Origin: Chloroflexota bacterium
Lineage (GTDB): Bacteria > Chloroflexota > Anaerolineae > Anaerolineales > Villigracilaceae
NCBI GenBank assembly: GCA_021787595.1
Contig: JAJYLQ010000002.1
Coordinates: 62,001-126,000, forward strand
Length of the DNA: 64,000 nucleotides
Direction: 5' to 3'
Translations under genes and position numbers: made by a program
In this document: one piece after another, positions 1 to 64,000 of the stretch
How positions within the stretch are numbered: the stretch's first letter is position 1
Layout of the letters: every line of letters begins with the position of its first letter
Notes under the pieces: model-generated
Databases searched by the model: none
Seen by the model: only the letters and a program-made list of their open reading frames with translations
Told to the model about the DNA's origin: nothing

Positions 1-53
1 TGTTGGGCTTTGCGCTGGATCGCATCTTCAATCCGAGATTGAGGGACATTTAA
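1..53 (+). CDS. ABC permease, C-terminal end only
   Basis: The first 53 bases read in frame as LGFALDRIFNPRLRDI followed by TAA. This matches the typical C-terminus of the DppC/OppC-type inner-membrane permease of peptide ABC importers. The downstream ATPase starts 3 bases after the stop, so the two are probably translated from one transcript. Only 16 residues are visible, so the assignment rests mainly on context. Confidence 0.6.
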   Translation, partial: LGFALDRIFNPRLRDI

Positions 54-56
54 TCC

Positions 57-1016
57 ATGGCACAACAAAATGTAATTCTCCGTATCGAGGATTTGGTCTT
101 GCATTTTAAAACCACCCACGGCTTGGTCCAGGCAGTGGATGGTGTGAATTTTGAGTTGGCTACCAATCGGGCCGTAGTGATTCTGGGTGAATCTGGGTGT
201 GGCAAGAGTTCGCTCGCGAAAGCGATTTTGCGCCTCCTGCCTCGTAATGCAGGTACATATTCAGGGCGGGTCTATCTGGATGGCAAAGATATCATGCCTC
301 TGGGCGAGGAAGAATTTCGTCAAAATATCCGTTGGGCATCCATTTCAATGGTTCCGCAGGCCGCGATGAATGCACTGAATCCCGTCATCCGGGTTGGGGA
401 TCAGGTGTCCGAGCCGGCCATGGTTCACCTTGGCGTGGATAAGACCGAGGCGATCTCGCTTGTAAAAAAGATGTTTCAACATGTGGGCGTTCCCGAAGAT
501 TTCATTTCCCGCTATCCCTTTGAGTTGAGTGGCGGGATGCGTCAGCGCGTTGCCATCGCCATGGCGCTTGTGACATCTCCCGTCTTGATCATTCTTGATG
601 AACCAACCTCTGCTCTCGATGTATTGACACAGGCCAACATCTTCAATGTTTTGAAGCGGCTTAAAAAAGAGCTGGGGATCAGTTTTATTCTGATTACACA
701 CGACATTGCCACATCCAGCGAATTGGCGGATGACGTAGCTGTTATGTATGCCGGCCAAATTGTCGAAGTGAGCGATGCCTATCGCTTCTTTGACAAACCG
801 CTTCATCCCTATTCACAAAAGCTGATGGCGAGTGTTCCGAGATTGCACGGCACGAAGGAACCGGAGTTTATCATCGGCAGGCCACCCAGCTTGATTGACC
901 TGCCCAAGGGTTGTCGCTTCGCGGATCGCTGCCCTGCTCGTTTTGAGAAATGTGTTCAGGAGCCGTCAGTGGTCGAAAAAGATGGCCGCAAGGTCAAGTG
1001 TTGGTTATATTCCTGA
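57..1016 (+). CDS. Oligopeptide/dipeptide ABC transporter ATPase, OppD/DppD-like
   Basis: The 319-residue cytoplasmic ATPase powers a peptide or nickel-type importer. It has a Walker A GESGCGKS (residues 44-51), signature LSGGMRQR (157-164) and Walker B/D-loop LIILDEPTSALD (177-188). The C-terminal oligopeptide_ABC domain carries the usual cysteine pattern CRFADRCPARFEKC...CW. Length fits OppD. It directly follows the permease end and precedes an OppF-like partner, so these form one operon. Substrate cannot be read from the ATPase. Confidence 0.93.
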   Translation: MAQQNVILRIEDLVLHFKTTHGLVQAVDGVNFELATNRAVVILGESGCGKSSLAKAILRLLPRNAGTYSGRVYLDGKDIMPLGEEEFRQNIRWASISMVPQAAMNALNPVIRVGDQVSEPAMVHLGVDKTEAISLVKKMFQHVGVPEDFISRYPFELSGGMRQRVAIAMALVTSPVLIILDEPTSALDVLTQANIFNVLKRLKKELGISFILITHDIATSSELADDVAVMYAGQIVEVSDAYRFFDKPLHPYSQKLMASVPRLHGTKEPEFIIGRPPSLIDLPKGCRFADRCPARFEKCVQEPSVVEKDGRKVKCWLYS

Positions 1017-1030
1017 GTTGGGAGCTAGTC

Positions 1031-2044
1031 ATGGCTGTCGCAAAAACGAAAGATGTGGAAAAAGATACAAGAAAAATCTTGTTGGCCATAGATGATTTAC
1101 ATGTTTGGTTCGAGTTGAGACATTTTGGATTCGGTCACGCCGGCTATGTGAAGGCCGTAGACGGTGTGACTTTCAAGGTGCACCAGGGTGAGGCGATTGC
1201 TGTCGTAGGTGAAAGCGGGTGCGGGAAATCCAGCCTGATGAAAACTATTCTGGCTCTCTATAAGCCAACCAGCGGAAAGGTAGTTTTCGAAGATAAGGTT
1301 TTGTCTGAATTGGATGGCCAGGCTCTGCATTGGTATCATTGCCACGTTGGTTACGTTCAACAAGATCCCTATGGTGCGTTGCCGCCATTTATGAATGTCA
1401 GGCGGATTTTGGAAGAGCCGTTGATCGTCAGCGGCGTCAAGGATAAGGAGGAACGCATCCAGCGCATCCGCAAGGCGATGGAGGAAGTAAAGCTCAGCCC
1501 AGTGGAGGATTTCCTGGAGAAGTTCCCGCACATGTTGAGCGGTGGCCAGCAGCAACGCGTGGTGATCGCTCGTGCCATGATTATGGAACCCAGGTTCCTC
1601 GTAGCCGATGAACCCGTGTCCATGCTTGATGCATCGGTGCGCGTCGAAATCCTCAAGCTTTTACGCGGACTTCAGGAAACGCATAATCTCTCCGTTATTT
1701 ACATTACTCATGACCTTTCCACGGTGAGCTATTTCTCCGAGCGTATTTTCGTCATGTATGCTGGTAATCTTGTGGAAAAGGCTAATGTGCGTCAGGTGTT
1801 GGATACTCCCCTTCATCCATACACGATGGCTTTGTTAACAGGCACTTCTGAGCCAGATGCAAAGAATGCTGAAACCTTCAAGGAAATTCCCCCGGGTGAG
1901 CCACCCAGCTTGGTGAACCCGCCAACGGGTTGCCGTTTCCATCCGCGTTGTCCGAAAGCCATTAAGGGACTTTGTGAAGTTAAAGAGCCGCCGGATTTCG
2001 AACCCGAACCCGGACACTTGGTTTCGTGCTGGTTATATCAGTAA
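1031..2044 (+). CDS. Oligopeptide ABC transporter ATPase, OppF-like
   Basis: This is the second ATPase of the importer. An upstream in-frame extension to 950 is open, but I chose ATG 1031 because GGAG lies at 1021-1024 and the extension overlaps the OppD gene. The 337-residue product has Walker [10 protein letters not shown] (about 60-68), signature LSGGQQQR and Walker B with DEPVSMLDAS, plus the C-terminal [10 protein letters not shown] motif of OppF proteins. It starts 14 bases after the OppD stop. OppD and OppF normally form the heterodimeric motor. Confidence 0.92.
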   Translation: MAVAKTKDVEKDTRKILLAIDDLHVWFELRHFGFGHAGYVKAVDGVTFKVHQGEAIAVVGESGCGKSSLMKTILALYKPTSGKVVFEDKVLSELDGQALHWYHCHVGYVQQDPYGALPPFMNVRRILEEPLIVSGVKDKEERIQRIRKAMEEVKLSPVEDFLEKFPHMLSGGQQQRVVIARAMIMEPRFLVADEPVSMLDASVRVEILKLLRGLQETHNLSVIYITHDLSTVSYFSERIFVMYAGNLVEKANVRQVLDTPLHPYTMALLTGTSEPDAKNAETFKEIPPGEPPSLVNPPTGCRFHPRCPKAIKGLCEVKEPPDFEPEPGHLVSCWLYQ

Positions 2045-2056
2045 CCAGAACAACAA

Positions 2057-2251
2057 ATGCGGCCTTGGAGTTTGATTCTTATTGGCTTTATTCTTTCTGT
2101 GCTTGGCGTGATATTGCCCCTATTGATGGTAATTGACGTGTTCCCATCAACTTTTTTTCTGAATTTTTTTTCGTTCGGAGCATCTGTAACTGGTTTGATG
2201 CTGGGAATCATTGGGGCCGCTACTTACATCCGGGAGCATCACCGAAAGTAA
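2057..2251 (+). CDS. Small two-helix membrane protein, unknown
   Basis: A 64-residue protein starts 12 bases after the OppF-like gene on the same strand. It is almost entirely hydrophobic, with helices at about residues 5-28 and 34-57, and has a basic tail REHHRK. It resembles many short uncharacterised Chloroflexota membrane proteins; I recognise no family. The strong terminator at 2291 suggests it is the last gene of the ABC operon. Confidence 0.55.
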   Translation: MRPWSLILIGFILSVLGVILPLLMVIDVFPSTFFLNFFSFGASVTGLMLGIIGAATYIREHHRK

Positions 2252-2290
2252 AAAAACTTTCAGCTTGTGAGAATGAGGATGATGCGATAG

Positions 2291-2322
2291 GATTCGGGTT
2301 GCAAAACCCGAATCTTTTTTTC
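2291..2322 (+). terminator. Rho-independent terminator closing the first ABC operon
   Basis: GATTCGGGTT and AACCCGAATC pair perfectly over 10 bp around a GCAA tetraloop and are followed by eight T. It lies between the small membrane protein and the next gene's ribosome binding site. It also argues against starting the solute-binding protein at the TTG at 2299, which falls inside the hairpin. Confidence 0.9.
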
Positions 2323-2337
2323 AACAAGGAGCGTTTC

Positions 2338-4320
2338 ATGTTCGGGACAGATGATAAGACAGGAACTTGCCACAGCAGATTCCGCCGTTTCGATCTTCTT
2401 CTTATCTTTTTGGCACTTCTCCTTTCAACCTGCGCCATCCCGAGTCTTTTTGCCGGGACGCCATCCACGCCGGTTTCTGCAACGGCTTCGCTGGCGGCTC
2501 CCGCGGAAACGGGGACTCCATCCGCGCCGAGTACGCTGACCGTCTGCCTGGGCGAAGAGCCAAATACGCTGTACCCGTTTTCGGGTCCGAATGATGCGGC
2601 GCTGAACGTGCTGGCCGCCATGGATGAAGGGCCGTACGATACAATTGGCTATGCTTATCAGCCGGTCCTCCTGCAGCAAATGCCGAGTCTCGCGAACGGT
2701 GACGCGCAGATCGCGCCGGTCAAGGTTTCGGCTGGCTCAAAGATCGTGGACGCGGATGGAAACCTGACTGCGCTCGCTGCAGGTGTTAAAGTCCGTCCAT
2801 CGGGATGCCGCAATGACGGCTGCGTGGTCACGTATGACGGCGTCAGCCCGCTGCAAATGGATCAAATGGTCGTGACGTTCCGTATGCGTACTGATCTGAC
2901 CTGGTCGGACGGCACACCCCTGACCTCGGAGGATTCGGTTTACGCGTATCAACTCGCCGCGGATAACAACACGCCCGGCTCGAAGTTCCTGGTTGACCGC
3001 ACTCAAACGTACGAAGCCGCCGGACCGTCAGTGACGCAATGGTGGGGCATTCCCGGTTTCATGGATCAAACTTTCATGACCGATTTTTGGGCGCCGGCTC
3101 CCAAGCACGTTTGGAGCCAGTTCAAGGCTGCGGACCTTCCGGGCATTGACGTTGCCGCGCGCACGCCGATCAGTTGGGGAGCGTACGCGATCCAGGAATG
3201 GGTCAAGGGCGATCACATCACGCTGGAAAAGAATCAGTATTACTTCCGCGCCTCGGAAGGTTATCCAAAATTCGATCAAGTTGTCTTTCGTTTCATCACG
3301 GATCCGAACACCGCCATCAGCGAATTGACCGCGGGACGCTGCGACATCCTCGATCCGAGCATCCATCTCGATACGCAGGTCGCTTTGCTCCAGCAAATGC
3401 AGCAGGGCGGGGAAATCCATGCGTATTTCGTGCCGAGCGATTCGATCGAATGGCTTGGGCTTGGCATTACGCCTGCCGCATTCGATAACGGTTACAGTTC
3501 CGCAAACGCCGAACGCCAGGATATCTTTGGCGACCCGCGCACGCGCCAGGCGATTGCCCTGTGCCTCGACCGGCAAAAAGTTGTGGACACGGTTCTCTTC
3601 GGTCAAACCACGGTTCCAACTTCGTTCGTCCCCGCCAATCACCCGGTTTACGATCCCGGCCTCCCCGACTACAAGTTCGATCCGACTGCGGGCGAGCAGC
3701 TGCTCGATCAAATTGGCTGGCGCGATCTCGACGGCAATCCGGCCACGCCGCGCGTCGCGGCGGGGGTCAAAAATGTCAGGGACGGCACGCCGCTCAAGCT
3801 CAATTATTATTCCACGCCCGCGGCGCAGCGCCGCCAGGTGGCGGACATTCTTTCGCAGTCGCTGGGGCAGTGCGGCATCGGCGTGAACGTTCAATATTTC
3901 TCCCAGAATGATCTTTACGCGCCCGGCCCGCTTGGCCTGTTGTTTGGACGCCGCTTCGATCTGATCGAATATGCGATGGCAACCGACAATATCAATCCGC
4001 CTTGTGATTGGTTCGCCAGCCTCGAGATTCCGAACGATGCCAATCATTGGGTCGGCACGAACGTGAGCGGATACAAAAATTCGGATTTCGACGCGGCTTG
4101 TCACGCCGCGCAGTTGGCACTGCCCGGCGAGCAAAGTTTTACCGACGCGTATCATCAGGCGCAGGCCATCTTCGCTTCGACTCTTCCATCCATCCCGCTT
4201 TATTACCGGATCAAAGTCGCCGCGGCGCGCGCGGACATCTGTCACTTCGATCTCGATCCGAGCGCCAACCCGATGTGGAACATCGAAGCGATTGACAGAG
4301 GCTTGGGCTGCCAGCAGTGA
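2338..4320 (+). CDS. Solute-binding lipoprotein of a peptide ABC importer (SBP_bac_5)
   Basis: The 660-residue extracytoplasmic binding protein belongs to the family-5 (OppA/DppA/NikA) group. ATG 2338 follows AAGGAG (2326-2331). The N-terminus has a charged region, a hydrophobic segment (LLLIFLALLL) and a Cys in LSTC that may be a lipobox, although Thr at -1 is unusual. Family features include LTWSDGTPLTSEDSVYAYQ and YAIQEWVKGDHITLEKN. The mature N-terminus is rich in Thr/Pro/Ala. Its stop overlaps the GTG start of a second binding protein. Confidence 0.9.
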   Translation: MFGTDDKTGTCHSRFRRFDLLLIFLALLLSTCAIPSLFAGTPSTPVSATASLAAPAETGTPSAPSTLTVCLGEEPNTLYPFSGPNDAALNVLAAMDEGPYDTIGYAYQPVLLQQMPSLANGDAQIAPVKVSAGSKIVDADGNLTALAAGVKVRPSGCRNDGCVVTYDGVSPLQMDQMVVTFRMRTDLTWSDGTPLTSEDSVYAYQLAADNNTPGSKFLVDRTQTYEAAGPSVTQWWGIPGFMDQTFMTDFWAPAPKHVWSQFKAADLPGIDVAARTPISWGAYAIQEWVKGDHITLEKNQYYFRASEGYPKFDQVVFRFITDPNTAISELTAGRCDILDPSIHLDTQVALLQQMQQGGEIHAYFVPSDSIEWLGLGITPAAFDNGYSSANAERQDIFGDPRTRQAIALCLDRQKVVDTVLFGQTTVPTSFVPANHPVYDPGLPDYKFDPTAGEQLLDQIGWRDLDGNPATPRVAAGVKNVRDGTPLKLNYYSTPAAQRRQVADILSQSLGQCGIGVNVQYFSQNDLYAPGPLGLLFGRRFDLIEYAMATDNINPPCDWFASLEIPNDANHWVGTNVSGYKNSDFDAACHAAQLALPGEQSFTDAYHQAQAIFASTLPSIPLYYRIKVAAARADICHFDLDPSANPMWNIEAIDRGLGCQQ

Positions 4321-6302
4321 TTCGCTTAAAACTTTTGCGAGCCGGACGGCTTCACGCCGTCCAGGCGAAGTGCCGCTGGCGCGCAGCCAACGGCGCAGCC
4401 ATTTTATTGCTGGCTTTGCTCGCCTCGTGCGGACCTCGAACGGCTACCGTTACACCAATCATTCCCACACCGACAGCGACTCCGCTTCCCCTTGCTCATG
4501 AAATCCGCTTTGCATTGATCGGCTCCATGACGGATGCCAACGTCTGGGCATTGTTCGACGCGAAAGGATATTCGTACAACAATTACGCGGTCCGATCCGG
4601 CTATTGGCCGCGTTTATATCAGCTTTCGATACCCAGCCGGCAATTTACGCCGATGGCCGCCGGCGGAATGCCATCGCCTGTTCAACAGGAAGGAAATTTT
4701 TATACGGCGACCGTTCCGCTCCGCACTGATTTAAAGTGGACGGATGGTTCCCCGTTTACCGCCGAGGATGTTGCCTTCACAATAAATACCGTTTTGTCTT
4801 TCCAGCTTGGTTTTGACTGGCACGATTATTACAACCCCGATTACCTCGATCACGCCGAGGCCGTGGACGCGCATACGGTCAAGTTTTATTTCAAGAAACA
4901 GCCGAATGTGGGTGTGTGGCAATATGGCGCGCTGCAAGGTCCCGTTGTGCAAAAGGCATATTGGTCATCGAAGGTCGCGGCATCTGAAGCCTTATTGCCT
5001 CCGAATGATCTCGTTCCGCAAATCGAAACGTTGAAAGCACAGGCCGCTGATCTTCAAAAGCAATACGACGCGATGCTTACAACGCCTATTCCACCGAATC
5101 AAGTTCAGCAAATGCAGTTAAGCATCAATCGCCAGTTGAGCAACTTGAACCAGGCCAACAGCGATCTTGCCAAAGCGCAATCCAGTTACGATACGGCCAT
5201 GAAAGCCGCACGAGATTCGTTATACGCGCTGGATGATAAGAATGAGCCGACTCTCGGCGATTGGATGCCTACGGGAGAGGAGAATGGAGAATGGGTTAAT
5301 AAAGTAAATCCCGATCATCCGTTCAATGTGCCGAGGTTCGATAGAGTGGTTTATAAAATTTTTACGAACGAAAACGGCGCGCTGAGTATGTTTCAGAATA
5401 ATGATGTAGATGTAATTCTTAAGCCAAATGGATTTTCGATCTATGACTTGCGTGAAACTATCGGTAGTTCATTTCCGCTGATGAAAAGTGCCAGTCAACA
5501 TTTATCTTTTCTTGTCTTCAATTTATCGAATCCAGCTTTGAGCGACCCGGTCTTGCGTCAGGTATTGGCGTGCATGATTGATACTCAAGCCATAGCTGGT
5601 CAGTTGCCCGATTTCAATCTCACAAATGTTTCACTCTCATCTTTTGCTGCTCCTGATGAAATGTTTTGGAGCTATAAAGACATTTTGCTTCCATGTGATG
5701 GCCTGGATAATCAATCTCGTTTGAAGCAGGCGGTTGCTATGCTCAAATCTGCTGGTTATAAATGGGATGTAGAGCCTGCCGTTGGAATAGACGCAAAGGG
5801 ATTTTATGTTTCAAGCGGGGAAAGCTTTCCCGAAATCACCCTTTTAAGCTCGTCCCTTGATCCTTCGGCGGCGCCTGATTTTATTTTTTCCCAAATGAAA
5901 CAAATGGGTATCCGCACAGTCAGCAAATCAGTTCAACCCGATTTCATGAATTATGCCGTTTTCAGCAGTCATCAATATGATATGGCTCTGCTCAACTGGC
6001 GTGTGAGCGAATATCCGGGTTATCTGTGTGATTGGTTCGGGGACGGGAATCCGTTTGGGTATCACAGCGACCGCCTCCAGTCCGCGTGCGAGGCGCTGGA
6101 TTCGACCAGCGATTTGTCTGCCGCGCAGAAAGATGTTTACGAGATTCAATCCATCCTTGCCCAGGACCTTCCATTCATCCCATTGTATTCGGGCATAACT
6201 TATGACGCGTACCGAAATGTGTCGTACCCGTTCGATCATATACTGGGCGGCCTGAGCGGAATCTATGGCGCGCCGTCTTTGGCAATTCCCGCGTCACAAT
6301 GA
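4317..6302 (+). CDS. Second family-5 solute-binding lipoprotein with a coiled-coil insertion
   Basis: The 661-residue binding protein starts with GTG overlapping the previous stop (GTGA), indicating translational coupling. LLALLASC gives a clear lipobox with Cys38. DLKWTDGSPFTAEDVAFTIN is the family signature. Residues about 230-305 are Gln/Leu/Lys-rich, predicted coiled coil, and are not part of the usual fold. Codons 8-15 are encoded by a perfect palindrome (4339-4357), so the N-terminal extension before the hydrophobic segment may be repeat-derived. Two unlike paralogues in tandem suggest different ligands for a shared transporter. Confidence 0.87.
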   Translation: MIRLKLLRAGRLHAVQAKCRWRAANGAAILLLALLASCGPRTATVTPIIPTPTATPLPLAHEIRFALIGSMTDANVWALFDAKGYSYNNYAVRSGYWPRLYQLSIPSRQFTPMAAGGMPSPVQQEGNFYTATVPLRTDLKWTDGSPFTAEDVAFTINTVLSFQLGFDWHDYYNPDYLDHAEAVDAHTVKFYFKKQPNVGVWQYGALQGPVVQKAYWSSKVAASEALLPPNDLVPQIETLKAQAADLQKQYDAMLTTPIPPNQVQQMQLSINRQLSNLNQANSDLAKAQSSYDTAMKAARDSLYALDDKNEPTLGDWMPTGEENGEWVNKVNPDHPFNVPRFDRVVYKIFTNENGALSMFQNNDVDVILKPNGFSIYDLRETIGSSFPLMKSASQHLSFLVFNLSNPALSDPVLRQVLACMIDTQAIAGQLPDFNLTNVSLSSFAAPDEMFWSYKDILLPCDGLDNQSRLKQAVAMLKSAGYKWDVEPAVGIDAKGFYVSSGESFPEITLLSSSLDPSAAPDFIFSQMKQMGIRTVSKSVQPDFMNYAVFSSHQYDMALLNWRVSEYPGYLCDWFGDGNPFGYHSDRLQSACEALDSTSDLSAAQKDVYEIQSILAQDLPFIPLYSGITYDAYRNVSYPFDHILGGLSGIYGAPSLAIPASQ

Positions 6303-6310
6303 GAATTCTT

Positions 6311-6319
6311 TGCTATAAT
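6311..6319 (+). promoter_or_regulatory. Extended -10 promoter element
   Basis: TGCTATAAT is an extended -10 box lying 29 bases before the GTG of the next ATPase. No convincing -35 was found, which is usual for extended -10 promoters. It would let the second ATPase pair be transcribed separately from the binding proteins. Confidence 0.5.
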
Positions 6320-6348
6320 CAGGCGCAATTCAAATTCAGGAGTCGGCT

Positions 6349-7374
6349 GTGGCCAAGACTGACCAGAAACCTTTGTTGGAAGTAAAGAGTCTAAAGACCC
6401 ATTTCTTTACGGAAGACGGTGTGGTCCACGCGGTGGATGGGGTGGATTTTGTCGTTTATCCGGGCGAGATCCTCGGCCTGGTTGGTGAGTCGGGGTGTGG
6501 AAAGAGCGTCACGTCGCTTTCTGTCATGCGGCTGGTTTCGCCGCCCGGTAAAATTCTGGAGGGCGAAGTTATCCTGGATGGCACGAATCTTCTGAATTTG
6601 TCCGAGGACGAAATGATGAAGGTGCGCGGCAACCGCGTCTCGATGATCTTTCAACAACCGCAGACCGCGCTTAATCCGGTGTTCCGCGTCGGCGATCAGA
6701 TTGCCGAAGTATTGAGCATCCATCAGGATTTTGGCAAGGAAGCTGGCCGCAAGCGTGCGGTCGAATTGTTGAAAATGGTCGGTATTCCCGATGCCGAGCG
6801 CCGCGCCGAAGCATTCCCTCATGAACTTTCGGGCGGCATGGCCCAGCGTGTGATGATCGCCATGGCGCTGGCCTGCGTCCCTGAACTTTTGATTGCAGAC
6901 GAACCCACGACCGCCCTCGACGTGACCATTCAGGCGCAGATCCTTGACCTGGTGCTGGAGATGCGCGAGAAGATGGGCACGTCGGTCATTTTGATTACGC
7001 ATGACCTGGGCGTGATCGCCGAGGTGGCCGAACGCGTGGCTGTGATGTACGCAGGTGAGATCGTCGAGCAGGCTGAAGCGGGAGAGCTTTTCGATAATCC
7101 GCTTCATCCTTACACACAAGGTTTGATTGGTTCCATACCGATCCTGGGTCAGATCAAGGAAAGGCTGGACGTCATCCCTGGTTCGGTCCCCAATCTGATC
7201 GATCCGCCGCCCGGCTGCCGTTTTGCGGCGCGCTGTCTGTCGCGCGTCAAACATGGTCTCAGGATTTGCGGCGAAGCCGATCCTGAATTGGCCGAGATCG
7301 AACCAGAGCATTTCGTCCGCTGTTGGCTGTATGAGAATGCGGAAGGCCACCGCGCGCCGTTGAAAGCGCGCTGA
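6349..7374 (+). CDS. Oligopeptide ABC transporter ATPase, OppD/DppD-like
   Basis: This 341-residue ATPase starts with GTG, preceded by CAGGAG (6337-6342). Walker A is GESGCGKS (about 48-55), signature LSGGMAQR, and Walker [15 protein letters not shown]. The C-terminal oligopeptide domain has [10 protein letters not shown] and a distal CW. It is closer to the classic DppD consensus than the ATPase at 57-1016, so it probably belongs to a second, related importer. Its permeases are not next to it. Confidence 0.92.
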
Positions 7375-7392
7375 ACTGTCCAGGAGAATCCG

Positions 7393-8382
7393 ATGACCAT
7401 TAATTCCGCAATTCAACCCAACGATCTGATACAAGTCAAGGGCCTGAAAAAATATTTTCCCGTGCGCGCCGGCGTGATGCAGCGCGTGGTGGCGCACGTT
7501 CAGGCTGTGGACGATGTGAGCTTTTCCATCAAAAAAGGCGAGACGCTTGGCATGGTGGGCGAGTCCGGATGCGGCAAAACGACTGTGGGGCGCACCATGC
7601 TCCGGTTGATCGAGCCAACGGAGGGTTCCGTTGTGTATGATGGCAGGGATGTCTTCAAGTTGAAGTCGGGTGACCTGAAGGCCATCCGCCGCGATTTGCA
7701 GATCATCTTCCAGGACCCTTATGCCTCGCTCGATCCGCGTGTCCCGATTGGCGAATCGGTCATGGAAGGTTTGTCCATCCACAGAGTCGGCACGCGCCAG
7801 GAACGCGTCGAGATCATGCTCGAGACGCTGAAAAGAGTTGGACTTGAAGATTATCATGCGCGCCGCTATCCGCATGAATTTTCCGGCGGCCAGCGGCAGC
7901 GCATCGGAATTGCGCGGGCTTTGGCTTTGCGCCCGAAATTTATCGTTTGCGATGAGCCGGTGTCCGCGCTGGATGTTTCCATCCAGTCGCAGGTGCTCAA
8001 TATTTTGAAGGATCTGCAAAAAGAATTTGGATTGACATACCTTTTCATTGCCCACAATTTGAGCGTGGTCGAACACATTTCCGACCGCGTGGCGGTGATG
8101 TATCTGGGCAAGATGGCGGAGCTGGCAGACCGCGATGAACTGTATCGCGATCCAAAGCATCCGTACACGCAGGCGCTCATGTCGGCCATCCCCGTTCCCG
8201 ATCCAAAATTGAAACGCAGCCGGTTGATCTTGAAAGGCGATGTTCCCAGCCCGCTCCATCCGCCGAGCGGCTGCCGCTTCCATCCGCGCTGCCCGATTGC
8301 GGAAAAAATTTGTGCGGAGCAGGAACCGGAATTCATCGAAAAGAAACCCGGCCACTGGGTGGCCTGCTGGATGGCCAAATAA
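7393..8382 (+). CDS. Oligopeptide ABC transporter ATPase, OppF/DppF-like
   Basis: The 329-residue partner of the preceding ATPase follows after 18 bases, with AGGAG in the gap. It has Walker [11 protein letters not shown]-loop [13 protein letters not shown], signature FSGGQRQR and [10 protein letters not shown]. The C-terminal motif [10 protein letters not shown] is typical of DppF. The N-terminal [10 protein letters not shown] is a hallmark of this subgroup. Confidence 0.93.
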
Positions 8383-8395
8383 TTTCTTCCAAGAC

Positions 8396-9454
8396 ATGAA
8401 CCACTGCATCCTGCTCGTTGACGATCAACGCGACATTCTTCGCCTCCTGCATTCGACGCTCGACACGCTGAAGAACGACGAACTCGATATCATCGAGGCC
8501 CCTTCCGGCGAGGAGGCCATGCTCGAAATGGGCCGCCATCAGATCGAGCTGCTGGTGGCTGATTATCTCCTGCCCGGCATAACCGGCATCGAGCTGTTGC
8601 ACAAAGTGCGCGCCAGGCACCCGAATGTCAAGGTGATTTTGATCAGCGGCATGACCGATCGCAAAGCGCGCGACGAAATGCTCAATGCAGGGGCGGTGGC
8701 GATCTTCGACAAGCCGATCCCGCTGGCGGATTTTTTGGATGTCGTCGAACGCAGCCTCGGACTCGTCCGCACGATCTTTCCACCGGAGTCGGATGCCCGC
8801 ACACAGGCGAAACGCTCCCGCATTTCAGACCTGCTTGCCAACTTCCGGCAGGATATCAAGGCGAATGCAGTCTTCCTGTTGAACGACCGCGGACTGGTGA
8901 TGGCGCGTGCTGGGGATTTCCACGACAGCAGCATGGAAGTTTCCCTGCTCTCGGCGTTGACGGCCATTTACAGCGCGGGGTTGAAGATCGCAAAGTTCAA
9001 TCATCAGGAATCCATAGAACAGTATTTTGTCTTCCGCGGCGGCGATCAGGATCTTCTGCTGATCCCTGTGGATGTTTCCTATTCGCTTTTGCTGGCCGGG
9101 CCGGGCCTTGCGAAGCGCGAGAACATCATTGATACGGTGGACGCCATGCTGGCGGTCCGCAACGAGGTCGGAAGGACACTGCGTTCGATGGGCGTGACTG
9201 CCGAACTCAAAGAACCTCCGCCTCCGCCCGCTCCACAGAAAAGAAGCAAGACCGGCGAATTGCTTCCTGCTGCGCCTCCGTCGCCCGAAATGGAAGCATT
9301 GCTCAAAGATGCCGCCAGGAAAAAAATCAAACAGGAGGAAGTGGACGCCTTCTGGAATCAAGCGGCGGAACAGCACGCCAACAAAACAACCAATCCCGAG
9401 GTCATTTCCTACGAGGAAGCGCGCAGGATGGGATTGACGCCCGACAAAAAATAA
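8396..9454 (+). CDS. Response regulator with Roadblock/LC7-like domain
   Basis: This is a 352-residue cytoplasmic signalling protein. An open frame runs back to 8240, but ATG 8396 gives a receiver domain starting immediately (CILLVDDQRD). The acidic pair is VDD, the phospho-acceptor Asp is in LLVADYLLPG, and Lys is in IFDKPIPL. After a linker, residues about 150-270 (AVFLLNDRGLVMARAGDF onward) resemble the Roadblock/LC7 fold of MglB-like GTPase regulators. A Pro-rich linker and a charged tail follow. No HTH or enzymatic output domain is seen, so output is probably by protein-protein contact. Confidence 0.75.
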   Translation: MNHCILLVDDQRDILRLLHSTLDTLKNDELDIIEAPSGEEAMLEMGRHQIELLVADYLLPGITGIELLHKVRARHPNVKVILISGMTDRKARDEMLNAGAVAIFDKPIPLADFLDVVERSLGLVRTIFPPESDARTQAKRSRISDLLANFRQDIKANAVFLLNDRGLVMARAGDFHDSSMEVSLLSALTAIYSAGLKIAKFNHQESIEQYFVFRGGDQDLLLIPVDVSYSLLLAGPGLAKRENIIDTVDAMLAVRNEVGRTLRSMGVTAELKEPPPPPAPQKRSKTGELLPAAPPSPEMEALLKDAARKKIKQEEVDAFWNQAAEQHANKTTNPEVISYEEARRMGLTPDKK

Positions 9455-9465
9455 TGTGATACAAT
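9434..9465 (+). promoter_or_regulatory. Probable promoter of the tRNA-Gln gene
   Basis: TTGACG at 9434-9439 and TACAAT at 9460-9465 precede the tRNA by 11 bases. The spacing is 20 bases, longer than ideal, but TGTG just before TACAAT adds an extended -10 character. It overlaps the end of the response regulator gene. Confidence 0.45.
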
Positions 9466-9476
9466 TTTGCCCGCAC

Positions 9477-9550
9477 TGGGGCGTGGTGCAAGGGCAGCAC
9501 ACCAGCCTTTGGAGCTGTGGATCTTGGTTCGAATCCAGGCGCCCCAGCCA
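9477..9550 (+). tRNA. tRNA-Gln (anticodon TTG), CCA encoded
   Basis: The acceptor stem TGGGGCG pairs with CGCCCCA, giving the U1-A72 start typical of bacterial tRNA-Gln, with discriminator G and an encoded CCA. The anticodon loop is CTTTGGA, so the anticodon is TTG, closed by CAGC/GCTG. The T-arm contains GGTTCGAATCC. The gene is 74 bases including CCA. Confidence 0.95.
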
Positions 9551-9564
9551 TTGTTAGGATAGAA

Positions 9565-9586
9565 CCCGCGCAGGCGGGAATTTTTC
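9565..9586 (+). terminator. Rho-independent terminator after tRNA-Gln
   Basis: CCCGC-GCAG-GCGGG forms a short GC hairpin followed by AATTTTTCTC. It starts 15 bases after the tRNA CCA end. Confidence 0.7.
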
Positions 9587-9643
9587 TCTCAGCACTGGCA
9601 ACGAGTGCAGGCAGGCTTGCGCGAGCAGGCCTGTTTTGTTTTG

Positions 9644-9678
9644 CCTCACCCCCATCCCCTCTCCCGTTGGAAGAGGGA
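9644..9678 (+). repeat. Palindromic repeat, CCCTCTCCC/GGGAGAGGG family (decayed copy)
   Basis: CCTCACCCCCAT followed by CCCTCTCCC, a GTTGG loop and AAGAGGGA is a degenerate copy of the element found intact inside glyQS at 21912-21957. Here it sits just before the glmU ribosome binding site. Confidence 0.7.
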
Positions 9679-9692
9679 AACAGGAGACGAAA

Positions 9693-11057
9693 ATGAAAGT
9701 TATTGCTGTCATCTTGGCCGCGGGCCAGGGCACGCGTATGAAATCCGATCTGCCAAAAGTGCTGCATCCTTTGTGCGGCAGGCCGATGATCTGGCATGTG
9801 CTGGAAGCGTTGAAAAAAGCCTCGACGGAAAAACCGGTTGTGGTTGTCGGTCACGGCGCGGAACAGGTAAAGGATTATGTTGCAGATTCCGCTGTCTGCG
9901 TCGAGCAGGAGCCGCAATTGGGAACCGCGCACGCTGCACTGCAGGCCGAGTCAATCGTCAAAGGCAAAACAGATTATGTGATTATCACGTACGCGGACAT
10001 GCCGCTCCTGCCCGCGGATGTTTTTCAGCGGCTGATCGAAACCCAGCGGGTCAATCCCGGACCCTTGAGCCTGTTGACCGTTATCGCAGAGGATCCGCGC
10101 GGCTTCGGGCGAATCGTCCGCAACGCGCGCGGGACGGTGGATGCCATCGTCGAGGAATATGTTGCAACGCCCGATCAGCTTGCGATCAAGGAACTGAACG
10201 TCGGCGCATATTGTTTCGAATCCGAATGGTTGTGGGACGCATTGCACCGCATCGAAAAGAATCCGCAAAAGGGCGAATATTATCTAACAGATATCGTCGA
10301 GCTTGCTGTGAAGGAAAATCTCCCGGTGCAGGCAGTTGTCCATGAAGATTTGATCGAGACGATTGGAATCAATACGCGCGTCCATCTTGCGGAAGCGGAA
10401 GCTGCCATGCGCCAGCGGATCAATCGCCGGCACATGTTGAACAGCGTAACGATGATGGATCCAGTTTCAACGTATATCGAAGCGGATGTAACGATTGGCA
10501 AAGATACGGTCGTTTTGCCCAACACTTATATTCATGGCAAAACTGGGATCGGCGAACATTGTTGGATTGGCCCGAACACATATATCCGCGATTCGCAAAT
10601 TGGGAATGGATGCAAGGTGTTCATGTCCGTCGTGGAAGGCGCGGTGCTGGAGGAGGGCGTGGATATGGGCCCGTTTGCCCGCCTGCGAAGCGGAGCGCAT
10701 CTTGGACGACATGTCCACATGGGCAATTTCGGCGAAGTAAAAGATTCGCATCTTGCCGAAGGTGTCAAAATGGGACATTTCTCGTACATCGGCAACGCGA
10801 CCATCGGCGCAAACACGAACATCGGCGCGGGAACGATCACCTGCAATTACGATGGCGAAAAAAAGAATCCAACCGAGATTGGTGAGGATGTGTTCATCGG
10901 ATCAGATACGATGCTTGTTGCGCCGCTGAAGATCGGCAACGGCGCAAAAACCGGTGCGGGCGCAATCGTCACGAAGAATGTCCCGCCCGAAACGCTCGTT
11001 GTTGGAATGCCTGCGCGCGCCATCAGGAAAGTCGAAAGAAAGGCCGGGAAGCATTGA
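9693..11057 (+). CDS. glmU: Bifunctional GlcNAc-1-phosphate uridyltransferase / GlcN-1-phosphate acetyltransferase
   Basis: The 454-residue enzyme makes UDP-GlcNAc, the precursor for cell-wall and surface polymers. ATG 9693 follows AGGAG (9682-9686). The N-terminal nucleotidyltransferase has LAAGQGTRMKSDLPKVLHP (from residue 7), TYADMPLL and GTAHA. The C-terminal half is a left-handed beta helix of hexapeptide repeats (IGANTNIGAGTITCNYDG), the acetyltransferase region. Length and both halves match GlmU. It stands between a tRNA and cdd and is probably monocistronic or co-transcribed with cdd. Confidence 0.96.
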   Translation: MKVIAVILAAGQGTRMKSDLPKVLHPLCGRPMIWHVLEALKKASTEKPVVVVGHGAEQVKDYVADSAVCVEQEPQLGTAHAALQAESIVKGKTDYVIITYADMPLLPADVFQRLIETQRVNPGPLSLLTVIAEDPRGFGRIVRNARGTVDAIVEEYVATPDQLAIKELNVGAYCFESEWLWDALHRIEKNPQKGEYYLTDIVELAVKENLPVQAVVHEDLIETIGINTRVHLAEAEAAMRQRINRRHMLNSVTMMDPVSTYIEADVTIGKDTVVLPNTYIHGKTGIGEHCWIGPNTYIRDSQIGNGCKVFMSVVEGAVLEEGVDMGPFARLRSGAHLGRHVHMGNFGEVKDSHLAEGVKMGHFSYIGNATIGANTNIGAGTITCNYDGEKKNPTEIGEDVFIGSDTMLVAPLKIGNGAKTGAGAIVTKNVPPETLVVGMPARAIRKVERKAGKH

Positions 11058-11093
11058 TGGCTTCCCAAAAGTTTTGTGTTGAAAGGCTTTTTC

Positions 11094-11501
11094 ATGGTCA
11101 GGATCCGTGAAGACTACAAACAATTGATCGAACTTGCCAATGAAGCGCGGCGGCGCGCGTATACTCCGTATTCCCATTACGCGGTCGGCGCGGTGCTGCG
11201 GACGAAGACCGGCCGCGTCTATACCGGGGTCAACATCGAGAATGCCGCCTATCCCGTCACGGTTTGCGCCGAACGCGTGGCCGTGTTCAAAGCAGTTTCG
11301 GAGGGCGAGCGCGAATTCGAAGTGCTTGCGCTCGTCACAGATAACGGCGGTTCGCCCTGCGGATCATGCCGCCAGGTGCTGGCCGAATTTGGCCTGGACA
11401 CGATCGTTTTGATTGCCGATGCAAATGGAAAGTTGATCCAAAAAACCAGCGTTGGCGAACTTCTCCCCGCCGCGTTCACGCCCAACGATCTCAAACGCTG
11501 A
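11094..11501 (+). CDS. cdd: Cytidine deaminase
   Basis: The 135-residue enzyme deaminates cytidine/deoxycytidine to uridine in pyrimidine salvage. The zinc and catalytic motif is seen as VNIENAAYPVTVCAERVAVF (Cys-Ala-Glu) and the second half PCGSCRQVLAEF. YSHYAVGAVL near residue 26 is the family N-terminal motif. ATG 11094 follows GAAAGG. An upstream TTG at 11076 is in frame but poorer. Length is that of the homotetrameric CDA type. Confidence 0.94.
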   Translation: MVRIREDYKQLIELANEARRRAYTPYSHYAVGAVLRTKTGRVYTGVNIENAAYPVTVCAERVAVFKAVSEGEREFEVLALVTDNGGSPCGSCRQVLAEFGLDTIVLIADANGKLIQKTSVGELLPAAFTPNDLKR

Positions 11502-11521
11502 CTTCGTGGTGGAGGTGAAAG

Positions 11522-11851
11522 ATGTTCAGCCAGCCTTTCTTTATCCCCTCGGTTTTGATTGCCCTGTTTGCCTTCCCACTGATCTTCGGTTGGATTCCAC
11601 GCCAGTCAATTTATGGGGTTCGCACATCGAAAACGCTTTCCAGTGACGACATTTGGTATCTGGCGAATAGGTTTGCCGGACTAAGTTTTCTGGTTTCCAG
11701 TTGCATCTATTTTGCTGCAGCCTGGACCATTCCAGATGGAGAAACGGTTACCAATCCTGGCTTTGCTCTTTGGTTCATTCATCTTGGCGCATTTGTCGTT
11801 CCACTGATAATCAGTGTGCTCTTGATCCGTTCTTTCATACGAACTTTGTAA
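11522..11851 (+). CDS. SdpI-family-like membrane protein
   Basis: The 109-residue protein has three hydrophobic helices. Between helix 1 and 2 it shows GVRTSKTLSSDDIWYLANRFAG, which matches the conserved GxRTPxTLxSexxWxxxnr motif of SdpI/YfhL-type proteins. SdpI gives immunity to the SdpC toxin in Bacillus; most homologues are uncharacterised. RBS GGAGG lies just before the start. It abuts recO with no gap. Confidence 0.7.
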   Translation: MFSQPFFIPSVLIALFAFPLIFGWIPRQSIYGVRTSKTLSSDDIWYLANRFAGLSFLVSSCIYFAAAWTIPDGETVTNPGFALWFIHLGAFVVPLIISVLLIRSFIRTL

Positions 11852-12637
11852 ATGCGCGATACATTCCGTTCGGTCCGCGTCGAAGCGGTTGTCCTTCGCC
11901 ACAGCGATTGGGGCGAGGCCGACCGTCTCCTGACGCTTTATACACGCCAGCTTGGAAAAACGCGCGCCATCGTCAAAGGCGCGCGCAAGATCACCTCGCG
12001 CAAAGCCGGTCACCTCGAGCCATTCACACAAGTAAGGCTTCAACTCGCAAGAGGGCGCGACCTGTTCATCGTCACGCAGGCCGATGCCATCGAGTCGTAT
12101 TTGCCTTTGCGCGAAGATTTGATCCTGACCGGCCACGCATCGTATGTGATCGAATTATTGGATCGTTTTACTTATGAAGATGAGATCGAGAATTTGACCC
12201 TGTTCCGCTTGCTGACGGATACGTTATCCCGCCTCGCTTCAAAATCGGACCCGTGGCTGGCCCTCCGTTATTATGAGATTCGCCTGCTCGACAATTTGGG
12301 ATTCCGCCCGAAGCTCTTCGAGTGCGCCAATTGCGGACGCGAGATTCGACCCGAAGATCAATTCTTCTCCTTCAGCGCGGGCGGGGTCATTTGCCCCACC
12401 TGCGGAAAAGGTTTGCCGAATCTTTCATCCATCTCGATGGAGACTCTCAAGTATCTGCGTCACTTCCAACGCTCCAGCTACGCGGACGCGTCCCGCGCGC
12501 GCGCCAGCCTCGAGGCTCGCGTTGAGCAGGGTCGAAGCATCCGGAAGGAGGCGGAGAGTCTCATGCAGGGCTATTTCACGTATCTGCTCGAGCGGGAATT
12601 GAATACGCCTGGATTCCTCAAGCAGGTACGCGGATAA
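11852..12637 (+). CDS. recO: DNA repair protein RecO
   Basis: The 261-residue protein assists RecF/RecR in loading RecA at gaps. It has the N-terminal OB-fold start (RVEAVVLRHSDWGEADRLLTLYT) and a zinc-binding CANCG...CPTCG at about residues 158-182. The ATG follows the previous stop directly. The stretch ASLEARVEQGRSI near residue 220 is longer than usual for the family, and its DNA contains TTGAGCAGGGTCGAAG, similar in form to CTTCGAC-type repeats elsewhere in the window; this may be a small repeat-derived insertion. Confidence 0.92.
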   Translation: MRDTFRSVRVEAVVLRHSDWGEADRLLTLYTRQLGKTRAIVKGARKITSRKAGHLEPFTQVRLQLARGRDLFIVTQADAIESYLPLREDLILTGHASYVIELLDRFTYEDEIENLTLFRLLTDTLSRLASKSDPWLALRYYEIRLLDNLGFRPKLFECANCGREIRPEDQFFSFSAGGVICPTCGKGLPNLSSISMETLKYLRHFQRSSYADASRARASLEARVEQGRSIRKEAESLMQGYFTYLLERELNTPGFLKQVRG

Positions 12638-12646
12638 GGCCGGCGT

Positions 12647-13426
12647 TTAACGGTCTGCCGATGCCTTAGGTCTGGCTGCTTTTACAGGGTATCGGTTTTT
12701 TGGATAACGCGATAACTTTACCGGGCATTCCGGTGATGAACTATCGAAGACATATCCGAATCTTTTCAGGGTCATGTGATTCACCCAGGCGATTAACGGC
12801 CTGGAGATGACTTCCTGAGCGGCCGGGATGGCGGTGGTGGAAAATTTTTCAAGCGCCTGGCGCAGTTCGGCAGGCGTGGACCCGGCAAATTCGGTTCTGC
12901 CTGCGCCCACTGTCCAGTATACGTGCGAATCGCTTGAAGCCACTTGACTCAGCGGCAGAAATTTTGTGATCTGTCGTGTGTGTTTGTTGAAGAAGCGGTA
13001 ACCCATCGTGTAAACTTCGATCCCCGCGAGAACGCGCTTTGCACGCGGGTGAGCCAGGGCTTCGAGGATGGTTCTCAGCTTCGGGCTGGAAGGAAAGGGG
13101 GCGTCGGGATGCGGGGCAATGGCGATGCCTCCCATTTCGCCAATGTGGAGCAACGTCTCGATCATGCTCAGCCCTGTCGGCGGGACCTTTTCGATGAACA
13201 GGCCCACCAGGTGTCCCTGTGCCGTACTAATCTCCACGCCCGGAACAACGTGCACACCGTATTGTGATGCAAGTTCGCGCGCCTCGAACGCGCCGCGAAT
13301 CTCATCGTGATCGGTGACGGCAATCACATCGAGCCGGGCCTCCCTGGCGCGTTTCAAAACGCCGCGCACGGTGGTGGTGGCATCGGGGCTGTATGCTGTG
13401 TGAAGATGCAGGTCTGCTTTTCCCAT
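12647..13426 (-). CDS. PHP-domain metal-dependent phosphoesterase
   Basis: The 259-residue protein belongs to the PHP superfamily. Metal ligands are visible as DLHLHTAYSPDA (start), VTDHDEIRGAFEA, PGVEIST, HPDAPF and SSDSHVYW. Stand-alone PHP proteins of this type hydrolyse phosphoesters, some acting on nucleotide or histidinol-phosphate-like substrates; the substrate here is unknown. It is convergent with recO, with 9 bases between the stops, and has its own promoter at 13470-13498. Confidence 0.88.
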   Translation of the reverse strand: MGKADLHLHTAYSPDATTTVRGVLKRAREARLDVIAVTDHDEIRGAFEARELASQYGVHVVPGVEISTAQGHLVGLFIEKVPPTGLSMIETLLHIGEMGGIAIAPHPDAPFPSSPKLRTILEALAHPRAKRVLAGIEVYTMGYRFFNKHTRQITKFLPLSQVASSDSHVYWTVGAGRTEFAGSTPAELRQALEKFSTTAIPAAQEVISRPLIAWVNHMTLKRFGYVFDSSSPECPVKLSRYPKNRYPVKAARPKASADR

Positions 13427-13469
13427 ATTTCCCCGCCGATGAGGGGCAATAGTGTAATTGGTCGCTCTA

Positions 13470-13498
13470 ATTATAGCGGTTTATTATTTATCCGGCAA
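13470..13498 (-). promoter_or_regulatory. Promoter of the PHP gene
   Basis: On the minus strand TTGCCG (13498-13493) is followed after exactly 17 bases by TATAAT (13475-13470). The start codon lies 44 bases downstream. This is a near-consensus sigma-70-type promoter. Confidence 0.75.
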
Positions 13499-13542
13499 AC
13501 ATCCCTCATTCAAGTTTCGCCGCTTCCAGGAACGAGAATTAG

Positions 13543-13654
13543 TATTACAGCGCAAATTGCTCGCTGCGCCATCCTCGGCGCAGCCTGAACGCCGCCGGTC
13601 CCGCTGCGCGGGATCTTCGAGAAGGCGGCTTGAGCCTGACCTTGTGCTGTAATG
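13543..13654. mobile_element. 112-bp MITE-like element, copy 1
   Basis: Ends TATTACAGCGCAA and TTGTGCTGTAATG form a terminal inverted repeat of about 12 bp with one mismatch in the core. The element is flanked on both sides by TTAG (13539-13542 and 13655-13658), a probable 4-bp target duplication. Inside are two hairpins, GCTGCGCC/GGCGCAGC and CCCGC/GCGGG. No coding capacity. The right TTAG includes the stop codon of the neighbouring reductase gene. Confidence 0.75.
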
Positions 13655-14935
13655 TTAGTCAATAGATTTTGAGAGAACCATTCGTTTTGCCCAATTCATT
13701 ACGAACAGCCATGCCGCGCCGGCGACAACCGGCTTGAACACGCGCCAGAAGAATTTCTGGAACCACGCCCAATGCAGATGGTAAAGAACATGTGCGATCG
13801 CGGTGCGGATGGTCAATGCCTGTCCCAGCGGACTAAACAAAATTCGCCTGCGGTAATCGCGAAATGAAAAATCATTTCTCTCAACCGCATCCCGGATCGC
13901 ATGCGCGGCGACCAGCCCATATCCCAAAGCGATGCTGATGCCTTCGCCGAAGATTCCGTCCGCGCCGGCCGCGTCGCCGACGAGGATCACGCGCGGCACG
14001 GCGAATTGATTGAACGGGCTGAACCAGCGAATCGGATGGCCTTTGATTTCATATTGATTCAAATCGTAACCATGTCGCGACATCTCTTCTGCGAACGGCT
14101 CTTTGAGTGCCGGACGTTCCTTGTAAGATAAAATATTCGTATCGTAGATTCCCCAACAGCGCATTGGCTCGCCGTTGATTTGTGTTGGAAAATCCCAGGT
14201 GTAACCCGCGATGCCTGATGGAACGGGAAAGAAATCAAAATAGGCGCCTTCTGATTCGTGTACGTCGTTGCGAGGCGTGTTCTTCGCCGAAGCAATCTCC
14301 TGTCTAATTGGGAGTTGCTTCGCTTGGTCTCGATATGCCACTCGCCCCTTTCGGGGGTTCGGGGCTACTCGACCCTCGCTCGCAATGACATTGGATGTGG
14401 GGGCTATAACTTCCAGCACACGCGCGGTGTGGATGGATTCGTTTGGCAAAATACATCGCCGTGTGATCCCATTCGAGCCGTCCGCGCCGACGACGATTTG
14501 CGCGGTAAATGTTCCAGCATCAGTTTCTACATTCACACAATCATCATGCGGTTGCACGTTTTTTACCGTCACGCCTTCTCTAATCTCTATTCCCTTGTCC
14601 CTTGCCTTTCGCGCCAGCCAGGCGTCGAATTCGTTGCGGCGGATGATTCGCAAAGCATGTGTATTCGGCAATGAAATCGTCAGCCCCTTGCCTGCGAAAT
14701 CCAAATGCGCGGCGGAGGCGTCCACGTGCGGAACTTCGTTCACGTCGAGGCCGAGGCGCTGGAGGAGGATCTCCGCGTCGGCGGCGAGTCCGCCCGCGCA
14801 AAGTTTCGGGCGCGGATGATGTTCCTTTTCGAGGATCAGGATTCGGTCCGTAAGATGCGGGGCGATCTTAACGAGATGCAGAGCCGTCGAAAGTCCCGAT
14901 GGGCCGCTGCCGGTAATCAAAATATCCTTTGGCAT
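13655..14935 (-). CDS. FAD-dependent oxidoreductase, geranylgeranyl-reductase-like
   Basis: The 426-residue flavoprotein has the dinucleotide-binding start ILITGSGPSGLSTALHL, the CAGGL motif and the second FAD motif VILVGDAAGADGIFGEGISIALGYG, as in geranylgeranyl reductase/digeranylgeranylglycerophospholipid reductase and related dehydrogenases. Family members reduce or oxidise isoprenoid or aromatic substrates; the substrate here is unknown. Residues about 183-224 are encoded by a 126-bp palindromic repeat (14264-14389) that keeps the frame open. The gene ends exactly at the target duplication of a MITE-like element. Confidence 0.82.
   Translation of the reverse strand: MPKDILITGSGPSGLSTALHLVKIAPHLTDRILILEKEHHPRPKLCAGGLAADAEILLQRLGLDVNEVPHVDASAAHLDFAGKGLTISLPNTHALRIIRRNEFDAWLARKARDKGIEIREGVTVKNVQPHDDCVNVETDAGTFTAQIVVGADGSNGITRRCILPNESIHTARVLEVIAPTSNVIASEGRVAPNPRKGRVAYRDQAKQLPIRQEIASAKNTPRNDVHESEGAYFDFFPVPSGIAGYTWDFPTQINGEPMRCWGIYDTNILSYKERPALKEPFAEEMSRHGYDLNQYEIKGHPIRWFSPFNQFAVPRVILVGDAAGADGIFGEGISIALGYGLVAAHAIRDAVERNDFSFRDYRRRILFSPLGQALTIRTAIAHVLYHLHWAWFQKFFWRVFKPVVAGAAWLFVMNWAKRMVLSKSID
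14264..14389. repeat. 126-bp palindromic repeat inside the reductase coding sequence
   Basis: The ends GTCGTTGCGAG (14264-14274) and CTCGCAATGAC (14379-14389) are inverted copies with one mismatch. The interior holds CTCGCCCCTTTCGGGG and a GGTCGAGTAG ... ATATCGAGACC pair, viewed on the minus strand, also seen in decayed form at 16230-16300 and 18400-18450. Its length, 42 codons, leaves the frame intact. It encodes VIASEGRVAPNPRKGRVAY and following residues, unlike flavoprotein sequence. Confidence 0.8.
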
Positions 14936-14968
14936 AGCGGTAATTTACCATAGAACGGGTGGAGGCAT

Positions 14969-14991
14969 TATAATGCGGTATCGTTTAGGAG
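14969..14991 (+). promoter_or_regulatory. -10 box and ribosome binding site of hicB
   Basis: TATAAT at 14969-14974 and TTAGGAG ending at 14991 precede ATG 14999. No clear -35 is seen. Confidence 0.5.
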
Positions 14992-14998
14992 ATTTGCT

Positions 14999-15196
14999 AT
15001 GAAGTATAAAATCCGACTCGAAAAAACAGACGAAGGTTATGCCGTTTGGTGTCCTAGATTGCCGGGTTGTTGGTCGCAGGAAAAAACGGAACAGGAAGCC
15101 ATTGAAAATATCAAAGACGCGATCAAGACATATCTTGAAACGGTTGACATTTTGCTTAAAGACAAACCAACTCGAATGGTTGATGCTCCAGTGTAG
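14999..15196 (+). CDS. hicB: HicB-family antitoxin
   Basis: The 65-residue protein has the HicB partial RNase-H-like fold: YKIRLEKTDEGYAVWCPRLPGCWSQEKTEQEAIENIKDAI. HicB proteins neutralise HicA mRNA interferases. The expected toxin gene is reduced to a C-terminal remnant directly downstream, so this antitoxin looks orphaned. Confidence 0.87.
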   Translation: MKYKIRLEKTDEGYAVWCPRLPGCWSQEKTEQEAIENIKDAIKTYLETVDILLKDKPTRMVDAPV

Positions 15197-15262
15197 CCAT
15201 CAATTGGCGGAATTATCAAAGACGCGGGATTGACCATAGAAGAATTCAAGAAATTGTTGTAA
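15197..15262 (+). pseudogene. hicA C-terminal remnant
   Basis: Directly after the hicB stop, in the same frame, the sequence reads GGIIKDAGLTIEEFKKLL followed by TAA. This matches the conserved C-terminal helix of HicA toxins (LR.IIr.AGLt.eEF..LL). The N-terminal two thirds, including the catalytic His region, are missing. It appears to be the scar of a toxin deletion. Confidence 0.6.
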
Positions 15263-15263
15263 C

Positions 15264-15434
15264 ATGCCTGCCACCGACAAACGCCCTCTCAAAGTTTTTC
15301 CCTTCGACTGCGCTCACCGTTCGTGCCGCGAGCAACGGCGGCACGTCGGTGCGAGACGGCAGGTCTTTGCCACGCTTATAGCGGCCGCTGTGCGCGCTTT
15401 ATATGACCGACTGATAAAAGACGGCGCGGATTGA
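15264..15434 (+). pseudogene. TIR-domain gene 5' remnant, copy 1 (repeat-interrupted)
   Basis: An uninterrupted 56-codon frame begins MPATDKRPLKVF, continues with a foreign stretch containing CTTCGACTGCGCTCAC, and returns to TIR sequence AVRALYDRLIKDGAD before a stop. Compared with the copy at 18333 (MDKRPLKVFLCHAHSD), the conserved LCHAHSD is replaced by the repeat-derived segment. It cannot fold as a TIR domain. Confidence 0.65.
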
Positions 15435-15436
15435 CG

Positions 15437-15442
15437 TATAAT
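15437..15442 (+). promoter_or_regulatory. -10 box of mntA, probably leaderless
   Basis: TATAAT ends 7 bases before the GTG start at 15450. Transcription would begin at or next to the start codon, and there is no room for a Shine-Dalgarno. Confidence 0.45.
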
Positions 15443-15449
15443 ATTTGAT

Positions 15450-15743
15450 GTGAAGCAGGATGCGGTTCTCCAAATCTTGAAACAAAAAAATGCTGAGTTG
15501 ACAAAACAATTCGGCGTTAAATCCTTGTTGCTGTTTGGTTCTGTTGCGCGTAACGAGGCAACTCCTGCCAGTGACGTGGATTTGCTGGTGGAGTTCAACC
15601 GCCCTGTTGGATATTTTGGTTTGTTCGCTTTGCAGGATTATCTCGAAAAATTACTTGGTTGTCCCGTTGACTTGGGAACTCCTGATAGTTTAAAGCCTTA
15701 TATAAAAGATCGTGTGACGGGGGAATTGATCCGTGTCGCCTAG
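15450..15743 (+). CDS. mntA: MNT-domain nucleotidyltransferase antitoxin, MntA-like
   Basis: The 97-residue minimal nucleotidyltransferase has the active-site motif LLFGSVARNEATPASDVDLLVEF (GSxxR...DxD). In MntA/HepT systems this enzyme AMPylates the HEPN toxin and silences it. GTG start. It overlaps the HEPN gene by 11 bases, the usual operon arrangement. Confidence 0.9.
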   Translation: MKQDAVLQILKQKNAELTKQFGVKSLLLFGSVARNEATPASDVDLLVEFNRPVGYFGLFALQDYLEKLLGCPVDLGTPDSLKPYIKDRVTGELIRVA

Positions 15744-16065
15744 AGACTGGCGGGATCGCATTCGTGATATTCTGGATGCAATTGCTGAAATCCAGAAATT
15801 TACGCGCGGCATGAATTATGCAACCTTCAAAGAGGATGATAAGGCCGTCCGTGCCGTTGAGATGAATTTCATCATTATCGGCGAAGCGGCAAATCAAATC
15901 CCCAAAGAAGTTGAAGAAAAATATACGACAATTCCGTGGAGTCTCATGCGTGCCATGCGGAATCGAATTGTGCATGTTTATTTTAGAGTTGACGAGAGAC
16001 TCATGTGGGATACCATTCAAAATGATTTGCCGCCTTTGGTTCCTGAATTGGAAAAGTTACTGTAG
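15733..16065 (+). CDS. hepT: HEPN-domain RNase toxin, HepT-like (DUF86)
   Basis: The 110-residue protein has the HEPN catalytic motif RNRIVHVYF (R-x4-H) at about residues 83-91. The tyrosine two residues after His is the position modified in HepT proteins. GTG start inside the end of mntA. The pair appears complete and intact. Confidence 0.9.
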   Translation: MSPRDWRDRIRDILDAIAEIQKFTRGMNYATFKEDDKAVRAVEMNFIIIGEAANQIPKEVEEKYTTIPWSLMRAMRNRIVHVYFRVDERLMWDTIQNDLPPLVPELEKLL

Positions 16066-16145
16066 TCGAAAAAGCCAGCCCATTCACGGACCAGCTTTTC
16101 ATTTTTGGCCGTATAATTTCGTTATGCCGAACAGTGGGAAACAAC

Positions 16146-16396
16146 ATGCCCGAAACTAAACGGCCTCTCAAAGTTTTTCCCTTCGACTGCGCTCACAGCG
16201 ACGAGGTTGCGTGCGCGCCTTCGGCGGTCGAGTAGTGGCGCTGGGTTTCGATACGGACTTCGCTACTCAACCATCAGCGCCGCATATCAAGACCATGACC
16301 GGCTCATCAAAGATGGCGTGGACGCATGGCTGACTCAGCGGGGGATTGGAAATCCCCGCCTCAGCACATGGAAGCTGTCGCCACGGCGACGCCTGG
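16146..16396 (+). pseudogene. TIR-domain gene 5' remnant, copy 2
   Basis: MPETKRPLKVF is followed by the CTTCGACTGCGCTCAC repeat, then HSD, then a frame shift. In another frame VRAFGGRVV leads into a repeat with GGTCGAGTAG and TTTCGATACGG, and a third frame resumes with YQDHDRLIKDGVDAWL (about 16285-16330). The order of TIR blocks is preserved but in three frames with stops. From 16337 it runs into further palindromes. Confidence 0.65.
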
Positions 16397-16461
16397 AGGC
16401 TGACAGCGCAGAGTCCGAATGGACTTTCACGAACTGAGCAGGGATTTCAATCCCGCTCACA
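16337..16461. repeat. Cluster of palindromic repeats
   Basis: GCGGGGGATT/AATCCCCGC with a GGA loop, and TGAGCAGGGATT/AATCCCGCTCA further on, are hairpins. Between them, around 16368-16396, TGTCGCCACGGCGACGCCTG is nearly identical to TGTCGCCACGGCAACGCTTG at 51780-51799, so it is a dispersed repeat. No gene is seen. Confidence 0.6.
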
Positions 16462-16506
16462 CACGTTCACAGCGACGCGCCTGCCGTTCGCGCTTTATAT
16501 AACTGA
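16462..16506 (+). pseudogene. TIR-domain gene fragment, copy 3
   Basis: The 14 codons HVHSDAPAVRALYN followed by TGA match the second block of the TIR N-terminus (HAHSDATAVRA in the copy at 18333). No start and no remaining TIR sequence are present. Confidence 0.5.
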
Positions 16507-16565
16507 ATTGTACGAGATGATGTGGATTGAGAGTTATAATAGCAATATAGTTTAGGAGAGAAGCT

Positions 16566-16757
16566 ATGTTTACTCATATCGCATACGATCCAGAAATTCT
16601 TAACGGAAAACCTCATGTTATTGGCACGCGCTTGAGCATTGAATTCATTCTTGAACTCTTTGCCAGCGGTGCAACCAAAGATGAAGTGCTGAAAGCTTAT
16701 CCACAATTGACTGCCGAAGCGATTGAAGAAGCGTTGAAATATTTCAAGAAAAATTAG
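16566..16757 (+). CDS. DUF433 protein (antitoxin-like)
   Basis: The 63-residue protein has the DUF433 pattern: YDPEILNGKPHVIGTRLSIEFILELFASGATKDEVLKAYPQLT. DUF433 proteins are usually antitoxins of DUF5615 PIN-like toxins. No such toxin follows here; the next gene is DUF4160. TATAAT at 16535-16540 and TTAGGAG precede the start. Confidence 0.85.
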   Translation: MFTHIAYDPEILNGKPHVIGTRLSIEFILELFASGATKDEVLKAYPQLTAEAIEEALKYFKKN

Positions 16758-16768
16758 GTTTATTATTC

Positions 16769-17029
16769 ATGCCAGAAATCAGCCGCTTTTTCGGGATCGT
16801 CATCCGCATGTACTACAACGATCATAAACCGCCGCACTTTCATGCGCATTATGGCGAGCATCAAGTGGAACTCACGATTGAGACTTTTGAAATCTTGAAC
16901 GGTAAATTGCCAACGCGTGTGCTTGGATTAGTATTGGAATGGGCCGCGCTTCACCGCGACGAATTACGATCTGATTGGGAACGAGCGCGCCAGGGAGAGC
17001 CGCTTGAACCCATCCAGCCGTTGGAGTAA
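16769..17029 (+). CDS. DUF4160 protein
   Basis: The 86-residue protein shows the DUF4160 signature: ISRFFGIVIRMYYNDHKPPHFHAHYGEHQVELTIETFEILNGKLP. The His-rich PPHFHAHY is the conserved core. DUF4160 genes are commonly next to DUF2442 genes, as here, and are suspected toxin-antitoxin partners; biochemical function is unknown to me. It starts 11 bases after the DUF433 gene. Confidence 0.88.
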   Translation: MPEISRFFGIVIRMYYNDHKPPHFHAHYGEHQVELTIETFEILNGKLPTRVLGLVLEWAALHRDELRSDWERARQGEPLEPIQPLE

Positions 17030-17033
17030 TAAA

Positions 17034-17285
17034 ATGGATAAAGTTATTTCAGTTAAACCATTGCAGACTTATTTGCTTGAAATTGGATTTGAAGATGGCT
17101 TCCGCAAAGTAATTGACATCAAGCCTTTCATCGAAAGAGGAATCTCTGCCGCGTTGAAAGATGAAAATTATTTTCACCAAGTTGCACTTGAAGATGGCGG
17201 CGGAATTACATGGCCCAATGGCTTTGACTTCTGTCCCAATTTTCTGCGCGACGATGTGCCCGCTGTGAATGTTGTGACAGCTTAG
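17034..17285 (+). CDS. DUF2442 protein
   Basis: The 83-residue protein has the DUF2442 pattern: VKPLQTYLLEIGFEDGFRKVIDIKPFIE and the C-terminal ITWPNGFDFCPNFL. ATG 17034 lies 4 bases after the DUF4160 stop; an upstream in-frame start at 17004 would overlap DUF4160. The pair is probably one functional unit. Confidence 0.87.
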   Translation: MDKVISVKPLQTYLLEIGFEDGFRKVIDIKPFIERGISAALKDENYFHQVALEDGGGITWPNGFDFCPNFLRDDVPAVNVVTA

Positions 17286-17308
17286 AAATATTATTCGCGG
17301 GGAATTAT

Positions 17309-17443
17309 ATGCCCACCACCGACAAACGCCCTCTCAAAGTTTTCCTTTGCCATATCATACTCGAAGAGTACGCGCACAGCGACGCGCCTGCCATGCACGC
17401 CTTATACAACCGACTCGTCAAAGATGGCGTGGACGCATGTTGA
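17309..17443 (+). pseudogene. TIR-domain gene 5' remnant, copy 4
   Basis: A 44-codon open frame starts MPTTDKRPLKVFLCH, has a six-residue insertion IILEEY, then continues AHSDAPAMHALYNRLVKDGVDAC and stops. It is the best preserved of the fragments but ends where the TIR BB-loop region would begin (DAWLDKE in homologues). Confidence 0.65.
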
Positions 17444-17466
17444 TGTTATAGTTTTGGGCGGTATAA

Positions 17467-17578
17467 TATTACAGCGCAAGGTTGCCAATTCCAGCCTGTT
17501 TTGGATGCAGTTGGACTGCATCCTGCCCGCAGTGCAACTGCTCGTGAACGGAAATTTGTCTGACTTTGCGCTGTAATA
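17467..17578. mobile_element. 112-bp MITE-like element, copy 2
   Basis: Terminal inverted repeats TATTACAGCGCAA and TTGCGCTGTAATA are perfect over 13 bp. ATAA flanks both sides (17463-17466, 17579-17582) as a likely 4-bp target duplication. It is the same length as copy 1 and lies in the opposite orientation judged by the longer shared end ATTACAGC(A/G)CAAGGT. The interior differs but keeps a central hairpin, GGATGCAGT/ACTGCATCC. It lies 24 bases upstream of the PIN toxin gene. Confidence 0.78.
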
Positions 17579-17601
17579 ATAATTATTGCTAGAAATACGA
17601 T

Positions 17602-18045
17602 ATGACTAAAATTTATCTCGATACTTGCTGTCTCAATCGTCCATTTGATGACCAGACTCAAGAAAGAATTCGTCTTGAGTCGGAAGCGGTTTTAGCTGTC
17701 TTGTCTCGGATCGAAAAAGGCGAATGGGATTGGATTGGCAGTGAAGTGTTGATAGATGAGATCGAGCAAACACCCGATACGCAAAAATTGAGTCGTGCAA
17801 GATTGCTGTCGGGCTTTATCAAGCAAAGCATGGATGTTGGCGAAGCAGAAGCTAAACGCGCAAAAGAGTTGCGAAAAGAAGGTTTTCAAGTATTCGACGC
17901 TTTGCATCTTGCCTGCGCCGAAAGCGCAGGAGCAGATGTATTCCTGTCAACGGATGATCGCTTGTTGAAGCTTGCGAAACGAGTGTCGAAACGATTAAAA
18001 ATAAGAGTAATGAATCCCCTTGCTTGGGTAGAGGAGTTGATCTAA
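17602..18045 (+). CDS. PIN-domain ribonuclease toxin
   Basis: The 147-residue PIN protein has acidic active-site residues in KIYLDTCCLNRPFDD (Asp6), the Glu in IDEIEQ, and DALHLACAESAGADVFLSTDD. PIN toxins cleave tRNA or rRNA. It precedes its putative antitoxin, with stop and start overlapping (TAATG), the reverse of the usual vapBC order. A MITE-like element sits just upstream and may have altered its promoter. Confidence 0.88.
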   Translation: MTKIYLDTCCLNRPFDDQTQERIRLESEAVLAVLSRIEKGEWDWIGSEVLIDEIEQTPDTQKLSRARLLSGFIKQSMDVGEAEAKRAKELRKEGFQVFDALHLACAESAGADVFLSTDDRLLKLAKRVSKRLKIRVMNPLAWVEELI

Positions 18046-18266
18046 TGAATGCACAAACAATGTCTCTTGAACAAATCCGCGTCGCGGGTATGGAAGCGCT
18101 GGCGCGCGAACTTGGTATTGTCGGTATGATTCGCTTTATGCAACAGTTTGAAACAGGACATGGCGACTACTCCAAAGACCGCCGCCAATGGTTGGACGAT
18201 CAGGACTTGGACACCATTATCAAACGGATTCAAGAAAAGCGGGGATCTCGCAAGAAACTAAAATAA
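18045..18266 (+). CDS. Putative antitoxin partner of the PIN toxin
   Basis: The 73-residue protein has blocks IRVAGMEALARELGIVGMIRFMQQFETGHGDYSKDR and IIKRIQEKRGSRKK. I know similar small proteins beside PIN genes in Cyanobacteria and Chloroflexota, without an established fold. ATG 18045 overlaps the toxin stop. No HTH or RHH motif is obvious, so how it represses or neutralises is unclear. Confidence 0.65.
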   Translation: MNAQTMSLEQIRVAGMEALARELGIVGMIRFMQQFETGHGDYSKDRRQWLDDQDLDTIIKRIQEKRGSRKKLK

Positions 18267-18273
18267 GTACGAT

Positions 18274-18303
18274 GACGCGTCTTGTTAAAGACGCGTCGCT
18301 TTT
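18274..18303 (+). terminator. Rho-independent terminator after the PIN module
   Basis: GACGCGTCTT pairs perfectly with AAGACGCGTC around GTTA and is followed by GCTTTTC. It begins 8 bases after the antitoxin stop. Confidence 0.8.
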
Positions 18304-18332
18304 CATCTTTCCTAAGTCATCCTTCGTTTTTT

Positions 18333-18568
18333 ATGGACAAACGCCCTCTCAAAGTTTTCTTATGTCACGCCCACAGCGACGCGACTGCCGTGCGCGCCTT
18401 TGGTGGTCGAGTAGGCGGTGTTCTTCCGCCGTATCGAGACCATAACCGACTTGTAAAAAAGATGGCGTGGACGCATGGCTCGATAAAGAAAAGCTTTGTG
18501 GTGAGCGAAGCCGAACCATTTTGCCCGGACAAGATTGGGAATATGAAGTTCGTAAGTTCATGGTGTAA
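18333..18568 (+). pseudogene. TIR-domain gene remnant, copy 5 (upstream half of a broken TIR-FGE gene)
   Basis: MDKRPLKVFLCHAHSDATAVRAF is a good TIR start. It is interrupted by a repeat with GGTCGAGTAG and CGTATCGAGACC, resumes out of frame as DGVDAWLDKEKL, meets another CTTCGAC-type repeat (GGTGAGCGAAGCCGAACC on this strand), and ends LPGQDWEYEVRKFMV then stop. The next gene begins 2 bases later. TIR domains act as NADases or scaffolds in immunity; this copy is not functional. Confidence 0.65.
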
Positions 18569-18570
18569 TT

Positions 18571-19635
18571 ATGGCGGAGAAAAAATCACTTAATACCTCA
18601 AACATGAAATCTAAAAAACGAGACAAGAAATTCAGTGACGCGATAATTATCGCACTCATTGGTGCGGTGGCTGTTATTCTTGCCGCACTTATTGGAATTG
18701 TTCCGCAATTGTTTAAGCCCACTATTGAATCAGCAACGAGAGTCGTTACAATATCTCCAAGTTTAGTGTCTACAGAATTATCTGCCTTGACTCCATTTCC
18801 TACATTACCTCCAGCGTATGATCCTCACCCTTATACCGATGATTATCATGATGCTTTTGGCGTACCGATGCGCCTAGTATCGGCAGGGGAATTTACAATG
18901 GGAGACACAGCAACTCTCGCACTTGAAGAATGTCAAAGATTTTATGGTAATGAATGTAATTTAGTGTTTTTCACCAATGCGGAACCTCGTCACAAAGTTG
19001 ATTTGAGTGCGTTTTATATTGATAAGTATGAAGTGACTAATGCCCTATATGCATCTTGTGTAAATGCAGGTGTCTGTGAGCCCCCAACGAAAACCGATTC
19101 TGCTACTCGCACTAGTTACTATGGCAATTCTGAATTTGATAATTACCCAGTTATCTATGTTGATTGGAGTATGGCGAAGGAGTATTGCGGATGGCGCGGC
19201 GCTCGTTTGCCGACTGAAGCGGAATGGGAAAAAGCCGCACGAGGTACTGACGGACGCTATTATCCATGGGGTGATGATGTTATTGATTGCAATCACGCAA
19301 ATATTACTTTTGCACTTAAACCAGAAGGTTGTGTGGGTGACACTAGGAGAGTTGGTAGTTATGAAATTGGAAGAAGCCCGTATAACATATATGATATGAG
19401 CGGTAATGTGTGGGAATGGGTGGCTGATTGGTATTCAGAAACTTACTATAAAATCTCGCCCGTATTTAATCCTTTGGGACCAAACACTGGGGAAAATCAT
19501 GTGCTTCGTGGTGGCTCTTGGAATTATTATGGCAGTATGTTTTTAGGTCGTTCTACCACACGCTTCTGGGATGATCCAGCCACTTTCTCTTATGACAACA
19601 GTGTTGGAATTCGTTGCGCCCATTCAGCTCCGTAA
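18571..19635 (+). CDS. Membrane-anchored FGE-sulfatase-domain protein
   Basis: The 354-residue protein has a basic N-terminus, one transmembrane helix (about 25-47), a Ser/Thr/Pro-rich linker and a formylglycine-generating-enzyme-like domain from about residue 95 (MRLVSAGEFTMGD, FYIDKYEVTNALY, WSMAKEYCGWRGARLPTEAEWEKAARG, YPWGDD, NVWEWVADWY, RGGSWNYYG, GIRCA). This C-type-lectin-like fold is often used for binding, not catalysis. The preceding TIR remnant suggests it is the surviving 3' part of a TIR-helix-FGE gene, an architecture I recall from Anaerolineae. Expression of the remaining part is uncertain. Confidence 0.8.
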   Translation: MAEKKSLNTSNMKSKKRDKKFSDAIIIALIGAVAVILAALIGIVPQLFKPTIESATRVVTISPSLVSTELSALTPFPTLPPAYDPHPYTDDYHDAFGVPMRLVSAGEFTMGDTATLALEECQRFYGNECNLVFFTNAEPRHKVDLSAFYIDKYEVTNALYASCVNAGVCEPPTKTDSATRTSYYGNSEFDNYPVIYVDWSMAKEYCGWRGARLPTEAEWEKAARGTDGRYYPWGDDVIDCNHANITFALKPEGCVGDTRRVGSYEIGRSPYNIYDMSGNVWEWVADWYSETYYKISPVFNPLGPNTGENHVLRGGSWNYYGSMFLGRSTTRFWDDPATFSYDNSVGIRCAHSAP

Positions 19636-19765
19636 TTGAAACAGCATCATCCATGGGCGCTGTATGAAATATCAAAAGATGGATAATGGATGACAAAACA
19701 CAATCAATCCCATTATCCATTTTCTATTCTCCATCAGTTATAATCCCCTCGCAATCGCAAATCAA

Positions 19766-19797
19766 AAGTCCCTGAAGTTTTGGCTCCAGAGACTTTC
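19766..19797 (-). terminator. Probable terminator of the HigA-like gene
   Basis: Read on the minus strand, AAAGTCTCTG pairs with CAGGGACTTT (one T-G wobble) and is followed by TGATTTG. It begins 6 bases beyond the stop of the gene at 19803. Upstream, 19678-19735 holds an ATGGATAATGG/CCATTATCCAT inverted repeat and no gene. Confidence 0.45.
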
Positions 19798-19802
19798 CTT
19801 AT

Positions 19803-20021
19803 CTATGCTTCCGTAATTTTAGGCACGTGCTCGTCTTCGTATTTTTTGATCAACAAGCCGAGTATTTCCATCAATGAAGCCAACTGATGATTCTCGTCTT
19901 CACCAACCGTGTCAATCAAGCTGTCCAGTAAACGGACAGCCTTGTTATATTCCTTTTCGTTGAGCCGTTTGCGGGTGATGATGTGCATGATTGACGATGG
20001 AAAGTATATCACTTCTTGCAT
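19803..20021 (-). CDS. HigA-like antitoxin N-terminal domain, probably truncated
   Basis: The 72-residue protein contains the helical segment LNEKEYNKAVRLLDSLID...GEDENHQLASLMEILGLLIKKYEDEHVP, which matches the N-terminal region of HigA-type antitoxins, where it precedes an XRE helix-turn-helix. The helix-turn-helix is absent. It is divergent from glyQS. It could be a remnant or a stand-alone partner. Confidence 0.5.
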   Translation of the reverse strand: MQEVIYFPSSIMHIITRKRLNEKEYNKAVRLLDSLIDTVGEDENHQLASLMEILGLLIKKYEDEHVPKITEA

Positions 20022-20033
20022 CTATCAATACGG

Positions 20034-20101
20034 TATAATCCCCTCAGCAATCAGCAATCAGCAATCGCCAATCTAAAATCAGAAATCTTCAATCGAAAAT
20101 G
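20034..20101 (+). promoter_or_regulatory. glyQS -10 box and heptameric-repeat leader
   Basis: TATAAT at 20034-20039 is followed from 20046 by eight consecutive 7-base units: AGCAATC three times, then GCCAATC, TAAAATC, AGAAATC, TTCAATC and GAAAATG. The last unit contains the start codon. The predicted 5' untranslated region is therefore entirely repeat, and no Shine-Dalgarno is present. Confidence 0.65.
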
Positions 20102-23100
20102 CCTCTCAACTTTCAACAAGTCATCCTCAAGTTACAAGAATTCTGGGCGGAACGCGGCTGTGTGCTCTGGCAGCCCTATTACACCCAGGTCGGCGCAGGG
20201 ACGATGAACCCCGCCACCTTTTTGCGCGTGCTCGGTCCCGAGCCGTGGAACGTGGCGTATGTCGAGCCATCCATTCGTCCCGACGATGGACGCTATGGCG
20301 AGAATCCGAATCGCTTCCAACAGCATTATCAGTTTCAGGTGATTCTCAAGCCCGATCCCGCCGCAGGTCCCGCGGGCGAAGGTACGCGGGAGGGACCGCA
20401 GGAAATCTATCTCAACTCGCTCAAAGCTATCGGCATTGACCCGCGCCAGCACGACATCCGCTTTGTGGAAGATAACTGGGAACAACCCGCCATCTCCGCG
20501 TGGGGACTCGGTTGGGAGGTCTGGCTCGATGGGCAAGAGATCACGCAGTTCACGTATTTCCAACAAGTGGGCGGCGTGTCGCTCGATCCGGTTGCAGTCG
20601 AGATCACGTACGGACTCGAACGCATTTTGATCGGCTTGCATAACGTCAAAGCCGCGTGGGATTTGCCGTGGAACGATTCGATCACGTATGGCGAAGTCCG
20701 CAGGCAGGAAGAGTTCGAGCACAGCAAATATTATTTCGAAGTCGCCGATGTGCAAGCCATGCGCGAAGTCTTCGAACGCTTCGAACGCGAAGCCGAGGCC
20801 TGCCTCGCGCAAGGGCTGGTTGTCCCCGCGCACGATTATGTTCTCAAATGCTCGCACATCTTCAACACGCTCGATACGCGCGGCGCGGTCGGCGTCACGG
20901 AACGTCAGGCTTTCTTTCGACGAATGCGCGAGTTGGCGCGTCGGGTTGCGGAAGCATATCTTGAGCAACGCAAGGAATTGGAATATCCGTTGCTAAAGCA
21001 GACCGTGGACCGTGGACCGAAGACCGTCCACCGTCCACTGCCCACCGTCTCTCAGCCATTGCCATTCATCTTAGAAATAGGTGTAGAGGAATTGCCTGCC
21101 TCCGATGTGGACTCCGCCCATGCATATCTTGTAACTCGTATCCCGCAACTTCTCAACGAATTGCGACTTGAACACGGAAACATTCGCATCTTCTCGACCC
21201 CGCGGCGGCTCGTCGTTTCGATAGCGAATCTCAGCCCGCGCCAACCCGACCGTGAAGACCTCGTCAAAGGTCCACCCGCGGACAAGGCTTTCGATAAAAA
21301 TGGAATCGCCTCACCTGCGGCAATGGGCTTTGCCAAAAAGAATGGCGTGAATACCAAAGACTTGCAAGTCCGCGAAGAGAATGGAGGCAAATATGTCTTT
21401 GCCGTTGTCAAACAAAGCGGACGCTCAACGCCTGAAGTTTTACCTGAAGCATTGCCCAAATTAGTTGAAAGTATCAAGTTCGAAAAGTCCATGCGATGGA
21501 ATGAAAGCGGCGTGGCGTTCTCGCGCCCGATTCGCTGGTTCGTGGCTTTGCTTGGCGACCAAGTGATTCCATTTGAATATGCTGGTGTGGCTTCGAGCAA
21601 TGTTACGCGCGGATTGCGTCCATACGATTCGCCGGAGATCAAAATCTCGTCTGCGGATAAATACTTTGACATGATTCGGGAAGCGGGAATCGTGCTCGAT
21701 AAAGAAGAACGCAAAGCATCCATTGTGGAACAAGTCAAACAAGCCGCGGCTTTGGTCAACGGTGAAGCCATTATTGATGACGATTTATTGAATGAAGTTG
21801 CCAATCTCGTCGAAATGCCAACAGCGGTGATGGGCGAATTCAATTCTGAATTTTTGCAATTGCCGCGCGAAGTGTTGATTTCAGTGATGAAGAAACATCA
21901 ACGATATTTTCCCCTCACCCCCGTCCCCTCTCCCACTGGGAGAGGGCAGGGTGAGGGATTATTGCCTCACTTCATTGCCATTCGCAACGGTGATGACATT
22001 GGCATTGATCTCGTCCGCCAGGGAAATGAACATGTTCTCGGCGCGCGCTTCGCGGATGCAAACTTCTTTGTCCGCGAAGACTTGAAACACAAGCTGGAGG
22101 AATTCCGTCCAAAGCTTTCCGGCTTGATCTTCCAAACCAAACTCGGCTCGATGTTGGATAAGTCCGAGCGCATGTTGAAACTGGTGGATAACATTGCGCT
22201 CATGCTCGGAATTGCCAATGACCAATTACCAATTGCCCAACGTGCAACTTATCTTGCCAAAGCTGATTTGACGACTCAAATGGTTACCGAGATGACTTCA
22301 TTGCAAGGAATCATTGGGCGCGAATATGCAGTGCGAAGCGGTGAGAATGCCGAAGTGGCATTGGCAATCGGCGAACAATATCAACCTGTGCCGAAATCGA
22401 AGATCGGTGTTGCGATTGCGTTGGCAGATCGAGTCGATTCGTTGGTTGGACTCTTTGCGGCGGGATTAGCTCCCACAGGTGCAAAAGATTCCTTTGGATT
22501 GCGCCGCGCCGCGATCGGCGTTGTCCAACCGTTGATCGAACATGGCATTTCATTTGATTTGCGTGAAGCAATCAAGAAAGCCGCAAAGTTGCAACCGATT
22601 GCTGTCAGTGATGAAATTCAAAATCAAGTATTGCAATTTATCGCTGGACGTTTGAGCGTTGTGTTGAAAGACGCCGGTTACAAATATGATGTTGTTGACG
22701 CGGTGCTGGCAGAGCAAAGCAATAACCCCGCAACATCGGCTGAAGCAGTGAAACAACTTCAAGCGTGGACGGAACGTAAAGATTGGCGCGAGATTCTCCC
22801 GGCCTTCGCACGCTGTGTTCGCATCACGCGCGATCAAAAACAGACATTCAAAGTGAATCCGAAGAACTTCGCGGAGAAAGCAGAAGAGGCATTGTTCAAA
22901 GCTTTGGAGAAAGCCGAGTCCGCTTCACGTCGAGAAGGAAGCGTGGATGATTTTCTCAATTCCTTTGCCCCGATGATTCCTTCCGTCAATGAATTCTTCG
23001 ATAAAGTTCTCGTCATGGCTGACGATAAATCCTTGAAAGAAAATCGTCTCGGCCTGTTGCAAAGGATCGCGGCGCTCTCGAAAGGGGTTGCCGACCTGAG

Positions 23101-23119
23101 CAAACTCGAAGGGTTCTAA
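20099..23119 (+). CDS. glyQS: Glycyl-tRNA synthetase, alpha-beta fusion
   Basis: The 1006-residue enzyme charges tRNA-Gly. Residues about 1-295 are the alpha (catalytic class II) chain, with [36 protein letters not shown] and GLERI; residues from about 318 are the beta chain ([14 protein letters not shown]). The two are separate genes (glyQ, glyS) in many bacteria. The junction, residues 301-314, is encoded by a palindrome (21001-21040). A second palindrome at 21912-21957 encodes [15 protein letters not shown] in a beta-chain loop just before [13 protein letters not shown]. Frame and motifs are otherwise intact. Confidence 0.95.
21001..21040. repeat. Palindromic repeat at the GlyQ-GlyS junction
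   Basis: GTGGACCGTGGAC (21006-21018) and GTCCACCGTCCAC (about 21026-21038) are inverted copies with a single central mismatch, separated by CGAAGACC. The element encodes the [16 protein letters not shown] linker between the two synthetase chains. Confidence 0.75.
21912..21957. repeat. Intact CCCTCTCCC/GGGAGAGGG palindromic element inside glyQS
   Basis: The outer arms CCCTCACCC (21912-21920) and GGGTGAGGG (21949-21957) and the inner arms CCCTCTCCC (21926-21934) and GGGAGAGGG (21938-21946) pair perfectly with an ACT loop. The 46-bp element keeps the frame open. A related degenerate copy lies before glmU at 9644-9678. Confidence 0.88.
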
Positions 23120-23127
23120 AAAACATC

Positions 23128-23451
23128 GTGCGGCTCATAGAATTTCATCGTTTTCTCGATTACAACAATGTTCTGCGCGTCACGTTCGAATCTGAGCGCG
23201 GACAAATTCTCCGTTTCGTGGTACAACTGGAATGTCAATTTGAGGAAGACGGTGAATGGATTCCAGTTGTGAGATATGATACGGCTCACGGATACGCTCA
23301 CCGTGATAGGTTGCATCCGCGCGAGAAAGAGGAAAAGACCAGAATGCCCGTTCAAGATTACAATGAGGTCCTTACAGTTGCGATAAACGACGTGGTGAAC
23401 AGTCGGTATGATTATCGCAGGAGGGACGAGGAATGGCTAAACCAAAAGTAA
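23128..23451 (+). CDS. DUF7718-type small protein
   Basis: The 107-residue protein contains FVVQLECQFEEDGEWIPVVRYDTAHGYAHRD, a pattern I associate with uncharacterised proteins labelled DUF7718. The GTG start lies 8 bases after glyQS. It overlaps the next gene by 19 bases, indicating coupling. Two-gene sets of this kind resemble toxin-antitoxin modules, but I know of no experimental evidence. Confidence 0.6.
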   Translation: MRLIEFHRFLDYNNVLRVTFESERGQILRFVVQLECQFEEDGEWIPVVRYDTAHGYAHRDRLHPREKEEKTRMPVQDYNEVLTVAINDVVNSRYDYRRRDEEWLNQK

Positions 23452-23714
23452 AAGAGGGAGTCGTCGAGCGCAATGTCAAATTGACAGGCGACATTATTCG
23501 ATACATCCTGAACAACCCGAAAGTGTTGGATGTATTGCCCGACAAATTCGAACTTGTCCTTTTGCCCGAGGATGATCCCGAAGTGCGCCAGTTAAATCTT
23601 GATTTGCTTGATCGTTTCGGAAGTGAAGGCAAACCAATCGTCTTCGCGCGCATCAAAGTCAGTGACTTGGCGTCGAAAGCCCCGCCGAGCATCTTTGTTC
23701 CGGTCGCGGTATAG
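23433..23714 (+). CDS. DUF5647-type small protein
   Basis: The 93-residue acidic protein contains ERNVKLTGDIIRYILNNPKVLDVLPDKFELVLLPEDDPE, typical of DUF5647. ATG 23433 is preceded by AGGAGGGACGAGG, a strong ribosome binding site. Its overlap with the preceding gene implies a joint function. Confidence 0.6.
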   Translation: MAKPKVKEGVVERNVKLTGDIIRYILNNPKVLDVLPDKFELVLLPEDDPEVRQLNLDLLDRFGSEGKPIVFARIKVSDLASKAPPSIFVPVAV

Positions 23715-23758
23715 CTGTTTTGGTTTCCCATCTGCCTCGGGCGTGAGTGTTTCATATA

Positions 23759-24010
23759 ATGTCTACCGGAAATTCGATTTCCAAAGCCGATTCCCTTGAA
23801 GAACTTGGCGAGTTTTGGGACAAGCGTGACCTTACCGAATTCGGCGATCCCAATGCCCCCGATATTGAGTTCCATGTTTCCGTCGCTGTTCCTGTTGAGC
23901 CGGACCTCCTCGCCGATATTGAAAAGTTGGCTCATCGTCGAGGCATAAGCCCGGAAATATTGGTTAATCTCTGGCTAAAAGAAAAGGTAGTAGAAACAAA
24001 GACAGGGTGA
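23759..24010 (+). CDS. CopG/BrnA-like antitoxin, orphan
   Basis: The 83-residue protein has the block SLEELGEFWDKRDLTEF and a C-terminal ribbon-helix-helix-like segment VPVEPDLLADIEKLAHRRGISPEILVNLWLKEKV, as in CopG_antitoxin proteins. These usually accompany a BrnT or PIN toxin, which is not present. ATG 23759 lies inside a TATAAT, so that box cannot serve this start; transcription probably comes from upstream. Confidence 0.65.
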   Translation: MSTGNSISKADSLEELGEFWDKRDLTEFGDPNAPDIEFHVSVAVPVEPDLLADIEKLAHRRGISPEILVNLWLKEKVVETKTG

Positions 24011-24026
24011 AACAGAGTATAGAATC

Positions 24027-24056
24027 AGAGGTGACACAGGTCGCCTCTTTTGTTTT
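24027..24056 (+). terminator. Rho-independent terminator
   Basis: GAGGTGAC and GTCGCCTC (one T-G wobble) enclose ACAG and are followed by TTTTGTTTTG. It closes the small-gene group that follows glyQS. Confidence 0.7.
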
Positions 24057-24099
24057 GCGCTACAATAAGCATCAAATTCGCTGAATGGAGGAGAATGTC

Positions 24100-25440
24100 A
24101 TGTCCACTGATTACACTCAAAAATCATTTTGGCTCAACAGTTACGGGCCCTATACACCGAACGCGCCCGTGACCGGTGACATCAACGTTGATGTCGCGAT
24201 CATCGGCGGGGGATTCACCGGACTTTCGACGGCGTACTTTTTGCGGAAAGCCGAACCAGCGATGAAAGTCGCCGTGCTCGAAGGCGAAGTCGTCGGCTAC
24301 GGCGCGAGCGGACGCAACGGCGGTTTCGCCATGACGTTGTTTGGACTCGAACCCGCCGTGACCGCTATGTTATTTGGCAAAGAGAAAACCGTCGAGGCGC
24401 ATCATTATTGCGAACGCGCGGTGGATTTGGTTCACGACTTGATTCGCGAGCATAACATCCAAAGCGATTTCGAATATTCCGGTTTCTTGCGATTGGCGAC
24501 AACAGAAGGTTATGTCAAACGCATCCAGCATGACCTTGAGTTATTGACAAGCATGGGCGTGACAGGCATCGAATGGATTGACAAGGATAAAGCCCGTGCC
24601 GAAGTGAACAGCCCGTTGGTGTTGGGCGCGTGGAACGAAGCGCGCTGCGGGATTTTGAATCCAGCCAAACAGGTCCGGGAAATGAAGCGGGTTGCTCAAA
24701 GCGCGGGAGCGGTCGTTTATGAGCAGTCACCTGTGGTAGAGATTCGCCGTACAGCCAAGTTTACTTTGCTTACGCCGAACGGGACCGTCACCGCGGATAA
24801 GATTGTTTTCGCCACGAACGCATACTCGCATCTCATTCCCGAAGTTTGGAATAAGCAGGTTCCGGCGTTTACGCACATGATTATCACCGAGCCGCTGACC
24901 AAAGCGCAGATGGATTCGATTGGCTGGAAGCATCGTCAGGGACTTGAAGACGCGCGCAACCTTGTTCATTATCTGCGCCTGACCGTTGATAATCGCCTCG
25001 CCATCGGCGGGAGTGATGTGACCGTCGCGTATGGCCGCGACATGAATCGCGATCTGAATGAAAAAACTTTTCAACAGTTGGAGAAAGATACGGTTGAATT
25101 GTTTCCCGGCTTGAAGGATGTAAAGTTCGTTTTCCGCTGGGGCGGCCCGGTCAGCGTGACGATGGATATGGCGCCCGCGATTGGAATGGTCGGTGATGCG
25201 CGCGCCTGGTATAGTTTAGGCTGTGTGGGTCATGGTGTTGCGCCGACACATCTCAACGGGCAGACGCTGGCTGATCTTTTGCTCGAGCGTAAAACCGATC
25301 TGACATCCGTTTGGTTCGTGGATCGCAAACCCCTCGCCTGGCCGCCCGAGCCGTTGCGCTGGGTTGCCTCGCAGGCGATCCTTGGATATTTACACAGCGA
25401 AGATTGGTGGTATGAACGCGGCATGAAGGCGGAGATGTAA
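24100..25440 (+). CDS. FAD-dependent amine oxidoreductase (DAO/PuuB-like)
   Basis: The 446-residue flavoenzyme has the FAD motif VDVAIIGGGFTGLSTAYFL (about 27-45) and YGASGRNGGFAM, the covalent/flavin-loop motif of the DAO family, close to gamma-glutamylputrescine oxidase. C-terminal GCVGHGVAPTHLNGQTLADLL is the closing FAD motif. ATG 24100 is chosen because GGAGGA (24088-24093) precedes it; ATG 24085 lies before this site. Likely substrate is a primary amine or amino-acid derivative; unproven. Confidence 0.85.
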   Translation: MSTDYTQKSFWLNSYGPYTPNAPVTGDINVDVAIIGGGFTGLSTAYFLRKAEPAMKVAVLEGEVVGYGASGRNGGFAMTLFGLEPAVTAMLFGKEKTVEAHHYCERAVDLVHDLIREHNIQSDFEYSGFLRLATTEGYVKRIQHDLELLTSMGVTGIEWIDKDKARAEVNSPLVLGAWNEARCGILNPAKQVREMKRVAQSAGAVVYEQSPVVEIRRTAKFTLLTPNGTVTADKIVFATNAYSHLIPEVWNKQVPAFTHMIITEPLTKAQMDSIGWKHRQGLEDARNLVHYLRLTVDNRLAIGGSDVTVAYGRDMNRDLNEKTFQQLEKDTVELFPGLKDVKFVFRWGGPVSVTMDMAPAIGMVGDARAWYSLGCVGHGVAPTHLNGQTLADLLLERKTDLTSVWFVDRKPLAWPPEPLRWVASQAILGYLHSEDWWYERGMKAEM

Positions 25441-25486
25441 ACATAACATAGCGGTTCACGCGGAGATGCAGGGAAGGGAGTGTACA

Positions 25487-26605
25487 ATGGCGGCGCAGCG
25501 GGAGAATGTTATTCGGCTTGCAGAGCAGCTCTTGCAGGAAGGCAGGCGGCTGGAAGCGCGTTCATTGCTGGTCAGGTATATCCGGCAGGATACGGCCTCT
25601 GCGCAGGGTTGGTGGTTGTTGAGCCGGCTGGTGACCGATGAAAAACAGCAGATGGATTGCCTGGAGCGGGTTCTGATGCTCGACCCGGACCACTCTCCAG
25701 CGCGTGCCCTTCTGACGAAACTCAAGGAAGGATCTGCCTCCGGGCCTTCAGCCCCTCCATTTTTTGAATCAACTTCATTTGGTGGCTCGATGCAAGGAAC
25801 TGTCTCCGCTGGGCGCGGCCCGGAAACGGATTCCGCTACTTCATCTTTCAGCCGGCCTCAGCCTGTTCAGCAAGCCTCGGCGCGGCGCCGGTCGTCCAAA
25901 ATGCCGGAGTGGATCCTGCCTGCCTCATTGTTTCTGGTCCTGCTGTGTGTTTCGATAGGCGGCTTCGGTTTCATCACCGTATTGCAAATGCAGCAGCAGG
26001 CTGTGCCTCTTTTTGCATTCCAGCCGATGGAAGGCATGCCGGTTTCCGCGCCGCTGACCCTGCCTCCCACCTGGACAGCCACGATCACCGAAACGCCCGT
26101 TCCAAGCCGCACACCGCTCCCAATGGAGATGCCAGGGTCTGTACCTACTTTTGCAATTAATACCCTGGTCAGACCGGTTGGGCCGGTGACCGGTTTGTTC
26201 GCCCCCGATTTCACGCTGAAGAATGTTGTCAGCGGAAATCAAGTGAGCATGAGCGATTTCAACGGGCGGCCGGTCGTCATTTTCTTCTGGGCAACATGGT
26301 GCCCGCATTGTGCGAATGAAATGTCTCCCATGCAGAAGGTGTACACCTCATACAAAGGCAGGGGACTGGCGGTGCTGGCTGTTGACGTGGGTGAAAGCGC
26401 GGCACAAGCGCGCAGTTATCGCAGCTCTCGCGGCCTGACCTTCACGGTCCTGAACGACTCGAACCAGGCGGTGGCCGGAACGTACCACATCTCTGCATTT
26501 CCCACGAATTTCTTTATTGATCGAGACGGCAGGATCGCTTCGATCATAGTCGGCGAGCTTGGCTATGCAAACCTTAATTCAAAGGTCCAGTCGTTACTGC
26601 CTTAA
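25487..26605 (+). CDS. Membrane-anchored TlpA/ResA-like thioredoxin with TPR-like N-terminus
   Basis: The 372-residue protein starts at ATG 25487 after AAGGGAG. Residues about 1-75 are TPR-like (AEQLLQEGRRLEARSLLVRYIRQD). A transmembrane helix at about 143-166 is followed by a Pro/Thr-rich linker and a periplasmic-type redoxin domain (about 230-372) with active site WATWCPHCANEMSPMQ. TlpA-type proteins reduce disulfides outside the membrane. The cytoplasmic TPR fusion is less usual. Confidence 0.85.
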   Translation: MAAQRENVIRLAEQLLQEGRRLEARSLLVRYIRQDTASAQGWWLLSRLVTDEKQQMDCLERVLMLDPDHSPARALLTKLKEGSASGPSAPPFFESTSFGGSMQGTVSAGRGPETDSATSSFSRPQPVQQASARRRSSKMPEWILPASLFLVLLCVSIGGFGFITVLQMQQQAVPLFAFQPMEGMPVSAPLTLPPTWTATITETPVPSRTPLPMEMPGSVPTFAINTLVRPVGPVTGLFAPDFTLKNVVSGNQVSMSDFNGRPVVIFFWATWCPHCANEMSPMQKVYTSYKGRGLAVLAVDVGESAAQARSYRSSRGLTFTVLNDSNQAVAGTYHISAFPTNFFIDRDGRIASIIVGELGYANLNSKVQSLLP

Positions 26606-26732
26606 GAGAAAGCCTGAGAACTCACCGCAAACAAGGGCCGCCAAAACACGAAGTCATGCACCTTCTGCCCCCGGTAAAATTTCTTCCGCGTTGGGGGGAT
26701 TTTGCGTAACGTGCCTCATCTTTCGTCGTTAT

Positions 26733-26738
26733 TATAAT
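26733..26738 (+). promoter_or_regulatory. -10 box of the sigma-factor gene, probably leaderless
   Basis: TATAAT ends 8 bases before the GTG at 26747, so the transcript would start at or just before the start codon. No Shine-Dalgarno is present. Confidence 0.45.
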
Positions 26739-26746
26739 TGAAACAA

Positions 26747-27325
26747 GTGGAGACCTTCCCGAACGGCCGCAACGAACCATTGGCCCCGGATGAGGCCCGC
26801 CTCGTTCGTCAGGCTCAATCTGGTGATGCAGACTCCTTTGCTCGACTCTATGATGTCTATGTCGAGCGTGTCTATCGCTACGTCTATTTTCGGGTGAGCG
26901 ATGATGCCACTGCAGAAGATATTACTTCGCAGGTTTTTCTCAAAGCATGGGAAAATCTCGCCCGTTATCGATCCGGCAGTTCGCCGTTCCTGGCATGGCT
27001 TTATACGATTGCGAGAAATCAAGTGATTGACCATTATCGTACGCACAAACAGTCCGTTGCCATTGACGAAGCGGTTTCGCTGCCCGCAAAAGATGATGCG
27101 GTGGACAAACAGGTTGAGTACAGATTCGAGCTGCAAGCCATGCGCGACGCCCTGCAATTTCTGACGGAGGAACAGCAGCAGGTTTTGATCCTGAGATTCA
27201 TCGTGGGGTTGGAAACGAACGAAATCTCCAAACAGATGGGCAAAGCCGCGGGCGCGATCCGCGCTTTGCAAATGCGGGCGCTGCAAACGTTGTCCAAGTA
27301 TTTGAAAGAGAAGGATTTGACATGA
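26747..27325 (+). CDS. ECF-type RNA polymerase sigma factor
   Basis: The protein of about 192 residues has sigma region 2 (FARLYDVYVERVYRYVYFRVSDDATAEDITSQVFLKAWENL) and region 4 (FLTEEQQQVLILRFIVGLETNEISKQMGKAAGAIRALQMRAL). The start is uncertain: TTG 26738 lies in the -10 box, so GTG 26747 is preferred. It overlaps the next gene by ATGA, the usual sigma/anti-sigma pairing. Confidence 0.9.
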   Translation: METFPNGRNEPLAPDEARLVRQAQSGDADSFARLYDVYVERVYRYVYFRVSDDATAEDITSQVFLKAWENLARYRSGSSPFLAWLYTIARNQVIDHYRTHKQSVAIDEAVSLPAKDDAVDKQVEYRFELQAMRDALQFLTEEQQQVLILRFIVGLETNEISKQMGKAAGAIRALQMRALQTLSKYLKEKDLT

Positions 27326-28098
27326 GCGACTTCGAAATTGTTTTGGATGAATGTCTGAGCCAGATTGCCGGCGGCGCGTCCACCGCGGACGAATGCCTGG
27401 CGCGTCATCCCGAACATGCCGCGCAGCTGGGGCCGCTCCTGCAAACTGCCGCGCGATTCGACATCGCCCGGCATGTCCAGCCTTCTCCGGTTTTCAAAGC
27501 GCGCGCCCGCGGACAATTGACGAATTACATGAAGGTTCATCCGCGTCATCGGGCGTGGATCGCTTCACCATTCCGGCGCGCGGCGGCCAGCCTGGCGGTG
27601 CTGGTGATTGCGCTGCTCATTACCGGCACGGCGTTCGCTCAAGGCGCGCTGCCGGGACAGCCTTTGTACACGTGGAAATTATCCAGCGAAAATGTTTGGC
27701 GCGCGGTTGTGCCCAATCCCGTCGCGGTGGATTTGGCTCTCGCCGACCGCCGCGTAGCGGAAATGACCGCGGTCGAGGGGAACGCCGCGAACGAGTCTCA
27801 GGCGCAGAAAGGGTATCTCGAAGTGCTGGCCCGCTTGAAGTCCGAGAGCGACGCGCAGAATCGGGCTTTGATTTTGCAGACGCTCCAATCACACCAGAAA
27901 AAATTATCCGGGGCCGGTATTTCCATCCCTGATTTGAATCGACTTCTTTCGCCGTCAGGTTCCAATTCCGCTGCCCCCGGTTCCGGCCCGGCCAAACCTG
28001 AAACTACGCCCGGCCCCGGACGGATTCTTCCGCCTCAGGCATTGACCGCCGTGCCGAAGGGCATTCCAACTCTTCAGATGCCGCCTCTCGTCCCGTAA
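27322..28098 (+). CDS. DUF5667-type membrane protein, probable anti-sigma factor
   Basis: The 258-residue protein has an N-terminal cytoplasmic part with ECLARHPEHAAQLGPLLQTA, one transmembrane helix (about 89-110), and an outer DUF5667-type domain (LPGQPLYTWKLSSENVWRAVVPNPVAVDLALADRR). Its tail is Pro/Gly-rich. The N-terminal motif is common in anti-sigma-like proteins linked to ECF sigma factors in Chloroflexota. ATGA overlap with the sigma gene supports this role. Confidence 0.82.
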   Translation: MSDFEIVLDECLSQIAGGASTADECLARHPEHAAQLGPLLQTAARFDIARHVQPSPVFKARARGQLTNYMKVHPRHRAWIASPFRRAAASLAVLVIALLITGTAFAQGALPGQPLYTWKLSSENVWRAVVPNPVAVDLALADRRVAEMTAVEGNAANESQAQKGYLEVLARLKSESDAQNRALILQTLQSHQKKLSGAGISIPDLNRLLSPSGSNSAAPGSGPAKPETTPGPGRILPPQALTAVPKGIPTLQMPPLVP

Positions 28099-28245
28099 CA
28101 TTTTGCGTTTTGATTCGTCTCCTTTTTAAAGACTCTACTGCAAGAGTCTGCCAGACCAATTTGAGGGTGCTCATTGTATGAAACATACCTGTGGCGATGA
28201 ATCGCGAAAGAATGGCATGGGGCACTCTCCACTTTTGGAGGTACG

Positions 28246-28584
28246 ATGTTCAAGACTGGTTTATTGTTGTTGCTGGGGTTGGGGATTGGGCTGTGGCTCG
28301 GCTTCAATCCGCAGGCACATCGAAAAATGCTTCAAAACTGGAATGAGGCAAAAGCGTCCTACATGAGAGTTCAAGCGCAGATCTCTTCGAAGTTCGATGA
28401 TTGGACTGCGCAGCCTGGCCTGCAAAGGCAAAGCACATCCAGTGCCGCACCAAAATGGATTCGCACGGCATGGCAGCAGCTTGGTTCGATCTTCAATACC
28501 ATTTGGAGTTCCGTGCAAAGGATTTGGTTGAGCCTTTCATCCAACCTGGGACTGCGTAGCAACTTTCGCATGCCCAAAAAGTAG
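28246..28584 (+). CDS. Small membrane-anchored protein, unknown
   Basis: The 112-residue protein has an N-terminal hydrophobic helix (residues 4-20) and a polar Trp/Ser-rich remainder. GGAGG lies 7 bases before ATG. It ends in a very strong terminator. I recognise no family. The 147 bases before it show no other gene. Confidence 0.6.
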   Translation: MFKTGLLLLLGLGIGLWLGFNPQAHRKMLQNWNEAKASYMRVQAQISSKFDDWTAQPGLQRQSTSSAAPKWIRTAWQQLGSIFNTIWSSVQRIWLSLSSNLGLRSNFRMPKK

Positions 28585-28628
28585 CCAAAAATCAAAGACG
28601 GCCATTCGGCCGTCTTTGATTTTTGGCT
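28583..28628. terminator. 21-bp perfect hairpin, bidirectional terminator
   Basis: A 21-bp perfect stem (28583-28603 with 28608-28628) with an ATTC loop has an A-rich left arm and a T-rich right arm (TTTGATTTTTGGCT). It can end transcription from both sides. The IS110-type remnant starts immediately at its right edge. Confidence 0.85.
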
Positions 28629-29015
28629 GTCTGGGGAATGCCGTGAGGTCGGTGTCCGGGATCGAATCCAATAATTGGATCGGCCGCTCAAACTTGGAAA
28701 AATCCCTGTGGATGTGATCTTCCACTTCCTGAAGATTTTCCTGCAAGTCCTTCAGGTGCATTTCATCGCTGAACGATTGCTCCAGGATCGTATAGATCGG
28801 CGCCAATAGATCCCGGCGCTCTCCATTGCGATGTAAACACAGTGGTGTTCCTCCAGCCAGTCTCGCAATTGGATCAAGTCCTTCATCTGGGTTCCAAATT
28901 CCCGGATCTCCTTCGTGGGCTTGTTCTCCGTATTCGCGGAGCCTGTCAGAAGACACGCCACAATGCTCTCTTTGTGAACATCCAATCCACAGCCACATTC
29001 CAGAATATCTTCCAT
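28629..29015 (-). pseudogene. IS110-family transposase remnant
   Basis: On the minus strand AAGGAGA precedes MEDILECGCGLDVHKESIVACLLTG, the DEDD catalytic start of IS110 transposases, and continues to MESAGIYWR. A frame change then gives PIYTILEQSF, after which about 150 residues are missing, resuming EVEDHIHRDFSKFERPIQLLDSIPDTDLTAF. The C-terminal catalytic Ser region is absent. An internal deletion, a frameshift and a 3' truncation make it inactive. Confidence 0.78.
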
Positions 29016-29280
29016 TGCATCTTTCTCCTTTGCTAATGCAGCAGGGATTGCCAGGACAATTCGAACTTTGCTGCACGTGCTGGTCTTTATGACCGCAACA
29101 ATTCACTATGCTCACAGACAATCGGTCAATCGGTTTACGTTGGTAAACGGGACTCAAGAACAAATCACCAGGGTCGAACGAAACTCTGTCTGCTGCGCAC
29201 TCAGCGTATCATTTTCATCCTTCGCTGCGCAGCCCCGCTTCATACTTCGTTGGGAAGGCTATGCCCTTTCGTTTTATATC
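29016..29280. other. Intergenic stretch without a recognisable gene
   Basis: No supported reading frame is seen. GTTTAC-GTTG-GTAAAC (29133-29148) is a short perfect inverted repeat of operator size, but it is far from the promoter at 29281 and has no matching copy that I noticed. Confidence 0.4.
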
Positions 29281-29347
29281 TTGATTTTTTTCTTTCCCGG
29301 TGCTATTATTTATTCGATTTGAGACGCTGTCTCAAATAATGAGACAG
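29281..29347 (+). promoter_or_regulatory. Promoter and IclR-type operator of the ThDP-liv operon
   Basis: TTGATT (29281-29286), a 17-base spacer and TATTAT (29304-29309) form a promoter. Just downstream TTTGAGACGCTGTCTCAAA (29318-29336) is an inverted repeat with one central mismatch, and TGAGACA (29340-29346) adds a half-site 13 bases from its centre. The same arrangement occurs before the iclR gene at 41353-41414. Binding here would overlap the transcription start and repress. Confidence 0.75.
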
Positions 29348-29585
29348 CCTGCGCGTGACCATTTCGAGAGTCGAACAGGTTGCAAATCTTCAAATTCTTT
29401 TTCATTAGATGTCAACAGACTGTTCACTTCTGGTATCCACACCAAATTTAATGGTGAACTCCATTGTTAAGCGGCATGACATTAAATTGAACACATAGTG
29501 TGACCATGGCTTCCCCAGCGCCCGATCTCCTTAAGCGATCATGGGCGCGATGAAAACAATATCAATCAAAGGATTGAGATAGATC
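29348..29585 (+). promoter_or_regulatory. Long structured 5' leader before the ThDP enzyme
   Basis: About 240 bases separate the operator from the first start codon, without a gene. GCGCCC(29518-29523)/GGGCGC(29543-29548) with inner GATC/GATC arms form a hairpin. GTTCAC near 29420 can pair with GTGAAC near 29455. I compared it with the TPP riboswitch consensus and saw no match. Confidence 0.35.
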
Positions 29586-31316
29586 ATGTCAAACACGCGT
29601 CTTGCTGCTTACCAACTCGTGGAATACCTCGAGCAACTTGGTGTCGAAGTGATTTTTGGCTTGACCGGTCATACCGTGATCGGGTTTCTGGATGCGATCG
29701 GTCATAGCAAGAAGATCCGCTACATTTCCACCCGTCATGAACAGGTCGCGGCCCATGCAGCCGATGGATACGCACGCGCGTCTGGCAAGGTCGGGGTAGT
29801 AATGACGCATCTGGGTCCTGGTCTGACGAACGCAGCGACCGGTGTCGCCAATGCCGCGCTGGACTCCATCCCAATGGTGGTAATAGCAGGAGATGTTCCT
29901 TCCTATTACTTCGGTCGTCATCCGCACCAAGAGGTGAACTTGCACATGGATGGTGACCAGTATGAGATCTACCGACCATTCTGCAAGCGCATCTATCGCG
30001 TAGATCGGGTGAACGATTTTCCACGTATCGTCGAGCGTGCATTCCACCTTGCGCAAACTGGCCGGCCGGGGCCTGTACTCGTTGATGTTCCCATGGATAT
30101 GTTCTCGACTGATTTGCTGGATGGTGCATTTACCAAAGCTCCGCCGCCAGTAGTAAAGCCCACGATTGATCCTAAAACCGCTGAACGAGTTGCCCAGGCA
30201 CTGGCAGAAGCAAAAAGGCCAGTTCTGTATGTGGGTGGAGGGGTTCTCGCTGCGCATGCAAGCGCGGAACTAACTGCCTTGGCGGAAGCACTGGAAGTGC
30301 CAGTAGCTCACAGCCTGATGGGGAAGGGCGCGATGAGCGACTCGCATCCCCTCTTGCTCGGGATGACAGGCTTTTGGGGAACGCCGATCGCGAACGAAAC
30401 GTGCCGGACTGCTGACCTGATCGTGGCCATCGGCACTCGACTCGCGGAAGCCAACTCCAGCTCATGGGATCCCCGATATACATTTGCTATTCCACCAACC
30501 CGATTGATCCACATTGATATTGATACAGCCGAGATCGGTCGTAACTTCTTCACCGAATTAGGAATAGTTGCCGATGCAAAAAATGCACTGGGCATGATCG
30601 CCACTGCAGCAAAACGATTTGTGCGCCCTGACCGAGGTGATCTAAGAGAAAGAATTGCGAAGGGGCGCGCAGAGTTCTCCTCGAATTGGCTCGATCAATG
30701 GAATTCGAACCAATATCCGATGCGTCCCGAGCGCATCTTGGGGGAGGTTCGGAAAGCATTACCCGAGGATGGAATTTTGGTCACAGATGTGGGATGGAAT
30801 AAGAATGGCGTCGCGCAGCAATTCCCCATTACCCTTCCAGGAACCTTTATTACACCCAGCGGACTGGCTACCATGGGGTTTGGTCCAGCAGCCGCTTTGG
30901 GTGTTAAAGTTGCGCAGCCTGATCGAGCAGTGTTAGCGCTCGTGGGCGATGGCGCCTTCAGTAGCCATATGTCTGTCGTTGCCACGGCAATGGAGGCAGA
31001 AATTCCCGTAGTCTGGGTCGTAATGGACAACGCTGCATTTGGGACCATCGCCGGTCTCGAGAAAGCGCATTACGGGTGGGCGTTTGGAAACCTCTTCGAA
31101 ATTGAGGGTAAGGAATATCGCGTGGCATACGCAGATGTGGCACGGGCATGCGGCGCGCGCGGTGTAATGATCCAAAGAGCCGAGGAGCTGGGCCCTGCGC
31201 TCCAGGAAGCCTTAGCCTCCGGCGTTCCAACCGTGATTCATGCGCCTATGGAGAACATCCCAACGCCAACGCCCGGATATTGGAATATCAATGACATCTA
31301 CAGGAAAGACGAATAG
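29586..31316 (+). CDS. Thiamine-diphosphate-dependent enzyme, acetolactate-synthase-like
   Basis: The 576-residue enzyme has all three ThDP-enzyme domains: Pyr domain with the catalytic Glu in RHEQVAAHAADGYARASGKVG, a central domain, and the PP domain with GDGAFSSHMSVVATAMEAEIPVVWVVMDNAAFG (GDG...NN-type). It is not an evident housekeeping IlvB: no regulatory subunit follows, and it heads a Liv transporter operon. Relatives include decarboxylases and carboligases of 2-oxo or 2-hydroxy acids. Substrate unknown; AAAGGA upstream is a distant RBS. Confidence 0.83.
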   Translation: MSNTRLAAYQLVEYLEQLGVEVIFGLTGHTVIGFLDAIGHSKKIRYISTRHEQVAAHAADGYARASGKVGVVMTHLGPGLTNAATGVANAALDSIPMVVIAGDVPSYYFGRHPHQEVNLHMDGDQYEIYRPFCKRIYRVDRVNDFPRIVERAFHLAQTGRPGPVLVDVPMDMFSTDLLDGAFTKAPPPVVKPTIDPKTAERVAQALAEAKRPVLYVGGGVLAAHASAELTALAEALEVPVAHSLMGKGAMSDSHPLLLGMTGFWGTPIANETCRTADLIVAIGTRLAEANSSSWDPRYTFAIPPTRLIHIDIDTAEIGRNFFTELGIVADAKNALGMIATAAKRFVRPDRGDLRERIAKGRAEFSSNWLDQWNSNQYPMRPERILGEVRKALPEDGILVTDVGWNKNGVAQQFPITLPGTFITPSGLATMGFGPAAALGVKVAQPDRAVLALVGDGAFSSHMSVVATAMEAEIPVVWVVMDNAAFGTIAGLEKAHYGWAFGNLFEIEGKEYRVAYADVARACGARGVMIQRAEELGPALQEALASGVPTVIHAPMENIPTPTPGYWNINDIYRKDE

Positions 31317-31494
31317 CTGTTGCCGGTGGCATCGAGAAGTCGCCCAGTGGTCTATTTGGCTGTTCGTATCAACCATCTTTCCCACTGAATACTTGAAAAG
31401 GAGGTGCAGCTGCCAAAATTCCGATCAGCCATATTGTTGGATTTGCTAAATCTTTGTAACCATAAAAAGAGGAGATCTCGAAAGGAGAAACACC

Positions 31495-32703
31495 ATGAGA
31501 AACAAAGTATTGTATGTTTTGCTCGCCGTGGGATTACTATTAGCTGCTTGTGCTCCACAAGCCACACCGACCGCGGCACCACCTACGCAAGCACCGGCAG
31601 CAACCGTAGCACCTGCAACCGCTGCACCCGCGTCAACAACAACCCAAGCCTGTGCCAATCCGGTTAAAATTGCGATCATTGCAGCAATGAGCGGCACCAA
31701 TGCATCACTTGGCAATTGGATGACGCAGGGCGTTACCCTGGCGGTGGAACAGAAAAATAAGGCCGGAGGTGTCCAAGGCTGCCAAGTTCAGATAATCACA
31801 TATGACGATCAGGCCGACCCAACCACTTCGGTTGGCTTGGCTCAAAAGGCTGCCACACAGGATAAGGTCATGGCTGTTTGGGCTACAAGCAATAGCAATA
31901 CCGCCTTGGCGGACATTCCGATCTTCGAACAGTATAAGATTCCCCAGCTCACGAACGGTACGTTCGTGAATCTCACCCAGCAGGGCAGCGCGTATATCTT
32001 CCGTGTCAATCCGGCTGGCCCTGCGTATGAAACGCCGGTAGTGAACTATTTGGTCAAACAGGGCAAGACCAAGTTTGCTATCATTGGAGACAACTCGGCC
32101 TACGGAGTTGGCGAAACAAAGTATCAAACGGATGCGCTAAAAGCCGACAACCTGACACCCTTGGATACGGAATCCTACGGGATTAACGACAAGGACTTTA
32201 CGGGTCAATTGACCAAGATTATGCAAACGCAGCCTGAAGTGCTCTTACTGGCTTCCTCTGAAGTTGCAGCCGGCTTGATCGCCAAGCAGGCTCGCCAGCT
32301 TGGTTTTACTGGAGTGATAGCAGGCGGTTCGGGGTTGGCATCACCCGTATTTATCTCAACGGCTGGTAGTGCTGCTGAAGGAGCGTACTTCACTTCTCCT
32401 TATCCGGGCAACGATGCGAACGATGCAACGAAGGCATTCGATGCTGCCTATAAGGCTCGCTGGGGCGTGGATGCAGAGGTGCATGGCGCGAATACGTATG
32501 ATGGTACGAATATGCTTCTGATGGCAATGGAAAATGCCCATCCGCTCACACCTGATAACGTAGCAGCTGAAATGCATAAGATCTGCAACTACCAAGGGTT
32601 GCAAGGAACGTTCTGCTATAACCAGAATGGCGAAGGTATCAATTCTACCTTCCTTGGAGTGGTTAAAGGTGGACAATTGACCTACTTGCCAACTACACCC
32701 TAA
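31495..32703 (+). CDS. LivK/ABC substrate-binding lipoprotein for amino or carboxylic acids
   Basis: The 402-residue protein has a lipobox LLLAACAP (Cys near 19), a Thr/Ala/Pro linker and a periplasmic-binding Peripla_BP_6 domain (VKIAIIAAMSGTNASLGNWMTQGVTLAVEQKNKAGGVQG). GGAGA precedes ATG. Liv-type receptors also bind aromatic acids, urea, amides and carboxylates, so branched-chain amino acids should not be assumed. The 178 bases before it hold no gene. Confidence 0.9.
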   Translation: MRNKVLYVLLAVGLLLAACAPQATPTAAPPTQAPAATVAPATAAPASTTTQACANPVKIAIIAAMSGTNASLGNWMTQGVTLAVEQKNKAGGVQGCQVQIITYDDQADPTTSVGLAQKAATQDKVMAVWATSNSNTALADIPIFEQYKIPQLTNGTFVNLTQQGSAYIFRVNPAGPAYETPVVNYLVKQGKTKFAIIGDNSAYGVGETKYQTDALKADNLTPLDTESYGINDKDFTGQLTKIMQTQPEVLLLASSEVAAGLIAKQARQLGFTGVIAGGSGLASPVFISTAGSAAEGAYFTSPYPGNDANDATKAFDAAYKARWGVDAEVHGANTYDGTNMLLMAMENAHPLTPDNVAAEMHKICNYQGLQGTFCYNQNGEGINSTFLGVVKGGQLTYLPTTP

Positions 32704-32712
32704 CAGGAACAA

Positions 32713-32753
32713 CGATTTTTCTCGGAGACGACTCTGTCGCCTCCGAGAAATCG
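32713..32753 (+). promoter_or_regulatory. Stem-loop between binding protein and permease genes
   Basis: CGATTT, CTCGGAG and CGAC pair with GTCG, CTCCGAG and AAATCG around a TCT loop, with small bulges. No T-tract follows, so it is more likely an mRNA-stabilising or partial-attenuation hairpin that gives higher expression of the binding protein. Confidence 0.6.
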
Positions 32754-32801
32754 ATTAAGAAATGTGATTAATCTGTCTGGCTCACTCGAAAGGAAAGCTC
32801 A

Positions 32802-33695
32802 ATGTCTGTCACTAGTATTTTCTTTCAAACCTTAATTGGTGGAATAGGTATCGGCAGTCTTTATGCCTTGGTCGCGTTGGGCTATTCAATGACCTTCCGC
32901 TCGATGGGCTTGGTCAACTTTGCACAGGGCAGTATCTACATGGTTGGCACTTATTTTGGGATCATCTGGTATCAGGGTATGGTGATGAACTTACATGTGC
33001 CTTATGCAGTAGCGTTCCTGATCGGATTACTGTGCAACGCATTGCTGGGCATAGTCTTGGAACGAATCTTCCGTCCTTTGGCAAAACTCGACCTGATGTT
33101 GATGCTTCTGGCTACAATCGGCCTGGGCTTTATTCTGGATAACCTTTTCACGATCATATTTGGTGCGACAGGGTTTGCCGTTGATTCGCCACTCCCTAAT
33201 ACTCCGTGGAATATCTTCGGCGTTCGCGTTCTTCCCCAAATGGCGCTGTTGATTGGAGTCTCCTTCGCACTTATGATTGGAAACCAGCTGTTTCTATCAA
33301 AGACAAAGTGGGGCAGGGCGATGCGTGCTTCCGCCATGGATTTTGAGATCGCGCGAGCCATGGGAATCCCCACCAACCGCATGAATGCATTAGCACTTTC
33401 CATTGGTTGCATGATGTCGGCGGCGGCGGGAATTTTAGCTGCGCCCATAGTATATGTCTCCCCTTCCATGGGTGTGGCAGTTGGCCTTAAGGGATTCGCC
33501 GCGGCCATTTTGGGAGGACTCGGTAGCGTCCCCGGAGCTATCGCTGGAGGATTGGTGTACGGCGTGCTCGAAGCACTTTCAGCAGGTTATATTTCATCAA
33601 CATGGACGCAAGCGATCGCGTATATTGTTATGGTGGTTGTGCTGATGGTTAAGCCTTCGGGCATTGTAGGTGAGATCACGGTAGAAAAAGTGTAG
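32802..33695 (+). CDS. livH: Branched-chain-type ABC transporter permease LivH
   Basis: The 297-residue membrane protein has about eight helices and the family motifs GIGIGSLYALVALGYSMTFRSMGLVNFAQGSIYMVGTY and the coupling region AMDFEIARAMGIPTNRMNALALSIGCMMSAAAGILAAP, followed by AAILGGLGSVPGAIAGGLVYGVLE. AAAGGAAAG precedes ATG. One of two permeases of the importer. Confidence 0.93.
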   Translation: MSVTSIFFQTLIGGIGIGSLYALVALGYSMTFRSMGLVNFAQGSIYMVGTYFGIIWYQGMVMNLHVPYAVAFLIGLLCNALLGIVLERIFRPLAKLDLMLMLLATIGLGFILDNLFTIIFGATGFAVDSPLPNTPWNIFGVRVLPQMALLIGVSFALMIGNQLFLSKTKWGRAMRASAMDFEIARAMGIPTNRMNALALSIGCMMSAAAGILAAPIVYVSPSMGVAVGLKGFAAAILGGLGSVPGAIAGGLVYGVLEALSAGYISSTWTQAIAYIVMVVVLMVKPSGIVGEITVEKV

Positions 33696-33730
33696 GAAAT
33701 GCTATTGAGCTATGAGTGGCTGGAGGGCCG

Positions 33731-34726
33731 ATGAAGAAAATAACGCGCATTCTAAGGTGGATACTCATCCTCGCAGTTGCATGTCTCATGCTGGTGTTGC
33801 CTTGGATCGCACAGAATCGTTACCAAGTGCACATTGTGAACAATATCGGCATCTGGCTCTTGTTGAGCTTGGGGCTTAACATAGCGATGGGTTATGCCGG
33901 ACAGTACAATCTTGCATTGGGAGCCCTTTGGGGCGTTGGAGCATACACAGCGGCATTATTGCAGACAAGATTGGGAGTTCCGTTTTGGATTAACCTGCCA
34001 TTGTCAATCATCGCCGCGGTAATAATAGCTGCGTTCGTTGGTCTACCATCATTTAAGGTGCGGTCTCATTATCTGGCACTTGTGACCATCGCTCTTGGCG
34101 AAGCAATGAACCTCGTCCTCGTTAACGAAACTCCGATCACCGGTGGTGCGGATGGCATTGGTCACATTCAAATGCCAAATTTATTCGGTTTTCCAATTAA
34201 CAACGATGAGCGTTACTACTACATCATACTCATTATGGTGATTCTTGGTTATGTAGTGGGCCGGCAAATTGTGGGCCATCGAATCGGTCGTGCCTTTCGC
34301 GCCCTCCGTGACGATTTTCAGGCTGCCCGAGCCATGGGCGTGAATACAGGCTTTTACCAGATCCTGGCGTTTGCGATCAGTGGAGCATACGCTGGAGCGG
34401 CTGGTGCGTTATATGCGCAATTAAATACCTACATCAGCCCCGACATTTTCACATTCAACTCCGCTTTGATTGTATTGACCATGATCTTGGTGGGAGGCAT
34501 GGGCAGTCTTCCAGGTTCTGTGGTCGGCACTGTTTTGTTGCTGGTTTTGAATGAATACTTGCAAGTTTTTCAAAGGTGGCAGTTGGTTGGTTATGGCATT
34601 GCCATTATTGTCGTTGTTCTATTCCTGCCGGGAGGCGTGGTTGAACTCGCACGCAAATTCGAGAGCTTTCGACAGCGCTGGTTGGCTGGACTGACAAAGG
34701 GAAAATCAGATGCGGAGGCAGGATAA
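33731..34726 (+). CDS. livM: Branched-chain-type ABC transporter permease LivM
   Basis: The 331-residue permease starts at ATG 33731 with GGAGG (33722-33726) just upstream; a GTG at 33716 is in frame but lies before that site. It shows LGLNIAMGYAGQYNLALGALWGVGAYTAALL and the coupling helix GRAFRALRDDFQAARAMGVNTGFYQILAFAISGAYAGAAGALYA. It ends 4 bases before the next gene. Confidence 0.93.
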   Translation: MKKITRILRWILILAVACLMLVLPWIAQNRYQVHIVNNIGIWLLLSLGLNIAMGYAGQYNLALGALWGVGAYTAALLQTRLGVPFWINLPLSIIAAVIIAAFVGLPSFKVRSHYLALVTIALGEAMNLVLVNETPITGGADGIGHIQMPNLFGFPINNDERYYYIILIMVILGYVVGRQIVGHRIGRAFRALRDDFQAARAMGVNTGFYQILAFAISGAYAGAAGALYAQLNTYISPDIFTFNSALIVLTMILVGGMGSLPGSVVGTVLLLVLNEYLQVFQRWQLVGYGIAIIVVVLFLPGGVVELARKFESFRQRWLAGLTKGKSDAEAG

Positions 34727-34730
34727 ATAA

Positions 34731-35495
34731 ATGTTCCTTGAAATTGATCATCTGACAATGCAATTTGGCGGTCTAATTGCCGTGAATGATGTCTCCATCA
34801 ACATTGAGAAGGGTGAGATTCATGGTTTGATTGGCCCCAATGGCTCAGGCAAAACAACGATTTTTAATGTGCTTTCCGGCTACTACAAACCAAGCGGAGG
34901 AAAGATTATTTTCGAGGGCAGGCAGATTTCTGGTTTGTCTGCGCATCAGATCACGGCAGCCGGCTTTGCCCGCACATTCCAAAATATGCGCTTGTTCAAA
35001 AGCATGACTGTTATGGAAAATTTACTTGTTGCAATGGGTTACCGTGCTAAGGTTGGCTTGTGGCAGGAGATCTTCAACCCAGTAGCGGTCCATCGGGAAG
35101 AGCAGAGATTCACTGAGAAGGCATTAGAACTGCTGGATTTGTTGGAAGTTGCAGAATTTGCAAATGAACTGGCGATCAGTTTGCCCTATGGTCATCAGCG
35201 CCGCGTCGAAATAGCCCGCGCAATGGCCACTGACCCAAAAGTCATCCTGCTGGATGAGCCCGCGGCAGGACTTAATGAAATTGAAACTGAAGAACTGCGG
35301 AAAATACTCACCAATATCCATGAGCGCGGAATCACCATTTTGCTGGTCGAGCACGATATAAAGCTTGTCATGGAGGCTTGTGAAATAATCACTGTTTTGG
35401 ACTATGGCAAGAAGATCGCTGAAGGAACTGCTGTTGCCATTCGAAAGGATCCAGTGGTGATAGAAGCATATCTCGGTAAGGAGGGCAACCAATGA
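34731..35495 (+). CDS. livG: Branched-chain-type ABC transporter ATPase LivG
   Basis: The 254-residue ATPase has Walker A GPNGSGKTT (about 36-44), the LivG Q-loop region ARTFQNMRLFKSMTVMENLLVA, and Walker B VILLDEPAAGLNEIE. The signature is LPYGHQRRVEIARAM, with YGHQRR replacing the usual GxQ form, as is normal for LivG. Its stop overlaps the LivF start (ATGA). Confidence 0.93.
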   Translation: MFLEIDHLTMQFGGLIAVNDVSINIEKGEIHGLIGPNGSGKTTIFNVLSGYYKPSGGKIIFEGRQISGLSAHQITAAGFARTFQNMRLFKSMTVMENLLVAMGYRAKVGLWQEIFNPVAVHREEQRFTEKALELLDLLEVAEFANELAISLPYGHQRRVEIARAMATDPKVILLDEPAAGLNEIETEELRKILTNIHERGITILLVEHDIKLVMEACEIITVLDYGKKIAEGTAVAIRKDPVVIEAYLGKEGNQ

Positions 35496-36199
35496 TCGTC
35501 GTTGAAGATCTTCATGTCTATTACGGCAACATCCATGCAATAAAAGGCATTTCCTTCGAAGTACAGACCGGTGAGATTACAGCGCTGATTGGCGCCAATG
35601 GTGCGGGTAAGTCCACCACCATCAAATGCATTTGCGGTTTGCTTAGCCCCCGCGAAGGGAAAATCCTGCTCGATGGCTCTCCCATTCAAAGGATGAGCGC
35701 GGACCAAGTAGTCCGTTGGGGAGTTGGACTTGTCCCGGAGGGACGGCGCGTTTTTCCTGTATTGACAGTGGATGAGAACCTGGAAGTCGGCGCGTATGGC
35801 AGATCCGACAAACGCGGCATTGCGCAGGACAGGGAAAAAATCTACGAAATGTTTCCGCGCATCAAAGATCGTCGGAAACAATATGCCGGTTCCTTAAGTG
35901 GCGGGGAACAGCAAATGCTGGCCATTGCGCGTGCATTGATGTCAAAACCGCAGATGCTCTTAATGGATGAACCCTCTCTAGGCCTTGCGCCGCTACTCGT
36001 GAATCAGGTGTTTGAGATTATTACCCAGTTGAATAAGGATGGAATGACGATCTTGTTGTCTGAGCAAAATGCCCGCAGTGCGTTGGAAATCGCGCATCAC
36101 GGAATCGTGATGGAAACAGGAAAGGTCAGGTTTGCCGACACCGCAAAAGCCCTAAAGGAAAACCCGGTCGTACAACAGGCTTATCTCGGCGTAGGTTAA
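35492..36199 (+). CDS. livF: Branched-chain-type ABC transporter ATPase LivF
   Basis: The 235-residue ATPase has Walker A GANGAGKST, GLVPEGRRVFPVLTVDENLEVGAY (family hallmark), signature LSGGEQQMLAIARALM and Walker B LLMDEPSLGLAPLLV. It completes a full LivKHMGF importer in standard order. Confidence 0.94.
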   Translation: MIVVEDLHVYYGNIHAIKGISFEVQTGEITALIGANGAGKSTTIKCICGLLSPREGKILLDGSPIQRMSADQVVRWGVGLVPEGRRVFPVLTVDENLEVGAYGRSDKRGIAQDREKIYEMFPRIKDRRKQYAGSLSGGEQQMLAIARALMSKPQMLLMDEPSLGLAPLLVNQVFEIITQLNKDGMTILLSEQNARSALEIAHHGIVMETGKVRFADTAKALKENPVVQQAYLGVG

Positions 36200-36214
36200 T
36201 AACTCACCTTACGC

Positions 36215-36265
36215 GGTACCGCGAGATTCATCTCGCAAAACGAGCGACATGAATGTCGCGGTACT
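36215..36265. repeat. Double-hairpin palindromic repeat
   Basis: Two perfect hairpins, GCGAGATTCATCTCGC and GCGACATGAATGTCGC, are joined by AAAACGA. Together with outer GGTACC/GGTACT arms they also form one longer imperfect inverted repeat of 22 bp arms. It lies between livF and the cupin gene and has the form of REP-like dispersed elements; it may also act as an mRNA stabiliser. Confidence 0.75.
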
Positions 36266-36314
36266 AGCTAAACTGCGTAACATCAGTTAATAATAACTAT
36301 TTTATGGAGGAACC

Positions 36315-36692
36315 ATGGGTCAAATTAAAGTTCTATTTCCATTCAAGGATGGGGAAGAAATCTGGTTGGGGTTGGATACGCCAGGCTTTCGCCGCAAAGT
36401 CTTCCGCACCGTTGACAAGGAACTGGTGAATTCCCAGCACATCGTAGCAGGGCTGACGATCTTCGAACCGGGCGAGGCCTCGACGCGTCACAACCATCCA
36501 GAATCGGAGGAAGTTGATATCATCATTCACGGCAGCGGCATTCTGAAGGAAGGGGATGAGGAGGTGGCTTTCGAGGAGGGGGCCTGGATGTTTATACCGA
36601 CTGGCGTCTTTCATCAGCATGTGAATACGGGTAAAGAACCGTTGTGGCTGATTTGGATGTATTCCCCACAAGGTGAGTTACCTGAGAAGTAA
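36315..36692 (+). CDS. Cupin-domain protein
   Basis: The 125-residue single-cupin protein has motif 1 GEASTRHNHPESEEVDIIIHGSG (metal ligands HxH, E, and later H) and motif 2 PTGVFHQHVNTGKEPLWLIWMYSP. GGAGG precedes ATG. Stand-alone cupins of this type act as isomerases, lyases or ligand sensors. Position after a Liv importer and before a dehydrogenase suggests a step in the same catabolism. Confidence 0.85.
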   Translation: MGQIKVLFPFKDGEEIWLGLDTPGFRRKVFRTVDKELVNSQHIVAGLTIFEPGEASTRHNHPESEEVDIIIHGSGILKEGDEEVAFEEGAWMFIPTGVFHQHVNTGKEPLWLIWMYSPQGELPEK

Positions 36693-36723
36693 AAGCCCAT
36701 TGTGCGTTGGCGGATCACGTAAT

Positions 36724-37722
36724 ATGAAGGCAGCTTTACTCCTCGCTCCAAAAGAAATCCAAATACACGAGGTCCCTGAACCCGAATTGGGCCAGATGGA
36801 TGTCTCGATCAAACCGATTCGGGCGGGGATCTGCGGATCCGATGTCTCGCTGTATTTGGGCCGCCGAACTGCGTCAGCGTACCCACTATTGCTTGGTCAC
36901 GAGGTGGTTGGGCATGTGACAGCCATTGGCAAGGGAGTAACAAAACTTGCTGTGGGGCAGCGCGTGATCGTCGAGCCCAACTATCCCTGCGGCACGTGCC
37001 AGTTCTGCCGCGCGGGCCGCGGCAATATTTGCCCCAACAAGAAGAGCCTTGGAGTTTCCATCTCCGGCTGCTTTGCGGAGAGTTTTGCCGCGCCTGCGGA
37101 ATTTGTGTGGCCGGTGCCGGATACGGTCACAGATGAGGATGCGGTTGCGATAGAACCGCTGGCGGTATCACTCCACGCGCTCTGGCAGTCAGGCTCACAA
37201 CTGGGAGACACGGTCGCTGTAATTGGCTGCGGCTCCACCGGATTGCTATTGATCCAGGCGGCCGTTGCACAAGGCATGCGCGTCTTTGCTCACGACAAGC
37301 TCGAGAGCAAGGTCGAGATGGCGCGCAAGCTGGGCGCTCAGGTTCAGTCCAATGCAGATGTGGCGCAGTTATGGCGCGATGAAGCTGTTGCCACCGTCTT
37401 CGAATGTGCAGGAGCGTCGGTCACGGTTGAGCTGGCTCTGAGTGCCGTACCGCGCGGAGCACAAGTCATCCTGCTCGGCCTCTCTTCCTCTCAAGCGAAC
37501 TTCCAACCTCTGCGTTTTGTTCGCGAAGGCTTACGACTCAGCGGCTCGATCATCTATGATCATCCAAATGATTTTGCCCGCGCCATTAAGTTGGTAGAGC
37601 AGAAAGTATTGTCTCCAAGCAAAATTATCTCACATAGATTCGCGTTCAACGATATCGGCCAAGCCTTGCAGCTTGCCAGTACAGGTCAAGCGGGAAAAGT
37701 TTTGCTGAACATGGATTCCTGA
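36724..37722 (+). CDS. Zinc-dependent alcohol dehydrogenase (MDR family)
   Basis: The 332-residue protein starts at ATG 36724 (MKAALLLAPKEIQIHEVPEPE). Catalytic zinc ligands are in GICGSD and LLGHEVVG; structural zinc cysteines are PCGTCQFCRAGRGNICPN. The nucleotide-binding motif is VAVIGCGSTGLLLIQ. It resembles sorbitol/threonine-dehydrogenase-like MDR enzymes that oxidise polyols or hydroxy acids. It is the last rightward gene; the next genes are convergent. Confidence 0.9.
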   Translation: MKAALLLAPKEIQIHEVPEPELGQMDVSIKPIRAGICGSDVSLYLGRRTASAYPLLLGHEVVGHVTAIGKGVTKLAVGQRVIVEPNYPCGTCQFCRAGRGNICPNKKSLGVSISGCFAESFAAPAEFVWPVPDTVTDEDAVAIEPLAVSLHALWQSGSQLGDTVAVIGCGSTGLLLIQAAVAQGMRVFAHDKLESKVEMARKLGAQVQSNADVAQLWRDEAVATVFECAGASVTVELALSAVPRGAQVILLGLSSSQANFQPLRFVREGLRLSGSIIYDHPNDFARAIKLVEQKVLSPSKIISHRFAFNDIGQALQLASTGQAGKVLLNMDS

Positions 37723-37784
37723 ACAATCGGGCTTCTACCGAACCATACCGATTGCTATTGGCACTCATGAAGAATCGAATGCGT

Positions 37785-38264
37785 TTACGGAGATGCTTTG
37801 GAAGAATGCTCCGGTTGCCCTTTATTGTCCAAGTGCCAAAGTAACGCTTGCAAGCCCGCAAAATAACTCCAGCGACCAAAGCCGGCGCATACACCAAGGC
37901 ATACCGGAGCAATAACCGATTTGTGGCGAAATTCATCCCGCGCGTGCACGTTGGATAGATGCACCTCAACCACCGGCAGCTTTACCGCAGAAATCGCATC
38001 CCGCAATGCATAACTATAGTGGGTATACGCGCCAGCATTAAAGACAATTCCCGACGCCCAATTGAATGCATCATGAATGGCATCCACAAGTGCGCCTTCG
38101 GAATTCGATTGAAAATCGCGCAACTCAACTCCCCGTTCCCTGGCATAAGTCCTCAGTTCACTGACGATTGCGGCCAAGGAGTCACTGCCATAAATTGATG
38201 GCTCTCGAATGCCCAACATATTCAAATTGGGTCCATTGAGCAACAGAATGCGGTACCCACCCAT
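37785..38264 (-). CDS. Type II 3-dehydroquinate dehydratase homologue
   Basis: The 159-residue protein has the family motifs LLNGPNLNMLGIREPSIYG (catalytic Arg and Tyr), FQSNSEGALVDAIHDA, FNAGAYTHYSYALRDAI and EVHLSNVHARDEFRHKS, so the active site seems complete. In the shikimate pathway AroQ converts dehydroquinate to dehydroshikimate; here it lies with catabolic genes, so a quinate-type or related dehydration is more likely. It is the last gene of the leftward group. Confidence 0.85.
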   Translation of the reverse strand: MGGYRILLLNGPNLNMLGIREPSIYGSDSLAAIVSELRTYARERGVELRDFQSNSEGALVDAIHDAFNWASGIVFNAGAYTHYSYALRDAISAVKLPVVEVHLSNVHARDEFRHKSVIAPVCLGVCAGFGRWSYFAGLQALLWHLDNKGQPEHSSKASP

Positions 38265-38285
38265 TTGAGATCCTTTCCTTGCGCT

Positions 38286-39695
38286 CTAGAATGACTCCGT
38301 GTTGTAGAACTCACCAAACAGTTCTGCTTCTGATGGCCGATCCTCAGGGATGGGTTTGCTGACCCAAGTTACATTCATGTAGTGCTTAAGGTGAATGTTC
38401 TCAGAAGTGCTGTTGCCGCCCCACGTTCCACAACCTAAACTGGAAGTCATTGGCATGCCGTTGTTGAACGCGCCAGCATTTGCTTTGGACTGCGGCTGGC
38501 GCACCATGATCCGGCTGACGGGAGCCATCAATGCTAATTGGTTAATATGTTCATCATTAAAGGAATAGATGCCACAGGAATGGCCCTTGCCTCCAACTTC
38601 ATAGATTTGTTCGACCATTTTCAATGCGTTTTCAAATCCGCTATATTTGAAGATGGATAACACCACGCACAACTTTTCACTGGAGAATGGATGGTCCTTG
38701 CCGATATGATCCTCTTTGACGATGATGAATTTGCGATCATCCGGAATTGTAAAACCAGCCTTGTTCGCAATGCGTTGCGCGGAAATTGCCACTGTATCGG
38801 GCATGCGATGGCCTTCGTTATCCCAAAGAACAGCCTGCAATTGTTTCTTTTCCGCGTCGGATGTTAGATAACCGCCCTCTTTGATCAGTTGTTCGAGGAG
38901 CCGATCATAGATGCCCGCCTCCACAACCAAATTGCCGTCTGCCGAGCACCCTGAGCCAAAGTCGGATGTCTTGCTGATCCGGCTATTACGAGCTGCTTCT
39001 TCGATGTCCGTAGTCTCGTCGAAAACCATGGTCGAATTGCCGGCGCCTACACCCAGTGATGGTGTACCTGAACTGTAGGCAGCTCTGACCATTTGCTGGC
39101 CCCCGGTCGCTTGTACCAAATCACAGATCGCCATGAGTTCCTGAGATAGTGGGATGCTGGGTTTCTCTACACACTGGAAGAGGTCCTCAGGCGCTCCTTC
39201 GTGTTTAAGAACTTCTCGCATGACACGAACCATCTCGAATGTAGTTTTTTTGCTCCGCGGATGCGGCGCGAAGATGACAGTATCTCGGCATTTCATGGCA
39301 AAGATGCCCACTCCAGGCGGCGTAAGTTCAGGATTCGTCGTAGGAACAATCGAAGCAATCACTCCAACTGGCTTTCCATATTTTACGATTCCCTTTTCCG
39401 GGATTTCCTCGATAATCCCTACACTCTTCTCCCGTAATACATCTCGTAGAATCCCCATGATTTTGAACCGTTTGCTCACACGTCCAACGGGATCGCCCAG
39501 ACCACTTTCTTCGACGCCCATCACGGCAATGCGAGCAAAGGTTTTCTCGTTGTAGGTTGCCCAGCCAAGTGCTTGACATAGCCGATCAACTCGGGCTTGA
39601 TCATAACATTCCACTTGTTTCTGAGCGACACGCGCTCTTTGTAACAGTTCAGCCGCATAGGCTTTTTCTTCAGGAGTAATAGATCTATCAGCCAT
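38286..39695 (-). CDS. CoA-acylating aldehyde dehydrogenase
   Basis: The 469-residue enzyme belongs to the acylating ALDH group (EutE, AdhE N-domain, SauS-like). It shows KPVGVIASIVPTTNPELTP, the ATGGQQMVRAAYSSGTPSLGVGAGN block, and a candidate catalytic Cys at about residue 250 in GSGCSADGNLV. Such enzymes convert an aldehyde plus CoA to acyl-CoA with NAD(P). SauS acts on sulfoacetaldehyde; substrate identity here is not determined. It follows the citrate-synthase-like gene on the same strand. Confidence 0.85.
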   Translation of the reverse strand: MADRSITPEEKAYAAELLQRARVAQKQVECYDQARVDRLCQALGWATYNEKTFARIAVMGVEESGLGDPVGRVSKRFKIMGILRDVLREKSVGIIEEIPEKGIVKYGKPVGVIASIVPTTNPELTPPGVGIFAMKCRDTVIFAPHPRSKKTTFEMVRVMREVLKHEGAPEDLFQCVEKPSIPLSQELMAICDLVQATGGQQMVRAAYSSGTPSLGVGAGNSTMVFDETTDIEEAARNSRISKTSDFGSGCSADGNLVVEAGIYDRLLEQLIKEGGYLTSDAEKKQLQAVLWDNEGHRMPDTVAISAQRIANKAGFTIPDDRKFIIVKEDHIGKDHPFSSEKLCVVLSIFKYSGFENALKMVEQIYEVGGKGHSCGIYSFNDEHINQLALMAPVSRIMVRQPQSKANAGAFNNGMPMTSSLGCGTWGGNSTSENIHLKHYMNVTWVSKPIPEDRPSEAELFGEFYNTESF

Positions 39696-39714
39696 TTTTA
39701 TCTCCGATTCAATG

Positions 39715-40518
39715 TTAGGGATTTATTTTTTCTGTTGATAGAAAATTTCTTAATGGGGGCCCATCATAGCCGTGATTTACCGGGTCTATCCGACGCATGG
39801 GCGGCATTTGAGTAATCTCTTCGTTGGCGTGCGCTAAAATCCCCGTGATGCGGGCTACCATGAACAAGGCATTCGAAAGACTGGGGGGAAAATTGATTTC
39901 ACATAGGATCGCGGCAGTGGCCCCATCAATGTTGATAGGCAAGTCCTTGCCTGTGCTCCGCTTCAAAGCCCGGACGATGGCGCGCGCGGCCTCGAGATGA
40001 ATTCCGGGTACTTCGGCCTCTCTAGCGAGTTCAAACAATCGTTCGAGGCGGGGATCAGTTTTTTTGTGCTGCCGATGTCCGAAGCCTGCAATGCGACGAT
40101 TCGCTTGGCGCCATTCGGCCACCATCGCATCTGCAGCCTGATCTAATTTGTCTGTCTCGCCATTGCTCGATGTAAATACTCTTTCTATGGATTCCATGGA
40201 ATCTTCCACCGCTGCTCCATGGAATTTGTTGAGCGTGAGTAATCCGGCAGCCGCAGCGGCACCCAGAGGCGCTCCTCCTGAGGCAGCGGTGCGCGCTGCA
40301 AGCACCGATGGGGCACCTGGGCCGTGATCAATACTAGCAACCATTAATGCATCAATTAACTTTGCAATTTTTGGTTCGGGAAGTTCACCTGCGAACAGCA
40401 GATACAACACAGACGGGAAAGGCACTATCCCGATCATTTGAATTAGGTCATACCCGCGGATAATGATGCCGTCTTCACTGGTATATGATAATTTTGTATT
40501 CCAACGCGAATCTTCCAT
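39715..40518 (-). CDS. Short citrate-synthase-like protein (citryl-CoA-lyase type)
   Basis: The 267-residue protein is much shorter than citrate synthase (about 370-430) and fits the citryl-CoA lyase / ATP-citrate-lyase C-domain group. It retains RRIAGFGHRQHKKTDPR (active His), ASGGAPLGAAAAAGLLTLNKFHGAAV and the C-terminal HANEEITQMPPMRRIDPVNHGYDGP. It would cleave or form a hydroxyacyl-CoA by aldol chemistry. The pairing with an acylating aldehyde dehydrogenase and a ThDP enzyme is unusual. Confidence 0.78.
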   Translation of the reverse strand: MEDSRWNTKLSYTSEDGIIIRGYDLIQMIGIVPFPSVLYLLFAGELPEPKIAKLIDALMVASIDHGPGAPSVLAARTAASGGAPLGAAAAAGLLTLNKFHGAAVEDSMESIERVFTSSNGETDKLDQAADAMVAEWRQANRRIAGFGHRQHKKTDPRLERLFELAREAEVPGIHLEAARAIVRALKRSTGKDLPINIDGATAAILCEINFPPSLSNALFMVARITGILAHANEEITQMPPMRRIDPVNHGYDGPPLRNFLSTEKINP

Positions 40519-40526
40519 CGAAAATC

Positions 40527-41342
40527 CTATGGGCGCACCAACATTTCAGATACAAGGCGGGATTCCTCCTTCGTTTCTAAAGGCGGTTTCCCCATTGCAA
40601 CAGAGACCTGTTCCGTAGTATTTAGCAACAGTTCGGCATATTGCTGAATCTTTTGCTTGGAAAATCGTGTACTGGGTCCCGAAATGGTAACTGCGCCAAC
40701 TATTTTTCCTATTGCATCAAATATGGGAGCAGCCACACACGATACTCCTTCCACACGTTCTCCCTCACTCACTGCATATCCCCTTTTCCTGGTAAGTTCC
40801 AGTTCGCGCGTAAAAATCTTGGGATCTGTGGTTGTACGGGGCGTTAACTTTTCAAAATGCATTGACGCCATAATTGCATTCCGTTCGCTCGGCGTCATAA
40901 AAGCCAGCAACGCTCTTCCTGATGCGCTGGCGTAAAAAGGCATTCTTTCGCCAAGCTTCTTTACCCAGCGCAATTGCTGCGAGCTTACGATTCGCTCGAC
41001 ACAAAGCCGGGTCGTTCCATCCGGTATATCCAGGCTGACGGTCTCTTCTGTGACCTTTTGAAGTTCCTGCATAAACGAACGAGCGATGAGGCGAAGATCC
41101 ATGTTGCCCATATATACTGCACCCCATTTGAGAACTTTGGATCCCATGCGATAACGATGGCTCTCCTTATCTTGAATCAGTATCCCCAATGAGGTCATGG
41201 TGGTTAACATGCGCCCTACCGTGCTGGGATGCAGCTCCAGCTGTCGAGCGATCTCGCGCACACCTAATTCAGGCTGATTTTCCTGGAAACAATCCAATAT
41301 GGTGATCGCACGATGAAGGCTTTGGGTCTCGTTCACTGGCAT
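40527..41342 (-). CDS. IclR-family transcriptional regulator
   Basis: The 271-residue protein has an N-terminal winged helix (AITILDCFQENQPELGVREIARQLELHPSTVGRMLTTMTSLGIL) and an effector domain ending near residue 255 (VSCVAAPIFDAIGKIVGAVTISGPSTRF). IclR proteins usually repress catabolic operons and respond to a small acid. It heads the leftward operon, and matched operators lie before it and before the ThDP-liv operon, so it probably controls both arms and itself. Confidence 0.9.
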   Translation of the reverse strand: MPVNETQSLHRAITILDCFQENQPELGVREIARQLELHPSTVGRMLTTMTSLGILIQDKESHRYRMGSKVLKWGAVYMGNMDLRLIARSFMQELQKVTEETVSLDIPDGTTRLCVERIVSSQQLRWVKKLGERMPFYASASGRALLAFMTPSERNAIMASMHFEKLTPRTTTDPKIFTRELELTRKRGYAVSEGERVEGVSCVAAPIFDAIGKIVGAVTISGPSTRFSKQKIQQYAELLLNTTEQVSVAMGKPPLETKEESRLVSEMLVRP

Positions 41343-41352
41343 AGATTTCCTT

Positions 41353-41414
41353 GTCTCAATATGAGAGACGCCGTCTCATAACTGGATTATAATGGATTTG
41401 CGTTTATATATCAA
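41353..41414 (-). promoter_or_regulatory. iclR promoter and IclR-type operator
   Basis: On the minus strand TTGATA (41414-41409), a 17-base spacer and TATAAT (41391-41386) form a near-consensus promoter. The operator core GAGACG-G-CGTCTC (41377-41365) starts 8 bases after the -10, and a TGAGACA half-site (41359-41353) lies 12 bases beyond its centre, as at 29318-29346. ATTATAAT here also gives a -10 on the plus strand for the divergent EamA gene. Confidence 0.78.
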
Positions 41415-41512
41415 GGCTTTTGCTGCTCTTTCAGCGTCACGGAACAGCAATGCTCATTCCCAAGACAGCGGGAATCGAGGACACATACCGAGGAAGGCGG
41501 TTGAGAAACTTT

Positions 41513-42430
41513 ATGTGGAAACGATCCAAATTTGCCATACATTTACCGGTCTCTTACTTCGCCCTCGGAGTCGGTACCCTGGCTCTGAGCTTCGCGGCAA
41601 TGTACATACGCTGGGCCCAGGCTCCAGGCGTGATAACAGGATTTTATCGTTTACTCCTGTCCACACTTATTTTATTACCGTTCTTGGCATTACGGCGGCG
41701 AATTACCCAATACCACGCAAGCAGGTTGAACGTTCTAGCCCCCATCCTAAGTGGAATGTGTATGGCGGCGAATTTTGCATTATGGAACACATCTCTGTTC
41801 CATACTACAGTGGCAAATGCATCAATACTCGGAAATATTACTCCTCTTTGGGTGGGCATCGCCGCGTGGTGGTTATTTCATGAACATCTGAACCAGAGGT
41901 TCTGGATGGGCCTTCTGATGATTTTCCTGGGAGTAGTCCTGATTACAAATGGAGGTTCACTTCTGCATCCCCATCTAGGTGTTGGGGATATCATGGCCCT
42001 CAGTTCTTCGATTTTCTCTGCAGCCTACATTCTCATCCTGTGGTGGGGACGTCAGCACCTTGATTCGCTAACCTATGTGTGGATTAACGGAGCCAGTGCC
42101 GCAATCTGGATGCTCCTCATCGCGCTGGTGTTGAAGTATCCCTTAGTTGGCTTTCCTCCTCAGACTTGGATCGTATTCATATCCGCAGCGATCGTCACCC
42201 AGATTATTGGCTACACCGCTATTTCCTACTCATTAGGCAAACTACCTGCTTCAGTGGTTTCGCCCACATTAAACTTACAACCGGTCTTAACCATCTTGCT
42301 GGCAATACCATTGCTAAAGGAGTTGCCAAACGCTGTTCAGACGTTAGGCTGCATGATCGTTCTTGGAGGTGTCTACCTGATCAACCATTCCTACCAGCAA
42401 AGGGTGGCGTCGGCGCCATCAGTTAACTAA
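41513..42430 (+). CDS. EamA/DMT-family transporter
   Basis: The membrane protein of about 305 residues has ten hydrophobic segments in two EamA repeats (LALSFAAMYIRWAQAPGVITGFYRLLLST and AAIVTQIIGYTAISYSLGKLPASVVSPTLNLQPVLT). EamA carriers export or take up small metabolites. The start is uncertain: ATG 41513 puts the first helix near the N-terminus; ATG 41450 and TTG 41420 are in frame upstream. It diverges from iclR and shares the intergenic operator region. Confidence 0.82.
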   Translation: MWKRSKFAIHLPVSYFALGVGTLALSFAAMYIRWAQAPGVITGFYRLLLSTLILLPFLALRRRITQYHASRLNVLAPILSGMCMAANFALWNTSLFHTTVANASILGNITPLWVGIAAWWLFHEHLNQRFWMGLLMIFLGVVLITNGGSLLHPHLGVGDIMALSSSIFSAAYILILWWGRQHLDSLTYVWINGASAAIWMLLIALVLKYPLVGFPPQTWIVFISAAIVTQIIGYTAISYSLGKLPASVVSPTLNLQPVLTILLAIPLLKELPNAVQTLGCMIVLGGVYLINHSYQQRVASAPSVN

Positions 42431-42510
42431 GAAGTTAGCGTTGCTACGCTAATCATCATGAAAAAACTTTAAGGCGAAGGTAAGATTTACGAAGTAAACG
42501 AGGAGTTAAC

Positions 42511-42597
42511 ATGAAATCACTTAAGGAAGTACAAGCACCGGATTCATCTCGCGCAATCGATCGTAATATAGATAAGCCCTATATGGTACAAGAATAA
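42511..42597 (+). CDS. 28-codon open reading frame with strong RBS
   Basis: ATG 42511 follows GAGGAG at ideal spacing and encodes MKSLKEVQAPDSSRAIDRNI and eight more residues before TAA. No family is recognised. It may be the surviving 5' end of a lost gene, as the next 800 bases hold other truncated genes. Confidence 0.3.
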   Translation: MKSLKEVQAPDSSRAIDRNIDKPYMVQE

Positions 42598-42823
42598 AGC
42601 GTGAAGATGGATGATCGAAGCCAGGCCCTGATTGAATTGTTTCATTCCTCCGACGGATTGCTAGGGGCCTGATAAAACTGAGGCTATCGGGCAATGCTGC
42701 GATTTTGGGCAGATACAGATGGATGGATATGGCTGAAATCAAAGACGGCAGCATAAACAAGATAATCTTCCCGCCCTGTCCCACAATGTTCATCCCGTTT
42801 TGCTTCTTGAAAATATTGATCAT
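42521..42823 (-). pseudogene. Isoprenylcysteine-methyltransferase-like N-terminal remnant
   Basis: With AAAGGAA before its ATG, the frame begins MINIFKKQNGMNIVGQGGKI, continues ILFMLPSLISAISIHLYLPKIAALPDSLSFI, and then loses similarity to anything I recognise. The first 50 residues resemble the N-terminal helix region of ICMT-like membrane methyltransferases. The catalytic C-terminal half is absent. Confidence 0.4.
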
Positions 42824-43329
42824 GATGAAATTCCTTTCTTACTCTTTGCAGACTTGCAATTGGCAGCACTTTCTTCAGCGGTCTTCTGCGATTGAAAGCG
42901 AATAGACCGAGAGGTTATTTCGGCGGATAGAAAGAAAAAGATACTCACACAAATGATGCCCATGCCCGCCAAGAAAATACCCTGCGCTTGAAGGAATGGC
43001 GTAAACAAAACGACCAATGCCGGACCGAGGATATTTCCAATTGAGCCGAAAGTGCTCTTCAAGCCGAGGAGACGCGCTTGATGTGCAGAAGGTGCATGGT
43101 CCAGAATGGAAGCGCTCAAGGCCGGATCGTACAGCGCGTTGCCCAAGCCCGCGACGACAAATGTAATTGCAATCATTATAAAGTTATGGAAGAAAGCCAG
43201 CCCGATGAATTGTGCCGAGAAGAATATCAACCCCAGAACGATCACTGGCTTGCGGCCAAACTGGTCGCTCAAGTGACCAAGGCCAAACTCCCCGAGCATA
43301 CAAGCCACACCATAGGTTATATAAGCCGA
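42820..43329 (-). pseudogene. MFS transporter, C-terminal remnant
   Basis: About 165 residues remain, from AYITYGVACMLGEFGLGHLSDQFGRKPVIVLG (MFS motif A) through roughly four to five helices to the end. A normal MFS carrier has 12 helices and about 400 residues. The 5' part is replaced by a truncated LAL regulator at about 43330. The C-terminus looks intact and overlaps the next start by 4 bases. Confidence 0.7.
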
Positions 43330-44617
43330 GCTTAGGCCTGTCTATGAGCATTTCTCGGGGCAGGCTGTCTGCCATTTGCATAACCGAGAGGTCGTTTTCC
43401 AGCCACCGCGCGGGACCATAACGCTCAATGAGTTCCGATGCGCGCTTCATCTCCTGTGCGGAGAAGAGGTGTTGGATAGCTTCGAGGATGTATCCGTTTT
43501 TCTCCAACCAGGCGGAAGCCCGTATATGCAGTTGAGGGATCAAATTGGGTTGAGTTTGCTGCAGATGGGCTTCGAGAAGATCCGCGAATAAGTGGTGATA
43601 ACGGAACCAGATATGTTCATCATCCAATGAAATCAAAAATAAATTTTCGCGTTCCAGGTATTCAAGTTGCTTATCAGACGACAAGACTGGTTGCGGTTCT
43701 CCATCATTGTCGCTGTGTTCCCGCGTTTCGTCGCTTGTCAGAACAGCATCGCAGAGCGGAGAGGTCAATCGATCCAAGATCGAAGTGTACAGAAGAAAAC
43801 GTTGCGTCTCCCCCGGCTGGCGAGTCAGAATCTCCTCCAGCAAGTAATCTAGAATGAATCGATTCGTCCCTGAGAATCCCTCGATGAAGCCGCGCGGGTC
43901 TTTGCGGTCGCGCATCGAGAGAGCCGCCATTTGCAAGCCGGCGATCCATCCCTCGGTGCGCTCTTCGAGCATCGCCACCGATTCCGCATCCAAACGAAGA
44001 TTCATCAGGCCGTTAAGAAATTCGGCTGCCTCGGAAACTGTGAATCGAAGATCGCTCGCGCGGAGTTCGATCAGTTGCTCGCGCGCTCGCAAGCGGGCCA
44101 GAGGCAGCGGAGGATCAGAACGGGAGGCGATCAATACGTGGAAGTTGCGCGGGCAATGCTCGAGCAAGAAAGTCACTGCCTCATGAACTTCCTGACCGTG
44201 GATAAATTGATAATCATCCAACTCCAAGACCATCTCCTGGGCTGTTCGATCCAGATCATTGACGAGACTGGTCAAGACCGCCTCCGGCCGCGCCGGTTGA
44301 GTTCCCGCCATGAGCTGCCATGCCTCAGCGCCGACGCTGCGGTCTGATGTTTGTAAAGCTGCAATCAAGTAAATCAGGAAATGCTCAGGTTGGTTATCGC
44401 TCTGATCCAAAGACAGCCAGGCTACATGCAAACCACGATCTGCAATACTCGATTCGACTACGGTCGTTTTGCCAAATCCGGCGGGCGCAACAATTAATGT
44501 TAAAGGACCTCGTAGTCCCTGCGCCATTCGTTCGCAGAGCCTCGGCCTCGCAACCAACCCAGGTCGGATGAAAGGCGGGAATAGTTTCGTGCGGATGAGC
44601 GAATCAGACTTCTGCAT
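43330..44617 (-). pseudogene. LAL/MalT-type regulator, 3'-truncated
   Basis: The gene encodes the N-terminal STAND ATPase part of a large LuxR regulator: Walker A VAPAGFGKTT (about 43-52), LELDDYQFI, VLIASRSDPPLPLARLRA and WIAGLQMAALS. Similarity ends at LPREMLIDRPKLG, where TPR repeats and the LuxR helix-turn-helix should follow. The frame then runs into antisense-like MFS sequence to 43184. Without a DNA-binding domain it cannot work as a regulator. Confidence 0.75.
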
Positions 44618-44671
44618 CCTGTGGACTCAATTCATAAAGCCGCGATGACGTCACAACCAGACATAATTGAG

Positions 44672-46495
44672 CTACAACCGGGCGAGTTGATTTTGCAACG
44701 CGGGTCTCCGCTTATATTTCTCCTTGGTCTCCTCCAAATACTTCCTCCATTCATCCGTTTTTCCAAGCAACTTATAGGCTTGTTTCGCGCGTGTGAGCCA
44801 GGCGGCGGCAATTGGATAATTTTTGCTCTTGGCCTCAGCCATTAAACGTTCTGCGTGCTTCAAACTGACCTGAGCAACCCATTCCGGCCGACGAGGCAAG
44901 ACGCTGTCAGCCACTGTTTCGACAACGGAATACCACACGTCACGTCCCTCGGCCACTTTGATGGCCTCATCCCATTCCTCTTCCAACAATAACACTTCTG
45001 CTAGAACTTGTTTGGCGTACGATTTGCGAAGTTTCGCCATCATCTCCGGGCGCAAACTTCCCCAATCGGCTCCTGCCAGGCGCTTGATCGTCTTATAGGT
45101 TTCCAGGGATGGATTCTCGCCAAACGCCGCCAGCCATGCTGTCAGAGCTTGTTTTGTCCGTCCCTGCGCTTCTTCCACGGAACCCAACCATTCGCCCAGC
45201 CCTGCCCTTGGACCTTTCAGTTTCAATCCCAGTTCGCCAATTTCAATGGCTTCAGCTACGAGGCGAGACTCTCGCAAGCGGCGGGCGACTTGCAGGGATT
45301 CTTCAGCAGTGGTCAGGTGCTTTTCGGCATATTTCACAGCCTCTGCTGTCTGTTTGAGATCGCACAGCTTGAGGACATAACGCAGATGGCGCTCTTCCTT
45401 CTTGCAGAGGGCAAGATACTCTTCAGTGCGACCTTGCCGGTCCAGCACATTTAACTTGGCTTCGGTGAGGTCATCGAAGCCTGACACAACAAGAAAACCC
45501 CATTCACGAAGCTCATAGCCACCTTCCTCATTCCAGTCCTCGTCTTCATCCCAATCATCCGGCTCATCATCTTCGTAGATTTTTGATCCTGACCCTTGAG
45601 GGGACGCCGTCTCTTTGGGTATATCGTCCCAGCCATATTTCGCGGCCTGAACGGCAACGTGCAGGTTGCCTTCCATCCCGTAATCGCCGGTATAATCAAT
45701 CAGCTTCTTCAGCCTGCGGACCAGTCTGTCCCGTTCGACCTGGCTGAGTTCCATGCTCAAAATTGCCTCCGCTAACGATGTGCCCAGTTCGCCCACGAAG
45801 CCGCCCAACTCACCGTCTGAGTCGTCAACATATTCAATGGCGCGACTGGCTTCTTCGAGCAATACGAGCAGAATCTCGAGCGCCGTCTCGGCATCCCCGG
45901 CATCCAGGAATTTCACGGCGGATTCCTGCACTTCGCGCAATTGATTTGCCAGTCCGCCCACATGCCAATACGCATCCGACATTCTCATGCCATCCAGGCT
46001 GTGGACGATACCGAGAATATGACGGCGGTAGACTTCGATATCCACTTTTTTCTTGCGCTGCTTTTTGGACTTCGAAGGGACGGATGTCATGGCTTCGATC
46101 CGGTCATATAGATCGGGCTCTTCCTGAATCAGTTTGGTTAGAATTGCGATGAGATCGTTATGATCCAGGTCAGCCAGAAGTTCCGCGGGCGCTTTGCGCG
46201 CGGCGAACGATTTTGGCTGATGCAAATAGGCATGCAGCAGGGCAACAATGTGTTTGCAGTAGCCGCCATATTCGTAGAGACACGTGCATGACGTCTCCGC
46301 GATGCCCGCCTCATCCAGTTCCACTTGCACCCGGTAATAGGGCGCATAGGTGCCGGCGCACTCGCCGCTCAACAGGCTCCCCTGAATGGCGGTATTCGAA
46401 ACCGCGCCTTCTCGATAGTATTCCTCACCGCGCCGAAAACTTTCCGGGCCCGCCCCGGCGCGGATCATGCTTTCCGTGATTTTGGGTAATGCCAT
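44672..46495 (-). CDS. SWIM zinc-finger protein with helical-repeat C-terminus
   Basis: The 607-residue protein has an N-terminal SWIM zinc finger, [21 protein letters not shown] (CxC...CxH, about residues 69-91). A basic linker ([10 protein letters not shown]), an acidic run ([16 protein letters not shown], about 313-328) and long TPR-like helical repeats follow. SWIM domains bind nucleic acid or protein. Related proteins sometimes accompany SNF2 ATPases; none is nearby. Confidence 0.85.
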
Positions 46496-46501
46496 CTTGG
46501 T

Positions 46502-46939
46502 TTACCATTCATCAATCACAAAATTGCCTGCAAAAGGATTTATGAATCGAATCCCTTCCAACGTTTGCCCGTCTTGAAAGTCTTCCGTAAAGATCACGGG
46601 CACTTGATTAAGTCTGGCACATGCCCAAATTTGGGCATCATAATAGGAGAGCATGTGATCGCGCACACCGCGTGCGGCTTCCAGAACAATTTGGGGTGTT
46701 AGATTGAAGACAGGAAAGGCATTTTGCCAATCGCTGATTTTATCCATGATTTCATCTGCAGAAAGACCTAGCTTCGCCAGAGCAGCACTTGCGAATTCGG
46801 AGAGGCAGTGTGTGCTCAAGCGACCCTTTTCCTCTGCTTCAAGTTTGAGCAAAATGGCAATTGCTTGTTCTTGCCGTGCCTCGTCGCGCGGATCGAACGT
46901 ATAGATCAAAATGTTTGTATCCAGCAGGATAGAGGGCAT
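46502..46939 (-). CDS. vapC: VapC-like PIN-domain toxin
   Basis: The 145-residue PIN RNase has SILLDTNILIYTFDPRDE (first Asp), the Glu in LSEFASAAL, and YYDAQIWACARLNQVPVIFTEDFQDG. It follows its antitoxin by 2 bases. It also lies 6 bases upstream of the SWIM gene. Confidence 0.9.
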   Translation of the reverse strand: MPSILLDTNILIYTFDPRDEARQEQAIAILLKLEAEEKGRLSTHCLSEFASAALAKLGLSADEIMDKISDWQNAFPVFNLTPQIVLEAARGVRDHMLSYYDAQIWACARLNQVPVIFTEDFQDGQTLEGIRFINPFAGNFVIDEW

Positions 46940-46941
46940 GA

Positions 46942-47244
46942 TTAACCCCGTTTGGGTTTGGACCAGCGATTCTGCCGCTCTTCATACAACTGTTCTCGGT
47001 TGAATACATAAGGTTTGCCTTGCAGGAGTTCGGGCCGCCTCCGAAGTGAACGCGCATAGGCGATGATATTATTCAGCGCCTGCCTGCTGCCCTGGATAGG
47101 TGATACAGAGGATTGAGCCTCACGTTCCAATGCCTGGCGAATTACCTCTGCTTCGCTTATACCTCGCTGTTTTGCCAAGCGTTTAAGTGTCAGGTTGTGC
47201 CGGCGGGGCAGATATATCTGTTTTCGGATCATGTGCTCGGACAT
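46942..47244 (-). CDS. Ribbon-helix-helix antitoxin, VapB-like
   Basis: The 100-residue protein has an N-terminal RHH segment, IRKQIYLPRRHNLTLKRLAKQRGISEAEVIRQALE, that binds DNA as a dimer, and a basic tail that would wrap the toxin. AAGGAG precedes ATG. It is likely to repress its own promoter (-10 at 47273-47268). Confidence 0.87.
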   Translation of the reverse strand: MSEHMIRKQIYLPRRHNLTLKRLAKQRGISEAEVIRQALEREAQSSVSPIQGSRQALNNIIAYARSLRRRPELLQGKPYVFNREQLYEERQNRWSKPKRG

Positions 47245-47267
47245 AATGCTCTCCTTTATACATTATC

Positions 47268-47273
47268 ATTATA
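47268..47273 (-). promoter_or_regulatory. -10 box of the vapBC-like operon
   Basis: TATAAT on the minus strand lies 23 bases before the antitoxin ATG. The overlapping sequence GTATAATGATAATGTATAA is a probable antitoxin-binding region, although no perfect palindrome is seen. Confidence 0.5.
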
Positions 47274-47576
47274 CATCACTCCTATGAAATCTGCATCCCC
47301 CCAATGGGCATGTTTTGAACTTCACAACTGCACAGAGAGCTGTCCTGCGCGGTATATATCTGGTATATGGGTATAAATTTCGCGCTGTAAACGATCACGC
47401 CGCGGCGAATAAACAGGAAACCGCCTGGTTACTCAACTGGACAGGCGACTTGCCTGTCTAGTTTTGATTCTATGATCTTGTGGGAAATGGTTAAAACCCA
47501 AATTGCTCAATGACCGGGTTGATACCGAATCTACTTCCTGAGCCACCCGCTATTAGAGTCATTCCAAGTCAAGCGA
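47274..47576. other. Intergenic stretch with a hairpin
   Basis: No gene is supported. GACAGGC-GACTT-GCCTGTC (47440-47458) followed by TAGTTTTGATTC could be a terminator or a dispersed palindrome. CGCGCTGTAAA at 47379-47389 resembles a MITE end but no second end is found. Confidence 0.4.
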
Positions 47577-47882
47577 TTATGAGCCGCCTGCGCTAACCGC
47601 TGCGACACGGGCTCGCTGTAACAAGGCTTCCATGTCGTTCACTGCGTATGGTTTCTTCCACAGCACAACCAAAAACGAAGCCTTTGAATAGCCCGATTGT
47701 CCAATAATGATATATGTTCCACACGGCCGGTTGAGCAGCCTCGGATTCGTGAAAAGGAGCAACCCAAGGACCTCTTGTGGATAGGGTAATCGAGTTGTTA
47801 TGTGATGCCAATCACTTCCGCCAAGTCCTTGCTTCTGTCCAGGAAATACAATGTTTATGGAGGGAAACTTTCTCGACTTCAC
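47577..47882 (-). CDS. Unknown 101-residue protein
   Basis: The GTG start overlaps the stop of the upstream lipoprotein (GTGA). The sequence shows no signal peptide and no recognised family. The overlap supports translation, but composition and length are also compatible with a chance or decayed frame. Confidence 0.3.
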   Translation of the reverse strand: MKSRKFPSINIVFPGQKQGLGGSDWHHITTRLPYPQEVLGLLLFTNPRLLNRPCGTYIIIGQSGYSKASFLVVLWKKPYAVNDMEALLQRARVAAVSAGGS

Positions 47883-48445
47883 GGCGTGGATGTGATTCGA
47901 ACGGTCCGCGATCCGAATTGATTTCCATTAATGCTGCCAGCGACGTATTCTTTGATATCGTCCCATGAGGCGGCCAGCATACCTCTTCGGATCATGCGGT
48001 CGAATGTAACTACATGCAAGCTGCGAATCGTAGGCGGAATATCATCACATATTTTCTTGAAGGTTTTGCCGTTCGCCCGGAAGGCGCGCATCAGAACAAC
48101 AAAGGAGCCCTCGGGGGTACAACCATCGCTGAAAACCCATTCGCAATCCACATCGATCTGCAGCGTAAGCGCCTGCTTTGTGGATTGATCCAGTAACACT
48201 TGGGAGTCAAGCACACTGAATCTGGCGTCAATCGTTTCTTCTAGCGAATCCGAGCCAATCATGGCGCTGTTCAGGATATCTACGACGCCTAATGTGTTTG
48301 GCTTCGGAGTCGCGGAGGGAGTTGGAGTCCAAGCAGTTGCTGTGAGGGTCTGGATGACCGCATGTTGAATCGCGGGGTCTGAAAGATCGGGACTGCAGGC
48401 GATCAGGAAGACCAGGAGCAAGAAAGGTAACAGTCGTTTGAGCAT
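47879..48445 (-). CDS. Small lipoprotein, unknown function
   Basis: The 188-residue protein has a clear lipobox, LLLVFLIACSP (Cys near 17), then a Thr/Pro linker typical of Anaerolineae lipoproteins. The rest (residues 50-188) has no family I recognise and two Cys in CEWVFSDGC that may form a disulfide. It follows the next lipoprotein gene by 29 bases on the same strand. Confidence 0.7.
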   Translation of the reverse strand: MLKRLLPFLLLVFLIACSPDLSDPAIQHAVIQTLTATAWTPTPSATPKPNTLGVVDILNSAMIGSDSLEETIDARFSVLDSQVLLDQSTKQALTLQIDVDCEWVFSDGCTPEGSFVVLMRAFRANGKTFKKICDDIPPTIRSLHVVTFDRMIRRGMLAASWDDIKEYVAGSINGNQFGSRTVRITSTP

Positions 48446-48474
48446 AAACCACCTCTAGGTAATTGTCGTACTTG

Positions 48475-49596
48475 TTACCGACAGGCTGTTGGCAAGAGCT
48501 TGTTCACATCCACGTTGTTGTCCACAACGCTGAAGTTGCCGGCCGTGATGCTCATCGGTTGGAAGGGCGGAGTATACTGGCCGGCTGGTTGCGCAAGTTG
48601 CAGGGTGTAACAGCCTACAAAGGTCTGGATTGACGCATCAGTTTTCTGGGCGCGCATTGCCAGGGGCTGTTTGTAGTATAGGCCGCCGGCTACAACCTCG
48701 CTTTGTGAAGTTCCAAATACAGCGATAATCGTCGTTGTATCGGCATAGCCGGTTACATATTGATCGTACGGTCCGGGATAGATGGTTGGATTCTGGTAAT
48801 AGCTGTATGCCCTCACATATTCTTTACGGTTCAGGGCGTTCAGCAGCGAACTGACGGTCTCAAGCGGCCCGCTGCGATCATCCAGAAAGTTGTTCTTGTC
48901 AACATTGATTGGATTGCGGGAAACAGCCGCCGCGGGACCATTGGTCGGATAGGCGCTGCAGGCCGTGGCCAAGGCGCTGGCATCGTCAACCGAAGGATCG
49001 TAGGCTTGCGCAGAACCCCAGATGATCCCCATGGGGATGAACGGTGGTACGCTAAAATTCTCGGGCCGCGCCTGGTGGATCACATAGCAGGCGGCCCAGT
49101 TTGCCCGCACACCGTTGATGGCAGAAGCTTTGAGCAGCACAGGCACCGTGTAGTAGATCAGTCCGGCACTCGTCCCTGAGGTGATTGAGCCAAATACCAA
49201 GTCTACCCTGCTTGTATACTTATACCCGCTTACAAATTTTGAGAAGCTACCCTGCGTCCCGGATGGATTGATCCAGTAATTGTAGGCACGCAGGTATTCG
49301 CCGCGATTCAGCGCATTATAGTACGATACGATCACTTGGGATGGCGTACTGCGGTCGTCAATGTAGTTCTCGGCAGGGATTGGGACCACGGCCACAGGCA
49401 TGGTGGGAAGGGGTGTGAAGACGGCCGCCGAAGTGGCCGTGGCCGGTAGAGAGGTCGCCGTGGCAGGAAGCGATGTATTTGTTGAGAGCTGCGTTGCAGT
49501 CTCTCTCGGCGTATGTTCTATTCCAATTGTGAAGGTTTCATTACAGGCGACGAGGGCCAGCGCGACAAGTAACAGAGCAAAAGTGCGGGTATTCAT
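48475..49596 (-). CDS. Lipoprotein with duplicated NTF2-like domain
   Basis: The 373-residue protein starts at 49596 after GGAGG; an upstream start at 49641 lies before that site. LLLVALALVAC is the lipobox. Two similar domains follow: YIDDRSTPSQVIVSYYNALNRGEYLRAYNYW and FLDDRSGPLETVSSLLNALNRKEYVRAYSYY, each ending in PPF.PM. The pattern looks like NTF2/DUF4440-type folds, usually binding or unknown. Confidence 0.75.
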   Translation of the reverse strand: MNTRTFALLLVALALVACNETFTIGIEHTPRETATQLSTNTSLPATATSLPATATSAAVFTPLPTMPVAVVPIPAENYIDDRSTPSQVIVSYYNALNRGEYLRAYNYWINPSGTQGSFSKFVSGYKYTSRVDLVFGSITSGTSAGLIYYTVPVLLKASAINGVRANWAACYVIHQARPENFSVPPFIPMGIIWGSAQAYDPSVDDASALATACSAYPTNGPAAAVSRNPINVDKNNFLDDRSGPLETVSSLLNALNRKEYVRAYSYYQNPTIYPGPYDQYVTGYADTTTIIAVFGTSQSEVVAGGLYYKQPLAMRAQKTDASIQTFVGCYTLQLAQPAGQYTPPFQPMSITAGNFSVVDNNVDVNKLLPTACR

Positions 49597-49720
49597 TGGA
49601 CCTCCGGGATAAGTATATTTAGGGCGATTGTAGTGGTTCAATGCCGCGAATGGGTAACGGACCAGTTACGGTTCCGGGATGGGATGTTATTGATCTGTGA
49701 CAGTCGTTGGCCTGGTGTCT

Positions 49721-50626
49721 TCAGGCGATTGGCAGATGCAGGGCGAAGATCGTTCCTTGTCCAAGACGGCTGCGCAGGCTGACGCGGCCGTTATGGCGTT
49801 CTGCAATGGCTCGAACCAGCGCCAGCCCCAACCCACTGCCCGGGACGTTTTGCGCAACCTCACCGCGATACAGCTCCTCCCAAACGTGCGGCTGTTCCTC
49901 CTTGGGGATGCCTGGACCCGTGTCGGCAACTTCGATAACGATCTCTGATCCATCTTCAAAGGCGCGCAGTTCGATTGTGTCCCCCTTTTTGCTGAATTTC
50001 AGGGCGTTCTCCAGCAGGTTATGGACTGCCAGGAGCAGCAGGTCCGGATCGCCCTGAATCTTCGGAAGCGGCCAGGGGGTGCTGGGAATGCTCAGGCTCA
50101 GGGCGCGTTCGGCTGCGCCGGGTTGTTCCTGAGCCATGCTAAAAACCTCGCGCAGGAGAGCAGATGTGTCCACAGTGGAACGCTCAACCAGGCGTACCTC
50201 TAGTTCAGCCAGCTTGCGAAGATCTGCGGATAAGCGGCTGAGGCGCAGGGTTTGAGCTTCCACACTGAGCAACGCTGCCTTGTGGGCCTCGCCGTCGGAT
50301 GAGTCGGCCAAGTTGACCAGTCCAGCGCGGATCGCAGTAAGCGGATTCTTCAACTCATGATCCAGCCGGCGCAGGAAGCGTCTCCGCTCTTCATTCGCCG
50401 CTTCAGCCGCCTCCTTGCGGATACGTTCCTGCCTCCGGAGCAGGAGGATTCCAAGAGCTGCCAGTCCGCTCAGACCCACACCTCCAATGAGTGCGAGCGT
50501 TCCAAGATCGGCGCGCAGATACACAATATGATCGTTCACCAAGTCATAGGATTGAAACAAATACCATGCCGCGAGTACTCCCAGCACACTGGGCGCCAGT
50601 ACGATGACCCACCGCCAGACTCTCAT
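49721..50626 (-). CDS. Sensor histidine kinase
   Basis: The 301-residue kinase has two N-terminal transmembrane helices with a very short outer loop, HisKA motif FLRRLDHELKNPLTAIRAGLVN (phospho-His about residue 91) and HATPase boxes LLENALKF (N), VADTGPGIPKEE (G1), and GSGLGLALV (G2). The lack of an outer sensor domain suggests intramembrane sensing. Its start overlaps the response regulator stop by 4 bases. Confidence 0.92.
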   Translation of the reverse strand: MRVWRWVIVLAPSVLGVLAAWYLFQSYDLVNDHIVYLRADLGTLALIGGVGLSGLAALGILLLRRQERIRKEAAEAANEERRRFLRRLDHELKNPLTAIRAGLVNLADSSDGEAHKAALLSVEAQTLRLSRLSADLRKLAELEVRLVERSTVDTSALLREVFSMAQEQPGAAERALSLSIPSTPWPLPKIQGDPDLLLLAVHNLLENALKFSKKGDTIELRAFEDGSEIVIEVADTGPGIPKEEQPHVWEELYRGEVAQNVPGSGLGLALVRAIAERHNGRVSLRSRLGQGTIFALHLPIA

Positions 50627-51339
50627 GGTTGCGCTTCCACCTTTCCTATGAATCGATAGCCTTGGCCCGGAATGGTTTCAATGTAGCTGGGATTGGCCGC
50701 ATCCTCCTCCAATGCCCGGCGCAGTTCTGCGATGCGAGTATCCACTGCGCGCGTCCCCACCGGGTAATCCCAGCCCCAGACGATGTCCAGCAGGCGCTCC
50801 CGTGAGACCAGTTCATCCGGGTGGGTCATCAGGTACTCGAGCAGCATCACCGACTTCGGTGTGAGCATCAGCTCACGGCCTGCCAACCGGACGCGGCGCG
50901 AAGCCCGATCAAGGGTCAGTTCACCGCATGCCAAGCGCGTCGCCGCGGCGAGCGGAGGCTGGCCTGGGCGGGCGCGCCTCAACACCGAGCGGATGCGCGC
51001 CACCAGTTCATGAGGGTCGAATGGCTTGTTCAGGTAATCGTCCGCGCCCTCTTCAAGTGCCATGGCGCGCTCGGTCGACTCTCCCACCTGGGTGAGCAGG
51101 ATGATCGCGGTCCAGTTGCCAGCCTGGCGCAGCCGGCGCAAAACCTCCCGGCCGTCCAACTTGGGCATCAGGATATCCAAGATAATCAGATCGGGCTTCA
51201 AGGACGCGATCTTTTCAAGGGCTTCCTGGCCGTCCGAAGCCACGTTCACAGAGAAACCGGAGCGGCTTAGAAAGGGCGCTAGGTTGTCAGTGATGGCCCT
51301 TTCGTCATCCACCAGGAGGATCGAGGGATTCGAGTTCAT
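50623..51339 (-). CDS. OmpR/PhoB-type response regulator
   Basis: The 238-residue regulator has a receiver domain (LLVDDERA, LIILDILMPKLDG with the phospho-Asp, LNKPFDPHEL) and a winged-helix DNA-binding domain (LMTHPDELVSRERLLDIVWGWDYPVGTRAVDTRIAELRRAL). It is transcribed with the kinase at 49721. Targets are unknown; the nearby lipoproteins on the same strand are candidates. Confidence 0.93.
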   Translation of the reverse strand: MNSNPSILLVDDERAITDNLAPFLSRSGFSVNVASDGQEALEKIASLKPDLIILDILMPKLDGREVLRRLRQAGNWTAIILLTQVGESTERAMALEEGADDYLNKPFDPHELVARIRSVLRRARPGQPPLAAATRLACGELTLDRASRRVRLAGRELMLTPKSVMLLEYLMTHPDELVSRERLLDIVWGWDYPVGTRAVDTRIAELRRALEEDAANPSYIETIPGQGYRFIGKVEAQP

Positions 51340-51510
51340 GGATTGTCGCCGCCAGTTTGTGCAAGAGTAATTATCGCACTGAATCGAGAAAACGGCATGA
51401 ATGCAAGGCCCGACTGTGCAACCACTGTCAGAAAAGCAATGTCTCCTGATAGAACAAACCCGCTTATTAAACCAAGCATCACATCACGGTCGAATTCTGA
51501 TTTTGACTCA

Positions 51511-51633
51511 GGTCAATCCAAAAGGAATGTCGCAACGGATATCTATGGACATCCAAAGGCGCGTTTGCAAGATGAAGCGGCGGAAAAGATCGAGGAAGCG
51601 GTCACTCCAATTGCAGTAGATTTGCAGCAGTGA
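51511..51633 (+). pseudogene. Tyrosine recombinase C-terminal remnant
   Basis: The frame reads DIYGHPKARLQDEAAEKIEEAVTPIAVDLQQ then stop. This resembles the end of phage-type integrases (t.d.YGHl.p..q.eAa.kie). The catalytic Arg-His box is gone. Upstream 51340-51510 holds no gene. Confidence 0.5.
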
Positions 51634-51689
51634 ATGGAGCGATTGAACTTCATATTCATCAGACGTAGGCACGAAGAATTTGAAATCAG

Positions 51690-51859
51690 TGGGCGTCACG
51701 CCGCAAGGGAAACGGGAGACCTTGGCGTGTCGGTGTCTCTCAGCGAGCACGAAGTCCACCGGCGGACCTTCCTGGAAAGTGTCGCCACGGCAACGCTTGA
51801 AGAAACGCGGGCTGGAAGAAATCTTCATGAATTTGACGAGGTCCAATGAAACTCATTGA
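51690..51859 (+). pseudogene. ABC-transporter ATPase C-terminal scrap fused to a repeat
   Basis: The last 15 codons, LEEIFMNLTRSNETH, match the C-terminal end of bacitracin/antibiotic-type ABC ATPases (sLEeiFl.lt). The preceding about 100 bases contain TGTCGCCACGGCAACGCTTG, a dispersed repeat also at 16377-16396, and encode no ATPase sequence. The ABC-2 permease start overlaps its end, as in functional operons of this kind. Confidence 0.5.
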
Positions 51860-52631
51860 TCTATTTTGGGCAGAAGCGCTCAGAATCCGACGTATAAAAA
51901 CGTTATGGGTGGCCGTTCTTCATACCCGCGTTACTTTTTTGTCACTACTTCATCGGGAGTTGGAAGCCTGAACCGGGAAATACACCGTGGAGCAGTTACA
52001 TTTCCGACGGTGGGCAAACATGGCTGATGTTCGTTGGCGTCATAGCAATTGTCCTGCAGGTTGCCCTGCTGCTCAACAAGGAGCATGCCTCGAACGCCTG
52101 GAAACAAATCTTTAGTATGCCGGTTCCTCGGACAGCGATCCTACTCATCAAATTCGTTTTTGCAGCCTTGCTTATCGGTTTGAGTAATTTATTGTTCTTT
52201 GCAGCAACCATGATTTCCAGCCTACTACTGACCCTGATTGCGCCACGCTTGCACTTCGTCCCCACCTTGTACGGCGTTTTCCAATTTACGTTGATGATAT
52301 TCCTTGCATATTTTGCTTCCTTTTTCCTGATCGCCATACAACTCTGGCTGAGCATGCGGGCAGGAGGGAATTTGATGATACCGGTTGGCCTTGGTGTTCC
52401 TGCGGGTCTATTGAATATTTTCGCACGCGACATGACGATTATGCAGCGCTTCTTCCCGTGGCTGCGACCAGGCAGCACCATGCGAGTCATGGGGTTTTTT
52501 CCGGTGCTCTTCGGCCTCAATCTAACGGACAAACCATTTTCGGTATCCTCTTATACAGCCTTATCGGTTGCATCCCGACCTTTTTATTGACAATGTGGGA
52601 CATTAACAGAAATGATGTGCAACGAAGATAG
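51846..52631 (+). pseudogene. ABC-2-type permease with two frameshifts
   Basis: MKLIDLFWAEALRIRRIKTLWVAV is followed, one base out of frame near 51915, by FFIPALLFCHYFIGSWKPEP and then MFVGVIAIVLQVALLLNKEHASNAWKQIF and four further helices. Near 52520-52535 a second shift leads to FGILLYSLIGCIPTFLLTMWDINRNDVQRR and stop. Read across both shifts it is a complete six-helix antibiotic/lantibiotic-type ABC-2 permease of about 260 residues. Sequencing error is possible, but its ATPase is also destroyed. Confidence 0.75.
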
Positions 52632-53025
52632 AGGTGCAACCCCCCATGGGTACCCCGATAACCATCCCCTAAAATAGCGCCGCCGAAAAGTGCGAAACTT
52701 CGCAGCAAAACAGGCAAGAAGCAATTTATATTGTCAACACCCCATTTTGGGTGCTGTTGCCGGGCATGAGAGATTAGGTAGTGTCTCGACACAGACGTTT
52801 GGCGCCTGCCAGAATCGGCAGTAGTCTATCCGAATCGCTGAACGAATCCGGCAGCACAAGATAGCCCGCGCCAGCATGTGGCCGCAGGTCTCGACATCCC
52901 AAAGCGAGTGTGTCCTTCGTGGTTCAGAAAATTCTTGCACACTTGTACCTGCGCAAGTGCAGGCAAAAAACAGGAATTTCACTCATAAGGATTAATGTCG
53001 GTAGACGGCCATACGTTCCGTGGAT
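52632..53025. other. Intergenic stretch without a recognisable gene
   Basis: Several short open frames are present on the minus strand but none matches a family I know. The sequence may be decayed transposase or other debris, in keeping with its neighbours. Confidence 0.35.
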
Positions 53026-54033
53026 TTATCTGTTTTCGCTGTGTAACGACCATTGAACATTTTTGACATTCCTTTTCTCCAATAAAGTTGTTTTCTGCTT
53101 CTCAATATCTTCCTTCAACCATGCAACTGTTTCTTTCATTGCTTGTTGTAACGTCGCGCCTTTCCAGCCAAATGCTTTCTCGGCTTTGCTCGAATCCATG
53201 ATGAAGGGTTGATTCCATTCATACAGCATCTCAACAGACTCGCGAATTGTCGGATCGAACAAACCAAGAATGCCCATTATGGCTTTGCCAGCCGCCAGCA
53301 CTTTGACTTTGCGACCAAGTTCATCTTCCATGATCTTGACCAATTCATTTTGCGTGACTGCCGCAGGACTGGGCGTGAACCAGATTTGCCCGAGCGCATC
53401 TGCGCGCGTGCCGAGGGTCGCCAGCAATTTCCCAAAATCGGGTGCGTACGAAAAAGTATGCGGCTGATCCATGCGCCCAAGCAGATTGATGGTTTTTCCA
53501 AGTACAGCAGAGCGGATCGCCACACCGGTAAGAAAGGCACGATCATCGGGGCCAAAGAAATTCGAGGCGCGTCCGATGGCGGCGCGAATCTTTCCGGCAC
53601 GATGCGCGTCCATCACCGCGTTCGCCATCTGTGCGCGGATTTTTCCTTTCTTCGTATGCGGTTGGTAAGGCATGTCTTCACGAATGGGCTGTCCATGCAT
53701 GCCGCCGTACATGTACAGATTGTCGGCCATAATGAACTTTGCTTTATTCGTTTCCGCTGCCTGCAAGATCGCGGACTGGAGGCGAGGGAACTTCTCTGCC
53801 CATTCTTGATAAAGTGGTTGTGCGCATTGGTAAATTGCCACTGCGCCTTTCGTTAACTTGATGTTCTTATTCGTATCGTATGCGTCGCCTGCCACAATCT
53901 CGACTTGTTCCGGCAATCGGTCTGCTTGGCCTGAACGGTTGATCACCCGCACACGCTGGCCCATCCCGACCAGTTCGCGCGCCGTCCACTTTCCAAGCGG
54001 ACCCGCTCCAAAAATTACATGAAGTTCTGACAT
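53026..54033 (-). CDS. NAD-dependent epimerase/dehydratase-like protein
   Basis: The 335-residue Rossmann protein has the start VIFGAGPLGKWTARELVGMG (GxGxxG variant). NLYMYGG takes the place of the extended-SDR YxxxK region, with Lys further on. It resembles NAD(P)-binding SDRs acting on sugars or quinone-linked substrates. It is the last gene of a TetR-headed operon, 6 bases after the flavodoxin-like gene. Confidence 0.82.
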   Translation of the reverse strand: MSELHVIFGAGPLGKWTARELVGMGQRVRVINRSGQADRLPEQVEIVAGDAYDTNKNIKLTKGAVAIYQCAQPLYQEWAEKFPRLQSAILQAAETNKAKFIMADNLYMYGGMHGQPIREDMPYQPHTKKGKIRAQMANAVMDAHRAGKIRAAIGRASNFFGPDDRAFLTGVAIRSAVLGKTINLLGRMDQPHTFSYAPDFGKLLATLGTRADALGQIWFTPSPAAVTQNELVKIMEDELGRKVKVLAAGKAIMGILGLFDPTIRESVEMLYEWNQPFIMDSSKAEKAFGWKGATLQQAMKETVAWLKEDIEKQKTTLLEKRNVKNVQWSLHSENR

Positions 54034-54039
54034 GGCATC

Positions 54040-55362
54040 CTACTTCCCAAATTCAGTGATTTTATACGGCTGTCGCTTCAGTAAATTTTCTGCGTTATAT
54101 TGCCTGGCTCGCTGCCCCCAGCCGTAGACTCCCATCGCGCGATACAACCAAGCCGGAGTAAATGGCTTTGCCAATAGTGCTTGAGCTTCTTGCGGAATGG
54201 TCATGCCTTGGGCCAGCGATTCTGCGGCCAGATCAAGAGCCTTCTTCAACGGGATGACGCGTCCATCCAGCTCATTCAACGGCGTGCCATGCACCATTCC
54301 TTCGCCCGCGCCCAGGGCCAGCGAGCCTGCCCATTGGAAGTGATTTAGCCGGGCAAAATTTTCACAGATCGCTAATGCAGTTGCGTTGTGGCCTGACTCA
54401 GGGAACCCACAATTCGCAATTGCGGCAAATAATGGATGGGGTCCGGTTTCGCTTTGGGATGCGTGACGCGCGGCGATACGTTCGAGCGCGTTGATGACAG
54501 GCGCGGGAAGCGAATCCACGTATAACGGGAAAGCCAGCAAAACCAAATCGGCCGCGTCAAGAGCATCCAACATGACTTTTGTTCTTTCTGCCGAGCGGAT
54601 GGTGGTGTGAATATAGATGGTCTCGGTCTGAATGTTGTGCCTGCTCAATTGTTCAAAGAGATAACCGCCGAGTGAATTGGAAGTGCTTTTGCGCGTGCAC
54701 GGACTTCCCACAAGCAATACAGCGCGTTTGATGGAAATTGGTTCTATGCTTCGGCTCTGACTTTCAGGCAATGCCGCTGATTCGATCCTTTGTTCCGCTT
54801 TTAGCTCATCCAGCCAATTCTGCACCGATGACTGGATCTCGCTTTCATTCTGATTCGCTGCAACCACTCCCGTGACCCTTTTCTTCGCATAAAAATTGAT
54901 GGCGTTGCGGTGGGTGAGATGACGGAAGATGGCTTCACTTTGCGGATCGGGTTGATTCAGCCAACCGACCGCCAGGAAATCCGGATAGGCGGGATAACGC
55001 CGCTGGTGATGTGTCTCGCCATTGACCTTCGCAAAGAACGGCAGGACATTTTGAATTTGATGATCCACCATTTTTTTTAGCGAGGATGAATAGCCGCCAA
55101 ATGTGATCGGAGTGAGATAGACCATCAACTGGCAATTGGCAATAGATCTGGCGATGAGCCGGTTGTCATCGTCCACATTGCAGAGTCCCGGGCTGCGGAC
55201 CCAGCAGAAGAAATCCCCTGCGCAGTTGCCGATCCTGCTCTTGTACAACTGCACATGCTCAATTTCCCAGCCGCACGCTTGCAGCTTCTGGTGCAACACG
55301 GAGTAGACGCGCTGACCGGTAGCATCGTTCTCGTTGGAACCATTGAGGATAATTGCCTTCAT
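54040..55362 (-). CDS. Tandem flavodoxin-fold NAD(P)H oxidoreductase
   Basis: The 440-residue protein starts at 55362 (MKAIILNGSNENDATGQRV) after AAAGGA. It has two consecutive flavodoxin-like domains: residues 1-195 with GNCAGDFFCW and MVYLTPITFGGYSSSLKKMVD, and residues about 225-440 with VLLVGSPCTRKSTSNSLGGYL and LVLLAFPLYVDSLPAPVINALE. Single-domain NADPH-FMN reductases are usual; this duplication is less common. It probably reduces quinones or nitro/azo compounds. Confidence 0.8.
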   Translation of the reverse strand: MKAIILNGSNENDATGQRVYSVLHQKLQACGWEIEHVQLYKSRIGNCAGDFFCWVRSPGLCNVDDDNRLIARSIANCQLMVYLTPITFGGYSSSLKKMVDHQIQNVLPFFAKVNGETHHQRRYPAYPDFLAVGWLNQPDPQSEAIFRHLTHRNAINFYAKKRVTGVVAANQNESEIQSSVQNWLDELKAEQRIESAALPESQSRSIEPISIKRAVLLVGSPCTRKSTSNSLGGYLFEQLSRHNIQTETIYIHTTIRSAERTKVMLDALDAADLVLLAFPLYVDSLPAPVINALERIAARHASQSETGPHPLFAAIANCGFPESGHNATALAICENFARLNHFQWAGSLALGAGEGMVHGTPLNELDGRVIPLKKALDLAAESLAQGMTIPQEAQALLAKPFTPAWLYRAMGVYGWGQRARQYNAENLLKRQPYKITEFGK

Positions 55363-55372
55363 AGGATTCCTT

Positions 55373-55873
55373 TCACGGGATTCTTGAATAAATGAGCAGG
55401 GTGTGTGAGACATGGAAGCCGACGAATATGGCCGCGATGACTATAAACATCCATGCTTTGTAAAGCGAAGGGAAATAGAGTGAACTTCCCATCAAACCAA
55501 TACCAGCCAGAAAGATGAGCGGAGTATATGTCGGAGCTAAAAAACCCAGAATACTCCTGCTCCAATTGCCTTGTGGAAAACGGATCAGCATTACCCAGGA
55601 TAAAAAGTAGATCAAACTTCCCGCCCCGTAAAGCCATGGGCCGATCTTTTGACTTTGCGTAATAATCCGTAAAGGCATCAACAGCGGCAGAATGAAAACC
55701 ATGAGTCTGAAAAAGTTCTCCCCATTTGCGGTGAAGGCTGAAATGTCTTTCTCGAAGAATTCCGTTGAGAACGTCCGAGGCAGTTTACTGGTAAAGGCCA
55801 TGTTCCAAAGCATGATGGGCAGGAGCAGCCATCCGCAATTTAGCAGATAATAAGAAAGGGACTTTATGTCCAT
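55373..55873 (-). CDS. Five-helix membrane protein, unknown
   Basis: The 166-residue hydrophobic protein has about five helices. I recognise no family. It is the second gene in the TetR-headed operon, 7 bases after tetR, so it is probably co-expressed with the redox enzymes. Confidence 0.65.
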   Translation of the reverse strand: MDIKSLSYYLLNCGWLLLPIMLWNMAFTSKLPRTFSTEFFEKDISAFTANGENFFRLMVFILPLLMPLRIITQSQKIGPWLYGAGSLIYFLSWVMLIRFPQGNWSRSILGFLAPTYTPLIFLAGIGLMGSSLYFPSLYKAWMFIVIAAIFVGFHVSHTLLIYSRIP

Positions 55874-55880
55874 GTCTTCT

Positions 55881-56570
55881 TCATCCTCTGATAAATTGCT
55901 GTGTAATGGAATTCATCTCATACAGATATAAGTCATCTCCACTTGTGCCGAAGGGTGGCAGATTCCCTGCGATTTCGAGCGACACGATCCCGTGAACGCG
56001 CGCCCAGATGAGCATGGCAATGGACAATGAAATGATATCTGCCTCACCGCCATATTTCTTCCACATCTCAAACCCCGCTTTGAATTCTTCCTGGACCTTT
56101 GGAAAGGATTTGATATTCAATCTTCCCGCGAGGCGTAATTGCTCCACGACGCTGACGAGAATGCTCAACGAGCGTGCCGCGGACGGCAGTACTTCCATGA
56201 GCGGTGCTTTATAACCCGGGATGGGGGTACCGAAGATCAACTGGTATCGTTGTGGGTATGTATGCGCCCATTGGCGATATGCCAAACCAATCGCAGTCAT
56301 TCGTCCAACAACATCATCCGGCGGGACTTCATCACGCGCCGCGAGTTGTGAATCGCCGAATGAGGTGTAAGCGTCAATGATGAGCGCCGTCACCAACGCA
56401 TCGCGGTCGGAGAAATAGTTGTAGATGGCGGGCGCGGTGATCTTGAGCTTGCGCGCGATCGCCCGCAGGGAGAGCGCCGGCGCGCCTTCCCTGGCGATCT
56501 GTTTCCATGCCGCATCCTTGATGGCTTCCTGCAAATTCGGGATTTGTTTTTTGAGCGTGGGTCTAACCAT
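55881..56570 (-). CDS. TetR-family repressor (WHG-domain type)
   Basis: The 229-residue regulator has helix-turn-helix GAPALSLRAIARKLKITAPAIYNYFSDRDALVTALI (about 29-63) and a C-terminal domain with WAHTYPQRYQLIFGTPIPGY, the TetR_C WHG type. It heads a four-gene leftward operon. A perfect inverted repeat sits 12 bases upstream, strongly suggesting autorepression. Confidence 0.92.
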   Translation of the reverse strand: MVRPTLKKQIPNLQEAIKDAAWKQIAREGAPALSLRAIARKLKITAPAIYNYFSDRDALVTALIIDAYTSFGDSQLAARDEVPPDDVVGRMTAIGLAYRQWAHTYPQRYQLIFGTPIPGYKAPLMEVLPSAARSLSILVSVVEQLRLAGRLNIKSFPKVQEEFKAGFEMWKKYGGEADIISLSIAMLIWARVHGIVSLEIAGNLPPFGTSGDDLYLYEMNSITQQFIRG

Positions 56571-56582
56571 GGCATTCCTTGA

Positions 56583-56622
56583 AACTAAACACTGTATATT
56601 AATAAATATACAGTGTTTAGTT
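56583..56622. promoter_or_regulatory. TetR operator: perfect 18-bp inverted repeat
   Basis: AACTAAACACTGTATATT (56583-56600) and its exact reverse complement (56605-56622) flank AATA. The 40-bp site includes TATATT and TATTAAT boxes, so it overlaps the promoter of tetR. Confidence 0.85.
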
Positions 56623-56691
56623 ATTTATGTCAAGGGATGAAGAGGCGGACGCGTGCAGGCGCGCGAAGGACAAAGCGGGCGCCGACCTTGC

Positions 56692-56757
56692 GCGCCGCTG
56701 ACGGTCAAAGGCAAGGCACAGCCATTGGAAGTGTTTGAAGTGTTGGGATTGAAGTAG
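56692..56757 (+). pseudogene. Adenylate/guanylate cyclase-type C-terminal remnant
   Basis: The 21 codons APLTVKGKAQPLEVFEVLGLK and a stop match the conserved segment that ends class III cyclase catalytic domains in Chloroflexota regulators (l.lKGk.ePv.vy.v). Nothing upstream continues the gene. GGGCACAGC-GGC-GCTGTGCCC (56758-56778), a perfect hairpin, follows the stop and may be its old terminator or a repeat. Confidence 0.45.
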
Positions 56758-56952
56758 GGGCACAGCGGCGCTGTGCCCAGTAAGCAGAAGACAGTGAATC
56801 AAGAATGCGAATATGGCCCGGTTTTGTAAATGACATCAGGAGATTCGGATTGCCCGATGGATAAATCCTATGTTGCATCACTAGGTGTTTTCCGGTGAAT
56901 GTCAACTGAGAGGTATAATAGGTTATCGCCAAGTTAAAAGGAAAAGGGAAAT

Positions 56953-57072
56953 ATGTTGGAAGTACTCGGATGGTTGATTGGGTTTGTTATATTAGCTTTC
57001 GGTTCGCTCATGATTATGGTGGATTTGCAGATTCGACATCGAGGTGGGTGTAGATACTTGCAGGCAAGTTGA
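56953..57072 (+). CDS. 39-residue single-helix peptide
   Basis: TATAAT (56914-56919) and AGGAAAAGGGAA precede ATG 56953. The peptide has one transmembrane helix (LGWLIGFVILAFGSLMIMV) and a short basic tail. It may be real or the start of a truncated gene, since transposase-like debris follows on the other strand. Confidence 0.4.
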   Translation: MLEVLGWLIGFVILAFGSLMIMVDLQIRHRGGCRYLQAS

Positions 57073-57096
57073 GCAGACGGAGGATGTTGCGCTGCG

Positions 57097-57204
57097 GCTG
57101 ATCCCGCCCCACCCCAGCCGCAGCGCTTCCTTCGCGAAATAGTGCCGCCATTGGACCTCATTCAACTCAGCCTTCATCGAGCGATCATATTCATCGGTCC
57201 CCAT
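57097..57204 (-). pseudogene. Transposase N-terminal remnant (ISAzo13-like?)
   Basis: MGTDEYDRSMKAELNEVQWRHYFAKEALRLGWGGIS resembles the N-terminus of ISAzo13-type transposases (REALRLGyGGi). The sequence degrades after about 36 codons. The family assignment is tentative. Confidence 0.35.
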
Positions 57205-57211
57205 GCCTTCA

Positions 57212-57409
57212 TTATAGTTTAACTATATTGTTTTGGGAGAAGACCTTAGTATAACTGAGATCAGTACCTGAAAGATTAGCTCCTAGGAGATCCGCACCCG
57301 AGAGGTCAGCCCTTGAAAGATCTATTTTAGTAGGTTTATTCTCTTTTAGCCATTGGCTCCACGTATTATGGCCCCGCTTCAAAATCTTGACTTGTTCTTC
57401 ATTCGCCAT
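57212..57409 (-). CDS. Truncated pentapeptide-repeat protein
   Basis: The 65-residue frame starts MANEEQVKILKRGHNTWSQW and has only four to five A(D/N)LSG pentapeptides (IDLSRADLSGADLLGANLSG) before losing the pattern. Related proteins have many more repeats forming a right-handed quadrilateral helix. It overlaps the end of the M20 gene by 11 bases on the same strand. Probably a 3'-truncated gene. Confidence 0.55.
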   Translation of the reverse strand: MANEEQVKILKRGHNTWSQWLKENKPTKIDLSRADLSGADLLGANLSGTDLSYTKVFSQNNIVKL

Positions 57410-58532
57410 TGCCTCTACCCTCCTTCCAAACTTTATTCACAAAATTCACCAGTTGTTCCATCCCTTTTTCCACTGGCGCGGTATCAATGTATTCATGGAC
57501 GGTATGCGCGCCTCCGCCAGTCGTAACTCCCAACACCAACGCGGGGTAGCCGCGGCTCAATGGAATATTTGCATCCGTCGAACCGGCAGTCAATTCGGCC
57601 TTCCATCCCAAGTCGCGCAAACATTCCTCGCCCAGTTTGACGAGCGGATGATCTGTCGGAATTTCCCCCGCCGGGCGCCGGCCGATGATCTCGCATTCGA
57701 TCGTCACGCCTGGATGACTCGCCGCATGGATCAAATCTTCGACTTGTCTGATTAGTTCATCGAGCGTGTTCGGATTTTCAGAACGCAAATCCAATTCGAA
57801 CGTCGCTTCGGCGGCCAGCACATTGACTCCCGTACCGCCGGAGATTCTGCCCACATTCAACGATGTCCGCGGTACGGACGGAACATACAATGAAGTGATC
57901 TGGGTCACGAGACGCGTCAATTCGTGGATGGCGGACGGCTGGCCGTAATCCGACCACGAGTGCCCGCCCGCCGTCCGCGCGGTGACGCGATAACGGCGCA
58001 CGCCAATGGCGCGGTGATACACGTGTCCGAGCGATGCGCCTTCGATGACGAGATAAGCCGTCACATCCGCGCCGAAGCGATCCGCAACCGCTTTCATGCC
58101 GCGCAAATCGCCCAGGCCTTCTTCGCCGGCATTTGCCACGAACCAGACGTCGCCCGGCAATTCGATCTTCCGTTCGCGCAATAACCACGATAACCCAAAC
58201 AATGCCGCGACGCCCATCGAATTATCGCCGATGCCCGGGCCATAAATTCGATCCGGCTCGCGCGTCACGTGCAAACTTGTGTTGGCGGGAAAGACCGTGT
58301 CGAGATGCGCCGAGACGATCAGCGGTTTTTTCGATCTTTCTTCTTTCGTCTTTTCCAATACGGCTAGCCGCCCAAAGACATTGCTTACAGAATCAATCGA
58401 GACATCCTGCAATTTCTCGCCAATAAATAAATCGCGCACAAACTCCGCGCGCCTCTTTTCCTCGAACGTCGGCGCAGGAATCTGCTGGATTTGGATCACA
58501 AGCTCGAGAAGACGATCAATGAAATTCGTCAT
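57399..58532 (-). CDS. M20-family metallopeptidase/deacylase
   Basis: The 377-residue zinc enzyme has ligands in VSAHLDTVFP, GPGIGDNSMG, the catalytic Glu in NAGEEGLGDL, and the C-terminal His in GGGAHTVHEY. A dimerisation domain (GGHSWSDYGQPSAI) is inserted. It resembles peptidase T/ArgE-like aminoacyl hydrolases acting on small peptides or N-acyl amino acids. Confidence 0.9.
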   Translation of the reverse strand: MTNFIDRLLELVIQIQQIPAPTFEEKRRAEFVRDLFIGEKLQDVSIDSVSNVFGRLAVLEKTKEERSKKPLIVSAHLDTVFPANTSLHVTREPDRIYGPGIGDNSMGVAALFGLSWLLRERKIELPGDVWFVANAGEEGLGDLRGMKAVADRFGADVTAYLVIEGASLGHVYHRAIGVRRYRVTARTAGGHSWSDYGQPSAIHELTRLVTQITSLYVPSVPRTSLNVGRISGGTGVNVLAAEATFELDLRSENPNTLDELIRQVEDLIHAASHPGVTIECEIIGRRPAGEIPTDHPLVKLGEECLRDLGWKAELTAGSTDANIPLSRGYPALVLGVTTGGGAHTVHEYIDTAPVEKGMEQLVNFVNKVWKEGRGNGE

Positions 58533-58539
58533 GATTACA

Positions 58540-58689
58540 TTTCACCTTTTGCGCTTCACTTCTCGCTTTTCTTTTTACGTTCTGCTTCCTGCTTTTTCCA
58601 TTTACTTTTTACGTCCTGCGTTTTTCTTTTGTTTTTTGCGTTTTGTGCTTTGCGCTTGTTCTTTGCGTTTTGTGCTTTGCTTTTTGCCA
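58540..58689. repeat. Low-complexity quasi-repeat (TTTTTGCGTTTTGTGCTTTGC-like)
   Basis: About 150 bases consist of imperfect 7- to 20-base units such as TTTTTACGT, TTTTTGCG and TTTGTGCTTTGC. Two long units (GCGTTTTGTGCTTTGC) near 58643 and 58664 are identical. It separates the M20 and PfkB genes and has no coding sense. A purine-rich relative follows ino1 at 62271-62299. Confidence 0.65.
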
Positions 58690-59694
58690 TCACGCCTCTC
58701 TCACCCAATCCTTCAACGCGTTCAAACGCGCCTCCGCCAAACCGGGCAGCACATCCAGCGGATAGAACGCACCGCAGCCTTCCACTTTCAATGATGCCGA
58801 AACATTTCCATACAACGCGGCTTGCAGCGGGTCATACGTTTTTCTATAACCCGCGAGAAAACCGCCGCAGAATGCGTCGCCTGCGCCGGTCAAATCGGCG
58901 AGACGCGCGGGATAGGCCGGAATTTCCCATTTGTGTTTGCCGGGCGCATCATACACCGATTGTCCCAACGCGCCGCGCTTCACCACCACGACCTCGCATC
59001 CGTACTCGCCCAGCGCCGCGGCCATCTCCCACAAATCGTGCGTCTCGCCCCAAAAGAGTCCGCGCAGTTCCTCCTCGGACGGCAGAAACGCCGTCAGCCC
59101 GGCGATGATCACGCGCAGGTCGCGGAAAAACGGCGGGGACATGTAACCCGGCGACGGGTCGAGTGTGAACGTGGTGGCTGATCCTGCTTTGAATGCAGCC
59201 ATCAATTGATTCTGACTCACAAAATCCAGCGGACAAAAATGGACGGCTTGCGTCTCGCGATATTCGATTGGGATTTCGATTGGAAGCGGCGCGAGGAAAT
59301 CGGGCTTTCTCGCATCTTTCCAGACTTCGGGCGGACTCTGATACCCAAGCAGCGCCTTCGGGAAAGTCAGCTCGCGCCGCGCGAATTGCGAGACTGGTGC
59401 GCCGCGCGTGATCTCGAATTTTTCGTTGTACGCGTGAAAGGATCGCAGGTCAAGACTCTGCTCGAGGATTTTGATTCCATCAATATTCATGCCGCGCGAC
59501 TCGATCTCTTTCAGCCACGGGCGCGGATAATCTTCTCCGACGCGCGCCAGCAGGCCGATTTCCTTTTCCCATGCCATCAATCCGCCCGCTGCGTACAGCG
59601 CGCTGCCGCCCGGCGCATCCAGCAGCGGATGCCCAGCGGGAGGCAGAATATATTCGCGCGTCATGCGCCCGGCGATCACAAAAGTTGGTTTCAT
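58690..59694 (-). CDS. PfkB-family carbohydrate kinase
   Basis: The 334-residue protein has the PfkB C-terminal signature DLTGAGDAFCGGFLAGY (about 271-287, catalytic Asp in GAGD) and N-terminal GGSALYAAGGL. PfkB enzymes phosphorylate sugars or nucleosides; the neighbouring inositol-phosphate synthase hints at inositol metabolism but this is not shown. Confidence 0.87.
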   Translation of the reverse strand: MKPTFVIAGRMTREYILPPAGHPLLDAPGGSALYAAGGLMAWEKEIGLLARVGEDYPRPWLKEIESRGMNIDGIKILEQSLDLRSFHAYNEKFEITRGAPVSQFARRELTFPKALLGYQSPPEVWKDARKPDFLAPLPIEIPIEYRETQAVHFCPLDFVSQNQLMAAFKAGSATTFTLDPSPGYMSPPFFRDLRVIIAGLTAFLPSEEELRGLFWGETHDLWEMAAALGEYGCEVVVVKRGALGQSVYDAPGKHKWEIPAYPARLADLTGAGDAFCGGFLAGYRKTYDPLQAALYGNVSASLKVEGCGAFYPLDVLPGLAEARLNALKDWVREA

Positions 59695-59784
59695 TTATAT
59701 TTGCTCACCTGTGCCTGCGAAGTAACTGTGCCTTTCAGTTGCGGCACGGGCGCAGGCAAGCCGCCGCCGAGGGCAAATGTTTCC

Positions 59785-61077
59785 TTATGGCAAAAACACA
59801 TTCGATGCCGATTCGACTTGCGTTGCATTCACCGGAAGCAGAAACGTAAAATTGCTTCCTTTTCCTTCGACGCTTTCAGCCCAGATGCGACCGCCGTGCA
59901 TCTCGATCATTACCTTCGCAACCGAAAGCCCGAGTCCCATGCCGCCGTGACGGCGCGTAAGATGCGACTCGACCTGGTAGAAACGTTCGAAGACGCGCGG
60001 CAAATCTTTTGGGGGAATGCCGATGCCATCGTCAATCACCGAGACTTTTACATATCCCGGCACCGACTCGCCGGAGACAAAGATATGTCCGCCATCGTCG
60101 GTAAATACGATGGCATTCTTGACCAAATTGCTGAGCGCAATGGAAATCTTTCCGGAATCCGCTTCCACAAATAGATCATCGCGGCCAAGCTCGGCGTTCA
60201 GCGTAATATTCCGTTTTGAAGCCATATCTGAAAAGGAAGTTACCACTTCCTCGATGATGCGCGCCATCGAAACGGCCCGCTGCCGGACTCGCGCGCTGCC
60301 GGTTTCGTAATTATCCACATTGGACAGGCTTTCGATGATCTCCTTCAATTTGGATGCGTTCTTGATGATGACATCCAGCTGCTCACGATGATCCTGTCCC
60401 AGCAGCTCGCGCAGGAAGGTCGCATGGCCCAGGATCAATCCAAGCGGGGTGCGAAGTTCGTGCGAGGTGATGGCGATAAAATCGTTCTTGAGACGGTCCA
60501 GTTCCGCAAGCTCGGTCATGCCGGCTTCGACACGCCGCTGGAGGCCGGCATTGCGGATTGCCAGCGCGGCTGTCGCTGCAAGGGTCTCTAGGATTGTGGC
60601 GTCATCCTCGGTATAATCAGCGCTGGTTTTATTGACTGCTTCCAGCACGCCCAGCGGTTTTCCACCCGCGATCAATGGGACGGCCAGAAGCGAGCGCGTC
60701 TCGAAAGCCAGGGCGAAATCCACTTCACTGAAATGACGGGCATCCGCTTTGACGTCCGGGAGGCGAAGCGGCTTTAGCTCGCGGTATACCCAGCCCGCCG
60801 CGCTTTTGTCCAATGGAACCTGGATGCCGCGCAGTGGTTCCCATTGATGCCAGGGAGCCGCCAGGAAACGAAGCGCATTGGACTGCTCGTCGAACTCCAG
60901 TATGGAGGCCGCTTCGCTGTCAGTCAGTTCGCCTGCCGCCGAGATCACGTTCCGGAGAAACGGTTCAAGTTCATGTATGTTCTCGAGCGAGCGCACCACT
61001 TCTGAAAGGCGTTCCAGGCGGAGCAGACGTTCTTCGGTCAGGCTGCTTTTTGCGTTCGATTCTGAACTTGTTTTCAT
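59785..61077 (-). CDS. GAF-domain sensor histidine kinase, soluble
   Basis: The 430-residue protein has no transmembrane helix. Residues about 30-180 are a GAF domain (GVLEAVNKTSADYTEDDATILETLAATAALAIRNA). HisKA follows with FIAITSHELRTPLGLILGHATFL (phospho-His about 213) and HATPase with LSNLVKNAIVFT, VIDDGIGIPPKDL and GMGLGLSVAKVMIEMHGG. No response regulator gene is adjacent. It diverges from ino1. Confidence 0.92.
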   Translation of the reverse strand: MKTSSESNAKSSLTEERLLRLERLSEVVRSLENIHELEPFLRNVISAAGELTDSEAASILEFDEQSNALRFLAAPWHQWEPLRGIQVPLDKSAAGWVYRELKPLRLPDVKADARHFSEVDFALAFETRSLLAVPLIAGGKPLGVLEAVNKTSADYTEDDATILETLAATAALAIRNAGLQRRVEAGMTELAELDRLKNDFIAITSHELRTPLGLILGHATFLRELLGQDHREQLDVIIKNASKLKEIIESLSNVDNYETGSARVRQRAVSMARIIEEVVTSFSDMASKRNITLNAELGRDDLFVEADSGKISIALSNLVKNAIVFTDDGGHIFVSGESVPGYVKVSVIDDGIGIPPKDLPRVFERFYQVESHLTRRHGGMGLGLSVAKVMIEMHGGRIWAESVEGKGSNFTFLLPVNATQVESASNVFLP

Positions 61078-61184
61078 GGTCTGAAGACCACCTTATGCGG
61101 CAGGATAAATTCGGCAGTTGAGTCCATTCCTTGGACAGTGCATTGCAGCAACAAAATTATACCCGTTTGAAGGAGGCCATACAC

Positions 61185-62270
61185 ATGGCAGATAAGAAAG
61201 TTCGTGTCGCGATCATCGGCGTCGGCAACTGCGCCTCGTCGCTGGTGCAGGGCGTTCATTTTTACAAGGACACTCCCGATGATGCGAAAGTGCCGGGGCT
61301 GATGCACGTCAATCTCGGCGGTTATCACGTTCGTGATATCGAATTCACACTGGGGATTGACATCAACCAGACCAAGGTGGAAGAGGACCTGGCCGATGCA
61401 ATTTTCGCCGAGCCAAACAATACGTACAAGTTCTGTGATGTGCCAAAGCTCAACGTGCCGGTGGTGCGCGGCATGACGCATGATGGGCTTGGCAAATATC
61501 TGTCGGGAGTCATCAAGAAGGCGCCGGGGCCGACTGCCGACATTGTGAATCTGCTCAAGGAAACCAAGACGGATGTGGTCGTTTCCTATCTGCCGGTGGG
61601 TTCTGAAATGGCGACAAAATGGTACGTCGAACAAATCCTCGAAGCGGGCTGCGCGTTCGTCAACTGCATCCCGGTGTTCATCGCCTCGCAGGATTACTGG
61701 GCCAAGCGTTTCCGCGAAGCCAACCTGCCGGTGCTGGGCGACGACATCAAGTCGCAGGTCGGCGCGACGATTCTGCACCGCGCGCTGGCCAGTCTGTTCG
61801 TGGATCGCGGCGTCCGCATTGACCGCACCTACCAGCTCAACTTCGGCGGCAATACCGATTTCCTGAACATGCTCGAACGCGAGCGCCTCGAAAGCAAGAA
61901 GATTTCCAAGACCGGCGCGGTGACCAGCATGATCCCGTACGACCTCGGCGCGGATAACGTTCACGTTGGGCCATCCGATTATGTGCCGTGGTTGAGCGAC
62001 CGCAAGTGGTGCTACATCCGCATGGAAGGCACGACCTTCGGCGAAGTTCCGCTCAACCTCGAGACCAAGCTCGAAGTGTGGGACAGTCCCAACTCGGCTG
62101 GTGTGGTGATTGACGCGGTGCGCTGCGCCAAGATTGCGCTGGACCGCGGACTCAGCGGACCGATCGTCGGCCCGTCTTCCTATTTCTTCAAGACGCCGCC
62201 CAAACAGTTCCGCGATAGCGTCTGTCGCGAGATGACAGAAGCCTACATCAAAGGTGAAAGCAACGAGTAA
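61185..62270 (+). CDS. ino1: Inositol-3-phosphate synthase
   Basis: The 361-residue enzyme converts glucose-6-phosphate to myo-inositol-3-phosphate with NAD. ATG 61185 follows AAGGAGG. Motifs are [18 protein letters not shown] (NAD binding), [54 protein letters not shown] and [11 protein letters not shown]. This is the short archaeal/actinobacterial type. Product could feed phosphatidylinositol or a compatible solute. Confidence 0.95.
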
Positions 62271-62299
62271 AAAGCAAGAAGAAAGAAGTAAGAAGAAAG

Positions 62300-62329
62300 A
62301 AGGCGCGTTGACATGACGACGCGCCTTTT
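62300..62329 (+). terminator. Rho-independent terminator after ino1
   Basis: AAGGCGCGT (62300-62308) pairs with ACGCGCCTT (62319-62327), followed by TTC. The 9-bp stem closes a 10-base loop. A purine-rich repeat (62271-62299) precedes it. Confidence 0.65.
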
Positions 62330-62360
62330 CTGTTATCATTGCACGAACCAAGATAATTCC

Positions 62361-63569
62361 ATGAACCACCAAAACTTTTCGCTTCTCACTTCCCGCTTCT
62401 TACTTCCGACACTTCGACTGCGCTCAGTGCAAGCTTTGAGCCTGCTCGCCGTTTTATTGACCTCCTGCCAGTCTGCGACTCCCACCGCGGACCCAAACGC
62501 GATCATGACGCGGGCTGTGCAAACGGCCTTCGCCGCGCTCCAGCAGAATAAAGCGACCGCGACGCCGTCCCCGGCCAGCACGCCCGCTTCCACACCGACG
62601 TCCGCATCGCTCACGCCGCCCGCGCTGCCGCCAACATTTACGACCAATACGCTGTCACCGATGGTCACTCCGCACACGTATATTTCTGATTCCTGCCAAT
62701 ATATCAAGGACCAATGGACGTCAACGAATGCCGCTCCGGGGACAATCGTCTTTGCCATCATGTTCCACAGCATCGAGAAAGGGACAGCACAGGTCTCGGA
62801 CTCGAAGAACGTCAGCGATAAGGATTTCCAAGCCATGATGAACAGCCTGCACGATGAGGGATTTACGGCGATCAACACGCAGCAGCTGGCAGACTTTCTC
62901 TATCGCAACATCAGCATCCCCGCGCGGTCTGTGGTCTTGATTCAGGATGATCGTCATCAAGCCCAAAACTTTATAGATCATTTCCTGCCCTATTACAAAA
63001 AATGGGGCTGGCCCGTGGTCACCGGCTGGATCAGCGCGTTTGGCGGAAGCGATCCTTATTTGCAGGAAAATGTGTCCCTCTCGAATCAAGGCTGGGTGGA
63101 TTACCAGGCGCATGGCGTCGTGCATAACATCCCCATGAGCGATGGTTCCACAGACGAATATATAACCGGCGAATTACAGGGTTCGATCACGAACATCCAA
63201 AAATACTTCAATAAGACGCCCATTGCCATCATCTGGCCGGGCGGCGGATTCGGTGTTCGTCCCGTCCAGTTCGCGCGCAAGTTTGGCTACCAGCTGGGAT
63301 TCACCATCAATCCGCGCGGGCCGATGATGTTCGATTGGATTCCGCTTGCCGATAAGACCGATCCCCAAAATCCGCTCTACATCCCCGAAGGCCCGGCCCA
63401 TGATCCTTTGATGACGCTGCCGCGCTACTGGCCCTCGCAAGTCGTGGCGGCCCTGGATGGCATCCGGCAAATGGGCAATGCGGCGGCTGCGTATGCCCAG
63501 CAAAATAAAGCCGCCGAACTGCAATACTACAATATCATGTGCGCGGCGAAAGATGGGCCAATTCAATAA
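62361..63569 (+). CDS. Polysaccharide-deacetylase-like lipoprotein
   Basis: The protein of about 402 residues has a lipobox LLAVLLTSC, a long Thr/Pro/Ala linker, and a NodB-like domain from about residue 125: VFAIMFHSI, NSLHDEGFTAINTQQLADFL, SVVLIQDDRH, HGVVHNIPM and IIWPGGGFG. Metal-binding His and Asp positions are partly present. It may act on cell-wall or surface glycans. The start is uncertain; ATG 62361 is preferred over 62313. Codons 18-24 carry a CTTCGAC-type repeat. Confidence 0.8.
   Translation: MNHQNFSLLTSRFLLPTLRLRSVQALSLLAVLLTSCQSATPTADPNAIMTRAVQTAFAALQQNKATATPSPASTPASTPTSASLTPPALPPTFTTNTLSPMVTPHTYISDSCQYIKDQWTSTNAAPGTIVFAIMFHSIEKGTAQVSDSKNVSDKDFQAMMNSLHDEGFTAINTQQLADFLYRNISIPARSVVLIQDDRHQAQNFIDHFLPYYKKWGWPVVTGWISAFGGSDPYLQENVSLSNQGWVDYQAHGVVHNIPMSDGSTDEYITGELQGSITNIQKYFNKTPIAIIWPGGGFGVRPVQFARKFGYQLGFTINPRGPMMFDWIPLADKTDPQNPLYIPEGPAHDPLMTLPRYWPSQVVAALDGIRQMGNAAAAYAQQNKAAELQYYNIMCAAKDGPIQ
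62412..62433. repeat. CTTCGACTGCGCTCA-type repeat in a signal-peptide region
   Basis: CTTCGACTGCGCTCA followed by GTGCAAG matches the repeat cores within the TIR remnants at 15303-15318 and 16182-16197. Here it encodes LRLRSVQA within the N-terminal region of the deacetylase-like lipoprotein. Confidence 0.55.
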
Positions 63570-63633
63570 TCGGCGAATCAACCCGGCCTATTTGGCATAT
63601 CTTTATTCGCATTTCTCGAGGCTCAAAGCAAGA

Positions 63634-63981
63634 ATGACGACTTCCTGCATGTTTTGCAAAATTGCCAATCATGAATCCAAGGCCGACGTCGTTTATCGCG
63701 ATGATGAAGTGACCGCCTTCCGCGACATCCACCCCGTCGCGCCGACGCATATTCTCATCGTCCCGAACAGGCATATCGAATCTATCAATGAAATGAAGCC
63801 CGAAGACCAGCCGCTCGTCGGGCACATGGTCTTTACCGCGAAGCAACTTGCCGCGCAGGAAGGCATTAACGAAGAAGGTTACCGTTTAATTATGAATACC
63901 GGTCCGCACGGCGGGCAGACGGTCTTTCACATGCACTTGCATTTGATCGGGGGACAGCGGATGAAACATCCGATGGGTTAA
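63634..63981 (+). CDS. HIT-family (HINT-like) purine nucleotide hydrolase
   Basis: The 115-residue protein has the N-terminal CMFCKIANHE and the histidine triad HMHLHLIGG. HINT proteins hydrolyse nucleoside phosphoramidates and AMP-lysine-type adducts. ATG 63634 gives the usual N-terminus; ATG 63649 is an alternative. Length fits bacterial HinT. Confidence 0.93.
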   Translation: MTTSCMFCKIANHESKADVVYRDDEVTAFRDIHPVAPTHILIVPNRHIESINEMKPEDQPLVGHMVFTAKQLAAQEGINEEGYRLIMNTGPHGGQTVFHMHLHLIGGQRMKHPMG

Positions 63982-64000
63982 ATAATTTCCCCTCTCCTTT

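Follow-up and report, generated by a model that had tools for sequence, protein, structure and literature searches.

The glycyl-tRNA synthetase gene glyQS of this Chloroflexota bacterium carries, in frame and in a turn of its beta part, a palindromic element that is almost certainly a member of the BoxC/intrastrand triplex motif (TM) family, and DUF559 nucleases have probably helped this family to spread. The presence of BoxC elements in E. coli has been known since the 1990s. The element lies in the window, the stretch of 64,000 nucleotides analysed here, whose source is a draft genome of 4.08 Mb in 63 contigs. The relevant features of the window are the following:

9644-9678, + strand: second, degenerate half copy of the element, preceding the next ORF (ATG at 9693)
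20044-20100, + strand: TCAGCAA heptamer repeats that immediately precede the start of glyQS (TRF)
20099-23119, + strand: glyQS, fused alpha and beta glycyl-tRNA synthetase, 1006 aa (ORF; NCBIfam TIGR00388 and TIGR00211)
21001-21049, + strand: GACCGTG / ACCGTCC heptamer repeats in the alpha/beta linker of glyQS (TRF; linker alignment)
21912-21957, + strand: palindromic element, CCCTCACCC-5-CCCTCTCCC-3-GGGAGAGGG-2-GGGTGAGGG, which codes for a 15-residue peptide
21913-21946, - strand: triplex-motif pattern on the opposite strand (pattern start 21913); the motif is thus found on both strands
21926-21957, + strand: BoxC/triplex-motif core, CCCTCTCCC ACT GGGAGAGGG CA GGGTGAGGG, with the stems of E. 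coli copies 1, 2 and 17
22210-22234, + strand: weak AATTACC heptamer repeat in the glyS coding sequence (TRF)

The element consists of four 9-nt arms, CCCTCACCC (21912-21920), CCCTCTCCC (21926-21934), GGGAGAGGG (21938-21946) and GGGTGAGGG (21949-21957). The first-pass annotation had described it as a perfect nested palindrome. Nesting and perfect pairing of all four arms hold, but the spacers between outer and inner arms are unequal (5 and 2 nt), and it is therefore a nested hairpin rather than a strict palindrome. The ORF at 20099-23119 confirms its location in the GlyS beta part of glyQS, where the 15-residue peptide sits between KKHQRYFP and, as had been noted, a directly following conserved stretch of 13 residues. 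The claim that an essential gene was entered without being broken agrees with the position of the element, in frame within the 1006 open codons of glyQS. Folding of the element yields -36.4 kcal/mol (z -4.7) as RNA and -18.5 (z -4.35) as DNA, and in neither case was any of 200 shuffled sequences equally stable. Neither a GTAG nor a CGTC tag is found at its ends, a single CGTC being located within the inner spacer. Of the features expected for a MITE, inverted arms are present, and the relatives have diverged at the site, so that a target-site duplication is not definable there.

Half-elements with up to three mismatches match twice in the window, compared to 0.05 matches expected. The copy at 9644-9678, which had been assigned to the same family and placed outside a gene, is real and indeed lies outside a gene. 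It is, however, not a full copy but a half element whose arms are C-rich and whose right half is degenerate, and it lies a short distance upstream of an ORF that starts with the ATG at 9693 and is presumably glmU. The gene glyQS itself is open in most of the relatives that were read; a single break was found, in L042 (genome G050), where the frame is broken upstream of an intact loop. Its alpha/beta linker contains repeat-like sequence in several Anaerolineales, the kind of which differs by species. The repeat at 22210-22234, in turn, is perhaps due to chance, because its length hardly varies among relatives. Tandem repeats with periods of 7, 14 and 27 are also seen at 58567-58687 of the window.

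The assignment to BoxC is based on the stems, since all 27 stem letters of the glyS element are identical to those of E. coli copies 1, 2 and 17. The core shares 28-29 of 33 letters with four E. coli copies. In the accessible part of PMC4666352, the BoxC/triplex motif of E. coli, for which the name PIT is also in use, is exemplified by CCCTCTCCCTGTGGGAGAGGGCCGGGGTGAGGGC and has the consensus CCCTCTCCC-GGGAGAGGG-GGGTGAGGG with short loops between the stems. Judged by its letters, our element conforms to the rule for a putative intrastrand triplex, namely pyrimidine, purine and purine mirror stems with short loops. Many copies per genome and inverted pairs are further traits that the two have in common. 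The stem-loop-stem-loop-stem pattern has 54 and 57 strand-wise matches on the two strands of the window's own genome and none in the reversed control, and the looser half-arm pattern has 101 and 102. These strand-wise matches are not equal to distinct elements, because a complete four-arm element can match on each strand. Overall, the triplex-motif pattern is present in 40 of the 61 genomes searched, the own genome included. Thus, of the earlier description as a mobile or spreading element, the genome-wide repeat family stands, while its mobility is something we infer, with no transposition, excision or target-site duplication seen at the sites compared.

Copies inside and between genes, for which a genome-wide count had been suggested, were counted in a sample of 464 kb, comprising the window and 400 kb from three contigs that were chosen, not at random, but in the knowledge that matches are present. 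The sample contains 17 triplex-motif matches at 14 places. Two forms of the family are found: short solo elements, and longer ones that have conserved flanking sequence in addition to a second hairpin. Genes were called by a crude ORF scoring of our own, which placed 16 of the 23 short copies in genes. Removal of two at called 5' edges (window position 9646, upstream of the ATG at 9693, and C41:202313) leaves 14 of 23, all located at least 40 codons inside called genes, whereas none of the six long copies was called in a gene. The coding fraction of the four sample pieces is 0.80-0.87, and the short copies therefore avoid genes only slightly. Moreover, 22 of the 23 short copies are stop-free in four or five of the six frames. 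The 23 copies of E. coli K-12, in contrast, are reported to be always intergenic in the part of PMC4666352 available, which is a matter of habit and not part of the definition of the motif. Seven host proteins were scanned, and all have Pfam matches: metH, a ligase of the LplA-B family, recG, aconitase, a glycosyltransferase, a subunit of a proton-translocating NADH:quinone oxidoreductase/antiporter and a SHMT/GcvT fusion. SecA and DnaE, named by reading their sequence, appear to be hosts as well. In dnaE (G000 C19:54660-61202) we also noticed an apparent in-frame palindrome near the C-terminus and what seem to be two insertions of the intein type, of which one includes an additional nuclease-like stretch. 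The longer two-hairpin element (TTCTCCCTCACCCTTTCCCTCTCCC...) is highly conserved in the own genome (e.g., L060, L061 and L064-L066).

The turn of GlyS that harbours the element is a re-used site for different repeat-like inserts across many relatives. We collected 160 glyS loci, duplicates included, 157 of which were readable (L146, L155 and L182 were not). They contain 109 distinct loops, and all 109 are in frame, as expected if they are translated. The 80 named loci that are nearest by GlyS stem nearly all from MAGs with an Anaerolineales or Chloroflexota label, and the title of one names Blastopirellula. The turn is near-empty, with at most one residue beyond the seven-residue form, in 31 of the distinct loops, while 72 have at least three extra residues, up to a maximum of 43. 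The solved homologue PDB 7lu4 also has a short turn, which reads RYFPVYTREGQLLPYF. These findings agree with the expectation of the first-pass annotation that orthologues have a short turn, and the peptide coded by the element is not conserved in distant GlyS proteins. Regular expressions sort the inserts into about a dozen classes, among them BoxC-like inserts, GTCGAAG-type and CAATTAC heptamers, GTAGGGGCG palindromes and GACAC types, with 13 loops classed as other. On a GlyS tree (FastTree, 107 tips, loop left out), the 14 loop labels need at least 55 changes, where 13 is the minimum possible and 69.4 the mean of shuffled labels. Among genomes of the window's own genus, G000, G003 and G004 have a BoxC-like turn, G001 has another C-rich palindrome there, G005 an insert of the GACAC type, and the turn of G002 is empty. 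The inserts replace or erode residues of the turn, which blurs their exact junctions. In a model of GlyS beta, the insert corresponds to residues 284-298, between strands 282-286 and 302-308, and pLDDT is below 50 at residues 291-296. Two classes were examined for interspersion in the genome. The own genome was used for BoxC and a set of five genomes for the GTCGAAG type, and three of these five contain a total of nine GTCGAAG-type copies outside glyS. The GTCGAAG/CTTCGAC heptamers (L329-L339) recur in G007, G034 and G021.

A second hot spot is seen in the inter-domain linker of metH (L211:14045-18166 in G000 C19; L269-L298), whose contents in relatives range from whole palindrome-DUF559 units through solo palindromes and heptamer repeats to almost nothing. 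In the own genome, metH contains, in frame and between the pterin-binding and the B12-binding domains, two palindromes, a DUF559 domain (PF04480, residues 735-842) and more palindrome sequence. Thirty metH loci were fetched and 24 were readable, and the frame is open in all 24. A whole palindrome-DUF559 unit is present in frame in nine of them, a BoxC-like solo palindrome in two (L283 and L288), another repeat-like insert in ten, of which L284 also passes the C-rich test, and a near-empty linker in three. DUF559 units also occur in frame inside other long ORFs (L254, L255, L260 and L261), some of which read like DNA methylases, to judge from NPP[FY] motifs in their sequence.

In-frame insertion into protein genes, which the accessible parts of PMC10969869 and PMC3733652 describe for several palindrome families of Rickettsia (Rickettsia palindromic elements, RPE), is likewise found in glyS, in metH and in the sampled copies. 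RPE differ from the family described here in being elements of about 150 bp that belong to Rickettsia, a separation that follows their description in these sources, and no link of RPE to DUF559 is mentioned in the available parts of either (PMC10969869, PMC3733652).

The DUF559 protein resembles homing endonucleases both in sequence and in predicted fold. A profile built from 43 DUF559 sequences matched two PDB entries, one for the homing endonuclease I-Bth0305I (3r3p, E 1.1e-5) and one for an endonuclease-like protein from Neisseria (3hrl). Foldseek searches with a structural model (pLDDT 89) recovered the same two entries, I-Bth0305I with an E-value of 1.7e-4, and Vsr at a lower rank. E64, D66, H70 and D79, which we read as the probable EDxHD residues, are invariant in the 43 sequences, and the acidic and histidine positions are also kept in the copy embedded in metH. 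This is in line with the literature, as far as the sources were available, in which a DUF559 gene is assigned to the EDxHD homing family (PMC9403480) and a DUF559 protein of Caulobacter is described as Vsr-like (PMC12907096). Unlike EDxHD/Vsr-like homing endonucleases, however, the DUF559 described here lies between palindromes, where it either stands free or forms an additional domain within the MetH reading frame, and neither an intein nor an intron was seen around it at our loci.

C-rich palindromes are associated with DUF559 genes well beyond metH. A locus was scored as positive if at least one of its flanks contained, no farther than about 265 nt away, an exact inverted repeat of 8 nt or more whose left arm is C-rich. 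This applies to 47 of 49 distinct DUF559 loci, 28 of the 30 listed by the search and 19 of 19 that were fetched partly because they lie in long ORFs (20 were fetched, one of them a duplicate). The corresponding figures are 38 of 361 for control genes and 4 of 436 for random windows. DUF559 was detected in 119 of the 152 genomes of the family. The control list for DUF559 contains no match for E. coli although YcjD matches PF04480, and it can therefore not be read as evidence of absence. With a completeness cut applied and kinship ignored, genomes with DUF559 (n=119) have a median of 13 half-elements and those without (n=33) a median of 2 (Spearman 0.46), some of the latter still having up to 25. 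Moreover, the type of palindrome matches the DUF559 phylogeny in part. It changes 12 times on the DUF559 tree, in a count that leaves nine loci without an assigned type and is inflated by near-copies, compared to a mean of 27.7 in shuffled data, and none of 200 shuffles was as low. Type T3 is not clustered on the tree, 55 of 500 shuffles being as low, and seven of the 11 BoxC-type rows represent one metH insertion site that may be inherited. Finally, an inverted-repeat match between the left and the right flank (score of at least 60) was found at 9 of 64 loci, 7 of 18 on plasmids and 2 of 46 in Chloroflexota, and in none of 372 swapped pairs. In Sinorhizobium meliloti, the sequences on the two sides of DUF559 align as near-identical inverted repeats across 114 columns and include BoxC-like arms.

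The plasmid loci stem from a tblastn search that gave 41 records, 18 of which were picked for taxonomic spread (Synechocystis, Azospirillum, Sphingomonas, Sphingobium, Deinococcus, Sinorhizobium, Shinella, Methylobacterium, Photobacterium, Pseudanabaena and Picosynechococcus, with four records each from Azospirillum and Deinococcus). Seventeen of these 18 loci, from Alpha- and Gammaproteobacteria, Cyanobacteria and Deinococcota, passed the flank test. Of the far windows of the last eight records, 7 of 152 did so, five of them in the Photobacterium record. On the plasmids of Synechocystis (L319) and Picosynechococcus (L328), DUF559 genes adjoin DUF1156 genes, and in the former DUF559 seems to split its DUF1156 neighbour. 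The association is also found in E. coli K-12, where ycjD is a DUF559 gene (Pfam E 1.4e-49) whose end is 167 nt away from number 9 in the published list of BoxC copies. If the 23 copies were placed freely, one of them would come to lie 250 nt or less from a given gene with a probability of about 0.004; with placement restricted to intergenic sites, this probability would, by our estimate, rise a few-fold. The last codons of ycjD (L348:1540-2330, E. coli K-12 MG1655) overlap another CCCTC-type arm. Among 5426 complete E. coli genomes, 5375 match the ycjD region, and in 3362 the match spans 80% or more of it. According to the accessible part of PMC4666352, its authors found the motif to have no mobility genes nearby, whereas we find DUF559 beside such palindromes, E. 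coli ycjD included. In the open-licence PMC literature, to the extent of the text available, a link between DUF559 and palindromes was not found.

The link to DUF559 rests on position and phylogeny, and the palindromes could be targets rather than cargo. Hairpin or triplex DNA breaks easily, and a homing-type DUF559 enzyme might integrate into or beside such breaks while the palindromes multiply by other means. The likeness of DUF559 to homing endonucleases, the solo palindromes at the same metH site in relatives and the connection of the E. coli motif with genomic instability, as described in the available part of PMC4666352, all fit such passive targets, but we consider them rather unlikely. 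The palindrome type changes with the DUF559 clade overall, T3 and the possibly inherited metH rows aside, the copies on the left and the right can match each other, inverted and almost identically, beyond the hairpin as well, rare as this is in Chloroflexota, and palindrome counts, with kinship ignored, are higher where DUF559 is present. Alternatively, inverted repeats and heptamers might owe both their origin and their spread to template switching, slippage and repair, with no dedicated mobiliser, and be kept where the protein tolerates them. A 7-nt period in 20 of 67 long glyS loops would suit this scenario, as would the fact that seven of the nine GTCGAAG-type copies outside glyS lie within open frames of more than 300 codons, a figure that reflects frame length alone and comes from three relatives. 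We nevertheless consider it improbable, since for the CCCTC family local slippage would not yield 27 identical stem letters from Chloroflexota to E. coli.

The best-known precedent, REP/REPIN elements with RAYT transposases (the REPtron), is similar in that small palindromes surround one nuclease gene and non-autonomous copies are found elsewhere, some of them inside genes that include tRNA synthetase genes (PMC3733652, in the part accessible). It would thus be conceivable that our elements are REP-like and mobilised by a RAYT with a Y1 tyrosine domain, the more so as Y1 domains occur in 60 of the 61 genomes searched, with six matches in the own genome. Yet C-rich palindromes flank only 1 of 15 readable Y1 loci (20 were fetched), which is no more than for control genes, the element lacks GTAG and CGTC at either end, and the nuclease found beside the palindromes is Vsr/EDxHD-like and not a Y1 transposase. 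We therefore rejected RAYT/Y1 as the mobiliser and regard a REP-like origin as very improbable. A hairpin that functions in the mRNA, or a translational bypass, selected for regulation in glyQS, would account for the strong predicted stem and for the folding of long loops (at least five extra residues), 31 of 67 of which have an MFE z below -2 compared to 10 of 134 control windows from the same genes. Nevertheless, such a function is most unlikely: the 31 near-empty loops lack an insert in practice, the inserts vary widely in sequence and strength, the same elements are also found in unrelated genes, and a bypass would not need the frame that every insert read maintains. Finally, the draft state of the genome might suggest an assembly artefact, and a palindrome can arise by chance. 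The same gene, turn and open frame recur in many independent assemblies, and the genome-wide counts, with zero in the reversed control, and the excess in the window led us to reject both, the probability of which we consider negligible.

We therefore return to an element of the BoxC family that was probably spread by DUF559. A BoxC/triplex-motif palindrome would have been inserted in frame into the beta-hairpin turn of GlyS, where the copy would be translated in the cell as a flexible loop of 15 residues. GlyS may tolerate this loop because the turn accepts almost any length, which would explain why different repeats became fixed there repeatedly. The family would most likely have been spread by DUF559 endonucleases, relatives of the EDxHD/Vsr-like I-Bth0305I, which may cut at or move these palindromes. 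The putative autonomous unit would consist of palindrome, DUF559 and palindrome, and solo palindromes would be non-autonomous copies that are moved or copied in trans, in the way RAYT transposases act on REPs. DUF559 cannot explain the whole glyS hot spot, because the heptamer-type inserts have no known mobiliser.

On a more general proposal we are evenly divided, namely that DUF559, YcjD in E. coli, may be the mobilising nuclease of BoxC/triplex-motif palindromes across phyla, in analogy to RAYTs for REPs. Such a system would be suited to life inside genes, as its palindromes code for linkers rich in proline and glycine and are stop-free in most frames, which would account for solo copies in loops of enzymes and for whole units in MetH and other proteins as unspliced extra domains. 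At the glyS and metH sites, a protein has been remodelled repeatedly at one point by different repeats while the frame was kept, and the two sites provide a natural experiment that probes which loops of essential enzymes can take up additional peptides. If DUF559/YcjD is the mobility gene of BoxC, the spread of BoxC becomes testable in a standard laboratory strain.
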